This document shows, piece after piece, positions 1 to 59,955 of a stretch of 59,955 bases of DNA (its first letter is position 1; every line of letters starts with the position of its first letter). The notes under the pieces are model-generated. The model saw only the letters and a program-made list of their open reading frames with translations, did no database searches and was not told the DNA's origin. The stretch is from Bifiguratus adelaidae (lineage: Eukaryota > Mucoromycota > Endogonomycetes > Endogonales). The DNA lies in the NCBI GenBank assembly GCA_002261195.1, contig MVBO01000090.1, forward strand, positions 1 through 59,955. Reading direction: 5' to 3'. The translations under genes were made by a program, and so were the position numbers.

Positions 1-742
1 TGGCCCGCAAAATCGAGGCTGTATCTGCAACCGCATCGCTTGTGATTGGCACTGGGTGAATACGCTTCAAAGGGTCCAAGCTTGCGAGATATTGAAGAGC
101 CTCTCGGTCCTTTCCCAGTACAATGACTTTAGAAGCACCTAGGGCCAAGGCGACGAGTACAGCACCGCCACCAATATGTCCAGTTGCAGGCGCAACAATG
201 ACCTGTTCACCGGCCTTCAATCCAACCTTCTCGAAGCCTCCAAGTGGGATGACCAACGAACCGATGAGTGTTAGCTGTGGTATGGAGTAGCCTTGTTTGG
301 TAATAAGTTCATCTTCATCGAGCACGGTTGCGTTTTCGACAGGAATAAGCATTTTCTGCGCCCAAGCTCCATGGCGAAATTCATTCCGCATCACACGATT
401 GGATGCTTCCGAAATTCCAGAGAAGAACCCTTGCAACATGATGGTGTGACCAGAGGGATCATCGCGGGCACGAACAGTGGGATCACAAGCAACGAGCATT
501 CCAGGCAGAAACCCAGTGGAGTTTGGCTCTCCTACAGCTACCACTCGCCCGATGGCACCACCACCAGGAACCAATGGATAGATGGCAGGAAACCCAAGGC
601 TTTGCTTCTTCGTATAATGAAGGATACGTGTTGCCAAAACTTCAACGAGCAACTGTCCTCCTGTTGGTGTAGGAGTTCGTAGCTTCACCTCTTTCAATGG
701 TGTTGCAGCGCTTTCTTTCAGATATGCTTTGTGCTCTGCCAT
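1..742 (-). CDS. MDR-family zinc-type alcohol dehydrogenase/quinone reductase, C-terminus cut by window edge
   Basis: Reading the minus strand from ATG at 742 gives an uninterrupted frame to the window edge, so the 3' end is missing. The protein begins MAEHKAYLKESAATPLKE and has the order of a medium-chain dehydrogenase/reductase: an N-terminal GroES-like domain (PGGGAIGRVVAVG around residues 60-75), then a nucleotide-binding domain with a glycine-rich stretch reading APATGHIGGGAVLVALALGA. The second glycine motif departs from the usual GxGxxG, which is common in fungal quinone-reductase-like members. Such enzymes reduce aldehydes, ketones or quinones with NAD(P)H in the cytosol; the substrate cannot be read here. 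A decayed relative lies head to head at 1325-2420. No intron is visible in the part present. Confidence 0.8.
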   Translation of the reverse strand, partial: MAEHKAYLKESAATPLKEVKLRTPTPTGGQLLVEVLATRILHYTKKQSLGFPAIYPLVPGGGAIGRVVAVGEPNSTGFLPGMLVACDPTVRARDDPSGHTIMLQGFFSGISEASNRVMRNEFRHGAWAQKMLIPVENATVLDEDELITKQGYSIPQLTLIGSLVIPLGGFEKVGLKAGEQVIVAPATGHIGGGAVLVALALGASKVIVLGKDREALQYLASLDPLKRIHPVPITSDAVADTASILRA

Positions 743-1324
743 TGTGAGTGCCAAAGCTTCCAATTGACCGAGTCGTTGTCGAGCTTCAAGAGGTGGAGTG
801 TGTTGAAAACAACTTGACTGAGTACCTCTTCAGTAGCGGCCGAGGAATGCGCGCGTCCAATTTATAGATCTACGCAATCAAAAACTATTTCATTGTGCGA
901 TCGCGAAGAAATTACATGAGGTTCGTCCGTGCTCACCGCGTCATTTCCGTGACGACCGCGAGGTTGCGCTAATATCGGGATTGGGTTAGGTTTTCATGGT
1001 GGCGATCCGAGTGCATACCCGATATTCTCCTGGATCGAGATGCACTCTGCGCTCGCTACCTGCTTCCGCAAGTGGTTAAGAGGTTTCCGTGTGCACACGG
1101 TGTAGGATCATATTACGCACGCCTCACTCCTCCCGGTTACGTTTGCAAGTTGGGTAGTATGCACAGCCATACCGTTGTTTCCCATGGTCAGGTGTGAATC
1201 CGGGAGCTGGATCGCTGCCAATTCGCTTAAGCTATATATATATGCCTCGCATCAACGTTATCTTTGTATCACCTGGTATACAAAACAAGGGTCTAATGCC
1301 AACTTGTACATGACAAGCGCAAAC
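743..1324. other. Intergenic region between divergent oxidoreductase copies
   Basis: About 580 bases without a convincing reading frame. It separates the intact minus-strand dehydrogenase from its plus-strand pseudogene, so it would have held the divergent promoters. I see no repeat or RNA gene in it. Confidence 0.5.
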
Positions 1325-2420
1325 ATGACCATGAAAACGGCGGTTTTGCAATGAATTAGGGTTCAAGCTAAAGGTCGAAGACGTTCCGTTGCCCAAGGTC
1401 ACTTCAGGCTCTGTCTGGGTCAAGGTCCTCAATGCCCCTATCGTGCATTATGCCAAAGCCATCTATAGCGGTCAATTGGGTTATCCGTTGACTCTACCCA
1501 TGACACCTGGCGTCCCTGCCATTGGCATTTTCGGGGAGATTGGTTCAGATAGCACAGAACTCAAGCAAGGCGATTTAGCCTTTTGCGATCCTACCATACA
1601 TGCTCGAGATAACGGTTGGTCCAACGATGGTTCTGCAAGGTGTCTACACCTCACAGAGCGGTCTCACAGCAACCTATGGTAACGGTGCTATGGCGGAACC
1701 AATGCTTACTCCGTTGGAAAACGCCGTCGTTTTGCCCAAATCATGGATCAAGAATCCTGCTTCTGGTCTCTCTCTGCTCGCTCATTGTGTCTTTTGGTGG
1801 TATCTTGGCGGCCCAGTTTCAACCGGTCAAACACTATTGGTCCTCGGTGCAACAGGACATTTTGGATCTCCAGCGGTTCTTATTGCGCTTGCCATGGGCG
1901 CTAAGAAGGTCATTATCCCTGGACGCAATAAGCGATAGCTTGACGAATTGGTGCAACGAGTCGGTGATGCGAGGGTTGTCCCGGTTGTTCTCCAGGAAAG
2001 CGAAGAAGCCAATGTCGGCGCGTTCAAAGAAGCAGCGCTAGGGAACATTGATTGTGCCTTGAACCTTATGGATGCGCGCGCGCCGGTGTCAATCATCCGT
2101 TCGGCATTATTGTCGCTACGGGGATATGGTACCTTGGTGTTGATGAGTGGAAGTCACACGGGCTCCTGTAGAGCTACCATTCTTTCCAATTATGGCAAAC
2201 AATTTGACCATCAAATGCTGCTTCATGTATCATCGAGAAGCATGTCACTTGCTGATCAATATGATAGAAGCCGAAAGTTATATTGGACGTTATGCTTCGG
2301 TCGGTATGTTGTAACACCCAGGCTGTTCTTCTACTCATCTGCCGCAGCTATACCTACAGCAGCTCCCAGCGCCAAGCTCAGAGTGATCAGTCAACATTTC
2401 ATTTTCTTTCTTCCACCTCG
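1325..2420 (+). pseudogene. Decayed MDR oxidoreductase paralogue
   Basis: Three reading frames in series match the same family as the intact gene at 1-742. Frame pieces include MTMKTAVLQ at 1325, then KVEDVPLPKVTSGSVWVKV, DPTIHARDN (compare DPTVRARDD in the intact copy), VLQGVYTS, and LVLGATGHFGSPAVLIALA (compare IVAPATGHIGGGAVLVALA). To join them one needs frame changes near 1347, near 1620 and near 2200, and the TAG at 1936-1938 lies between GRNKR and LDELVQRV. No GT-AG intron accounts for these steps. The C-terminal part (YGTLVLMSG, then FMYHRE and NMIEAES in another frame) is recognisable but also shifted. I infer an old inverted duplicate that lost function. Its exact 3' limit is uncertain. 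Confidence 0.75.
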
Positions 2421-2474
2421 ACAAGTCAAGACTTGACATTTCGGCACGTGGTGAAGGGCAGGGATGAAACACTA

Positions 2475-2483
2475 TTATCTGAT
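2475..2483 (-). promoter_or_regulatory. Iron-GATA-like site (ATCWGATAA)
   Basis: The plus strand reads TTATCTGAT, the reverse complement of ATCAGATAA. This fits ATCWGATAA, the site known for fungal iron-regulatory GATA repressors (SreA, Fep1, Sfu1 type). It lies about 470 nt before the iron permease start. Function is inferred from the match and the neighbour. Confidence 0.45.
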
Positions 2484-2867
2484 CTCGCTAGCCTGTGAAC
2501 TGAATCAGATATAGTGTATGTTGTACTTCTCACCACTTGCGATACTCTCCACCGTTTCCGAGTGCTTGCCAAGGGAAGGAGAGCGGAAAACTCGGGAATA
2601 CCCACTTCACCGTATTTCCGTTTCAAATGTGGTGTAAAAAATATGGCCTCTATCCATGGGGGTGGTATGAAGAGAAAAAGTATCGTGACCTTGGCATGCA
2701 CATTCTGACTCTATAACCTTACGGATACCCTATGGTTACTCTCCACTCACCAAAACGTATTGCCAGGGTGTGTGAGAGAATGGGTCTGTACCATGAACCA
2801 ACAGATTTAATTCATTTAATGAACGGCTTACGCTGCGGAATTTTAATTGTGACGTGCCTGAACTACT

Positions 2868-2876
2868 TTATCAGAT
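2868..2876 (-). promoter_or_regulatory. Iron-GATA-like site (ATCWGATAA)
   Basis: TTATCAGAT on the plus strand is ATCTGATAA on the minus strand, a full match to the ATCWGATAA consensus. It lies about 78 nt before the ATG of the iron permease gene, a sensible position for an iron-responsive repressor. Confidence 0.5.
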
Positions 2877-2953
2877 CATCAGATATATTCCTCACTCTCT
2901 CTTATAGCATTTATCCTCTGATATCCTGCTGGCGTATGTTTACGGTCTAAAGG

Positions 2954-4570
2954 ATGACTTCCGAGAAAACAAAAGAGACTGGCAATACGGTCTTGAAGCG
3001 CTTCGGTCAGAGAGCTTTAGACTATCTACGCTCACCCGGAAGGCAACAAAGTGTCATCTCCTCCGCCCCAACACAACACGTCCTTTCTACACCAGAAAAG
3101 GCTTTTGATTCCGACTCCGATAACGACCGCCCTCAAAACATCACCTCCTATGTCGCCGAGCGCAAGACGACGCTTGGTGGCCGCTTCTTTGACTCCATCA
3201 CAAAATACGCTGGATCACGATTCGTCTTGATCTTGACCTCCTCCATCTTGATTGCATGGGCAATTGTTGGCATTGTACTCGGTGCACCACGGAATTGGCA
3301 GATTGCCATGCAAGACGGAAGTTCCATCCAATGTTATATATCGGATTCCCTTCTCATGCGTCAACAACAGAACAACTGCCATGAGCTCCTGACGGTACTC
3401 GTCCAACTACAGTCCAGAAACGCATCTTACATGCGAATGCTTCGCGCTCTACCCAACGATCGGAAACTCGGTCATTCAGCCACATCAACCTCTGTCAAAC
3501 GATTAGCAGAAGAAGACCCCCGTCAAGCCGTCAATTTACCCACTGAGAATTGGTGTGATGTGAGCTGCAACTGGATATCACTTGCCGTTGGCTCCATTTA
3601 TGCCCTCATCATCTATTGGGGTGGTGTGATTGCCTGGATTGGTCTTGGTCCCATGCTTTCATGGGATAATCTATGGCAACTCTATGTCAACACCGCTACC
3701 GCCGTCGAACTGACCTTCACCTCCATGTTTCTTCAAAATACCCGCAGACGCCATATGGATTATCTAGAGGAATGTCTGGCGTCGATCATCAAGACCGATT
3801 GCGAGATTGAATTACTCTTGCGCCAATTGACCGGCGATATCCAGCCTAATCCCACCCTCGAAATCGAACCTCAGGAGGTTGCTACCGGTGTCCGGCTCAT
3901 CGATTACTATGCGGACCTCATTGGATCTGGAGCCGGTGTCTTCATTTCCATCTGTGTATTCATCATATGGATTGCCATCGGCAACTACATGCAATGGAAC
4001 TCCAACTGGTGGCTCATTATCGGCACTTATACCGGTCTGGTCGGGTTCGTGGATGGATTTGTCTTGCGCAATATCTACTTTCGTGAAGACAAGATGTTGA
4101 ATACCCAATTCAATGCGCTCATCAACGCCGATATGGATATCTCACAAGCACTCGATCTGCACCTGCCTCACCAGCATTTGGCGTTCAAGAAGGGTCTGAT
4201 TCACCGAATGAGCCGCAGCATGGGCATCCTCTGTTCAAAGCCAGAGACCGTCTTCGGTGCCGTCGTGATCGTGGTGCTACTATTGTGTATTGCCAGTGGC
4301 ATGCAATGGAGTGAGACGGCTCAGTTGCTTTGCAATACCCCAACCATGATTATCGAAGGCTTCTTGTTGATCGTCCTGGTTCAGGCGCATAATATGGCCC
4401 ATTCCAGGCGACGAGTGCAATTACGTGGTGTCTTATTGAGACGACTCGCGCTACTAGACTACATCAAGCAGATGGTCGAGCAAGCATCAGTGACCCAAGG
4501 TAAAACCATTGGAGATGAAAAGATTCGTATAGACACTGAGGTTGTATATATGGATTCCATAGAGCTATAA
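2954..4570 (+). CDS. Low-affinity iron/zinc permease, Fet4 family
   Basis: Single-exon gene of 538 residues, close to yeast Fet4 (about 550). The N-terminal 75 residues are polar and probably cytosolic. Hydrophobic spans then follow: FVLILTSSILIAWAIVGIVLG (about 92-112), a span near residue 215 (SIYALIIYWGGVIAWIGL), GAGVFISICVFIIWIAIG (about 325-342), WWLIIGTYTGLVGFVDGFVL, VFGAVVIVVLLLCIASG and TMIIEGFLLIVLVQ. The spacing and the TKYAGSR..F element before the first span are typical of the Iron_permease family. These plasma-membrane proteins take up ferrous iron, copper or zinc with low affinity. ATG 2954 is the first ATG of the frame and is preceded by an in-frame TAA. Two ATCWGATAA sites upstream suggest iron control. 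Confidence 0.9.
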   Translation: MTSEKTKETGNTVLKRFGQRALDYLRSPGRQQSVISSAPTQHVLSTPEKAFDSDSDNDRPQNITSYVAERKTTLGGRFFDSITKYAGSRFVLILTSSILIAWAIVGIVLGAPRNWQIAMQDGSSIQCYISDSLLMRQQQNNCHELLTVLVQLQSRNASYMRMLRALPNDRKLGHSATSTSVKRLAEEDPRQAVNLPTENWCDVSCNWISLAVGSIYALIIYWGGVIAWIGLGPMLSWDNLWQLYVNTATAVELTFTSMFLQNTRRRHMDYLEECLASIIKTDCEIELLLRQLTGDIQPNPTLEIEPQEVATGVRLIDYYADLIGSGAGVFISICVFIIWIAIGNYMQWNSNWWLIIGTYTGLVGFVDGFVLRNIYFREDKMLNTQFNALINADMDISQALDLHLPHQHLAFKKGLIHRMSRSMGILCSKPETVFGAVVIVVLLLCIASGMQWSETAQLLCNTPTMIIEGFLLIVLVQAHNMAHSRRRVQLRGVLLRRLALLDYIKQMVEQASVTQGKTIGDEKIRIDTEVVYMDSIEL

Positions 4571-5551
4571 AATTGTATTGAACTATTACGAATCGAGGGC
4601 ACGGCAAATGTTGGAATACCAAGGTTGCCTTTTTGTTGTCAGTCCAGGTCAATGGACCAAGGCTCCGCTCAGCCATGATTGTTCCCCTTCAACGCGTATA
4701 GGATCTCGTGGAGAGCACCAAACATTGACTCTGTAGACTAAACTTTGGTTGCTTGCTTGGATATATATATACAAATGCATACTTACAACCACTGATCCTC
4801 AACACCAAGGGCAAGACGCCTGAAAATCCATAATGGTCGAAGAAGAGGTGGAGGCAAAGCAGCGAACTAGTCAAAGGACGCCGTGAACTTGATCAACACC
4901 GGCATGGAAGCGTGACTGATATCTCTCAAGCAGAGGATATTAGAAATTACATACGAAGCTTACGACAACCTCAAGTCACCCAGTTCATACGTCGCGTGTT
5001 GCCAATTCCACCTTCGGTGGGCTAAAGTTTCCAGTTAATCGCAAGGTCCAATATTGCTGATCTTCATTTGAAAATGACGAGCCAGCAACAGCCAAAACGC
5101 CGATGTGATGTCGGAGATGAAGTCCAAGTAATTTATCGCTTGCTATTGGCCCAGTGCAAACTTGTAGCGTGCAAAATACTCACGATATCATCGGCTTCAC
5201 ACGCACCGGCCGGGATGGGCATGGTAATGGAGATAGAGTAACCTAATATGGAAAAGATGCAAAACCATTTTTGTGAAAGTGGACCATGTGGGGTAAATCG
5301 CATTCACACGAACGTCGTGCTGGAAATTGCCGACCGTTCGTACGGGGAAATTATGCATGAGTTTCAAGGGTTATAGGGGATTTTTGAAGCAGCAATCAGT
5401 ATCTTTCACTTTCCAAGCATAGCAATGCCAATTGCGCTAATGTCTCCTCTGGGGCCGACAACCCACCCCCTCCCGAGCGAACTCCAGCCAGTACGAGATA
5501 AGATTTTATCAAACAAAAAAAATGCTTCGATCAATATTCCCGTTAACCGCA
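4571..5551. other. Intergenic region with no clear gene
   Basis: About one kilobase without a recognisable gene. One plus-strand open stretch at 4834-5025 (without an early ATG) contains DISQAEDIRNYIRSLRQPQ and looks more protein-like than its surroundings, so it may be a fragment of an old gene. I recognise no family and see no intact frame. Confidence 0.35.
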
Positions 5552-5775
5552 GTGAACAAGCTTTTCATGGATAGACTAGCATAACCTCGGAATGCGTGCT
5601 CTTCACTCCAGATTACAGTTTGGCTTGGTATAGCTGTTGAGTGCTTCATCTCCTTCCATTCTCGCAGCGCTTCTTTGAAGAGAGATCTTACTATCCCGAT
5701 TAAAGATGGCCTTCTAGGTATGTGCGGATGGATCCGGCCTCTGTACAACTTGCTGAAATCAGCGTCAGGGTCAAC
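5552..5775 (+). repeat. Decayed tandem copy of carboxylesterase A exon 1 and its flank
   Basis: This 224-base block is a diverged direct repeat of 5835-6060. Matching landmarks in the same order are GTGAACAAGCTTTTCA, AATGCGTGCTCTTCACTC, ACAGTTTGGCT, GATCTTACTATC, CCTTCTAGGTATGTGC and GAAATCAGCGTC. In the downstream copy the same bases hold the start codon, the signal peptide and the first donor site of carboxylesterase A. Here the reading frame after MRALHS stops early (TAG in TTGGTATAGCTG), so the copy cannot encode the signal peptide. Confidence 0.75.
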
Positions 5776-5875
5776 GATAACGTGGAGACAGATAAGTACA
5801 AGGGCTATGCCCAGAAATCAGACCTCATCGACTCGTGACCAAGCTTTTCACTGGTTGAGTGGAATAATCCTCGAA

Positions 5876-8089
5876 ATGCGTGCTCTTCACTCGATATTAC
5901 TGTTTGGCTGGGCATGCCTGGGGTTGAGCGCTCCTTTTCCTTCTCCTCCTTCTCCCATTACTCTTGGAACAGACCTTACTATCCTGATTAATGATGACGT
6001 TCTAGGTATGTGCAGTCAGATTGGCCTTCACAATTCGCTGACATCAGCGTCAAGGTCAACAAAGTCCCTCTGCTGATTCCGCCGTCATTCTCCTCGACCC
6101 AATCACTGCTTCGTCAGCTGCTTCGGTTTGCGCGGCTTTGGGAGAGAACCTTTGGTCTCCAGAGCTACAAACCTCTAGCATCCAACCCAACTTGGATTAT
6201 ATAACCTATGAAAAGAAGTACCCTAAGAATCAACGGTACTGGATTGCACCTTCCGGAAACCAACAGCGTGCTATTGATGGCAGTGGCAACGTAGCTTCGG
6301 TTAATGGAAATCCAAAGTTGCCAGCCCTCTGCACTCAGTCAGCTCCCTTCAGTATACCAACGGCCAATACAAGCGCCCGTTGGCAAGTTACTGTGGAAAC
6401 CAATAACCAATATATAACGGGGTAAGTAAAACATGCTTACTTGAATGCAAGGAGTAGATCTAAACTCTAGATAGATACCGCGACAGGCTCAGCTTCCGCT
6501 TCTTTAACATCAGATATGCTCCTTTGCCCTTGCGCTTTACTTATTCTACCTTGTATAACGGTCACGGGGAACAATACTCAGCACTACAGCCAGGTCCACA
6601 GTGCGTGCAATCCAGCGGTGGATCCGAAGACTGTCTCTTTCTCAACGTCTGGACTCCTTACTTACCGAATGGCAAAAGTCATTCAAAGGATTTAAAGCCA
6701 GTTATGTTCTGGATTCATGGCGGAGGCAAGTTTTCCACTTTACTTTTTATTTCCTTTAGCTTAAAGAACATTGCCTGACACGTTTCTATAGCCTTCGTCT
6801 CCGGCACAGGCAAGGATCCTACCTTTGATGGACAACATTTGGCTGCCAGAGGTGACGCTGTCGTAGTTACCATCAACTACAGATTGAGCACGCTCGGATT
6901 TTTAGCTCTACCTGATGGCAAGACTAATGGTAACTTTGGGTTGGCTGACCAGATCGTTGCTCTAGAGTGGGTCCAGAAGAATATCGAGAACTTTGGTGGA
7001 GATCCTAGCAGAGTCATGATCTTCGGACAATCTGCAGGAGCTGGAAGTGCTAGAGCACTACTTGCCTCTCAAAAAGCCCGAGGATTATTCGCCGCCGCTG
7101 TCCCTATGAGCAATCTCGGAGGTCTAAACTTTGGAACAACATACTCCAAGTATTACACAATCGAGCAAGACTATGAGTTGTACGGCACCAAGATTCTCAA
7201 CGAAACAAACTGCTCTAGTACCGACTCCCCTTTGGACTGTCTCCGCCAAGTTGACGCTTTGACCTTGGTTTCCTTGCCTACAGTCGCCAGTTATCTGGTT
7301 GTAGACGGGACGTATCTTCTCAGCGATGAATTAGAACTGCGCAAAGGTAGTCCATCTAATCCTGTCCACGTCATGATGGGACTCATGCGGGATGACGGAG
7401 CACCATTCATCGCGTACCCTACGACGACCAACGTCACGCAAGCGCTCGATGTCGACAATTTCCCAGGTCAGCAAATTGTAGCATCTGGTCTCTTCACTGA
7501 GCCTTCTGGACCCAATGCGACACTCAACGTTTTCAACGTAACTACACGCGTTACAACCGATGGGGAATTCCGTTGCATCGACCAAAGCACCGCATACGTC
7601 GCTTCTATGAACAATATCTTCCTTCCAGATATCTACTTTTATATGTTTAACCGCTCGTATCAAATTCCAAACTGGAGTCCAAACGCACCAACCTGCGACG
7701 CTCCTATTACGCCAGAATTTCCTTACGGTGATCCCAGCCAGGAGTATTTCAAGTGCCATTCTGGTGAACTAATGTACGTGTTTGGATCTCTAGATCGTCT
7801 TAGCCAGCCACTACGCGACAATGACGATCTTCCCTTCATGCAATTCATCATCGATACCTGGGCAAGCTATGCCCGATCATACAATCCGAACCCTGATCCA
7901 GCGTTCTTGCAAGCTAGAGGCTTCACTAATAGCTCCAACGAACTGGAGATGGCTGGACAATGGCAGCCCATCAATACTGGAAAGGTAACGATGAGGCAGT
8001 TACAGTGGCCCAGCTTCCAGACGGATTTCATAGAGTTGCAACAGTGCAACTCTTTGGGTTTTCCGCTCTCTTACTATATGACGAATTGA
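5876..8089 (+). CDS. Secreted type-B carboxylesterase/lipase (copy A)
   Basis: Four exons: 5876-6005, 6055-6421, 6487-6725, 6792-8089. The third intron has a GC donor (GCAAGT at 6726), needed to keep the strand WIHGGAFVSGTG intact. The protein starts [19 protein letters not shown], a signal peptide, and continues as an alpha/beta-hydrolase of the fungal cholinesterase-like group: [15 protein letters not shown], the oxyanion element HGGAF, and the nucleophile elbow [10 protein letters not shown], where most relatives have GESAG. The acid residue may lie in [10 protein letters not shown], and the histidine in [12 protein letters not shown] near the end. It should hydrolyse extracellular carboxylic esters; the substrate is unknown. 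A broken copy of exon 1 precedes it, and a second, diverged family member lies at 14864-17189. Confidence 0.88.
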
Positions 8090-10033
8090 CGATAAGGGCA
8101 GTGCTTTGCCGATAGTAGTGTGTAATGGCTTAGGGTAGTGTGATAGTAGACTATCCAAGTAGCAATAAAGTACGATAGGGCTGATGTGTATTGTGATATA
8201 CAAATTGCTTATACAGCGTTAGACCCGAGGGATAAATCTCTCTATTTGATATCTGATGTAGATCTGACGTCTCAATATGTACATTAATAAACAATCTGGC
8301 TGAACAATGGCCACATGTCTGAAAATAAAAGTAGACAATAGGACGCATGTTCTAAGTCATAAGGTATGTATATATGGCCATGGGAACTGGATTCAGAGAT
8401 GCAGGTTATCCATCAATGTATCTTATAGTACAATAAAGGGCTCTAGAACGCCTACAAAAGCCTATCCTATATAAGTCGTGGAACTGGGGTCGAGTTCTAC
8501 AGACTTTGGCTGGGGATCCGGTACCGCCTTTTAGAGATCCCGGAATCGGACCTCATTTAAGGTCGTAGAATGCTACATTTTGGTATATTGATTGATACAG
8601 GAAGTAGCTATCTACAGTTCTGTATAAGCAGGTTTTTGCTACGTTTTATGGAGAAACTGCCCGTTGACAATGGCCATTGTAAAGTACAAATATGGCAATT
8701 CCCGAATATGGTATTACTGTTTTAAGTAATGATGGAATGCGAGACCATCCTAAATCCATACCATGACATTGGTGGTGATTCTCATGCAAACCTTGTATAC
8801 CTTTTGATTGTCGGTATCTACTTTATGTAGCTTTGTTCCCATACTATATCACAAAATATTAAACGTAGGTACATCGTTTTAATTGAATGGAGCACCCATT
8901 CCCGTCTAACCCAAAGATGAGTACTTACCTTCGCCTTCCCGGCGTATAGTTTAGAACTGTAACCGAGAACTCGGTAATGCCAGAGATTCATTAGTGGGGT
9001 CCACGGTATTTTTTGAATAGCTTGAAAATACCTTGGACCCCTCTTGAGCATGTACTACGCTGAATTTTATCGCAAAGGTAAGTATAAAGGTCAGCCATCT
9101 CCTTGCAAAGTTTGAGGTCAAGACGATGTACTTTCTGTTTTCTATAATACGCTTGATTCCTCCCAATGCGTGGCGATATGTGGTATATTTTCAGCCATAT
9201 AAGGAAGGTGGTCTAGACATAATGAATTTCCATTGCATGCAATAAAGATTATAATTGTATCCACTAATTGAGCATCTGATCCTGCAACAGAAAGATCGTT
9301 TGCTTTTGATACGGCAAAGCAATACTCTAGATACAACACCTATTTATAGACCTCGAGTGTTTGTCTTGCGCTCTTCCAATTTTGACGTATGATCTCTTCA
9401 CCAATTTACGCAAAACAGAATAGGGGCCTGACTGAAACTAGGGCTGGGTTATGTGTCGAGCAGGCCATTCGCTTGGATAAATATCCAAATATGGTTTCCG
9501 AAGCACAAATGACTCTCCCTTATGTGAGCAGGCACTTTTGCTTGAAAGATAAGGCCATATTTGACCTGCTGTCTAATGACATTGGGCTTTCCCGCACGTG
9601 AATGCATACCCGTTCGCCATTCCTTGCAGATCCCAGCCAAGTTTATAGCCGGATTGACAGGATCAGAGCGAAAAAGATCAGGTCGCATAATGTACGGAAC
9701 ACTCCTCAATTAGGATATCACCCTTTGCCGATCACGATATCCTAAAAATTGATCTGCTATGCAGTCGCAAAGCTTTACCATTTGCTGACATCGACTATCG
9801 TGCACCAAGTCGTTGGACATTGAAAATGGAGACAAAAATGGCTACGGATGATGCGCTGGCTCACACCACGGGAATGTCTCAGAAATATTTTGCGAAGACT
9901 TCAGTGCGGCTACCCTGGTTTAGCTGCCGTATAAAGGTGCAGATCGCGCGGTAACGGGTTTCGACAAGCGCGCAAGAGATCAGGTTGCCTCTATATACTT
10001 GAACTGTCATTGCAATCCCGGCTTTGGCTCACT
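8090..10033. other. Gene-poor intergenic region
   Basis: About 1.9 kb with only short, uncharacteristic frames on either strand. Apart from the near-perfect inverted repeat at 8996-9041 I see no gene, RNA or element ends. Confidence 0.5.
8996..9041. repeat. 17-bp inverted repeat (hairpin)
   Basis: GGGGTCCACGGTATTTT (8996-9012) and AAAATACCTTGGACCCC (9025-9041) are reverse complements with a single mismatch, separated by a 12-nt loop. It lies in non-coding DNA. It could be an RNA hairpin, a remnant of a small mobile element, or a binding palindrome; nothing nearby decides. Confidence 0.7.
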
Positions 10034-10939
10034 ATGCTGAAGTATATTTCTCTTCAACGTCTTACGTTCATTGCTATCATCATCCAAGCAGCCTTAGTCG
10101 GCTCTGCACAGGCAAATCCAATCCAATCACGCGCTGATATCACCATTCCTGTTGCTACGTTTGGTTATACGGAACTGAAAGGTCCGCTCCATTGGTATGG
10201 CCTCAACAAAAGTGCAAACATCGTGTGCGCTGAAGGCAAGCATCAGTCTCCTATTGTCATAGATTCAAGCATCGGTTTCGCTCCAAATGGTTCGATCGAG
10301 GTTCAAATTCCTAAGATTGACCATGCAATCTTCGAGAACGAAGGATACACTGTGATGTTGATCGATACGAATGGAACTTTGAAAGACAGCGGGAAGGACT
10401 ACTCTCTCTCTCAGTTCCATTTCCACACTCCAGGCGAGCACCTGTTACAAGGAGAGTTCTATCCCATGGAATTGCATTTTGTCTTCCAATCCAGGGGTAA
10501 GGAGTTGTTACGGTTTCCGCCTTGTTGTGCTGTCATTGTTGACTTTTTCTCTTGCTTAGATACTTCTAAGGCCGTGATGGCATTTTCTATACAACTTGAT
10601 CCATTAGGCGTGGCCGAGCCTCTGCTGAAGGAAGTTTTCGCGAAGGTTACGGACATCGCCAATCCTGGCACTTACACTACAACCGGACCGTTGAGCTTTG
10701 ACAGCCTCTTGCACCATTTTCACTCCAATCCCATCTACAAATACACAGATTCCTTGACCACCCCGCCATGTAGCGAGAGTGTCGATTGGCTCATCAGTGC
10801 AGAACCAATTCCCTTGGATGTCGCCACATTTAACATGGTGAAGAAGGTTCTGAAATTCAACGCGAGATACCCGCAGAATAAGCTTGGACAAACAAACTTG
10901 CTTGAGGTAGCGGCCCATGATTTTGGGTGCAACATCTGA
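10034..10939 (+). CDS. Secreted alpha-type carbonic anhydrase
   Basis: Start chosen at ATG 10034 because MLKYISLQRLTFIAIIIQAA forms a signal peptide ending near GSAQA. One intron of 63 nt (10497-10559, GTAAGG...CTTAG); it is a multiple of three without a stop, so an unspliced reading stays open, but removing it restores VFQSRDTSKAVMAFSIQLDP. The zinc ligands of alpha carbonic anhydrases are visible in QFHFHTPGEH and ELHFVF (two histidines plus one), and the C-terminal SLTTPPCSESVDW is the family's conserved TTPPC motif. Two cysteines (VCAEGKHQSP and PPCSE) could form the usual disulfide. The enzyme interconverts CO2 and bicarbonate outside the cell. Mature length of about 260 residues is normal. 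The gene stands alone in a gene-poor stretch. Confidence 0.93.
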   Translation: MLKYISLQRLTFIAIIIQAALVGSAQANPIQSRADITIPVATFGYTELKGPLHWYGLNKSANIVCAEGKHQSPIVIDSSIGFAPNGSIEVQIPKIDHAIFENEGYTVMLIDTNGTLKDSGKDYSLSQFHFHTPGEHLLQGEFYPMELHFVFQSRGKELLRFPPCCAVIVDFFSCLDTSKAVMAFSIQLDPLGVAEPLLKEVFAKVTDIANPGTYTTTGPLSFDSLLHHFHSNPIYKYTDSLTTPPCSESVDWLISAEPIPLDVATFNMVKKVLKFNARYPQNKLGQTNLLEVAAHDFGCNI

Positions 10940-11831
10940 TGATGGTGTTGGTTGATTTGGTACGGTTACAAATCCAACAGATGCTGGATGAAGTAGAGGC
11001 TTTTCTCGTGAGTTGATTCCAGACCATGAATAGTGTAATTCAAGGTAATATTCATGTCTAAATTAAGCAAATGGCATGCAGTGATTACGCAACAATCTCT
11101 CTGTGAACCAGACAAGCCACATGCTGTTCTATTCGCTGCAAATGTCCTTAGAATGGAGGTGATGGATGTCCCCTAATTCCGCACAGAACTGGTTACGTGG
11201 GATGTCACAACGAAGCTTTCTAATGCTCATTCAGGTGAACGTGCGAAGATCCATAAAGTCTAGTATGTTTACAATTCTCGACCAAGATCTATCACTGGTC
11301 TCCGTCAGCTTGCCCATCACCACTCTCAAACGGTTGGTAATAGTGGGAGCCCGTGCATTCGCACTGACTTGCGGTAGCCTGAGATCGTGTGAGTCCTGAC
11401 AAAAGCAAGACGCATCCAAAAATACGTGAATTCAAGACACGACACAACACAACGTTTGACCTAGGACTGACAATAGGCGAAATAACACACCCAATGCCTG
11501 CAGAAAGGACGAAGATAGCTGAATGCTCAAATCGATCTTCGCCATCGTCAGCACAGTCCTGGAGAAGGTGCAGCAGTCCTAAAATCCCGCATATAAGTAT
11601 TTATGGCGAAATTCCGACGCAAATTCCTTCAAATGGCAACGCGTTTTTCGCAACACGAGGGAAGGACAGAGATGATTGAGAGCAGTATGCGCAGTATGCG
11701 CAGTTTACGGATAGTACACCTTGCTGCGGGGATCAACGGTAGCAGCGGGGTTATCTGATGTTTCATCAAAGAATTTGTATCATAGAGGGAAAGGCACATA
11801 GCACTGAAATCTTGCACAAGTTGATATACAA
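10940..11831. other. Intergenic region, no gene seen
   Basis: About 900 bases between the carbonic anhydrase and an amidohydrolase pseudogene. It has a trivial short repeat (CAGTATGCG twice, near 11688) and no supported gene. Confidence 0.45.
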
Positions 11832-12850
11832 TTACCCCTGTACGCGGATCCCCAACAGTCTCTCCGCGTTGCGATAGGCAATTATCTCAAATTTATCCGC
11901 AGTAACCAGACCACCCTTGGACAACTCTTTCATAGACTGAAGACCATCCTCGTCCCTTTCAAATGGATAGTCAACGCTGTATAATATTCAATCTATCTTG
12001 AGTGCGCGCGGAAGAGTGGCAAAGAGAGTGAGTGAAAACATGCCACTCGTTGTAATCGATATGTTTTCTGACCAACCGGTTCGCACATCACGTTTTGGCT
12101 TTACCAACCGAACTGCGAACACTGCAAACTTTCAATACGATCCAACATAAAGGGTAACATCTCTTCATTGTGCCCGAGGATAATCTTTAAGCGAGATTAG
12201 CGATCAAAGAGGCCGTGGTATACAGACTTAGAAAATGCAATCCAACATCTGCATGCCGGCCCCAAAGATAGGTTGATACGGCAGACGCCACTCCGTCCGG
12301 ATAGTTTCTTCGTAATGTGACTTTTGATCTTCCGCAACAATGGCTGGATGAAGGTAGATGGGCACATCAAGCTCTGGGGTGCATTCCCAAATCGGCCAGT
12401 AGGTTCAGCATCATAGAATTCGCCGTTTGTGTGGTTACCAACGAGTGCGCCGACAAAATGAAGCTGCGTCACGCAACGCTTGATTTCAGTCACAGCGGTA
12501 GTGTGGTTATCCATCGGAAGCAAGGTGAATCCAGCAAAACGGGTCTGGTTTTTGCACAGCTTCATGCAAATGATCGTTAGCCTTTTGACACATGTCTGGA
12601 GAAATCCTCGTCTCTATCGGCACATGCGAAATCACTTGCACAGAAATTTTGCCCTTGTCCATATCCATTAGGCGGCAATCACCCCAAGGAGAACACACCT
12701 TCTTGCACCGCAGGAGGAAACTGATCGAGAAGGGAAGATTTTATAGTAGACGAACGACTGCAAAAACAACTGCGTTTGACATGAAATAGCCCTCTAGGGA
12801 TATCAAGGGCAACATTATAATTGGTATTCAAAGATGAATGGTTGCCTCTG
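11832..12850 (-). pseudogene. Decayed amidohydrolase (Amidohydro_2, resorcylate decarboxylase-like)
   Basis: Minus-strand pieces in different frames match one protein in order. They are SVQVISHVPIETRISPDMCQ (near 12650), RFAGFTLLPMDNHTTAV (near 12540), VGALVGNHTNGEFYDAEP, LDVPIYLHPAIVAEDQKSHY (near 12340), the tail of a LPFMLDRIE-type segment near 12150, and SVDYPFERDEDGLQS with IIAYRNAERLLGI to a stop at 11832. The family is the metal-dependent hydrolase group that includes gamma-resorcylate and dihydroxybenzoate decarboxylases, in which ISH.PIE, YLHPA and DYPFE are conserved. Breaks seen: a one-base change near 12560 (QK to NQTRF), another near 12395, a stop after YITTSGMFSLTLF..KID near 11985, and more between. 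No splice sites repair them. The 5' limit is uncertain. Confidence 0.75.
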
Positions 12851-14058
12851 TCGCTATATACTACGCTTGCTTTCCGGGTCCCCGCACCTTTGAACCCTTT
12901 GTTGAAAGGACGGCGTAATCAACCGCAGCGGCTTGGAAGACCGGTTCATTAAGCCTCGCGTGCCCCGTCCGACTCTCCGGCTGCAGTTCGGACGGCGAGT
13001 GAAATTGGACTATTCATTGAGAGGCAGACAGGACACTTCCCCACCTTGAGGTCAAGTTGAAGCCATTGAGCTGTCACACAAAAGGGATGTAGCTCGTTTC
13101 TGGTAGAGGACACCAGGCAAGGCGTCGTACACGCAAATGTACACAAAACAAAGACAAGGGTCTCAAGAAAACGGAGGCTGGTATAGACATTGCATGACAT
13201 TCACCGGTCTGATGTCTCGACATTTGAGAGGCGCCTTTTTTGAGAGTGGTGTAACGAAGGGCAGGTCGAAAGTGACAGGCACACAACAAGAAAGATACCT
13301 GGTGAATGGGTGGGTGGCAACTCAAACATCGACTGTCGTTAAGCCTCTACAGGACTTTATCTGGATCCCCTATGGTTTGATGTCAATGCTATGAGTTGAG
13401 TTTAGTCAATTGCATTGCTTCTATGTGCCTTTTCCCTGTCCCTATCCTCTCTCTATGTTCTATGATCGATATCATTGCCTGTCACTTCCTTCTCCCTTCT
13501 CACAAGTCGAATGAAATCCATTGACCACAATGTCTTACGTTCATTGTTTGACCTTTGCTTGTTTCCATTGTTCTGATATTTGAGTTGTCGATGATCCCGA
13601 GTACCACTCTATCGTCCTTGCACGGAAGCAAATGCTGCTGGCAAACAGTAGGCTACACGCTCTCTTCAACCCTTGACGTGTCAACATTCACGTCACTCGA
13701 CGGTAACAGGACAAGTAACTTGGCTCGAGCGCCGAGATTACTGGATGGGCATGAACAGTACACGAACTTAACGACAATGTGGACAAGGTGACAAGTTGCA
13801 AAAGGTCGACAAGCGGCTGCAAAGACGACACAGCATGCAGGGAACGGGCCAATTGGTGGGGGATCTGCAGAACCTCGAGCAACACATCTCCTAATGCGGC
13901 TGTGCAGTACAATTGAGTTCCTCACACTGGACCATTGCCTGTCGCTCTGTTCAAGTCGTCAAGCCGCACCTTGAAACATTCCCTGTGTCGCTTGTGCTGG
14001 TCGCAGACAAGGCTTCATCGTTCCGATTCGACTCCTCGCCGACACAAAACATACTGCT
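12851..14058. other. Intergenic region, no gene seen
   Basis: About 1.2 kb upstream of the GNAT gene. Several overlapping short frames exist on both strands but none has domain-like sequence. It should contain the GNAT promoter. Confidence 0.45.
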
Positions 14059-14644
14059 ATGGGAGAGACGGCGACGCTGCAACTCGAGTCCGCTCGCTTG
14101 AAACTGCGAAAGATCAATTACACGGACGTAAGCCTTCAGCACCTATCGATCGATGCCAGACGTGGCTCGTTTTCAATCTTGGGTCACATACGATGTAGGA
14201 CGTACGGCTCGCTTGGTGGAAGAGCAAGTGAACCTTGCGCCGAACACGCCGGACACGTGGCTGCAGCTTGTTATTGTAGAAAAGACGACCGAAACAGTTA
14301 TCGGTGACACAGCCATCCATTTTCCCGACGAGGACGAGGAGCAACAGGTGGAAGTAGGCATCAATTTGTCCCCAGAGTATCAGCATAGAGGATTCGCGGC
14401 CGAGGCTCTACAGACGTTATTTGGCTATCTCTTTGATCAACTCAACAAGCACAGAATCATCGCTATTACCGATACCGAGAATCAGAGCGCTGCGGATCTC
14501 TTTCGTCGATTGGGCTTTCGACAGGAAGGCCACTTTATCGAGAATGTGTGGTTCAAGGGCGCCTATGGTAGTGAATACTTGTTTGCCATGCTCAAACGCG
14601 AATGGGATGCGCGACCGGAGCATGCAGCGAACACGAAAGTCTAA
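14059..14644 (+). CDS. GNAT N-acetyltransferase with a one-base frame break
   Basis: From ATG 14059 the frame reads MGETATLQLESARLKLRKIN, the first strand of a RimJ/RimL-like acetyltransferase. The rest of the domain is one frame over, from AFSTYRSMPDVARFQSW (near 14132) to the stop at 14644. It includes VEVGINLSPEYQHRGFAAEA (the acetyl-CoA-binding Q/RxxGxG/A loop) and NQSAADLFRRLGFRQEGHF. Removing one T at about 14129 would join the two into TDEAFSTYRS; the only splice-like signals there would give a 12-nt intron. It is therefore either a recent pseudogene, a sequencing slip, or a gene translated from the inner ATG 14153 without strand one. Relatives acetylate small molecules or protein N-termini. 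Length (about 194 residues when joined) is normal. Confidence 0.7.
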
Positions 14645-14863
14645 CTACTGGTTTACCCCTTATGTTACGTATTCGAAAAGCAAGAGCGATTGCCATCTCC
14701 TGGTTCAGCAACGATCGCCTTATCAGATATTGGCTTGTAGATGGGAAAGGAGTCTCGCGTAGCATAATTGTTTATTAGGCAATAGATACCATGGCGTGAA
14801 TGAGCGTATTCATCGGATATACATTCTTCCGTGGCATGCGCGTTCGCGCTATTAGTATTGCAC

Positions 14864-17189
14864 TCAATTGAATAGGTCAAAGTCAAAGAATTTGTTCTTC
14901 TCGAAGAAGTCGCACTTTGCGTTATTGAAACCATCAACAAGGACTTGGCTAGTGGTATCCAAGATGTAGACATTTTCATTCTTCGGAGTCACGGCTGGCC
15001 AATGCAACTCTCCCTTCATGTTTGGATTACCTGTCCTTGCAAAGGTGGTCCAGGTATCGATAATACGTTGAGTGTACTTGATGTCCTCTGCGCTCATAGG
15101 CAAGCCCAGAAGGCTAACGTCACCAAATACCGTGGTGATCTCGCCAGCATGGCATACCCTGTTGAAGCAGTAACTCTTTGGAGAGTTCGTTTCTTGCAAC
15201 GCCTTGTCGAATCGGGCATGGTAAACGTGGGGATTGTAAGATGACATCTCGCGAAGGAACAATCGAACGGGACAATTCCAGAAGAAATCCGTTGTAAGTG
15301 CGGTGAGTTGGTTGCGAATGACATCCGGATCACTTGAATTCGCAACCTGAGCGGCGGCGTGATGAATATAGATAGATGCACGTCCAATAAAGCAGACTTA
15401 CAGGATAAAGATTCGCCTTGACCAAGGCATCACCTCGTGCAACGCCAAGAGGAACGCTGTTTATGACCAGATAGGTCCAAATTGTGGTGGCATTGGAAGG
15501 ACTGATAGGTACGGGATTCGGTTCACTACCAGCGATAAACAAACCACCTTCGTCATGATTGATGGAAGCCAAGAAAGGTACTCGATTAATTGCACCAGTC
15601 TTGACAGCAATGTGCCAGTCTTGAAACAGGTATTCGCCATCAATACTGGGCGTGTCTGTCTCCACAGAGTTGAATTCTCCCGAAGGATGATCCGCCACGA
15701 CCGTTGCAACCGAGCTGTTAAATGCTTTTAGCAACACACTTGCGTTGACACTACGTGCGCAATCAAGCGTGCTGCAACCTGCAGCTTCGAAGATTGTCTC
15801 CGTGAAATTGCCGGCATCCTTAGGTGTCTTCCATTGGAGATCCCAAGGATCACTTTCAGAGATGGCCTTGTGGAAGAGACCCCTAGCCTTGGGTGTCTGA
15901 ATAATCGAACGGACAGAGCTTGCGCCAGCTGATTCGCCAAAGATTGTGACGCCGTGCGGATCACCGCCAAAATGATGGATATTGTCCCGCACCCATTCAA
16001 GGCCGGCAATCTGATCACGGAGCGCCAAGTTGCCAGGAAGTTCAGAACGCGGGTAGCGGCCCGTATCCTCCGCAAAGCCAAAAATGTTCAAACGGTCTAA
16101 AAAGCGAACACACATTGTCGATAAAACTTAACCCATTGATGTGCAAACCTACAATTGACACTGAGAAGCGAATGAATACGAGCGAACATAAACATCCGAG
16201 GAGGACTTACGTAACTACAACGACATCGCCACGGGATGCAATATTGCTTCCATCATAAATACTAGAAGTGATCGGGTTAGTTTTCTGAATCAGGACAGAT
16301 TTTGACCGAGTGGAGGCTTACTAGGTGCTGGCAGTACCTGAACTGTAACCTGGGGATGTTTAAGTATCAAGCAAGCAATCACGACTTATTCGTCAAGCTT
16401 ACCTCCACCATATATCCAATACATCACCGGGAGCGACGTGCCCTTGCTAATGCTCGGTGTATAGACGTTCAAGTAGAGACAGTCTTCACTACCGCCTCCA
16501 AGTTGTACACATTCAGAGCTGAACTTTGTTGTTTGAATAGGCTCATGCCATCTATCAGGAGCTTGAGGCGCAGCAAAGCGAAGCTTGCCAAGGGGCGGTT
16601 TTGCAAAAGGGATGCCCAAGAATCTCCAGCTTAAATTGTCACGAAATCCAATAATTGGGCCCTTGTTCGTCTCGGCCAGGATCTGATGTGAACTGCCGCC
16701 AATCTCAGCAGCGGTAGTCTTCATTGCAGAATTGCTGCACAGAGCAAAGTGCTTGCCGTGACAACTAGCACGCCAGTCACTTCTCGGACCAACGTTCGAA
16801 AAGGTAGAACATTGCTTGTTTGCCGCACCGCCCGCAACCCTTAATAGGAAATGTGGTGTCAAACATGGCGTGCGAAATCTCGGTGCTGCCCCACAATTTG
16901 TTACTCACCAATAAACGCTGCCGTGCGGGAGCTTAGATTGGGCTAATTGAAGGTTACCGGCGATCGTGAGGTCCGCAAGCGTCTCATTCAATGCTTTACA
17001 GAGGGCGTTGGCTTCCGCATAGGTCTTCTTTTCGGTCGAAGCAATCAAACTTTCGGGTGGCGACAAGGGATTCAACTGATTGTCAACGACAATTATGAGG
17101 CCACCAAGCTGAGCAACGGAAGGCACAGAAGCCGAGTGGACGACTGCAGTCAGTGCAACAAGTAGGGGCAAGGCAGCAGCAATCTTCAT
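14864..17189 (-). CDS. Secreted type-B carboxylesterase/lipase (copy B)
   Basis: Seven exons on the minus strand: 17189-16909, 16839-16403, 16349-16322, 16261-16211, 16160-16153, 16096-15402, 15346-14864. The fifth exon is only 8 nt (TGTCAATT), flanked by CTCAG and GTAGGT; with it the protein reads VVVVTVNYRLNIFGF, exactly the family consensus. The signal peptide is [19 protein letters not shown]. Family marks: [24 protein letters not shown], nucleophile elbow [11 protein letters not shown], acid in [10 protein letters not shown], histidine in [14 protein letters not shown]. It should be an extracellular ester hydrolase. It keeps the standard GESAG, unlike copy A. All exon phases add up and end at TAA 14864-14866. 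Confidence 0.9.
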
Positions 17190-17602
17190 CGGCTAAATAT
17201 CTTGAAGTAATCGCAGGCTGTCAAAGAAAAGGAACAAAAGCGAATTGATCAAATAAATAGTCATTGCAGCCTTACTAAGCGTATTTGTATGTGAGTATGC
17301 TATCGATGTTCCAGACTAATATCTATTGCCGATTCCCCATTTCCCCTTCACCGCGACGATCGTGCAACGTGTGAATGACGCCATGTGTGATCCCTACCTA
17401 ATTCGACGATCCCTCCGTGGTACGAGAATGTCCTTAGCGAGATCTTTGGTAACACCCGAACACAACTACTTCCCGGAACGGGGCGTTGAAAAGCATCTGG
17501 GAAAGTATTGCAGTTATATTATAGCTTTACACTGTGAATAGCAAAAATTACAGGTCTCTCTCTCCCGGAACGCTCCCTGGGATCTAAACGGTTTCAACCC
17601 TC

Positions 17603-19819
17603 CTAACTTGTCACGCCGTCAACCTTTTCCGGCTCCACATCTTTGATGTCCTGATCGACACTGGCATCTGAGCTATCTGAGACCTCCCGTCCGATTCTAG
17701 CTGGTTTCTTCCGGCCTGTGAGATCCATATAGATGCTTTTGAACGTATGTGCCAACGATTTCCGGCCTTCCCAGATTGGAAATACGCCTACGATGAAGGA
17801 ACTAAAAAAGAGCCAAATGATTCCAACGACAACCCAACCAGTGAAGAACGGCTTGCTGAAGATGTAACTAGTGCCATACAAGGGCATGGGCCAGAGGACA
17901 AGAAAGATGATCGTCATAGCCGCCGTCATACTTCTTGCAATGATGGCGGCACGATTGAGCATGGATTGCTCCTTGGCTTCCTCTTCCGGCGACAGCTTTT
18001 CTTCGTTGTACGAAGGTACCAGCTCAAGATCAACGTTGGCACTGTCTGTGATATCATGATCATCACCTCGGCGGATCATCTTCATGGATTCATAGTCGTA
18101 GTTGTCAGCCCCAAAGACGTAGGTAAGCAGCGGGACGAAAATGGCGGGAGATAAAAGGGCTACCACGTTTCCTGCCAACATGGGATTGCTAATACGGGGT
18201 GTAAACGGCATGGTCCAGAGACACAGAAACACTTACTTTGCACCTGTGCTGTTAACAGTAAGCACGCCGCTCTCCGTCTTCGCCGTGACGAGCCAAGCAA
18301 TAAGCGCGCAGACGAATCCGAGTATAGGCGACAGGGTTGCCGCGAGTTTGCTTTGCCGCTTCCACAACAGTGTCAAGGCAGCAGGTAGCACAGCCGAGGA
18401 CACAATGATACCCATGAGCAAGTAAAGGTATCCCATAGAGATGCCAATGTAGTATAGACCAGTGGAGAAACCTGCCATGACAATGCCGAAACCAATGACG
18501 CAGGCATGCGCCATGTATATCAACCTCTTGCCGCTGGCATCAGGCTTGAAGTAAGTCTGGTAGATATCATAGGTAAAGATAGAGGAGACGGCGATAAGCT
18601 CGGCGGAAGCAGCTGAGGTGACAGCCATGAACACAAGGATGAGTGTCGCGGCTGCACCGCCTTTGCCTAGAATGCCAACGGCGGCGTACGGCAGCACTAG
18701 TCCAGCGCTGACGTCCGCGTCATCCATCCGGTTGGGATACGTCGGGAACGATGGAAAGTTTGTTTCCATGGCTAGCGCACCCAAACCCATTGTTGTTGCA
18801 CACAGCCAAGGAATGGCGAACCATGAAAGCCCTCCGAGCACATATCCGGGAAGAGCCGAGACGGGGTGAGCGGCGATGGCCTTGTTATAGTATCCATTGT
18901 CGCAGAATACGGTGCCAAAATTACCCACAATATTGATCACAAAGAAGATTGCGCCTTCTTTTGATCGCATAGTGAGATAACTACCTTCAGCATTGCCTGC
19001 AACAGGATGAGCCTCGGCAGCTTTGACGAGCAGATCGTAAACGGCGCTCGGGGAGCCAAGAACATCGGAGGTCGCGTAGGTAGTGAAGGCGAAGATGAGA
19101 ATGATGATTAGGATCATGACTGTATGGACGTAGTCGGTCAGAAAGGTTGCTTTGATTCCTCCAAACATCGTATACAGAACGACGCCCACCGGAAGTAAGA
19201 AGCAGGCGGCAGCAGTAGGCATACCCGTGAGCGTTGTGACCACTGCGGATCCTCCTGTCAAAAGCATGGCCGTGACTAGGATGTTTGTCGCCAATCCAAA
19301 GACCGTGAAAACAATGTGAGTAACCGTTCCATATCTGGCTCTGATGACTTCGAGAAAAGTATGTGCATTCGGTGCCCGCCGCTTGAGTTCAATAGCCAAG
19401 GCAGCGAACAAGAGAATTTGAACCGTGGCGCCGGATGCGTACTGTAAAGTGAGATCAGGACTGATTGCCTTACTTAACAGTTCACATTCGGACATACCCA
19501 AAATGGCCCTGAAACGCCATATCGATAGGCCACACCGGAGGATTGCAACAGTGTGGCAGCCCATGTCCAGGAACTGACGACTGCTGCAGCAACGAGGCCT
19601 GATTTGACGCTTCGTCCAGCTGTACTGAACATTTCCGAAGTTTGAACTTCATTCTGATATCTAACAACAGCAACCGATCAATTTCTGCGCGCATCAACAC
19701 CGATGCGCGTACCTTTTCAGGATCCATGTGGTCAGGATCATGCCGAGAGCAAAGGCAAACCCAAGCCCGAGCACGATACCATACCCAAAACCTTGATTCA
19801 ATGGCGGTGCGACCGTCAT
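17603..19819 (-). CDS. Urea/polyamine transporter, DUR3 type (sodium:solute symporter family)
   Basis: Four exons: 19819-19713, 19660-19498, 19441-18237, 18188-17603, giving 686 residues (yeast Dur3 has 735). The start [20 protein letters not shown] and the following [20 protein letters not shown] are characteristic of the DUR3 branch of solute:sodium symporters. Further marks are [20 protein letters not shown], the repeat of hydrophobic spans, and a long polar loop ([14 protein letters not shown], then [16 protein letters not shown]) before the last three spans. These proteins bring urea, and sometimes polyamines or boron, across the plasma membrane with protons. The gene is divergent from an amino-acid permease, and four GATAAG sites lie between them, pointing to nitrogen control. 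Confidence 0.9.
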
Positions 19820-19967
19820 GATTTGAAACAACAGATCAACACGAGCTTTGCAAACCCGAGCACGGAAGCTTCCATATCAGTGGGTCTCCTCTGCTCTTTA
19901 AGTACCTTGAGGGGACATTGTGGAAAGTCGGTGTCAGCGCCATCGCGCGCACGGTCAACGCGATATT

Positions 19968-21058
19968 GATAAGGATCCGTGTGAACTTTAAAATTGGTCG
20001 CATGCTGATAAGACAGCGAAAGGCAGCAGGCTGATCCATCGTCACGCGCCATACCGCGACTTCACGTCGGCGCAATCTACGTGTTTTAAGGGAAGGGATA
20101 GCGCTCTCGGCAGCTGCTGCGACTCAAAAGTCATGACACGTATCCAAAACGAAGCCTGGTTTCCGAGACATTGCCATCATCTAGCGCACAGGTCGACTGA
20201 CAGCCCTGCACGTTACCGATGATGACATGTTTGTGCACGTTACCCAGAATCTCCAAGTTTGGTTACAACAAACATACAGATAAGCCTTGGATGCAAGATA
20301 TGTATTTGATTGAGTCGGAAAAGGCATATCAGCAAGAATCACATGGAGGACATTCATCTAACGATGCTTCAAAGGGCTAGTAGAGAAGACATGTAACCTT
20401 GTATGCCTTACCGATAGAAGAATAAAAGATCACTCAGAATTTGCCTACTGTTCAAGTGATGACTAGTCAAATACAGAGCGTCCCTTCGCAGACGTCTCAG
20501 GGTAGGGTATGGACTCTACTATTTGACTTGCTAAGGGGCTGCATCCCACCGCAACCTCTCCGGAATCTCCTCAAGGCTCGTTCACGCAACGGCGGCTCGC
20601 ACCGCACAAAGCAACGTCAAAGAACGTGAACAGCCCAGTCTGAGTGTCATATATTCGCATGCCTAAAGATGATACGCTCTAGATCCGTCGCGAGCCGTGA
20701 AGCTTACCGTCTACGTTTTCTATCAGCCAGAGTCACACCGAATGCTCATGCTCTTCTCCCTGTCCAAGAAAGTAACAAGAGCGCGTGCGCTTGAAACCCA
20801 AGTTTGGATAGACAACGCCACGAGTCAAGCATTTGGCGCAATACGTCTTTTTCCTGAAATGACACTTTACAACCAAGTCAAGGAACAATAGGCCGTGGAA
20901 CCCCTCAATTTGTCATACTTCGCTTACAGCGGCGGACATCGGCAAAACAAGGGCTTTTGCCCTTCGCAGCAAAACGTGCCCGAGGTTGCGGGAACCTGAA
21001 AAGGAAATTCAACTAAATGGGAAGATCACCTTTGATCCAGAATCTAAAAACTGATAAG
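19968..21058 (+). promoter_or_regulatory. Cluster of four GATAAG sites between DUR3 and amino-acid permease
   Basis: GATAAG occurs at 19968-19973, 20007-20012, 20279-20284 and 21053-21058 on the plus strand, within the 1.3-kb divergent promoter region. GATA factors of the AreA/Nit2/Gln3 type bind HGATAR sites in front of fungal nitrogen-uptake genes. The rest of this interval holds no gene that I can support. Confidence 0.5.
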
Positions 21059-21138
21059 AGCTTCAGTCGCGGCTCGGATCGGATACCATAGATAGAGCCG
21101 TATTTATGCCGCTGATCGTTGATTCAAATAAACTCGTC

Positions 21139-23590
21139 ATGGCTAGCCCTTTGAACGAAAAAGTGGAAAGTGAGGCAACGGCACCTGCTTCCGTTTGGAT
21201 AGAAGATTTGAATGAAGCTCGCCGTGGTAGCATTGGCTCCGCAGAACGTGAACCAGAAAGCAATGAAGGAGAGCTTGGTGTAAAGCGAGACTTGTCGCCT
21301 CGACAAGTGTCCATGATTGCGCTGGCGGGAACCATTGGTGAGTCTCATGACGTGAACATGTGAGGTTTTACTGACTTCATCGTGATGTACAGGTACGGGC
21401 ATGTTTTGTACGTTATCCGCAGCAATTCTTTGTGTTTCTGATCTGACATGCTGTGTCCTTTCCTTACGTGAATTCGTCAAACAGTGAACTCTGGACGAAG
21501 GCAGGTTACCATATCAGGTTCTTCGCACACCAATCTCATGTATTGCTTTCGAATATCAGTCTTGCCACAGGTGGTCCCGTTGGCCTATTTCTGGTATGCC
21601 GATGCATTGTCCTCAGGTAGCTGATTCAATTTTAATACATTCTTCAGGCTTATTTCTTCATGGGATGTTTGATTGGTGGGATGATCCTTTCCTTGGGCGA
21701 GGTAAGTCGCGGTATGGTTGCCTCGCGCATTGGTTTGTAATCAAAGGCTTGCACCAGATGACAGTATTTTCTCCAACGATTGGAGGCTTCGTCGAGATGG
21801 GAACGAAATACGTCGATCCAGCCCTCGGGTTTGCTCTAGGCATCAATTACATTGTTCAAGTGGGCATCGCAGTACCTGCGGAAATGGTTGCTGTAAGCAT
21901 CATTATAGAGTACGTAGAATCATTACTGCAGAGGACTCCGACTCACCGGTACCATCGTTTCGACAGATATTGGGATAAGAATACAAGTCACCAAGCAATC
22001 TACTTTACCATAGTCCTGGTATTGCTCACGTTGCTGAATTTAATTGGAGTCAAGGTAGGTCTTCGGCGTGATAACTTTAGACTGGAATTGACGTCTTACC
22101 ATTGTTCAGTACTACGGTGAGGTGGAGGTATGGATCATGGAGATGCACTGAAGTAGGATCTGGTCTCTGAAATCTTCGTTTGCTTTGATATACAGTTCTG
22201 GTTCGCCATGATGAAGGTTACAACGATCGTCGGTTTGATCATTTTTGGCATTGTCATCAATGTGGGAGGCGGACCGAATCACCAATACATTGGAGGCACA
22301 TATTGGAGAGAAGCGCCCTTCAACACCAGCTGGAATAACATACAGCCAGCTTCGTGGGCAGGCTTTCTTGGATTCTGGTAAGCATTGGCTGGTTTCTGCC
22401 GCGTTCCATTATTACCGGCCCGGCTGACGATACTCTATAAGGGCGGTTCTGGTACAGGCTGCCTTTTCGTTTGGAGGTATTGAAGGTATCGCTGTCCTTG
22501 CTGGTGAAGCACGCAACCCTCGTAGCACAATGCGTTCCGCTGTACGAACCGTATTCTATCGCATCGGTAAGCGAGATTTGCTGATATTGGCTGACAGCGA
22601 ATCTCATCATCTGTTCTATATTCTTTCACAGCTGGTCTGTACATCCTTACAGTCTTGATGATTGGACTCAATGTACCCCAAAACTCGCCGGACCTTCTGG
22701 GTGCCATCGCAAGCGGCAGTGGCAATGCTAGTTCTTCTCCTTTTGTCGTCATTTGCAATATCGCAGGAGTCAAGGTGCTTCCTGATATCATCAACGCCGT
22801 CGTCATGACCTCAGCCTTCAGTGCCGGTAACGAAGATGTTTATGCCTCTTCAAGGACTTTGCTTGCCATGGCTCGAGAAGGTGGGTGTGAGGTGCAATTA
22901 CTCCATATTGCGGAGCTCCAATCTACGTTGCAGGCAAAATGCCAAAGATTTTCCTCCGCACAAATCGATTCGGTGTTCCATATGTTGCTGTCCTCGCTAC
23001 GAGCTGTCTTGGATTATTGGCATTCCTTACCTTGGGAAGCGGTTCCGCACAAGCATTTAGCTGGTTGACGAATTTGTCAAGCAAGTATCCTGGCGTAAAA
23101 GATGGGCTACGCTAACCATTCGCAATCTGAAAAACAGCCTTAGCAAGTCTACTTTGTTGGACATCGATTTGCATCGCCTATATACGATTTCATCATGCTA
23201 CCAAGGTTCAAGGCCTTGATCGCAGCAAATTTCAGCTTCGCGGATGGTTCCAGCCTATTCCAGCTTATATTTGCGCCTTATCATTTTCCGTCATCATTCT
23301 ATTCAATGGCTTTACATCATTCATTCCAACCTTTAGTAAGTGTTGGAAGGAAAGTGCTGCAGAGCAAACCGAAATCTCACCATCCGCTTGCAGATTACCA
23401 AAACTTCCTTGCGGCATATTTGACTGTACCCATCTTCTTCGTTGCCTTCTTTGGCTGGAAGATCTTCTCAAAGTCAAAATTCGTTGACCTTGAAAGCGTT
23501 GATTTGTCGGTTGGATTCGACGAACCGAAATATGGACATAACTTTCAGTCGATGCCTGAGGTAGAGGTTCCTGTGTCCAAGCAGGTATAA
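21139..23590 (+). CDS. Amino-acid/polyamine permease, APC superfamily
   Basis: Fourteen exons: 21139-21337, 21393-21407, 21485-21500, 21560-21593, 21648-21701, 21758-21909, 21967-22054, 22110-22127, 22196-22377, 22442-22566, 22632-22880, 22934-23080, 23138-23335, 23394-23590. Together they give 557 residues in one frame. Exons of 15, 16 and 18 nt are needed to build MIALAGTIGTGMFLNSGR and KYYGEVEFWF. Introns 3 (21501) and 12 (23081) have GC donors. The first span carries the family motif GTIGTGMFL; later come GGPVGLFL, FSPTIGGFVEMG, the YGEVEFWFA motif and a long C-terminal tail. It should import amino acids with protons at the plasma membrane. ATG 21139 is preferred over the in-frame ATG 21106 because of better context (GTCATGG). 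Confidence 0.9.
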
Positions 23591-23889
23591 TTTTAGCGGA
23601 GGTGGAATACTGATGGCCATAACCGATCAAGGCTGCAAGTACCTGAAAGTATAGACATTTGCGTATATTGTTGTTGCAGATAGAGGTTGTGAAACAATGA
23701 TCGTTTTCAAAGACAGGTTTATCAGTAGATGTGTTAAAATGTCGGCTTTTCAAGCGATGGACGAGAGAAGGTTAAGCGTATCGACTTTAGTTACGAGTAA
23801 AAGGGAATGGATAAGTGTCATACATGAGGATAAATGTTATACAACTTCCATAGTTTCTACTTGAAGTACAAAAGGTGCGTATGATTTTG

Positions 23890-25480
23890 TTACAAGTTGT
23901 AGCCTCGGCTTCGGAGGAACTTTGCTTCCAACATCCTCAAAGGTGGAAAAGCTATAGCTGTGAAAGCAGTAGCCAATTCGAATCCAATATCACCTCCAAA
24001 TTGACCGATGGGTGAAGCAAGAGGCCCGATCCACCATACTTGATCCATACCAAGCACTGCACCGGCTACACCAAAGCCAAGCGCAATGAAAGCGGCGATA
24101 CCGAGAGTATGTGATTTCGGATCGTTCCAGGTCTCGGCAGCAAAGTAATTGGCATAGTTGCACTTTCTGAAAATGATGAACTCTTCGACATAGATGGTGA
24201 CGTAAATGGCGAGCCAGTACCCGAGAACATTCATAAAGTCTTCAAGACTTGCTGCAAAGTTTGTGGCACCAACGATGGCAATGGGAATGTAGACACCGGT
24301 TCCGATGATGGCGTATACGTTTCTGGGGATATACTGGAACCATGTGCCGAGAACTTGCATAGATAGACCGAGGGAATAGATGTTGATGATGTTGTTGGCA
24401 ACCACAGAAAGCATGAAAATGACCATGAGGAATTTTCCAAAACCTCCAACGGATTGCAGTGATGCCCAAACAAGACCTCCGAGTTGTTCATTAGCATACA
24501 GAGTTGCCCAGTCAGAGTTAGCGGAAGTGACGGCCATAACGGCAGCTCCGAGCATTTGAACCAGGATAAGAGGAACATTGAGCCCGAGGTAGGCCCAAAG
24601 CGCAACTTTGATAGCGGGAGCTTCTGCAGACATGTAAACGTTGTAATCACTGGCCAACGAAGTCCAACCTATAGCGAAACCCCAGATTGTTCCAGCAAAC
24701 GAGAGAACATCGCCGGCTTCGGTAGTGCCAAAGCCCATTGGCACATTGACGAAGTGCTTGGCGGAACATCCCAGCATGATGATGAAAGCGATTGCAGTGG
24801 GTATCCAGCTGTAGCGTTCGTAAACATGCACATACTTGTACCCGGCAAAGCCGAGCACGAGGGTGATGATGGCAACGATGACGATACCGACGGCATTAGA
24901 GAGGGTTTCATTGGCAACGACACGAAGGATCTGACCTCCGGCAATAGTGTTGATGGCACTCCAACCAATACAGGCTATGCAATTCAGCAAGGCCACGAAC
25001 TTAGTTCCGTACCAACCCCAAGCATACCGAGATCCGACCATTTGTCGGAGACCAAGCTTGGGGCCGAAGGTGGAGAGTAGAGCGACAAAGATGGTTCCGA
25101 AAAGGTTGATGAAGATGATGGTAAGGAAGGAGTCACCAAGTCCCAAACCAAAGAGACCAGGTCCGAGAATACCGATACCAAAAGACGGTATCACACAATC
25201 GGCAGCGAGCCAAACCTCGCCATTGTGCCAGAGCTTGGTATCAACACGAGCATCATCCGGGACGCGCTAAATAGAGGACCATTAGAGTCTCGCCCATAAC
25301 CCAGACATAGCATACGCTTACCTCAATACCTCTTGTTTCAACACCTAAAGCGTCCAGTCGAGAACCCAGGAACTTGAGGTGGTGAAGCGCACCCTGCTTT
25401 TCTTGATGTTCAGTAACGATTTCGCTACCGCTACCAGCTTCGAGGTCTTTCTCCGGCAAAGGATCTTTGAACACGGACAT
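23890..25480 (-). CDS. Cytosine/purine permease, NCS1 family (Fcy2-like)
   Basis: Two exons, 25480-25322 and 25266-23890, joined across a 55-nt intron to give 511 residues, the usual Fcy2 length. The junction restores ETRGIERVPDDARVDTKLW, the conserved NCS1 N-terminal element. Twelve hydrophobic spans follow, beginning with PSFGIGILGPGLFGLGLGDS; other family marks are GPKLGLRQMVGSRYAWGWYG and the span-6 region FAIGWTSLASDYNVYM. Proteins of this branch carry cytosine, adenine, guanine or hypoxanthine with protons. Together with DUR3 and the amino-acid permease it makes three adjacent nitrogen-source transporters. GATAAG sites at 25625 and (reverse) 25869 lie upstream. Confidence 0.92.
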
Positions 25481-25624
25481 GGCAGCCTGGGTGGAACCGG
25501 TGCGAGAACGTTGAGGGTTTCGAGAGAGAGCGTTCCTGAGGCGTCCCGTGCCTTAAAAAGGTCCTGGCAAAAAAAGTTCACTTACCACGTGACTCTGGAT
25601 TTCCTACTTTGTCCATTTTGCATT

Positions 25625-25874
25625 GATAAGGACGGGATTCACCGAATGGGTTATCTGTGATCCCTTGGTACTTGGGTATACGCCTAACGGCATATATCCA
25701 CCACACGGTAAAGACACCGTGGGCTGGGAATGCGGGCATTATTTGATATTGTACGCGCAATGAAGAATATGTAAGGTCTGCTAACGCTGGACCGCTTTAT
25801 CGTTTTCCTTTATAGGCAGGTTTGTCGGACTTTGAATGCACTTACAGGCACAGTTGCCTTGTCTTGCCCTTATC
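25625..25874. promoter_or_regulatory. GATAAG sites upstream of NCS1 permease
   Basis: GATAAG at 25625-25630 (plus) and CTTATC at 25869-25874 (the same motif on the minus strand) lie 145 and 390 nt before the NCS1 start. Binding by a nitrogen GATA factor is inferred. The remaining bases 25481-26378 contain no gene I can support. Confidence 0.4.
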
Positions 25875-26378
25875 TTGTGGTGTTAAGATTCGCAGCTTAT
25901 TACCTCTCGGACAGACTCCACCGAGTTTGACCTGGACACGAGGTTGCACAGCTGCTATGAATGTACTAATTTGATTCTTTTCACCGTGATACATTTGGTT
26001 TACGTTGAGAGGATAAACAGTTACCTATTCTCGCTAATGTACGCGGGCATTTACTGACCGAATCTTGACGCTAAGCCGTCAATCTGGCAGTGTTGTCCGA
26101 GATTCGCTTGGACATGTTCATCCCTACCAGGCAATCTAATTGGACCCATTCTGCAGCGCCTTCAACGTCGCGTGTCACACAACGATCGATGACATCCATT
26201 GGCATTGGAGCTCATGGGATTTTACTGATTACAGTCAGAAGAATTTGGTTGGGAACAAGTTGACGACAACGCTGTAAAATTATTGCCATACATTAAAGGT
26301 TCGTAATAAATATTAGCTCACTACGGACAATTATATGGGCAACGCACCCAGATCTAAGTAATATAAACCAAGAATGGT

Positions 26379-29290
26379 CTAAACCTGCTCATCGGCTTGC
26401 TTGCTGGGGACCTTATTGACATCTTCATAAGCGTCAATCTCAGATTCACCCTCGAGAGGAATACCACGACCTCCGTCAAAGACTGAATCCTCTAGCTTGA
26501 CTCTGAGACCATGTCCTTTGACATTGTCAAGGTAAGTATCCTTGCAGCTTGAGATCAGTCCTGCGGCTTGACAATCGGCAACCTCGCGCTCGCCAATACG
26601 ATAGTCATCACCGGGTAGCCAGACGGTAGGCTGTCTTGCTTTGAAGGACGGATTATCGAAAGCGGAAAGGTTCTTTGACGTTCCAAGTGTAGCGTCTGGA
26701 GCAGTGTCAACGTTGGAAGATATGTTGGCAACTGCGGCTGGTTGTTGATCAACACCAGTCGCTGTCGCATAATTGTCCACCTGTTCCTTTTCGTTGAGCG
26801 GTTGCGTACTGCGGTGGGTAGTGCCAGCGGCAACGAGGTTCGTGGGCAAGAAATGTGTCAGAGAAGGGTAAAGATTGTCGAACGCAATCAGGGAGACTAT
26901 AGTGCCAATCAGGACGATGACCATGATGACACCTTCTCCAAAAGCGCTGTCGAGGAAGAACAAGCCGATCATGGTAAGTTGAGCTACGATGAGACCGACA
27001 AACAAGTAACGTAGGTTCCGCGGGTATGCGAGTCCACCGGTTGGGATGCCCGAGTCGTACACATACATGATTATGTACATGTAAACAATGTAGTAAAGAA
27101 CAAAGTAGAGGGCCACAAATGGAACGATAACGGGAGATATGACGCAGTAGAGTAGGCCGATGCAAAAGACTAGACTTTGTGCCGGAAAGGACGTTCCATA
27201 TTGGAGTGTTGGCAGTTTGCTCTGAAGGTTCCAGATACTTCTCGGTGAGCTCGTCAAAAAGTAGCCAAAGAGGATGTTCAACACCAGTGGAACCAATTGT
27301 AGCAGGGCTTTGGCAGAGGAAGATAGTGCCAAAAGCAAGACATAGGACACAAAGTAACTGTAAATCTTGGGCAATTGCTTGGCGAGCGATTGAACAATAG
27401 AACCGGGGTTAGAGGTGAAGGATTGAACAGAGCTGATGAAACCACCACCAATGGTTGTGACTAGCAAGACTTGCACCACCTGTCATGGATCAATAAAGCC
27501 ATTCTCTCTAAACAGAGAGATCTTACCAAAAAGCCAAAGTACTTGTGCATCATTTCAAAGTCAATGGCCGTGTGAGTGGGAACACCCTCGAATTTGGTCA
27601 ACACTTGATAGGTATTAGAGAGATAGTTCTCTAATGAAAAGAGGCAACTCACATGTGAACACAATAGGGACCAAGGCAAGCAACACAGCAAGTGCCACCG
27701 GAGGTAAAATACCCTGAATAATGCCGGTGACCACACCTAGGTTCTCTAGCGGCTTGAGGAAAGGTAGAGCAGCAATAAGCTGATCCAGCTGAGAGATGGA
27801 TGCAACAAATGTAACTGCGACAGCGAGTGAGCCGATTGTCAAATATGCTTACTCTACACCTACCTGGAATGGCCCAGAAGACGATGATAGCGGAAGCGAT
27901 GGCGTTCGAAATAATCCGTCTCACAATGCGCTGCCAAGGAGAAATGCTCAAATTGGTCCAAACGACATCATCAGGATTGACGTCCACATATTTCGGCGCC
28001 ATTCGCAAAATCTTGTCATAGCAAAGCGCTTGAGCTGCAAGGTGTGCTGCGATTTGTTTACGGAACAGCACAAACGCTGAGCTTCCCTTGGGGTAATCAT
28101 TAGGGCTCTTTTGACCGTTGTCAATCTGGCTATTCAGTTCGGCAATAGATGCACGATAGGTCGTGATTGAATCAACCTTGGGGCCATGGAACGGAATCTT
28201 TGAAGTGCGATGTAGTGGTCTAAGCTTCTCTGGGATTTCGAATTGGGGTTGCTCTTGCGAGTCGGTGGTATAACCGAACTCCTTTAAGTGCTTGGCGGAA
28301 TTCACAATATACTTTGTCTCGACATTCTCCAACTTCTTGACCAGCTTTTCGCGCTCGGCGATCTTCTTGGGTAGATCTTGGGCATTTCTGCAGTCAAAGT
28401 AAGTAATTACATTGAGTTCTGAAGCAGAGCCTACCGATTGAGCCAAATCTTCTCGACTCCACCAGGATATTCGTCAAAGATATGATGAAGAGCAGTCTCA
28501 TTGTTCATGTCTTGTGGAATACTCGTCACGAGGAGTGTGCGGGATTGGACGCTACCAGCATATTCTGGGGAGAGCAACCACTCTTGACGAAAGCGAATGA
28601 ATTTCTGCATTTCATAGAAGATGAGAGCAATGGTGCAGACTATGCAGCCTTGCTTAGTCATGAAGATTCACGGTGTAAAACATGCTTCTCCTTACCTGAA
28701 ATGAGAACGGCAATAATCAAATGGGCCCAATATCTACCACTGCCGATAGAAATGTTACTAATGGTGATTGAGGCCACGCCAGTCTGAGAATTGTTGCCGG
28801 TCCCGTCCACTGCCATCAACAGTGGGGCACCCACGATCGTAAAGAGTGTAAAAACAGCAATGCCGAGGCGAAGGAAGCGTAAAAAGACGTAGGCATCGAG
28901 ACTCGTGCGTGCAATGATGACATCGTCAGGAGTGCGCAACAATGCGGGAAGCCAACTTGTAATTCTACTCGCTAAAGTCGGTGATTGTTTCCTTTAAACG
29001 AGTTAAGTCGACCATGTCAAATTAATATAGGGCGCATGCTGCACTCACTCTTTAGGAACAAGATACGTTCTCGGCGCGTAGACTTTGCGGTTCAAGGCTC
29101 GAACATATCCAAAGATGGTGTAGAGAATGATGCATACCACGCCGTTGAAAATGATCGCGGAAACAAAGGTGGCCGTTTCCGGCGCGCCAGTACTATGCAT
29201 TGTCAGAAACACGTCGAGAGAAAGTGTTTTGGTTATTTACCTGACCTTCTCTTGACTAACTTGTGTGTAGCTGTCTCCTGAACTAGACAT
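26379..29290 (-). CDS. CSC1/OSCA-type calcium-permeable stress-gated cation channel (DUF221, Rsn1-like)
   Basis: Eight exons: 29290-29241, 29192-29049, 28991-28696, 28648-28435, 28387-27864, 27814-27653, 27603-27527, 27479-26379; 855 residues, typical of fungal CSC1/RSN1. Visible parts are the N-terminal spans (ETATFVSAIIFNGVVCIILY, then RVYAPRTYLVP-like YAPRTYLVPKE), the cytosolic RNA-recognition-like region between spans (RTLLVTSIPQDM, DYPKGSSAFVLF, PKYVDVNPDDVVWTNL), and the channel core (FEGVPTHTAIDFEMMHKYFGFL, TIGGGFISSVQSF, ILFGYFLTSSPR). The C-terminal 150 residues are polar. Members conduct calcium and other cations when membranes are stretched or osmotically shocked. All introns are 47-57 nt. 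Confidence 0.92.
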
Positions 29291-30144
29291 GACGACCTTG
29301 GTAAATACGCGCGCACGTGTACCAATATAAAACTTTTGCTAGTACAAAGGGCTTGCGTTTTTGTGTCAATGTCTCGAGCGTCTTAAATACGCAAGTGACA
29401 AGAGCAAGAGAAGAGTTGCCAAGCCAATATTGAGCGCAAAGAGCTAGACCAAGCGCCTCCTGTTGGTAATCGGACCCCCTGCGGCCTATTTCTGATCTGG
29501 AGCGTTGTGTAACCCTGAACGTCACCTACAGCGCACTTTGCCTTTAGCTGGTTTAGCGCGTTCATAGTTGGCGAACATATCTTGGACGTTGACCGGGGAC
29601 GAATGGACGAGACAGGACACGGCCTGTGGATGCTGCAACCGTGATAGACGCAGCTGTTGAAAGACGTTGTAATGTAGCACGTTTTGAGAGAAAAGAATAA
29701 ATGGCTTTGAAAAGTGTGTACAAGGCTCTAGACGCGCGTAGTATCAGCCATTCAAGCATCGAGGCCCTCTGCTGCAAATGGGCATGGTTGACAGTGGTCA
29801 CAGACAATCACATGTTGTCCGTGAATTCCCCCTTCATCTTGGCGAGAGAAAAGCCCACATTCAAGTGCCCCGAAACTCTATCTCCGGAAATGGGCTGCGA
29901 TTGAATGTTTACTAGATGCCCGCGGAAAGCTGGACCCCACTCCACCATCTGATGGAACGATCCGTTTGCTTCCAAGCCTTCAGTTACTAAAAGAAGCCAT
30001 TCCGCCTTTAGGCGGAGGCTGCCTCATTTGGCAAGCATGAGCGCATGGACCCCAGAAAGCTTAAATGACTTTTCTGCAGGAACATCCGTCCCGTGTCCTG
30101 CCCTTGTTCTTGTTCTGCTACTCTCTAAAAGCTGGCTTTGAAGG
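29291..30144. other. Intergenic region with small palindrome
   Basis: Divergent promoter region of the CSC1 channel and the arrestin gene. It holds a short perfect palindrome, TCCGCC-TTTA-GGCGGA at 30001-30016, and no convincing gene. Confidence 0.4.
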
Positions 30145-31683
30145 ATGAGTTGGAAGCTCAAGCGAGTGAATGTGACTCTGGGAGAACCGGATGAATACTT
30201 GGAGCCCAATTCTATAGTGATAGGTAAGCAAGAATTAGCCGTTACGGGGATGAACTTTTGGTCAATACTTGCTCACCGTATATGCGTTTATGTTGCAGGA
30301 TATGTCAACTTTGAGCTTGTGAAGCCTCTCTGTGTACAAAGTATCCGAGTCCGGTAAGCTATAGCAGTTGCATGGAACAACGGCACGTCTGACCGGCACA
30401 TCTCGGCGATGAAGGTTTTTGGGGGAAGAGATTGCTCGAAAAGGTCACGCAAAGAATGAAGGTGAAATACCGCATTCTATCCCGCGATGTGCCAAGTACA
30501 CCATATTCGATGAGGAGTCGCTGATATGGGGACAGGATCAGTTTGGTATGTTTCGTGCGAGACGTTTAATCATCCTTCGGCTTATGAACTCGTGAGCAGC
30601 GCCAGGTGCAGAAGGCCCTTTCGAGCTGGACGAAGGCGAGCACTCTATCCCGTTTACAGTCACCATGCCAGCTGTAAACTATCCGCCAACCTCCAGTGTA
30701 CGTAGGCATCTGTGTCTATGTTGGGATTGATTATCTAAACCTTCCATGTTCAGTTTGACAGCTTTGGATCCGGGACCATCACGTACAAGCTGAAGGCTAT
30801 CTTTGATCTTCCGGGCCTTCCCAACTGGATAGAGACCAAGTCGAAAAAGCAAACCGGGGTCGTCAAATTCCGACCGGCCGTGTGTGGACCTCGGTCACAA
30901 CCCTATGTCTGGGATGATCGGATTTTGCAGGAGAGCAGCAATGTCAAGGAAGCGGTTCTATTGGAGGCGCGTATGCCAAAGTCAACCTTTAGTCCGGGTA
31001 AGTCCTGCCACAGATTCTTGGGATCGGATCTCGTGGCTGACCATATCGCGCTAGGCGAAGATTTATTGCTAGAATTGCAATTGAAAAATCAGTCGACCAG
31101 TTCTATATGTGGACTGAGGTACGAACTACAGCGCAAATCACACCTAAAGTTTTCCATCGCCCACAAGGAGGATACGTACATGACTACATCCATAAGATCC
31201 ATGACCGATAGAGAAACCATGGAATTCAGACTTCAGCCATCTCAATCCACCACCGTTCTTGTTCGACTCTGCATTCCAGATACCGACAGAGTTATGCAAT
31301 CACCCACGTTCCAATCGGCTTTCTATACCACATTGTACCAACTGGGATTCCAGGTCGGATTTCGCGGTACCCTCAGTCCCATCACCACCTGGAGATCCTG
31401 GTCGATTCCCATCTTTCTGGGCAACGTATCGCAGGATCGATACGCTCACTTTGTCAATGTATACCATTACACACAAGCTTTGCACATGCCACAGGGTCTG
31501 CCGAAGCCCGTCATCAGTCGGTGTACAGGCGACAATGCAATGACGGATGCTACCATGTTTTGTCCACCACCTTATCAAGCCAGCAGCACGCCCATGACGC
31601 CTCCTCGATCGGAGCGGTCTTATTCTCTCTCTTCTAGCACATCGTCATCTGGAAGACAAAGAAGCGACAGCTTTGAAGTTTGA
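30145..31683 (+). CDS. Alpha-arrestin-domain protein
   Basis: Six exons: 30145-30223, 30299-30353, 30415-30545, 30600-30697, 30754-30997, 31055-31683; 411 residues. The N-lobe reads NSIVIGYVNFELVKPLCVQS and GPFELDEGEHSIPFTVTMP, and the C-lobe FSPGEDLLLELQLKNQSTSS and RLCIPDTDRVMQSP, the typical two-lobe arrestin layout (Arrestin_N, Arrestin_C). The intron 30998-31054 is a multiple of three; splicing it joins FSPG to EDLL. A C-terminal PPPYQ motif fits the PY motifs with which alpha-arrestins recruit Rsp5/Nedd4 ubiquitin ligases, followed by a serine-rich tail. It probably adapts membrane transporters for ubiquitination and endocytosis; the cargo is not visible. Confidence 0.85.
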
Positions 31684-31840
31684 GGCAACAAAAAGCGTTA
31701 CGACAATGTTTCTCGATTGTATCTTTCTTGTACATTTGCACGTTCATGAATGGGTCATTATAGGGGGCTGTGGAGGTCATGACGATTCTCCGCAAGGACA
31801 CAATAGATATGAGCTTACTCCTTGCTACTTGGTTTGACGT

Positions 31841-33180
31841 CTAGAATATGGGACTCGGTGACCGCAAAGGATGGGGAGAAGTCGTCGAGTCTTCAAGAAG
31901 GCACGATTGCAGACTATCTTGACTGTTGAGGACGATTAATGGCGTCTTTGGATCGGTTGCTTCTAGAACATCCCAGGAATTGTCTTCACTGAACAGCCTT
32001 GATAATGATGATTGAGATTCGTTGCAGATTGATGACGGTTCCATTCGACCTTGAATGCTTTGACTTCTCTGAGATAGCGATGTCTCGCTTGATGGCAATG
32101 ATGCGCAATTTCCTGAAACATTGTCTGGCGGTACTAGCATCCATAATTATCATCTCTTGCACATTGAGCTTAAAGCACGCTCCTAAACATACTTTCCAGG
32201 AAGAATTCAGTCCATTGTCCCGCGTTGTGTGTTTCATCAAGACTGTGCATATACACAGTGGGCGCCTCCAACCATTCCGAATTACTTGGCGGCGAAGACA
32301 ATGCCAAAGATCGCGGCGATGTTGCGGCAATGTTGGTATCATCGATCGATGGGTGGACTGCGTTCATCTCGCTTGAAGGCTGCGTGTTCCTTTCATCTCG
32401 ATTGGGCACGTATACATTATTGCTTTCTAAGACACAATCGTCATCCAATAGATGGGCGGAAGAGTGCCTTGAACTTTCATGAGAAGACGTTATATCCTCC
32501 TCAATAAGCTTGGTCCTTGAACTTGTCCTATCTAGATAGATGTCAATGAACAGCCTATACGAGTATGCGCTTACCATTCAGCATCTGTTGCCTGCTCTGT
32601 TCCCGCAGCTACTTGACGACGTCAGTTCAACTCTTGATCCAATAGCAATGAGCGTCACTTGCTTTCTGCAATCGAAGTTCCTGTCGAAGCGTATCCCAAT
32701 CAATAGACATCAACAATCCAGGGCGATCAGCTAGAGGACGTTGAGTGATCGAAACATTACTATAGTTGCTCACAGGCCCTACTTGTGTCTTGATCCAAGC
32801 GCTGAAGGGCCGCCAAATCATGGCTTACACCATCATATCCATGGTCTCGACCCGCAATCGTTTCGGTCCCTTGCCTTGAATCATGCATTGCTGGTGGGTA
32901 TATGCGCCATGAGACATTTGCCCGTCATCCTTCATGTCACTCGACTTACTAACAGGAGCCATGAGATCATGGCTTGATGCTTGTGCGCTTTCGGGTTGTC
33001 CAGTCGTTTGTCCAAGCCGATGTTCCATTTCTACGCCATATCGTCATTCTTATCGTCCCTTCAACCGCAAACCCCATACATCCGCCACTTACTCATCCTC
33101 TATCGATCAAAGAAGGCTCACTGCTTGCGTTTGTCGCTTCCAATAATCCTTAGTTTGCGTCTTCCACCAACCCAATTCAT
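31841..33180 (-). CDS. Serine-rich protein with MNWVGG start; possible relative of animal C12orf40/REDIC1
   Basis: Seven exons: 33180-33129, 33030-32950, 32890-32774, 32730-32663, 32608-32575, 32531-32193, 32133-31841; 327 residues, every phase consistent. Introns 1 and 4 have GC donors (GCAAGC at 33128, GCAAGT at 32662). The protein opens MNWVGGRRKLRIIGSDK. From memory, the animal meiotic protein C12orf40/REDIC1 opens with MNWVGG and a basic run, so they may be related; this is not tested. A helical, charged stretch follows (MSIDWDTLRQELRLQKLREQ), then a long disordered part rich in S, D and E. No enzyme domain is seen. Its ATG is only 35 bases from the divergent CSN7 ATG. The exon 1-2 join is the least certain part. 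Confidence 0.6.
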
Positions 33181-33215
33181 GAAATAAGCTGCTTGTGTGG
33201 ACTGTCCTCTACACC

Positions 33216-34311
33216 ATGGCCGATGCAAGCACGACGGCTACAAGTCGCCTTGAACCGTTTCTCTTGCTTGCAAAAAGCGCTAAGGGTCTTGCTCTTGTCA
33301 AGCTGGTGCAGGATGCGCTCGCTGCACCCGGCGTGTTTGTCTTTGCGGAATTGTTAGCGCAGCCGAGTATCATAGAGGTAAGTGCTTGCTCAGGGGTTGG
33401 TGGCCTACTTATTGTCTTAGGCTCAGAGCGATCCTCAAGTACAGCCTCACTTGACGCTATTGCGTATCTTTTCGTACGGTACCTTTCAAGCTTACAAAGG
33501 TACGTCTCCTGCGCGTTGGTACATGTCGAGCCTGCCATACTGACTGCTCTCTCCCTTTATGCAGGCAATGCCTCCCAATTACCCGAGCTTACGGAACCGC
33601 AAGCGACAAAGTTAAAGCAGCTGTCCATCCTTACATTGGCTTCGCAGCAATCGGTAAGTCCAGTTTGACTACAAGCATCGACATTGAGATGTTTTATGAC
33701 AGACGATACCGTATCAAGTTTTGCTCAACTATCTAGAGATTGCCAAAGTCAGACAACTGGAGGATCTCATCATTGATGCCATGTATCAAGGTCTGCTCAA
33801 AGGAAAACTCGATCAACAAAAGCACAGATTAGAGGTGGAATACACCATAGGGAGGGATCTACGACCTGGCCAGCTCGACGAAATGTGCAACATTTTGCAG
33901 CAATGGTAGGTGCCTTGCGGATGTAATCGCAACGATCCTTTCTGAAACTTTTTCACCCAGGACGGCTACCTCACAGACAACACTCGCGACCATCGACAGC
34001 AAGATGGCGTCCGTCAATGACGCATTTGCTAGAAATCTAGCTGAAAAGGAAAACTATGCTAAGGAAGTAGAGCGACTAAAGACCGCCATCAAGGTCACAA
34101 AGTCGACGATGGCCGCCAATCTGGATCCTGAAATGCTGATGGCTGATCGCAATGGTGTAGATCGAGGTGGGGACGAAGATTTGTTTGAGCAATATGTGGA
34201 GGAAGATATATCTCGCGCGACCAAGTTGAAAAGGTAAGACATTTGGCATTCACATGTCATTATTCACCATGTCGTAGAGGTGCAAAGCGGCACTTTGCCA
34301 GCAGAAGGTAG
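33216..34311 (+). CDS. CSN7: COP9 signalosome complex subunit 7
   Basis: Six exons: 33216-33377, 33421-33499, 33565-33653, 33703-33905, 33961-34233, 34278-34311; 279 residues, the family's normal size. The PCI domain is seen in LRIFSYGTFQAYKGNASQLP, LTEPQATKLKQLSILTLA, IPYQVLLNYLEIAKVRQLED and LIIDAMYQGLLKGKLDQ, followed by RDLRPGQLDEMCNILQQW, all in the CSN7 order. A C-terminal coiled-coil (NLAEKENYAKEVERLKTAIK) and a basic end (GAKRHFASRR) follow. The COP9 signalosome removes NEDD8 from cullins. An ATG is also available in the divergent gene 35 bases away, so the two 5' leaders must overlap neighbouring coding DNA. Confidence 0.93.
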
Positions 34312-34404
34312 TGGTGTATATAGAGAACAATGTATGCAAAGGCCGCTTGCAAACGCGCCCTCGTGTCATAAAAGTCACAAATTCATTATAGATCGCGTTT
34401 CGGG

Positions 34405-34410
34405 ACGCGT
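34405..34410 (+). promoter_or_regulatory. MluI cell-cycle box (ACGCGT)
   Basis: ACGCGT lies 18 bases before the FEN1 start codon, in the 116-base gap after CSN7. ACGCGT is the site of the MBF complex that drives DNA-synthesis genes at G1/S in yeasts, and FEN1/RAD27 is a classic target. A one-off six-base match, so modest confidence. Confidence 0.4.
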
Positions 34411-34427
34411 GTAAACGACATCATAGT

Positions 34428-35920
34428 ATGGGAATTCACGGTTTAAACAAGCTCATAGCGGACAATGCGTCCAATGCCATCAAGTCCAATGAGATCAAGT
34501 CTTACTTTGGACGAAAGGTGGCAATTGACGCTTCTATGAGCATTTACCAGTTCATGATCGCAGTGAGACAACAGGACGGACAAATGCTGACCAACGAGTT
34601 TGGTGAGACGACAAGGTAGGTGGCGCAACAATGAATTAGCTACTTCGGATGCCGTTCTTTGACATATGGCCCTCAGTCATCTTATGGGCATGTTTTATCG
34701 AACAATCCGTATGGTGGATAATGGTATCAAGCCAGCATACGTATTTGACGGACGGCCGCCGACCCTCAAGTCTGGAGAACTCGCTATTCGGGCAGACAGA
34801 CGGCGAGAAGCAAAGACAAAGCTCGAAGATGTCAAGGAGACAGGTAGGAAGGGCGGTGGGAGCGAAGTCAATCGAATTGATCTGATCGAGTGTTCTGTTT
34901 TAGGCACAAATGAAGAGATTGATCGATTCAGTCGACGAACGGTTCGAGTGACCAAGGAGCACAATGACGAATGCAAACGACTACTTAAGCTGATGGGCAT
35001 CCCCTATGTGGAGGCACCTTGTGAAGCTGAGGCGCAGTGCGCGGCTCTCGCCAAAGCAGGAAAGGTAGGCGCTAAGCGTGGGCTGCAGGCCACCAGACAC
35101 GCCGTTGCTCACTCCCTCCTCCAGGTTTACGCTGCAGCTTCCGAGGATATGGATACTTTAACATTCGCTTCTCCCATTCTTTTAAGACATCTCACATTTA
35201 GCGAACAACGCAAGATGCCCATTGACGAAGTCCACTTGGACAAGGCGTTGGCTGGCCTAGACATCGACATGGATCAGTTCATTGATCTCTCCATCTTGCT
35301 TGGATGTGACTATGTGGAGAATATTAAAGGTGTGGGACCTGCACGCGCGATTCAGATGATCCGGGAATACAAGTGCCTAGAGAAAATCATCCCAGCCTTG
35401 CCGGAGAAGCTGCGAGAAGCTGTGCCAGCCGACTGGAAATATGCAGAGGCAAGAGAGTTGTTCAAGAATCCTGAAGTAGCGAATCCCGACGAAATCGAGG
35501 TAGGTCCGATTCGAAGATCATCAATCGTCATGCTCATCATTATCCTGTTCCCAGCTTAAATGGGAGGAGCCAGACATGGAGGGACTTGTCAAGTTTCTGG
35601 TACAGGAAAAGGGATTCAAGTAGGTTAAAGCTGGCGTCGTCGCATTCATTGGCCGCGTCTTAACAATGATTCCTTACAGCGAGGAACGAGTACGAAGAGC
35701 TGCCGAGAAGCTTCACAAGAATGTAAAGACCGCGACACAGGGACGTCTTGATGGTTTCTTCACTGTCCTTCCATCAAGTCCCTCAAAACGAAAGGTAAAT
35801 TCGGGCATATTGCGTTCCATGCGCTAATATTATCAAAAGGTGGATGATAAGGCAAAGGCCGCGGACAAGAAGGCAAAGCCCAATGCAAAAGGTGCTGGAC
35901 GAGGAAAGCCACGGAAATGA
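34428..35920 (+). CDS. FEN1: Flap endonuclease 1
   Basis: Seven exons: 34428-34615, 34677-34843, 34904-35064, 35125-35499, 35555-35619, 35680-35794, 35840-35920; 383 residues. The N-terminal nuclease block begins [14 protein letters not shown] with [12 protein letters not shown], then AYVFDGRPP. The internal block has [20 protein letters not shown] and [19 protein letters not shown], carrying the metal-binding acidic residues and the helix-hairpin-helix. The PCNA-binding box QGRLDGFF sits near residue 345, before a lysine-rich tail. The enzyme cuts 5' flaps in Okazaki fragment maturation and long-patch base excision repair in the nucleus. Intron 3 (34844-34903) and intron 4 are 60 nt each, so retention would not shift the frame. 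Confidence 0.97.
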
Positions 35921-36105
35921 GAGATGTAGACACGTATGTGCCAGTCCATTTTATTCGAAGGTACGCCGTGTTCTTCCGACAACATCGACGGCGGGCTGGT
36001 GTGCAGAGAGATATGATACAATTGTAATTTTAGGTCTTGCCCATTCAAACACATCGCAAAAGCTGACATGTTAACAAGCATCATCTTGCATGCCCTCTAC
36101 ATCTT

Positions 36106-36398
36106 TTACTTTTGGCCCTAGAAGCGGAAGGTCAGTGAGGCCACAATCCTTGTGTGGTATGTTGGCATGTTTACCCTAGCCATCTTCGTGGTACCATAAA
36201 GTGCACCGGTCAATCCAAGCGCAATAGCGACAAAGATGGGGTAAGCAAACAGTCGGTCCCGAGGTCCCTTCAACCACAAGGGCGTCGAATTGTGAGCCTA
36301 CACCCGAGTGTTAGCGGGTCTGCTTATAGCGGCCGGCGGTCTACCTGAAACAATCGCTGATGCTCGATAACACGGTTCGGTCTATTAAGGATACCCAT
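36106..36398 (-). CDS. Cytochrome c oxidase subunit 7 (VIIa-like)
   Basis: Three exons, 36398-36345, 36297-36175 and 36117-36106, give only 62 residues. It opens MGILNRPNRVIEHQRLFQ, continues NSTPLWLKGPRDRLFAYPIF, a conserved element of fungal COX7 proteins, and has one membrane span (IFVAIALGLTGALYG). The last exon has three codons plus stop; its acceptor CTTCTAG with branch CACTGACC ends the protein KMARGQK, the short basic end expected. Ignoring that intron would add 20 odd residues. The subunit sits in the inner mitochondrial membrane as part of respiratory complex IV. The gene lies tail to tail with FEN1 (186 bp apart). Confidence 0.75.
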
Positions 36399-36538
36399 GA
36401 TGGTTACAGCAAGCGAGAAAAAGCACAGGATACTGAGTGCCTTTTGCCTCCTTATTATACCACCTGCCTACATCATCCCACATTGGGCCAAGTGTCCATG
36501 GGAAAATTGACCACCATGCGCGCACTTGTGTGACATCC

Positions 36539-37236
36539 TTACGGCGACGCTTTATACAGGTAATAGCCCTGCTGCGGGTCGCTACACATTAAGCTGGTAT
36601 CTAGATCTTGTATAGGCCATTGAAGCGAGACCACAATAGCCCCTAATTGCAGGCACTCCGCCAATAGAGGTTTTAGCTTCACGAGGGCATCCGGCAGTAG
36701 GTATACAAAAACAACAGAACACTCGGCTAACACGTCGATCGCACGCTTGTTCTCGGCCCGTTGGGTATCCTGCGGCTCGGGCCAGGGATAGATTGACCCC
36801 TCTCCGGTCATGTCGCCTACCCATAGTTCCATCCTTTTGATGTCTTTCTCTCCTGCCTTTTCGCGGATCGAGACCAGCAACGCCTTGTCCAGCTCGATGC
36901 CAATCACTTTGGTCAGTCCCGTCTTCCATCGATCCAAAGCCGCAAATAAGATGACACCATCCCCACATCCCAAATCAGCAATCTGAAACTGATCGCGATG
37001 CACGTGAAGCGAGACTGCGTCCAATGCGGCGGTGAGCTGCTGCTGAGGCGCTGGTCGATAGGGGGAAATCAGACCAGATTGCCTATACACATGAAGATGC
37101 GTGAGAGATCCGTGTTTTTCGACTCGGATGTTGCACAAAGTCTACAGTTTCCTTACCAATCATACCCGTACAAGCGTTTTGGCTTGGGAGCTGTCGCCAA
37201 TAGATCTGGGTTCCTTGTATACGCGTCTTCTTCCAT
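36539..37236 (-). CDS. SAM-dependent methyltransferase (FAM173/ATPSCKMT-like)
   Basis: Two exons, 37236-37157 and 37082-36539, 207 residues. The join restores LYGYDWQSGLISPYRPAPQQ. Motif I of class I methyltransferases is FQIADLGCGDGVILFAAL, the acidic end of strand 2 is VIGIELDKALL, motif II is MELWVGDMTG, and AECSVVFVYLLPDALVKLKP matches the VVF.YLLP element seen in FAM173-type lysine methyltransferases, which act on mitochondrial proteins such as ATP synthase subunit c or the ANT carrier. The substrate assignment is inference; the methyltransferase fold is clear. Starts 200 bases from the divergent selenoprotein H-like gene. Confidence 0.75.
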
Positions 37237-37435
37237 CTCTTCGCGCTTGACAGCGCTAAACAAACGAAGAATAACCAGTCACAAGCTAAAGAATATTTAA
37301 AGGCGATACAAAAAACGTCTTTGTGTCGGTTCTTCTTTATCTCTCTCTTCCGCACGCACGCTCTTCATCCATAAGGCATCAACACTCTTCCTTGCCTTGA
37401 TCTCGGGTAATTGAAGGCGATCATAGACAATTATC

Positions 37436-38344
37436 ATGCCGCCCAAGAGAAAGTCCACGGACGAGGTTACCACCCCGCTGCGCAGGTCGGCGCGGAGTTC
37501 GACGGCCAGCAAGACGGAGGCTGCACCAGCGGCGCCGAAGCGAAAGCCGAGTACGAAAAAGAAGGAAAACGGGTCTGCACAGAATGGAGCTGCCACCACA
37601 GAGGTCGCAGCCGGACATCCAGCTCAAGCTCTTGATTCTACGGAGAACAAGGAAGATAGTGCCTTGGCACCGGGCCAAGTTCCAGCCAGCGCCGATACTG
37701 CTGCTCTTGTCGGTAATGGCGGCACCGCCTCTGCACCCACAGATACGACCCCCACTGTCACCGATATTGCCCCGGATGTCGCGGCTGAACCCAAGGCGAA
37801 GAAGGTTAAACTTTCGGGAGAATCAGCTGTTCCACACGCTATGGGAGCATCTCATGGAGCTTTGCCTACCGAAATCTCTGGTGGCACTGCTGTTCCACCT
37901 GGTGTGGGCGGCGTAGGCATCGAATCGGATGAGAAGAATGAGCTCGGTGCTGGTAAGACAGGTGAAGCGGCCAAGGTCGTAGGTGGCGCCGCGCTTGACG
38001 GCGAGAACGCGCAGGGTGAGGGTGCGCACGTCAGCATCGAGCAAGCGTAAGTGCTGATCTAATCAACGGTCTGAATGGGGCACAACTCAGGCAGAACTTT
38101 TAGGAATACCTGAGGTACCTACCGGTCCAACGCCAACAAAGTAGCCGCCGCAATCAAGAAAGCATATCCGCTTGTGAAGGTGACCATCAACGACACGAAG
38201 CCACGTCGGGATAGTTTCGAGATCACAGTGTCAAAAAATGGCGACAGCAAGTGCGTTTGGACAGGTCTCAAAAAAGGACCTCCGAGAAAACTCAAGTTTG
38301 TCCAACCGGACGAAGCGGTTAGACTCGTTGGTTCAGCCTTGTAA
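37436..38344 (+). CDS. Candidate selenoprotein H (Rdx family) with in-frame TGA as selenocysteine
   Basis: Two exons, 37436-38046 and 38104-38344, 283 residues if TGA at 38111-38113 is read as selenocysteine. The first exon has a basic start (MPPKRKSTDEVTTPLRRSAR) and a long low-complexity A/G/T-rich stretch. The thioredoxin-like domain starts HVSIEQA at the exon end and continues NT-Sec-GTYRSNANKVAAAI. It goes on with INDTKPRRDSFEITV and ends with VWTGLKKGPPRKLKF, the hallmark of selenoprotein H. Aligned with animal SelH (IEHCTSU-RVY), the TGA falls exactly on Sec, while the partner cysteine of CxxU is alanine here. The intron (57 nt, GTAAGT...TTTTAG) is the only one tried that keeps the downstream frame, and it leaves TGA inside exon 2. 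A SECIS follows. SelH is a nuclear/nucleolar redox protein. Confidence 0.8.
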
Positions 38345-38430
38345 AGTCCTAGTTTTGTTTTGATTCATACTTGCGCTTTACTTCTCGCGCGCTTGTTATA
38401 TACGTATCGTATTCCGTCTTGTTTGGTCGT

Positions 38431-38495
38431 TTATCCAGCTGATGACGGTAACGCCTAAAATTGGCTTCACCAAAGGGCCTTATCCTGAAAAATGG
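38431..38495 (+). promoter_or_regulatory. Type II SECIS element
   Basis: In the 3' region, 98 nt after the first quartet-side reference point following stop 38344, the RNA can form the eukaryotic SECIS core. The quartet is ATGA at 38442-38445 with TGA at 38486-38488. Helix II pairs 38447-38456 with 38475-38484 (GGTAA-C-GCCT with GGGC-C-TTATC, one C-C mismatch, wobbles allowed). The apical AAAA is at 38457-38460. A 4-bp mini-helix TTGG/CCAA (38461-38464 with 38470-38473, loop CTTCA) makes it type II. A short lower helix TCCA/TGGA lies outside the quartet. The 11-12 nt spacing between quartet and apical adenines is right for a SECIS. It would recruit SBP2 and EFSec. Confidence 0.78.
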
Positions 38496-38618
38496 AGCAT
38501 TGGATCATAAAACCTTGCAAATAAAACGAGACGACAGCGAGAATATCTCACCCACAACAAAGTGGTTTTTACTTTTGGTGTATAGGATACAGGAAACATG
38601 GGTCTAGGTCTAATCCAT

Positions 38619-40022
38619 CTAGGCGTGTTGCGATTTAAGCTCTTTTTGACTGTCCGCTAGCCACGTCTTAAGCTTTTCTACTTGCGTCATCACGTTCTGT
38701 CGGCTCGTTCCACCGGGCGTGGTGCGGTTCTCTACGCTTCGCTCAGGATTCCAAATGGAGGTGACATCAGGTTCAAAGGCGGCGTGCAACGTTTTGAGAT
38801 CCTCGACCGACAAGTCTGCCATACTGCATTGTCGATCCTCAGCGAGCTTGACGGCAGCACCGGCAATGTGGTGGGTTTCCCGGAACGGAACACCTTTTCG
38901 GACCAGATATTCGGCAAGATCGGTCGCCAGCATATCCGGGGTGAGTGCCGCGCGCATCTTTTCGGCATTGATGGAAAGGGTAGACAAGACACCTGTCGTG
39001 ATTTGCAAGCAGCCAGAGATGGTGGTGACGGCATCAAAGAGAGGCTCCTTGTCTTCTTGGAGATCCTTGTTATAGGTGGAAGGAACGCCCTTGTAGGTCA
39101 TCATGAAACCAGCCATGTCACCAAAGACACGTCCGCTCTTGCCACGCAAAAGTTCCAAACTGTCGGGATTCTTCTTCTGTGGCATGAGCGATGAGCCTGT
39201 ACTGTAAGCATCAGCGAGCTTGACAAAGCCGAATTCGGCGGTGGAATAGATGATGAGATCCTCGGCGAAACGAGATACGTGAGACATGGTGAGGGAGGTC
39301 CAGAATAGAAACTCGGCGACAAAGTCTCGGTCAGATACAGCCGAGAGCGAGTTGGGTATAATGTCCGAGAAGCCAAGTTGCTGAGCAAGGTACTCTCGAT
39401 CTAGAGTGAAGGGATTACCGGCAAGCGCACCGCAGCCCAAGGGCAAGACATTCAATCGCTCCAAATATTGTTCTAAGCGGATAGCGTCGTTTTGCCAAGA
39501 GAGCGCGTACGATAGCAACAGATGCGACCACCGAATTGGTTGTGCGCGTTGCAGGTGGGTATAACCAGGCATGAGAACGTCCACCTCATTCTCGGCGCGC
39601 TTTACGCACACGGCTATAAGCTCCTTGAGAATGGCCGAGATCTTGGAGACCTCCTCCCGAGTCCACATCCGCATGTCAGTCGCCACTTGATCATTTCGAC
39701 TTCTGCCCGTATGAAGTTTGCCAGCAACACTTCCTACAAGCTCACCAAGTCGGCGCTCGTTGGCCGTATGAATATCCTCATCTCCAGGTGCCAGTTTGAA
39801 CGTCTTGTTCGCCCATTCTTGCTGCACCTTGCCTAGGCCGTCCACCAGCGTATCGGCTTCCTCCTGAGTAATGATACCAGCTTTCGCGAGCGCTTTTGCA
39901 TAAGCCATCGATCCGATGCAGTCAGCATCATACATTTTGCAATCGTAAGAGATGGAGGCGTTGAACTCCTCCATGAGAGGATCTGTTTTGCCCGTGAAAC
40001 GGCCTCCCCAGAGTCGAGACAT
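38619..40022 (-). CDS. ARG4: Argininosuccinate lyase
   Basis: Single exon, 467 residues, the standard length. It opens [20 protein letters not shown], has [17 protein letters not shown] (written [17 protein letters not shown]), [20 protein letters not shown] with the catalytic histidine, and the superfamily signature [16 protein letters not shown] with the catalytic serine loop. The enzyme splits argininosuccinate into arginine and fumarate, the last step of arginine synthesis and part of the urea cycle. Its 3' end converges with the selenoprotein H gene; the SECIS lies in the 274-base gap. A Gcn4-like site is 140 bases upstream. Confidence 0.97.
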
Positions 40023-40891
40023 AATTGAAACGTGTGAAATCTCCCAGAAACCAAAAAGGTATGCTTTTATATTTAGGCAGTCACGCTGCGATATCTTATC
40101 ATTGATTGATTAGCGCAAGAACAATAGCGGTTGGAACAGAGGGTCATTTGGATACAAGGAGAGTCACGAATGCATTGACGGTGTAGAATGTGTAGGTTGT
40201 GCACCAGAGTATGCGGAAATATTGGCATCGAACGATTTCTGTGGTATGCTTAAAAGCAGATGGTGAAATGGAGGTATAGTGCCAATAGGTATTCTATTGG
40301 TTCTCACTCTCTCTTCCTCTCCGTTCTACTCTCCTTTACCGTGTTTGGAAAATGATCATGTGTAGACCACGTGCATAATGATGCAAGCGCAAGGTCCACT
40401 TGCATAAATCGCACCATTGCAAACATATCCATTGGACAATGTTAACAATCAAACAATTACAAAGGAGCTTTTTCCGAGACATTACCGCGTGCTAACTCAA
40501 CCTTTATCGACAAGGTCGATTGATAGCTGTTTTGCTTACAAGTCAACTCTGCATTGTAAGTATATTCCAGCTCAGAAATCGGTCAGGTGAGGAGATGCCA
40601 TTCTGGGCAATGTACCACCACAAAGCCAAAGTGGGGAAGGGACACATGGTCACCGTCGATGATTACCGAATAAGACACCGGTGACCTCTCACTTGCTCTC
40701 CTTGTCCAAAAGCTGGCGAAACGGTTCAGAGAGTTTTGCCAGTTGGGTAGGACTAGTTTGCAGCGTACCGGCCTATTGTTAAAGCTATTGTGTTCAACAA
40801 CGCTAACATGTCTTATCTTCATCCTCCGCAGTCGCATTGTTGGAGGCGATATTCCCTTCCGGCCGGCGGTAGCTTTACTTACAGTATCAAA
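40023..40891. promoter_or_regulatory. Divergent promoter region with Gcn4-like site
   Basis: Region between ARG4 and the TCP11/SOK1-like gene. GAGTCA at 40161-40166 reads TGACTC on the ARG4 strand, the core of the Gcn4/CpcA site (TGASTCA) used for amino-acid starvation control; it matches six of seven bases. CCACGTGC near 40359 is an E-box-like site. No gene is supported here; the ATG at 40808 opens a frame that only extends the next protein by a non-conserved leader. Confidence 0.4.
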
Positions 40892-43800
40892 ATGTCGTCT
40901 CGGACGAGGAGTACTACACCCACGCCAACGCCCTCGCCTCCTCCAGAGAGAGCATCGCAGGACGACCTATTCCAGCTCGAACTTTTGGATGCCTCGTTTG
41001 AGAACGGTATGAGGCTCAACAGCACATCTACTTCGGCTTTCATCGAGATTCGTATACCTTCCTATCTACTGATCCCTTCGAAACGGCCTTTTCATGTCGC
41101 TCAAAGATTCCGATACGAGCCAGTGGATCGCGACTATCACCTCTTGCATACTGCTCTGGCGCAGAGCCGTCGGGAGACCTTATTGAGGCAACGTCGAGAG
41201 TTGTGTGCAAAGCATGTCAGTCGAGCTAAAGAAATTGCCAAGCGACATCGCAAGAGCGTAGAAGAAAGCAAAGGTAGGTCAAATGAAGATGTGGCCACAG
41301 TACTATAGCATTGGAAGTCCTTACCATGGCCATGCCGTATAGAGTCAAAGAAGCAGCAGCTGGAACATCGACTTCGAATTACCGAAAGCCGTCGAGAGAA
41401 ATTGTTGAATATCCCACGAACACAACATTTGTCGAATCGGACTTCATTCGGATCAACCGGCGAGGACATGAATCCTCAGCTGTCGTCCCGTCGGAATTCC
41501 ACGGTATCGGGTGATAAGCAAGCCATCAAACGTCGGGCTTTGGAACCTTATATGCAAAAATGGCTTGCACACGGGCTGTCCATGCAAAAAGCATCCTCGG
41601 CTGCCTTTTCTGATCTCATATCTATCGTACAAAACAAGTCCCTTGTCCATTTGACCGGTCAAGTTCTCTATCTGTTGAACAATCTCTTGCACGGGGGTGG
41701 AAGAAAATCGGATTTGAGTGAAAAGGCTAGCCATACACTCAATGGCAATCCCTTGAAACGAATATCTGGACCGCGCGTGTTTCTAACCGCCTATCTGCTG
41801 GTTGGACAGCCAGCTCAGATACTCGGGCCTTCCCACGCAGACCACCAGGTAAGTCGCAACGCGGCGAACACGTGACCAGTCTGGCACGCGAGAAGGACGC
41901 GTAAGCGCGACTACAATAACCTTTTCGTTCCCTGGCATGGCCACCATGACCAGTCATGGCACCATTACGGACGCTGACTATCAAGCCTTACAGGAACTGA
42001 TAGACTCTGCCAAGCAAATGCTGACAGATTTTGAGCGTTGGCTTCCAACCCGTCAACGACCTCAGTCAGAAGCCGAACTTGTCAGCTTTGAGCAATCGTG
42101 GCTGTCATTTCGACATCTCTTTGCTGCATGGAAGGCTAGAGATGCTAGTCGCATTGTGGATAGCATGCTTGAACATGCCATGGAAATTGAGACATTATAC
42201 GATACCATTATTGAGAAGGATATGGCTCCTCCGCAACCAATCAAGCAGCAAATCCAACGACAACGCGCCGAAATTCGAGCACAAATACAACGGCTAGGAG
42301 GAGCGGACGCTGTGCGCAGGCTAGACAGTGTATTGGCTACAATAGAGCGAGAGCGTGCCGACCGTGCAGCTGCGCGACAGCAAGCAGACGATAACATGTC
42401 GGTTTTACCAAGCACTGATCCAGCAATGACTTTAGATGCAGCATTGCCGAAAGACAAAGTCCCCGCAGCTCATCGTACGGAAGCTCACATGTCTCAGAAT
42501 CCCAGCACGGCTTCCGATACGGACCAATCAGCTGAGGCAGCGCGCATCCTCGAATCATTGGCCGCAATGCCTACAGAGAATGTGATTCTACTGCATGAAA
42601 TTGCCGTGGATCCCAATTTCCATCTGCAAAAGTGGGGCAAGAGTGCGGTGGAGGACAGAGTGCGTGAAGTGATGACAAGAGCATTTTTCGACTCGATGCG
42701 GGAAGATTTTTCGCAGGCCAATTACGCACGATGGCTGCCTGGACTCATCAAGGACATTCAAGAGGTAAGCGATTGCTCTGTGCATTAAACAGTGAAATCA
42801 GGAAGGAGGTTGACGTACGTCTCTCTAGCGATTAACTTCTCTGGTACCGCCACGTTCGTCCATGCAGCAAACCATTCAAGAGGTTTTGGACCAAGATCTC
42901 ATTACACAACAATTAGTGCGCAACATCTTTGATGTCCGGCATTGTCTCGATTTTGTCTGGAACACCATGGCAGCAATTTGCGCCCCCGTCCGCGATGAGC
43001 AGGTGCAAGAGCTCAAAGCGATGGTGGCTACCGCCGATGTGGTCGACCAATTCAAGGCCACATTAGAGTTGCTGGACGAGATGAATCTGGATCTTGCCAA
43101 CTTCCAGATTGCCACGCTCCGTCCGTTTTTGACTTCCAAAGCCCAAGAGTACGAACGGCAATCTTTCGCAAGAGCAATACAAGAACAACGTATACCCGCT
43201 TCTCTACCCAAGACTCGAGCTTGGCTACAGAAGGCTTGGTCGGATGTACAGGAAGCTGCAGCTCAGCGCACCCCTGATCCAGGCTCATCTGCGGATGTCG
43301 TCGACAGCCGCTTTGATCATATTCACAATGAAGCGCTCGTGAGCTACGTCATGTCCACCGAACCTCTCAACGAAGCCAATTGCCCAGAAACGCTACGACT
43401 TGACTTGCACCGTCTGATAAAGATGGCTAATAATATTGTCCATGCCAATAGCGTCGTCACCCTCGTCATGCTCGCCAAGAACGCGGCGCCAATGCAGCAT
43501 CCTATGCGCTCAGATGTGGACCATGAATGTGTCAAGACGCTCAAAGATCGTCTTTACATTCTCTTACAAGGCAACGCTCAATTCGACCATCTATCCTCCG
43601 AACTCGAACATGCCCTCGCTCAACCGACGCCAAACGCTTCTTTTACCCTGGACGAAGCCACCATATCGACCTTGCGTTCCATGGTTGAGAAGACGATATC
43701 CTTTCGCGATCCCATCTATAACCTGTTTTCACGACGTATACACACGGCGCTCAAACACCATGTTACCACGGGTAAACCCGCCAAACAAGAGACCCTACAG

Positions 43801-43929
43801 TCGTACGGACTCGGTTGTCTGGAGAGTGAACTACAGACGCTTGGGGAGGAGCTATATCGTCTTGGTCGCTATCATCGACAAGTGTACGCGTCCTATCTGG
43901 ATGCCATGTTGCAAGAACTTGTATCATAG
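40892..43929 (+). CDS. TCP11/SOK1-family protein
   Basis: Four exons: 40892-41273, 41343-41848, 41994-42764, 42829-43929; 919 residues. A charged coiled-coil (RAKEIAKRHRKSVEESK, then SKKQQLEHRLRITESRREK) is rebuilt across intron 1. The Tcp11 domain covers the second half, with LLHEIAVDPNFHLQ, DRVREVMTRAFFDSMRED, RLTSLVPPRSSMQQTI and DVRHCLDFVWNTMAAICAPV RDEQV in the family order. Yeast SOK1 overexpression suppresses loss of cAMP-dependent protein kinase; the biochemical role is unknown. Intron 2 is 145 nt with branch GCTGAC; an alternative 31-nt intron ending at 41879 also keeps the frame and would add 38 residues, so this join is uncertain. Confidence 0.82.
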
Positions 43930-44009
43930 TGATGTAAGAAAGATCAACTTGAGTCTTTAGACATAAAACACGGTAACTGTACAATTCACAAGACGTCAAC
44001 CTCGGTCTT

Positions 44010-44546
44010 TCAACAAGGACAGAATTCTGCTCGATGTGGACCAGCGCAATGGCGACACTTTATGTCATCGCTCTGTTTGCCATCTTCGTCAGGTGGACTG
44101 ACACTCCCACTTCCACCCAACCGAAAGTGCAGCGTTGGGAATAGGTTCGGTCGAGGATATCCAGAGAGTGTCGAGTGCTCTGTGGCAGCGGTGCCATAAT
44201 ATTGACTGTATGTGGAAGAGGAAGAGGAAGAAGAATTGCTTCGACGCGAATAGGCGGTGGATGTATGCGTTGTACGCGATGCAGTGATGGCCGGCGCAAT
44301 AGCTTGCAACTTTGTTGGTTGTTGGCGTTTTTGTATCACTGAGAGCGTCGGTAAAAGCACACGTGATCGCCGTAATGAACTGTAAGAATGGATAGAAGAA
44401 GAAGAGGAGACGATCGAGTGTGATGCAAAGGTGGATGCAGCAGCTGTACTAGCTGGCGTAGAGAAGCAGAGGGCCTGAAAAGACGCAATGAGCGGGCCAA
44501 GTGACCACGAGCTCGACATGGAAAACGTTGCTGGAATGACCGGCAT
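44010..44546 (-). CDS. Hypothetical small protein with C-terminal zinc knuckle
   Basis: An uninterrupted frame of 178 residues from ATG 44546. The N-terminal 130 residues are rich in S, T, A and contain scattered basic residues without acidic ones, which could be a mitochondrial presequence or just disorder. The last 16 residues, CRHCAGPHRAEFCPC, are a CCHC-type knuckle (C-x2-C-x3-H-x4-C). I recognise no family. It is tail to tail with the TCP11/SOK1-like gene (80 bp). The shadow frame on the other side is poorer. Moderate support because the length and the knuckle at the very end look non-random. Confidence 0.45.
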   Translation of the reverse strand: MPVIPATFSMSSSWSLGPLIASFQALCFSTPASTAAASTFASHSIVSSSSSIHSYSSLRRSRVLLPTLSVIQKRQQPTKLQAIAPAITASRTTHTSTAYSRRSNSSSSSSSTYSQYYGTAATEHSTLSGYPRPNLFPTLHFRLGGSGSVSPPDEDGKQSDDIKCRHCAGPHRAEFCPC

Positions 44547-44770
44547 CTTGCTGTATTTAAAGGCGTCAAAGGCAGAAAAGCTTGGCAAAATGCCAAGTAA
44601 GACAGGGAAGACCAGCGGTTAAAATCCTTCGCCAGCAAAACCAAACGGGCGCAGTGATCACGTGCTGCGCGCTCCGAACAACCAATCAAAAGCGTTCATG
44701 ATTGACTCACAGCATCGGAAGGTGGAAATTCGCGCTCTGTCTATCCTTTGAGTTTACCGTCAAATCAATT

Positions 44771-47700
44771 TTACAGGTGAATGGACTGATCGGGTACATC
44801 GACCTCATTGTCTCCATCCGGGGCATACACCTGCTCCTGTGCGTCAGATGCAAAGTCGGAATGGTCATCCTCGTCCGGATGTGTGACAATTTTGCCTCCG
44901 GAATAATCAACGTCTTCATCAAACGGCAATTCTGGAGGATTGATCTCCAAATCATCGAACCGAATGAGTAACTCTTCACCTTCGGGTGCCTTTGAAATCT
45001 TTCTTGTCCATCCGGAGGTTGCTAGGTTGGTTGTACTTGACGTTCGCGAAGAGGCATTCAGGATGGTACCTTGTCCAGGATACGCTTGCGTACCCGAGGA
45101 AGGGCTCCAACCATGGAGATGGGATGGAACGTGAGGGCTAGGACTTAAGGATGTGGGATTGGATGAGCTGCCAACCTTGATCAATTGCGCATCTTCAAAA
45201 GATAGAGAAACACCTTTGACAGGGTTGGGATGAGGACGCAGAGGCCAGCTGGGTGCACATTGTCACTTACCGCGCTCAACAGATGGCCTTGTGTTCGCTG
45301 GAATACCGCCGTAAGACATGCGCTTCATGCCAGAGTACAATGCACTCGAGGGTGAGAAACCACTTGCGGATTCGAGTTGGGTTTGCATCGCCGTAGAGAG
45401 ATTCTCTTCCAGGGTGGCCGCCTTCTCATTGACGTCTCCTTCCGCCATGCTCTCCTTAGCTGCGTCTGCCCCCAAAGCTTCCATCCGTCTACCATATGGC
45501 TCAGGAGTTTCTCTTCGGATAACAATGGGTTTCGTTGAAGGCTTTTCACCTCTCTGTAGTCGCTGCTCCACGTCCGGGTCGGCAAAAGTGGCGAATTGAA
45601 ATTGTCTTGTGCACCATAACGGCGTCTGCGATTGAGCATAATAGGTCGTCGTCTCATAATTGGAAAGCCAGTAATGTGCTTCCGACGGGGTATTTGACCT
45701 TATGGGTTGTTTGAGTGGTGATGACGCGACAGGGTCTGTAGAGGGATCTGTTGAATCGTCGTTTTCACTGCTGTCTACCAGCGCGACTCTTTCCTTCTTC
45801 TTTTTCTTCTTGATGCTTGTTGCCGTTACTGGTATAGCCTTTGGAGACTCTTCTTGTTCCACCGTTGCATCCTCCTGTGTAGGCAAGACATTGACCGGCG
45901 GATCTAGCGGGATCTTGACTTCTTTCCAAGTTGATCCACGCGCCAACATCCACTCTGCAATATCTTCAGATGCGAGGCTCATATCGAATCCGTCTTTGAC
46001 CCGGCCATCTTCCCTCCGTCGAATGGTCGACATGACAATCCAGTACCGATGTAAGGTTAAGATGCCGACGGGATGGAACGAATACATGTCACGGTAACCA
46101 ATGCGGCGACCATCGGATGTACTGACCGCTCGGCCACCGGTAAACGCTTCGCTTTGTAGAGTATTCTGATGCTGACTGAGTTCATCGCCATAGAGCGTAT
46201 CCAGTTGCTCCTCATCAAAGCCAAACAATCTATCGGCATCATCAGAGTCATCTCGAGAGCGAGCCCACGACGTTGATGAATCTTGTCCGTACTTGGGCGG
46301 TGGCGACGCTTCATGGGTGTGATCGGAGCTAGATGTGGTGATGCCGCTAAACAATTGTCCAAACCCTCCAATGCTCCCAACGCTCCGGCGTTTAGCTCCA
46401 AGAGATGCAACAGCGTTTCCGACATTATTGAGCATATACGACGCATTGTCCGCCAGCGATTTGCTGCGGGCTTTCATGCCACTGCCTTCCAGAAGTCCGT
46501 TAAAGGTGCCGGTGAGTCGACCTGGTTCAGGTGATCCGGACGGTTGCCTTAGATGACCAGACAGGGAAAGGGCACGGCGCGCTGCACCATTGGGATTCAG
46601 AAGGTATGGGTTCTGCCCGGGCATGAGGAACGTTGTCGTTAGTCTGGCTCGATGTAGCTTTGGTCGATTGCTCGCGTTGTTGGATGACATGATTTGTCGA
46701 TAGAATTCAGCATTTGCCGGCACAGGTTGACCTGGTATCACGTAAGGGATGCCATCCTGGCCAGTTACGTAGAAGAATTGCGTCTGCAGTGGTATTGGGG
46801 CTTGTGACGCTGTTGAATCGCCAGCTGAAGTGCTATGGATGGCGTCCATATTGGCTGTTGGAATGTGTGCATATATCACCGAAGATGGATCGCGAGAGGC
46901 CATGGAAGCGTTTACTTGGTTCTCCGGCAATGGCATGGGATTTCGCTGCTTGATCCTCAACGGTGCCGTCAAAGTCACCAGCGACGTCTTGCCACCGTTC
47001 CGTAAGTTTGCGCTATTCTTGACTCGATTGGCAACATGTCCGGCAACGTCTGTTTCACCACCATAAGGATTAAGTGCATAAAGATGTGTCGTGCCTCTAG
47101 CGGTAGTAACACCGCACCAGAGAGAATCTTGCGAGAAAGCCGCAGACTCAATTTGTGCGTCCGTCATGCCGCGGGAAAGGTGATAAAGATGTCCGGCTCC
47201 ACGTGCTTGCAGTATCTTAGCTTGTCCACCAGCGTTTGCGGGAAGCCCTGTTGGCGTGGATGGGTGAAGCGAAAAGATGTGGAAGGTGTGCCCTTGGCGT
47301 GACACAGTGACGAGTAGGGTCCCGGCTGGGTTGAAGGAAACATGGCTGATATCGTGCGTATGCGGCCAAATATGCGCGACGATTGGAGGTCCTCTTGCAG
47401 GAATCTTGTCTGCCATCAAGTCTCGAACAATGACCTACCATCCAAAGTTTAGAATCTCATGCGTTGCCTCCATCTGGTTGTACTGACCATGCCTCGCTCC
47501 GTCTTTGAAGAACCATCCGCCCCTTGTACACCACTGTGCTCATTCTTCCCAGATCGTTCCTCGCCTGGCATAACGACATGGCCACCTGGGGAGACATGAC
47601 CAGAAGACGCTAGATAGGCCTCCATGGTACGATATCCATATTGTCCCACCTTGGTAATGCCAGCCGCGACCTCTTTCAACGCATCACGAGCAGTGTCACG

Positions 47701-49141
47701 GACATCGCGATCCACGAACCCACCGGCTGTGCCATTGTTATAGCCTGACTGTCGCTTCATCCCTGATTTGCCTCGACCGCCGCCTCCACCGCCACTTGCT
47801 GATCTTTCCCCACGTTGCCCGCCAGGTCGTCCACCAGCAGGAGTAAACCGCGTGGCATAGGCAATAAATCGCTGCCCTACATCGAAGGGCACAGGAGCAT
47901 CGTTTGGTATGGGGGGCAGATCAGACAAGACAATCATTTGCTGCTCATGCCGAATAGGTTGAAACGTGTGGCTAGAGTATGGAAGCAAGTACGGCTGCCT
48001 TGTTTGATTAGTCCGCAGTGCCTGAAGAGAAACCTTGAGTATCTAAAGCGAGCAATAGAAGCGTACATACCACCACCAATAATCGATCGCTGCACTTTAT
48101 CTCACACCCTTCCACATGTTCGTTGTCGCTATCATGTTGAACGTCATTGACATCTTCTTCTAATTCTGCTCGCGACGATCGCCATGTTTGGAGATCAGCC
48201 AGAGGGTGAATCACATGAACAATCGTATGCGTATGCAATGAGTAGATGTATATGCGCGTTCGAACAACCTCTGACCGTCGCTCCTTGGCCTCCTTGGAAT
48301 CCGTCGTGGGGTTCGTTGTCGACGGTGACTTTGGCTCGGAAGTTGCCCTGTTGTCTGCATGAAACCGCTGCACTCAGCCCGCTCCATTTTACTTACACAA
48401 TGGCCAACAGCGGACGAAATCGCCGAAAATCCTCTGCAGGGTTTCCATAGCCATGCTCCATAATGGTAGACGTAGTGATGCCAAGCAAATGACTCACTTC
48501 GCCAACGTCTATGGTAGCACCACTCGTGTATCCCATGGTTTTGCACACGTCCTCGGTCATGGAAAGCGCATGACTGCTGACATTACACAATTCCCGAATA
48601 TCATCTGGATTGGTAACGTCCCAAAGTTGGAATCCATGCGAATAGGCCAATTGCAATACCAATCGTCGTGTCATGCCGTGACCTTCTTCATCGACATGCG
48701 AGTTAATTGAGCGCCGTTTCCCTTGCCCTTGATGGCACGAGCGCTTCGCCGTTTCCACCCATTGAAAGGTGGCGTCTGTGATGGCAAAACTCTTGGCTTC
48801 CTCCACCGTAGACGCCGACTTTGCTGGACCAGCCGGTGAAGCATAGGCCTCAGATGGTTTGTAAAACATGAACGGTGGCGAGACACCGCTATTCAATTGA
48901 AGAGATTGATTTCTGCTCAGGGAAGCGGGAAGATTCTGAGAGACATAGGAGGAGAAGCCAGACCATGCGGTGGTAAGTGACTCCAAGCGAGTGCGATCCC
49001 TAAGGCATGCGCACCGTGAGACTAGTCGTTCCATAGCCGTCACACTTACCGTGGAAAAGTAGGTTCTGCTCGAACACCTCTGGTGGATGACGACCCTCCA
49101 GGCCACTCACCCGTTAAACGCCGTCTCTGTTCATGCTCCAT
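44771..49141 (-). CDS. BCAS3-like WD-repeat protein
   Basis: Six exons: 49141-49050, 48999-48397, 48347-48071, 48021-47488, 47434-45271, 45213-44771; 1370 residues. A beta-propeller of the PROPPIN-like kind is visible: LVLQLAYSHGFQLWDVTNPD, RTRIYIYSLHTHTIVHVIH, GMVIVRDLMADKIP, IVAHIWPHTHDISHVSFNPA and GTLLVTVSRQGHTFHIFSL. The last two correspond to the conserved blades of BCAS3 and of fungal relatives. The BCAS3 domain follows (SFHPVGILTLHRYWIV), then a disordered tail with LRFDDLEI-type acid patches. Animal BCAS3 binds PHAF1 and phosphoinositides at forming autophagosomes; a similar role here is inference. The exon 4 donor is GTCAGT, unusual at position 3. Confidence 0.85.
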
Positions 49142-49518
49142 ACTGTTCAACGAAGGACTGGAGAGGGGTACTTAGATAGCTTGTATCTTGGCGTGCATTC
49201 AACGACAGCACACTCCAGATAAACTCGTAGAGGCAACAGCCTCTATAGCCAACAATACCAGTGCCCACCACAGCCAAAACTATAGCATACAGTGGTATGA
49301 TAAAAGTCTCTAGACACTGAAGCGATAGCAAGAGAGAGAGACCAAGAGGCAACGAGAGAGAAGCCAAACCCCCCAATGACGGTCACACACCGCAAAGGGA
49401 AATTCCATTGTTTGCTCATCTGCCTCAACACGCGCATGGGATCCAAAGGGAAAGAGTGAGACAAGGGTCTCTTTAACTCTTCTCTTTAAGCATTCATGAA
49501 CAAAGAAATGACATGTGT
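49142..49518. other. Intergenic, no gene seen
   Basis: About 380 bases between the BCAS3-like start and the end of the TPT transporter gene. No convincing frame; should hold the BCAS3-like promoter. Confidence 0.4.
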
Positions 49519-50637
49519 CTATTGTTGGCCTTTAGAAGGTACATGTAAAGGTAAGGTGGATTGCTGCTTCTTTTCGCTCAATTCGACCGTGCTATTCACT
49601 CGCTTAGCGTCAACTTTTGATCTTCAGTGTCACTTACGTATACCATGCCCCGCCTGCGAGTGTGAGAGCGATGCCAGCAAGATGAAGTTGGCCAATCTTT
49701 AGGCCGAAAATGACAACAGCGAGGAGAATAGACAAGACTTGCTTGACATTGCCTGCGACAGTCATGGTCAAGGCTGAAGTCTTCTTATTGGCCGTGAACG
49801 AGACGACATTGAGAAGGAAAGCAATGATCCCATTGATAAGGAGAGCAAAGGCAACAGACCATGTCATCTCGGTGGCAGCAAAAGACCGCACCTGTGATAG
49901 CTCCCCGGTCAGATATGCATAGAATACCGTCTGGACGAAGGCGAGTGGCGACATGCGCAACAGCAAGTCCAACGGATGTAGTTTTAGTCGTCCAACTAGA
50001 ATCCGGTTTGTGAGCACCGTTTTAAGGGCCGCTAGGACCGTGCCAAAAATGGTCAAGAAAAAGCCTGTTTGGATATTAGAGATGTGCGTGGCTGTGTGCC
50101 AATAGGGTCCTCAACTTACCCATGGTGGTGTAGCTATAATCGCCATAGGTGGCGAAGGCGACTCCCATGACCACCGGAATCAATGACACATAGGTCATGA
50201 CCGATTGATGCTTTTGAAGCAACATCACGGAGAGGATGACGGTGAATACTGGCGTCATGGCTCTCACCACTTGATGAAAGGGTATAGTGACGAGATTTCT
50301 ACAGGTTCATAAGTATATGCGCGCGTTGCGATAAGCCCAGCAAAAGCACTTACAAGGAGACATTTGATATGGCAATATTGATGGTATAGAGGATAGAAAA
50401 TCCAGCAATTACCGCGCTCTCACGTTCACCCAAGCTGGTGACCGTAAATGAGCCGGATCGCAGACAGAGATACGAGCCGATGGTTCCACAAAGCGTATGA
50501 ACCGCTGTCAAGGTCCAAGGGTATGGAAAATTGTAGAGAGCGAGGATGATCTTGTTGTGAAGGGTGAGAGTGAGGTTACATGTAAAGTAGAGGAGAAGCC
50601 AGACCCAAGAGGAATCCATAAAGCTGATTTGCACCAT
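49519..50637 (-). CDS. Triose-phosphate/nucleotide-sugar transporter family protein (TPT, SLC35-like)
   Basis: Four exons: 50637-50354, 50298-50120, 50064-49638, 49591-49519; 320 residues. About ten hydrophobic spans in the drug/metabolite transporter fold. Family marks are YFTCNLTLTLHNKIIL at the start, ISNVSLNLVTIPFHQVVRA (restored across intron 1), MTPVFTVILSVMLLQ, VLTNRILVGRLKLHPLDLLL, and TMTVAGNVKQVLSILLAVVIF. The short last exon gives a lysine-containing tail (VELSEKKQQ), similar to ER/Golgi retention ends. It probably exchanges a sugar nucleotide or sugar phosphate across a Golgi or ER membrane; the substrate is not readable. Confidence 0.88.
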
Positions 50638-50996
50638 CTTGCTATTCTCCCGACGTCACGAATGGTATAATCCCGTGTTTACTGAGAGTGTTCACCGTTA
50701 AAGATCGAGCGCAGTGTCTATGGAAGAGCAAGACGGTGAATCCAACCAAATGCGAAGATGCAGAACAAGACAAGGAGCGATCGACGCAGATAGACGTGAT
50801 CAAAAAATAGAGACCCGAGGAGCGATAAGGTCAACCCAAGCGAGGGAGATGTTAGCAAACTCTATGCAAGTGACAAGAGACAAGGGTTCAAAAGGAATGG
50901 AGAAGAACGAGAGAGAGAAAGAGAGAAAGAGGGAAAGTGACAACCTATATATTTAACGGTGACGACATTTGGCGCTATTACGCTCTTTGGAACACC
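50638..50996. other. Divergent promoter with GA-rich tract
   Basis: The 359 bases between the TPT transporter and the LIM gene contain a purine-rich run at about 50893-50938 (repeats of GAGA and GAAA), just before the LIM gene start. Such tracts often mark nucleosome-free promoters. No gene is seen. Confidence 0.4.
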
Positions 50997-52530
50997 ATGA
51001 GCATGACCAAGGATGAGTTATCGCAATATCTCAAGGGGTTGACGCAGTCATCTGGAGAGGGCAATACTAATCAAAGGCCGGCAAGAGCGCATGCATCTAC
51101 ACTGAGAGGACCGAGACCAGCACCTGCCAACCGGTATGGAGAGCGCGGTGAGAGGACGTCTTCATATCAGACGAGCGCGCCTTCTTCAGACGCTATCGAT
51201 GCTTCCGCCATATCTCATCCACAACTCCGAAGCGGTCGTCGCCACGTGCGCACCATTGATGATATGGTGAACGATTTGACGTTTCCCATGGAAGAGAAGC
51301 TATCCTTTCATGAAACATTACCTGACAAAGGGCCATCTATACAGTCACCCGTACAGCACCAACAAAACGTCCAACGCAGCGTGGGAAACGTGTACGATGC
51401 TGTCAAGGAACGTGGACACGATAAAACACCGCCGGCTACACCGCCAAAGGACCGAAATCTCCGATCGACGGGCGACGCGTTTGAGGCAACGCTGGCCGGA
51501 AAACGCGTGCCACCGCCTGTTGCGCCTAAACCCAAGTTTGACAGCCCAAAAACCGCCACATCTCCTTCTAAATCTGCTCCTACGCCTCCCGTTCCCACCA
51601 TCTCTGTACCGACGATTAATATTCCAGGCGCTCCAGATGACGACGAACCGCCATCGGAAGCACAAGAATCATCCACTACGCGACTTCCAACCAATTCAGC
51701 ATTACGCTGTGCAGGCTGCCAAAAGGCTATTTCTGGCATCGTCATCACGGCCATGAACAAGCGGTGGCATCCACAGTGCTTTGTCTGCAAACACTGCAAG
51801 ATCGCGCTGGAACACGTGTCTTTTTTCGAAAAGGATGGTCTGCCCTATTGCCACCTGGATTATCACGAACTATTCAGTCCTCGGTGCGCTTACTGCAATA
51901 CACCTATCGAAGATGTAAGGCCACAAGCCCTGGCATGGTAGCATCACCGACTCATCACACGTACTTAGCGTTGCATCACCGCTCTAGGGAAATCCTATCA
52001 TCCGGGTCATTTCTTTTGTCGTGAATGCGGAGTACCCTTTGACGAGGGAGGTTTCATGGTCCATGACGGCCATGCTTATTGCGAAAAAGATTATCAACGC
52101 AAGTTTGGCAAGACGTGCAAAGGATGCGGAGAGTATATCACGAGTGAATTTGTGCATGCTTTAGGTGGTGATTGGCATCAAGAATGTTTTGTATGCGAGG
52201 TAAGATGAGGCATTTCATCATCAGCGCCATACTCATTGGGGAAATTAGGAGTGCAAGAAACCGTTCAACAACACAGCCTTCTATGTCCGAGACAACAAGC
52301 CCTATTGCGACCAACATTACAAGCGATCAGTGACCCGCCAATGCGCAACTTGCAAGGAGCCCATCGATGGTCGAGCCGTCATGGCTTTTGGCAGGAGTCA
52401 ATTCCATCCTCCTTGCTTCCAATGCTCTCGATGCTGCAAGCCTTTATCGACCAATGTACCTGGTCTATGGAAGGAGGATCCCGAGCATCCTGGATTGCCG
52501 ATGTGTATTCCTTGTGCACGGACACTGTAA
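50997..52530 (+). CDS. Paxillin-like protein with four LIM domains
   Basis: Three exons, 50997-51914, 51969-52199 and 52249-52530; 476 residues. Start taken at ATG 50997, because the frame upstream lacks an ATG. The N-terminal 240 residues are disordered and proline-rich ([18 protein letters not shown]), with an LD-like helix at the very start ([10 protein letters not shown]). Four LIM zinc-binding units follow: [10 protein letters not shown]...[20 protein letters not shown]...[20 protein letters not shown]...[10 protein letters not shown], and [10 protein letters not shown]...[10 protein letters not shown]. The order and the spacing resemble paxillin/Pxl1, which link actin and Rho signalling at cell tips and the division ring. 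It shares a promoter region with the TPT gene. Confidence 0.9.
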
Positions 52531-52594
52531 CAGTGGCGCAGCGATGTTGTATCACTGACTCATAAAGGTTACCGTTTCACTTGTTTCAGGTACG

Positions 52595-53410
52595 ATGAGC
52601 ATTGTCAGTGTGCATGACCGAGAGGTCATTCTAAACCTCCTTCATCGTGACCCAGTACGGCATGTCTACCACCTGGGTGACTTGGACGATACCCAGTTCA
52701 GAAAGACGGTCTGGTACGCGTTCGCCGAAACCGAAGAGGCACCGCCCGTAGACCTCGTCCTCATTTTTCTCGGCCTCGAGGTACCCGTCGTCCTCAGTAC
52801 ACACCTCGAGACACCCAACAGCGTTCACTTCTATAACGCCCTCGTACCCTATTTGCCCCGTTCTTTCTACGCTCACCTTGTCCCCGATTTTAAAGACGCG
52901 CTCAAAGGGTATAGAATCGTATCGCATGGACCCCATTATCGCATGGCATTGATCCACAAGGATCGCATCATTCAGGTGGATACCGCAGAGATTATCCAAT
53001 TGACGCTGGACGATGAGAAGGAACTCGGCGCGTTTTATAACGAACATTACCCCGGCAACGCCTTTAACCGCCGCATGCTCGAAACAGGCTCCTTCTTTGG
53101 TGTTCGCGTCGATAGTGCCTTGGTCTGTGCGGCTGGTCTCCATGTCATGTCACCTCGGTACGGTGTAGCGGCCATTGGGACGGTTACAACCAGTCAAGTC
53201 CACCGAAACAAGGGATGGGCGGCCAAAACGAGTGCGGCACTCTGTCAACATGTACTGCAAAGGGTGGAGCATATTGGACTTAATGTGCAGGCTGATAATG
53301 CACCTGCCATTGCCTGTTATCGTAAATTGGGATTCGAGGTGGTGGGCGAGTATGAGGAAGCCATGTGTTTTGGTCAAGAGGTGGAGGTGAACTTTACCGA
53401 GCGACATTAG
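52595..53410 (+). CDS. GNAT/FR47-type acetyltransferase
   Basis: Single exon, 271 residues, starting 64 bases after the LIM gene on the same strand. The N-terminal half (HDREVILNLLHRDPVRHVYH, LGDLDD) is the variable lid domain; the C-terminal half is the acetyl-CoA fold: GVAAIGTVTTSQVHRNKGWA is the Q/RxxGxG/A loop, followed by HIGLNVQADNAPAIACYRKL and GFEVVGEYEEAM, the FR47 ending. It should transfer acetyl groups to an amine; the substrate is unknown. It is unrelated in sequence to the GNAT gene at 14059. Confidence 0.88.
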   Translation: MSIVSVHDREVILNLLHRDPVRHVYHLGDLDDTQFRKTVWYAFAETEEAPPVDLVLIFLGLEVPVVLSTHLETPNSVHFYNALVPYLPRSFYAHLVPDFKDALKGYRIVSHGPHYRMALIHKDRIIQVDTAEIIQLTLDDEKELGAFYNEHYPGNAFNRRMLETGSFFGVRVDSALVCAAGLHVMSPRYGVAAIGTVTTSQVHRNKGWAAKTSAALCQHVLQRVEHIGLNVQADNAPAIACYRKLGFEVVGEYEEAMCFGQEVEVNFTERH

Positions 53411-53547
53411 AGGACATTATGTCATGTTGGAAGAATGAGGGCATGTATGCATTTGTGGATCGAATGTAAATGCTGCGGACATACCATGGAGACGGGGATT
53501 CATCGCCCGACATGCAGGCGGATCTAGAAAGAGCACATGAACACCTT

Positions 53548-54884
53548 CTATTCAAAATACTTTGCGTGTTCAGGTATCGGTGTAATCAAACGACCGGTTT
53601 CTAAGGCACATTCTATATTGTCCATAACAAGCGCTTCCATCTTTGTGTTTGTCTCTATGGTATCCGTTCCTCGATGCGGCGACAGGACCACATGAGGATT
53701 GTCCATCAGCCAAGGATGGATACGTGGCTCCTAAGTAAGCGGTTAGCCGGCGTTGCGCTATACGTCTACTTGCATGTTCGTAAACATCGAGGCCACACCG
53801 CTTCACTTTGCCGCTCTTTAATGCATCCACCAAGTCGTCCTCGTTGATGACCGCTCCTCGAGCCGTATTGACAATAATGACACCGTCTTTCATCTTGTCG
53901 AATTCTCGTTTACTCAGCAAATGCCTCGTATCGGTCGACAAGGGCACATTGACGGAAATGGCATCCGAGATTTTCAAAAGTGTATCGAAATCAACGTATT
54001 CAGCATGGTACTGACGTTCCACTGTGACCGTGTGAGACAAATGCTGGATGATGATCATGCCATACCTTCGGGGTCAAGTCTACGTCGATTATAATAGACT
54101 ATTCTCATATCAAAGGCATGCATGCGTTTGGCAACCGTCTACAAGAAACATTAAGCATCGCTAGTAGCATTGTGGAGAGCTGTACCTTGCCAATGCCGCC
54201 CATGCCAAGTATACCGAGCACCTTGCCCTCGGGATCATTGCTATAAGGTAATCCGTCCTTAAAATGTTCTAGTAAATCGTCAATCCATCCGGTTCTCGGC
54301 CTTATATTAGACATGTATCTTGTCTCAAATGGACCATGGAAAAATGCGCATCTCGAAAGGCGGCCAGCAGGAGCAAGACGTTCATATCCGCCGTACTCTA
54401 ACACCATGAGCCTAGTGTCACGCACGTAACGACTTACATCATTGATCGCTCCAGGGGTATTGGACACGTAAATCCCTCGTTTTTCACAGGCCTTGACATC
54501 CGTATCGTCGTAGCCTGCTCCCATTTGACAAAGGAATTGGACCGATGAGGGAAGATGTGAGATTAATTCCTCGTCAAATCGTCCAAGAGCCTACAAAGGT
54601 CTCATCCTTTAGCAGTGAACAGAGTGCACTTCTCCTATACTCGCCTTCATCGAGTTCCAGTGGCGATAAATGACCTTGATGCCCTGATATTTGGTTTCGA
54701 GGTCATTGTAGAATTCCGCACGGGAGGTCGCAGCCACGTACTAAGCGACGAGTCATCAGCGGAGATAGTCATCATACACATGCATAGGTACCTCAACAGA
54801 ATACTTGGCCTCGATGGCCTGCCATTTGTCAAGCGCACCTGTATGGGACCAAGGACTAGTATCGATGGCATCAAAAAGGAACAT
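53548..54884 (-). CDS. D-isomer-specific 2-hydroxyacid dehydrogenase (glyoxylate reductase-like), one frame break
   Basis: Seven exons: 54884-54792, 54740-54645, 54590-54438, 54397-54186, 54138-54066, 54021-53774, 53730-53548. Introns 2 (GCGAGT at 54644) and 6 (GCAAGT at 53773) have GC donors. Family marks: CQMGAGYDDTDVKACEKRGI, VSNTPGAIND, LGILGMGGIGK (NAD site), IIVNTARGAVINEDDL with the catalytic arginine, DVYEHEPRIHP with the glutamate, VVLSPHRGTDT with the histidine. Exon 4 begins in the expected frame (STADMNVLLLLAAFRDAHFS) but its second half (GWIDDLLEHFKDGLPYSNDP) is one base out, so the model is 1058 nt, not a multiple of three. Either a one-base deletion near 54310-54330, a sequencing slip, or a splice event I cannot see. 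It reduces 2-oxoacids such as glyoxylate with NAD(P)H. Confidence 0.8.
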
Positions 54885-54934
54885 CTATTTAGGAAATGCC
54901 TATGCTTTTATGGGGACGCGGTATGTTTACGCCT

Positions 54935-56470
54935 TTACAGCGAGAGCGAAGATAGATAGGGTAGTTTGTTCACATTGCCATAGGCAACAGCGGTAGGTTT
55001 GCTGGAGAGTATGGTCTTAGCAACCTAGGATGGATGGTGAGCTGAATTGTCCCGATATCAAACGCTTAAACCTACCTTCTTGACGGCATCAACCTTAAGA
55101 TTGTCTAGGGCAACTGAAATGTCTAGTGCTGATGTTTGAGAGGCACCCAGTGCTTGTTGACCTAGAGTCACGAATCTGTCTGCGCGGCTTTCTAGGCCAG
55201 CGGCAATGCCGAACTTGGCCTTGGCGACAGCCATCTTGAAGTCTTCCTGGCTCACGTTCTTGGCTGCGGCTTGAAGAGCTTCAACAGCAGCATTAACAGC
55301 TTGATCTATATCAGAGCCACCAGAAACTTGGATTCCAAAGAGACCGGCGTCAGAGTAACCGAGGTTGAAAGCTGATATCTCGGTACCGTGTGAGAATTTA
55401 GTAGCAGCCTGAGATAGGATAGAAGTTCCCTTTGACCACTTGATATATTGCTCACCACCCAACACATAGCGGAAGACTTGGGCGGCAGCGTATTCCTCGC
55501 TGTTCAGGGCAGCGCCATTGAAAGCAAGAAGGAAATGAGGTTTGCCGGTAGCGGACTCGATTCTCGTCTCCCCGCCATAGTACTGCGATGATTGAGGTAC
55601 AGGAGCAGATCCCGAGGCCAATTGGAAGTTGCTCTCCACCACCTTTGTGAGTTCATCGTGTGAAATGCCACTTCCAACAATGGCAACGTTTCCAGAGTGG
55701 AAAACGGATTTGGCGTAGTTCTTGACGGCGTCGACGTTTACGTGGCTTGTGGAGGAGGCAAAGAGGGAGTGACCGAGGCCTTGATGGAAAGCCAACTGAT
55801 GAGCAGCCTCCAAAGCGGCGATCTCAGGGGTGCTCTTGGTGTAAGCCGTCTCGTCATGGACGTTGTGAGCAACCTCCACAAACTCGTGAGCTTGATATTT
55901 GGTATTAGCGACGACATCGTTCAAGAGGTCGACGAAGTAAGGGCTAGCATAAAGATGTGAGGATAAGCACGAAAACAATGACTCATGTGGCCCAATACAT
56001 ACAGATCGCTCTTGAGGAACTCGGCGGAAATGATGAGCTGTTCGCGCGTCAAAGCCGAAGAAAGAGTGGCTCCTTGAAGTTCGGCCTCACGAGCAATTCG
56101 GAAGGCAGTGCGAGATCCAGTATTCTACAGAAACGGTTCATCAGTAACAAGTTATCACCAGGTCCTGAAGTCCATTGCATGCACATAAAGGCTCAGGTTT
56201 GGCCATTCATCTCGCTACCACAACGCATACCTTGAAAGTAAAGTTCTTGAGGTGATGAGCAACACCACCCTGATCCGCATTCTCGAAACGAGGACCAGCA
56301 TTGACCACGACGGCCAAACCAGCTGTGGGCGATTGGTCATCAACCGAAGCGATCTTCACACCACTTTTGGCTGTCGAGTGCTGTATGTTGGTAGCAGTCG
56401 TTGAAGAAGCATAGGAGCGCACAGTGCTGGGAATCAGCCTGGCAGCCTTTGTACAAGTGGCCGAGAGCAT
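54935..56470 (-). CDS. QCR2: Cytochrome bc1 complex core subunit 2
   Basis: Four exons: 56470-56231, 56124-56003, 55943-55076, 55024-54935; 439 residues. It opens with a mitochondrial presequence (MLSATCTKAARLIPSTVRSY), then the M16 peptidase-like core: SPTAGLAVVVNAGPRFE, GGVAHHLKNFTFK, RIAREAELQGATLSSALTRE, LLNDVVANTKYQAHEF, GHSLFASSTSHVN and, at the end, KTILSSKPTAVAYGNVNKLP, characteristic of QCR2. The HxxEH zinc site is absent, as expected for core 2, which is structural in respiratory complex III. Intron 1 is 106 nt, longer than most here. Its stop is 51 bases from the next gene's ATG on the same strand; its start faces the 2OG oxygenase 144 bp away. Confidence 0.93.
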
Positions 56471-56614
56471 CGCGGAAGAGTGGTAAGCGCACTAAGTGTT
56501 GAAGGATTGTTTTGTTTACGGCAAGGAATTTGGGTTAGGGCAAGGCATCAGCTCACGTGATTTGGATTTGAAGTCAAGTCATCACGGGAGGCGCTCACAC
56601 CATCGCTCTGGACC

Positions 56615-57928
56615 ATGATTGAACTGCCGGTATTGGACTATAGTCTGTTCACGTCTGGTGATAAGGCGAAACAGCAGACATTTCTAGATCAGTTACGAGA
56701 TGCTCTACTGCATGTAGGCTTCTTTATCCTTAAGAACCATGGGATTGATGAAGGATTGCAAAGCCGTATGGTGGATGAGGCGCGCAAATTCTTTGCTTTG
56801 CCGCTCGAAGAGAAGATCAAAATTGATATGATACATTCACCTCACTTTCGTGGGTATACGCGTATGGGTAAGTGAGCCTTCTATCATAGGTGTTTACCGT
56901 ACTCGTGGTTGATTTTGCCGGTCGTTTGGATATAGGTGCCGAAGTGACCGATTTCAAGCATGACAATCGGTATGTAAGAAGACGATATCGTTCAATGGCT
57001 ACCTTTCGGACTGACCAGCTATTTGCAGAGAGCAGATTGACCTGGGCTTGGAGAGACCGGCTCCGTCGCCGGGAACAGGCCGTCTGTATTACGAGAATAT
57101 CCAAGGACCCAATCAATGGCCTAACGCTGAGCTTGTCCCTGACTTTCGACCGACATGTATGACATTTATGGATGCTTGCATCCAGGTTGCGCGCAAATTG
57201 ATGGAGGCCATGGCACTCGTCCTTGGCTTAGAGCATGATTGGTTTCGTCCAATGTTTGGTGAGGATGATGAAGGCGGTTATGGTCCACATGTTCGGATGA
57301 AGGTTGTTAGGTAACATCTGCTCGAAATTTTGCAAATTGACGCTGCATTCTCAATTCCGAGCCTTGTCACAGATATCCGTCAATGACAGATGAAAAGGAC
57401 AAGCCTGAAGCGCATGGTCTCGGTGTCGGGCCTCACAAAGTACAGCGATTCTCGGACTTGTTTATGCGTTCTGACCAGTAGTGCTAGGATTACGGCTTTC
57501 TCACAATCCTAATGCAAGACGATGTTGGTGGTCTACAAGTGCAATCGCCTCAAGGAGAGTGGATTGACGCCACGCCGATACCCAATACGTTCATTATCAA
57601 TGTTGGTGAAACGTTTGAAAGGGCGACACAGAGATGTTTCAAAGCGACCACCCATCGCGTGCTGAATAATTCCAGTGGAAAAGACCGGATAAGCGTACCA
57701 GTCTTTTTCAATCCCGCTGTTAACGCAAAGATACCCTTTATAAACGTCTCCGACGAGATAAAACGCTTAACCCCACAAAATGTTATATCCGACATTCAAG
57801 AGGGACAGCTTTTACAGAAAGAAGTCTATGGAGAGAACGCATTCGGTGGATTGAGCAGAAGTCATAGCAGAGTATTTGAATCCTGGTATCGCCTGACAGA
57901 CAACGGCATCGAACTTAAAATGAATTAA
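56615..57928 (+). CDS. 2-oxoglutarate/Fe(II)-dependent oxygenase, isopenicillin N synthase-like
   Basis: Five exons: 56615-56867, 56936-56969, 57029-57310, 57373-57439, 57488-57928; 358 residues. The DIOX_N part reads LPVLDYSLF and GFFILKNHGIDEGLQSRMV. The catalytic double-stranded helix has GVGPHKDYGFLTILMQDDVG (HxD, rebuilt across intron 4), TTHRVLNN with the distal histidine, and the 2-oxoglutarate-binding RISVPVFF. The second exon is just 34 nt. Enzymes of this group hydroxylate or desaturate small metabolites in the cytosol; the true substrate cannot be told. Two in-frame stops in the unspliced region 57480-57490 disappear with intron 4. Confidence 0.9.
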
Positions 57929-58587
57929 AATCCAAGTGATGACGTAGGCAATCTCTCGTCACCCTCTTGCCGCCGGTTCTTCTATTGCTCCTTGCGACAT
58001 TGAGCATTACACTGTTTGTCACTCCTTGTGCAGAATTCCTTCTTTTATCAGGTGAGTAGCTTGCTACACTCGCATATTGTGATCTGCGAGGGTTTGGGGC
58101 GAAAGGATGGGGCAGATTTCTCGGTGCAGGAGCTGGGTCTCCTTGACTAAGCAAATATGCCTCTGTGGCTCCGCGGCTGCATGAATCTCCATTAAGAGCC
58201 ACGCATGCTGTCCAAAGGGAAAAAGGAGCTGGCTGTGTCGTCTACATCTCAGTGAGCGTGGTGCCGCTATCGCCTACAAAAGATCGCGTGGACATCTGCC
58301 GGGGGTTGTCCATATCTGTACTGACCCGATATACTCCACTCTTTAGGTACTTGTTGGCTAAAGGACACCTCATTTTGGGTTTTTCTGGCTTCTCAAACAG
58401 GGCATATCCTCGCTTGCCACGCTCGGAAGTCCATGACTATTTCGCGCATCATACAGTTTCGAATCTGCCGAGATTATCATACAAGTACACGTTCAGGAAA
58501 CAAACGCAAGAAGTTACCGCTATCTGATTTGGATCAAACGACAATTCCTTAAACGCATTTTTCTCGCTCAAACAGCAATGCCGGATT
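57929..58587. other. Intergenic region, no gene seen
   Basis: About 660 bases upstream of CCR4. Short frames exist but none is protein-like. A small upstream frame (ATGCCGGATTATG...TGA from 58578) overlaps the chosen CCR4 start and might slow initiation. Confidence 0.4.
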
Positions 58588-59955
58588 ATGTCGACCCTCT
58601 ATGATAAAGAAAGAGACAACTTCGGCAACACCTTTTCCCCGTATGGCGTTCAACCATACATGTTTCAGAATTCGCCAAATGTGCGTGGGTCGCCTAATGG
58701 CGTCCACGCACAATTAACGCCATTCCAATCCCACTCACCGTCTTCTCCATCTTTGAATAATCCCTACTATGGTACCAACAATGCAAACCAAGGCCGGTTC
58801 CCCGTTCAGATGAACATGTCGCAGAAAATGCCGGCATCATCGTCTGCACTCTCACACATCCAACACCAGAATGTTATGTCCACGCCAATCAGCTCAACTG
58901 GCCTTGGATCCCCCTTAGCCATCAATGTCACGGCCCCCGTGGATCTGTCGAGCGCCTATGGCTCAGTATCCACTCCGCCTTCAAAGCATTACCAGAAGCA
59001 ATTGACCCAGTATCAAATCACACGTCAATGTGGCTCTCCGCACTATCATGCTCGGACGGCCGCGGCTGCCGCCAAGATAGCCGCGAATCTGCAGAATTCC
59101 TCTTCCTCAGCAGTGACTATAACAGACCCTTCTAACCCGGCAAGAACGATCAACGTGAGCAAATCGAAGCCAAAGGATCCCTCAACGCCTGCAGAAGGAA
59201 ATCCCGCCTCCGTTGATAACGACAAATCGGACCAACCTTGGACTTCTATGGATATGGGTGGTATGGGTCTCAAGACGATATCGGTGTCCTTATACCAGAA
59301 TTTTGAATTCCTCACGACGCTCTATCTTAATCACAACAACTTCACCGAGCTACGCCCTGAGATAGGTCGGTTGAAGCAGCTCGAACTTCTTGATCTTTCC
59401 GCCAACAAGTTGGCAAGCATCCCACCCGAGCTTGGCATGTTGGTGAAGTTGAAAGAATTATTATTATTCGACAACAATCTCTCAACTGTGCCAAACGAGC
59501 TGGGAAGTTTGTACCATTTGGAGACGTTGGGTTTGGAGGGCAATCCGTTGCAAGAGCCCTACAAGGGTCTCTTGGTAAAGGAGGGAACGAAGGCTCTTAT
59601 TTCCTTCCTTAAAGATAGCTGTCCGGTTCCTATGCCTCCACCCGAACGTGAATGGATACCAATCGAAGGAAGCGCGATGGACGACAGTAAAGGTAGGTCG
59701 ACCATGGACCTTCCAAAATTTACGGACACTTGCTCACTAACCCCTGTCCTTGCAGAAAAGTTCACAGTCTTCTGTTACAATATTCTCTCCGAGAGGTGTG
59801 CCACAACACAAATGTACGGCTATACCCCGTCATGGGCGTTGGCTTGGGACTATCGCAAGGAGAATATCCTGCAGGAAGTTTTGTCATACAATGCGGATAT
59901 CGTTTGTCTTCAGGTATTATTTGCTCACTTATTGATGAACACACGACTCACACAA
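58588..59955 (+). CDS. CCR4: CCR4 deadenylase (LRR plus EEP nuclease), C-terminus cut by window edge
   Basis: Two complete exons, 58588-59692 and 59756-59913, then a donor GTATTA with the rest beyond the window. About 230 disordered residues rich in Q, N, S, P come first. Leucine-rich repeats follow (FLTTLYLNHNNFTELRPEI, LELLDLSANKLASIPPELGM, LKELLLFDNNLSTVPNELGS, LETLGLEGNPLQEP), then PPPEREWIPI and the start of the endonuclease/exonuclease/phosphatase domain: FTVFCYNILSERCATTQMYG with the metal-binding asparagine, and YRKENILQEVLSYNADIVCLQ. CCR4 is the main cytoplasmic poly(A) shortening enzyme of the CCR4-NOT complex; its LRR binds the CAF1 nuclease. Confidence 0.95.
   Translation, partial: MSTLYDKERDNFGNTFSPYGVQPYMFQNSPNVRGSPNGVHAQLTPFQSHSPSSPSLNNPYYGTNNANQGRFPVQMNMSQKMPASSSALSHIQHQNVMSTPISSTGLGSPLAINVTAPVDLSSAYGSVSTPPSKHYQKQLTQYQITRQCGSPHYHARTAAAAAKIAANLQNSSSSAVTITDPSNPARTINVSKSKPKDPSTPAEGNPASVDNDKSDQPWTSMDMGGMGLKTISVSLYQNFEFLTTLYLNHNNFTELRPEIGRLKQLELLDLSANKLASIPPELGMLVKLKELLLFDNNLSTVPNELGSLYHLETLGLEGNPLQEPYKGLLVKEGTKALISFLKDSCPVPMPPPEREWIPIEGSAMDDSKGRSTMDLPKFTDTCSLTPVLAEKFTVFCYNILSERCATTQMYGYTPSWALAWDYRKENILQEVLSYNADIVCLQVLFAHLLMNTRLTQ

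Follow-up and report, generated by a model that had tools for sequence, protein, structure and literature searches.

The stretch of DNA analysed here (59,955 nt, hereafter the window) contains a frame resembling selenoprotein H (SelH) that is interrupted by a TGA codon, which raises the question of whether this codon is read as selenocysteine (Sec). We propose that 37436-38344 is very probably the SelH gene of an early-branching fungus, in which a UGA would be read as Sec under the direction of a SECIS, SBP2 and eEFSec, giving a protein of 283 residues. The gene comprises the following features.

37436..38046, + strand: SelH exon 1, encoding a low-complexity N-terminal region of about 200 residues with a basic start and VSIEQ at its end (from the reading frame)
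38047..38103, + strand: predicted SelH intron of 57 nt, GTAAGT...TTTTAG (from intron enumeration)
38104..38344, + strand: SelH exon 2, encoding the remaining SelW/T/H domain with WTGLKKGPPRKLKF (from TIGR02174 and alignment with animal SelH)
38111..38113, + strand: putative selenocysteine codon, an in-frame TGA at residue 207 of 283 (from the frame and alignment)
38342-38344, + strand: SelH stop codon TAA

Once the two exons (37436-38046 and 38104-38344) are joined, the frame runs for 283 codons up to TAA with the TGA at 38111-38113 as its sole internal stop, at residue 207, which bears out the interrupted frame described previously. We enumerated introns of 35-250 nt with donors at 37700-38139 that leave the frame either stop-free or with TGA as its only stop. 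This gave 146 combinations: 60 with GT donors, which were inspected, and 86 with GC donors. If the GTAAGT donor is used and IEQ...GTYRSN is kept, two acceptors are possible (38094 and 38103) and the TGA stays in both cases, the acceptor at 38094 preserving the frame and replacing IEQANT-TGA by IEQATFRNT-TGA.

The same enumeration bears on the possibility that the TGA is intronic, i.e. that another splice form yields an ordinary protein without Sec. Two other genes of this genome indeed carry an in-frame TGA inside an intron and were rejected as selenoprotein genes: the second Rdx gene (C273, L007), which reads IEYCTGCRWMMRA and encodes a cysteine-containing SelW-like protein (Rdx, 59.9 bits), and a GPx gene (C228, L034), which reads NVASKCGLTPQY and encodes a cysteine enzyme. 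At the SelH locus itself, open frames also result when any of several upstream donors is paired with the acceptor CCTGAG at 38114, and the 86 GC-donor combinations lie outside the inspected set. However, every TGA-free GT-AG form among the 60 inspected loses VSIEQ, or GTYRSN and more, so that none keeps the conserved block, while the exact spacing of SelH results, TGA included, from a donor (GTAAGT) and an acceptor (TTTTAG) of good quality. An intronic TGA is therefore very unlikely, and the 60 GT-donor forms support the earlier claim that the 38047-38103 intron keeps the C-terminal SelH block only if the TGA is translated.

Assignment to the SelH family rests on the C-terminal domain, which passes the NCBIfam model TIGR02174 (SelT/SelW/SelH) with 46.1 bits (cut-off 34.2) and narrowly misses Pfam Rdx (22.0 bits, cut-off 22.6). 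The gene was absent from the matches of a genome-wide search with the Rdx profile, and no solved structure matched it at E up to 10. A protein search with the domain returned six proteins from seven candidates, at 45-60% identity; four have a source name, all animal, two of these being called selenoprotein H, and none of the six is named as fungal. With the full-length protein, none of 25 candidates had an E of at most 1. The block WTGLKKGPPRK.KF is invariant in all seven aligned sequences, and the SelH-type pattern WTG.KKGPPRKLKF was found.

The alignment also places the TGA on the selenocysteine site of SelH, as had been proposed. Homologues P0001, P0002 and P0003 start 3, 1 and 2 residues past the Sec/TGA position, respectively, as would be expected from gene models cut at a TGA, and in P0005 the segment VVIEHC aligns with VSIEQA of the fungal protein. 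The reading of this TGA as the SelH selenocysteine codon is thus well supported. Within the CxxU motif, the U position is present and the cysteine is replaced by alanine (AxxU), confirming the earlier observation on the partner cysteine; C254 is the only cysteine in the whole protein. Because the CxxU cysteine is replaced, it is by the domain and the block, and not by the motif, that we class the protein with SelH, as a homologue whose site is variant; it may act as a lone-Sec redox protein. The N-terminus has a basic start and contains PKRK twice. The translation was inspected for RKRK and for RGRP, which is the core of the AT-hook, and neither was seen.

Loss of the Sec-decoding machinery is commonly assumed for the majority of fungi. 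We regard the machinery of the whole genome as the deciding test for the TGA reading; the assembly searched comprises 18,628,366 bases in 286 contigs. A tRNA-Sec with the anticodon TCA was found at C23:39599-39685 (67.1 bits, cut-off 47); a second tRNA-Sec match (C284, 34.6 bits) was rejected as an ordinary tRNA-Leu. SepSecS is represented on C31 by four pieces above the cut-off (E 1.4e-73 with 3bc8) and eEFSec on C249 by matches that include the third and fourth eukaryotic domains (E 4.5e-64 with 5izk). SPS on C2 (three pieces; E 7.7e-37 with SEPHS1) and PSTK on C146 (two pieces; frame with GLPGAGKTT and LLVDDNMYYRSM) were matched by pieces that are each under the NCBIfam cut-off, which is as expected for single exons and is no proof. 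The SBP2 candidate on C233 is one of eight L7Ae matches in the genome: with its halves joined across an intron, it matches human SBP2 with an E of 1.4e-16, compared to 0.37 for the next best, a ribosomal L7Ae. The preliminary description had held that the absence of tRNA-Sec and eEFSec would speak against Sec; this absence is refuted, and SBP2, SecS, PSTK and SPS2 were all matched as well.

At the SBP2-like locus (L027 1501-3019; C233 from about 43107, + strand), the second L7Ae half runs into ankyrin repeats. The open frame spans 480 residues, Pfam giving Ank_2 at 4.3e-27 and not listing the L7Ae half there. A literature search for SBP2, ankyrin and SECIS in combination found no related paper, as judged by title.

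As a check for contamination, we compared GC contents: the eight machinery or TGA-gene loci and the two cysteine-gene loci range from 0.466 to 0.496, and the window stands at 0.486. Convergent with the SelH gene lies an argininosuccinate lyase gene in one open frame (window 38619-40022, minus strand), the product of which, after its own copy, is nearest to that of Umbelopsis vinacea (77% identity) among the best 120 of 7947 passing sequences (8000 scored); none of these 120 bears the name Bifiguratus adelaidae. Judged by this protein, the neighbouring lyase places the window with Mucoromycota.

In three further genes of the genome (SPS2, GPx and PRXL2/SelU-like), a TGA occupies the position that holds selenocysteine or the catalytic cysteine in the respective family.

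Contig C2, L013 2227-2229: TGA of SPS2, LSGLKG-TGA-GCK, where SEPHS1 has threonine at the same position
Contig C2, L013 3688-3749: SECIS-like element after the SPS2 stop, with an extra hairpin on the 3' side
Contig C33, L035 2109-2111, minus strand: TGA of GPx, NVASK-TGA-GLTPLNY, with an intron GTAGGT...TGTAG directly before the TGA
Contig C226, L043 2552-2554, minus strand: TGA of the PRXL2/SelU-like gene, RRPG-TGA-QFCREEA

In a GPX4-like chain, the residue aligned with the GPx TGA is the active-site cysteine, and the SelU-like TGA aligns with a cysteine of prostamide/PGF synthase (E 5.1e-9); the structure search with the SelU-like protein listed 17 chains, two of prostamide/PGF synthase and 15 weak antibody matches. 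The 3' end of the SelU-like gene is uncertain because its stop lies in AGGTAAGC, a possible splice donor. A GCUG-type end was seen in none of the frames inspected for four Pyr_redox_dim genes, part of each locus being covered. MsrA genes are located on C112 and C214.

Were the SelH TGA a true stop or a sequencing error, the locus would be a broken copy or would encode a short protein of 206 residues. The frame as first read would end at 206, and Sec at this TGA is a prediction from the DNA; however, the domain is conserved past the TGA up to the TAA, the TGA falls exactly on the Sec site just as those of the three other genes fall on theirs, and the genome has retained the Sec machinery. We consider a true stop or an error extremely improbable.

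Reading the TGA as Sec calls attention to the RNA downstream of the stop, where the preliminary description had placed a type II SECIS.

38434..38496, + strand: SECIS-like hairpin with basal stem (from a sub-cut-off match to Rfam RF00031, folds and scans)

This hairpin lies about 97 nt past the UAA, and the element sits in the gap between the SelH gene and the argininosuccinate lyase gene. Its core consists of ATGA (38442-38445), 11 nt, AAAA (from 38457) and TGA (38486-38488), with a mini-helix UUGG/CCAA, a basal stem UCCA/UGGA and a main helix of 9 bp. The description thus stands as regards the quartet, the 11 nt to the apical adenines and the mini-helix, all shared with the type II SECIS model RF00031 (SECIS_1), which aligns end to end (positions 1-64 of 64) at 38432-38498. 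By contrast, the covariance score is below the curated level (18.4 bits, gathering score 35), and the main helix has one C-C mismatch. With 4227 families run against 341 nt, the E of this match is 0.59, or about 1.4e-4 for a single family (by division). The failure of a covariance search to find a SECIS, named in the preliminary description as a refuting outcome, is thus not what was observed, although the match stays under the curated score.

No Rfam family reached its gathering score anywhere in the window. A genome-wide RF00031 search at E up to 10 did not return the SelH element; its sole match, on C34 with 20.7 bits, is located upstream of a gene resembling short-chain dehydrogenases and was taken as chance. 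The minimum-energy fold contains the SelH element, with a stability that is unremarkable compared to shuffles (z -0.20 and -0.44). A structural scan of both strands of the window found 10 SECIS-like elements, that of SelH included (0.025 per 300 nt), and a scan of other loci found 13 in 124,100 bases, that of SPS2 included; the scan rules were set after the SelH and SPS2 elements had been seen, and the rate is therefore a guide and no test.

A motif common to the TGA genes was then defined as ATGAC-N10-12-AAA, a choice made after the elements had been seen. It occurs within 350 nt past the stop in 4/4 TGA genes (twice for GPx) and in 0/7 control genes (cysteine GPx, glutathione reductase, lipoamide dehydrogenase, a related reductase, MsrA, argininosuccinate lyase and SepSecS), against a background of 12 matches in 262,530 bases, SelH among them, i.e. 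0.016 per 350 nt. Under a constrained fold, the main helix measures 9 bp for SelH and 10 bp for both SPS2 and SelU, whereas eight of the 11 other background matches form no helix and three form helices of 6, 6 and 8 bp. For GPx, the first element forms no helix and the second one of 5 bp; a looser rule gives the first a helix of 6 bp, with a background of 0.055 per 300 nt.

These comparisons are relevant to a further possibility, which overlaps with our preferred explanation: Sec may be inserted at the UGA under the direction of some other RNA element, the hairpin at 38434-38496 matching by chance. The sub-cut-off Rfam score and average fold energy of the SelH hairpin agree with this, as do the GPx element devoid of a proper helix and the outcome of Rfam at E up to 10, which found no SECIS downstream of SPS2, GPx or SelU, nor of the cysteine GPx control, and hence recovers a SECIS in one of the four TGA genes (SelH, sub-cut-off). 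Moreover, Mariotti et al. 2019 reportedly described most fungal selenoproteins as being without a consensus SECIS. Against a chance match stand the distribution of the motif between TGA genes and controls and the helix lengths given above, which make it unlikely, and the hairpin is probably the element directing Sec insertion.

We therefore return to the reading of the SelH UGA as Sec by way of this hairpin. The gene structure, the TGA position, the SECIS-like element, the core machinery matches and the three other TGA genes can all be read from the DNA itself, and decoding of the UGA would follow this scheme. Splicing of the single 57-nt intron would produce an mRNA in which the Sec position of the thioredoxin-like SelH domain is occupied by a UGA; SBP2 would bind the SECIS hairpin downstream of the UAA and recruit eEFSec carrying Sec-tRNA-Sec; and UGA 207 would be read as Sec, yielding the 283-residue protein. 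The product would presumably act in redox reactions through a selenol that does without its customary CxxU partner: lacking a neighbouring cysteine, the Sec intermediate would be resolved via glutathione, a partner protein or C254.

Compared to animal SELENOH, the fungal protein has the same SelW/T/H domain, Sec column, WTGLKKGPPRKLKF block and basic start, and its gene likewise has a SECIS-like element past the stop. It differs by its AxxU site, where the animal protein has CxxU, and by the RGRP AT-hook core, which was not seen in the fungal sequence. The animal protein is also described as a 14-kDa protein, in contrast to the N-terminal region of about 200 residues found here, and as having an AT-hook or RKRK nuclear motif in its N-terminus (PMC10650576, in excerpt). 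A literature search combining selenoprotein H, CXXU and AT-hook found no paper.

Sec in early-branching fungi had already been reported by Mariotti et al. 2019, according to excerpts of three later papers (PMC12611240, PMC7988114, PMC11378755), which bears out the remark in the preliminary description that a few such fungi have selenoproteins. Nine Sec species are mentioned, Bifiguratus adelaidae being among those named (PMC7988114), seven of the nine being Harpellales (PMC10386755). As excerpted, PMC12611240 states that Harpellales share the machinery genes and SelenoH, with RNA-seq expression in Zancudomyces. The present gene resembles theirs, as described there, in being a fungal SelenoH accompanied by Sec machinery, and differs in that Harpellales belong to another phylum, the window being grouped with Mucoromycota. 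The excerpts also hold contrary statements: PMC8559351 has fungi without selenocysteine, and PMC7988114 argues against fungal Sec on the grounds that U is missing from annotated proteomes. We suggest that gene finders stopping at TGA would account for this absence. Because Sec in early-branching fungi is published and the organism is probably among the species concerned, our finding falls within a known phenomenon. Bifiguratus adelaidae, one of the nine species and a member of Mucoromycota, is the likely owner of the window, and if it is, the SelH gene may well be included in Mariotti et al. 2019 already.

What the analysis provides is one fungal genome in which the whole core machinery is matched and four genes have a TGA at the expected site, which fits the account that later papers give of Mariotti et al. 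2019. Two features are less usual and depart from the animal Sec system: the AxxU site of SelH and the fusion of SBP2 to ankyrin repeats. Tentatively, and with rather less than even confidence, we suggest that Sec decoding may persist in this fungal lineage in a remodelled form, in which a lone-selenol AxxU SelH, with no resolving cysteine next to Sec, would go together with an SBP2 whose SECIS-binding L7Ae domain is fused in frame to ankyrin repeats, so that recognition of the SECIS might be linked to a partner protein.
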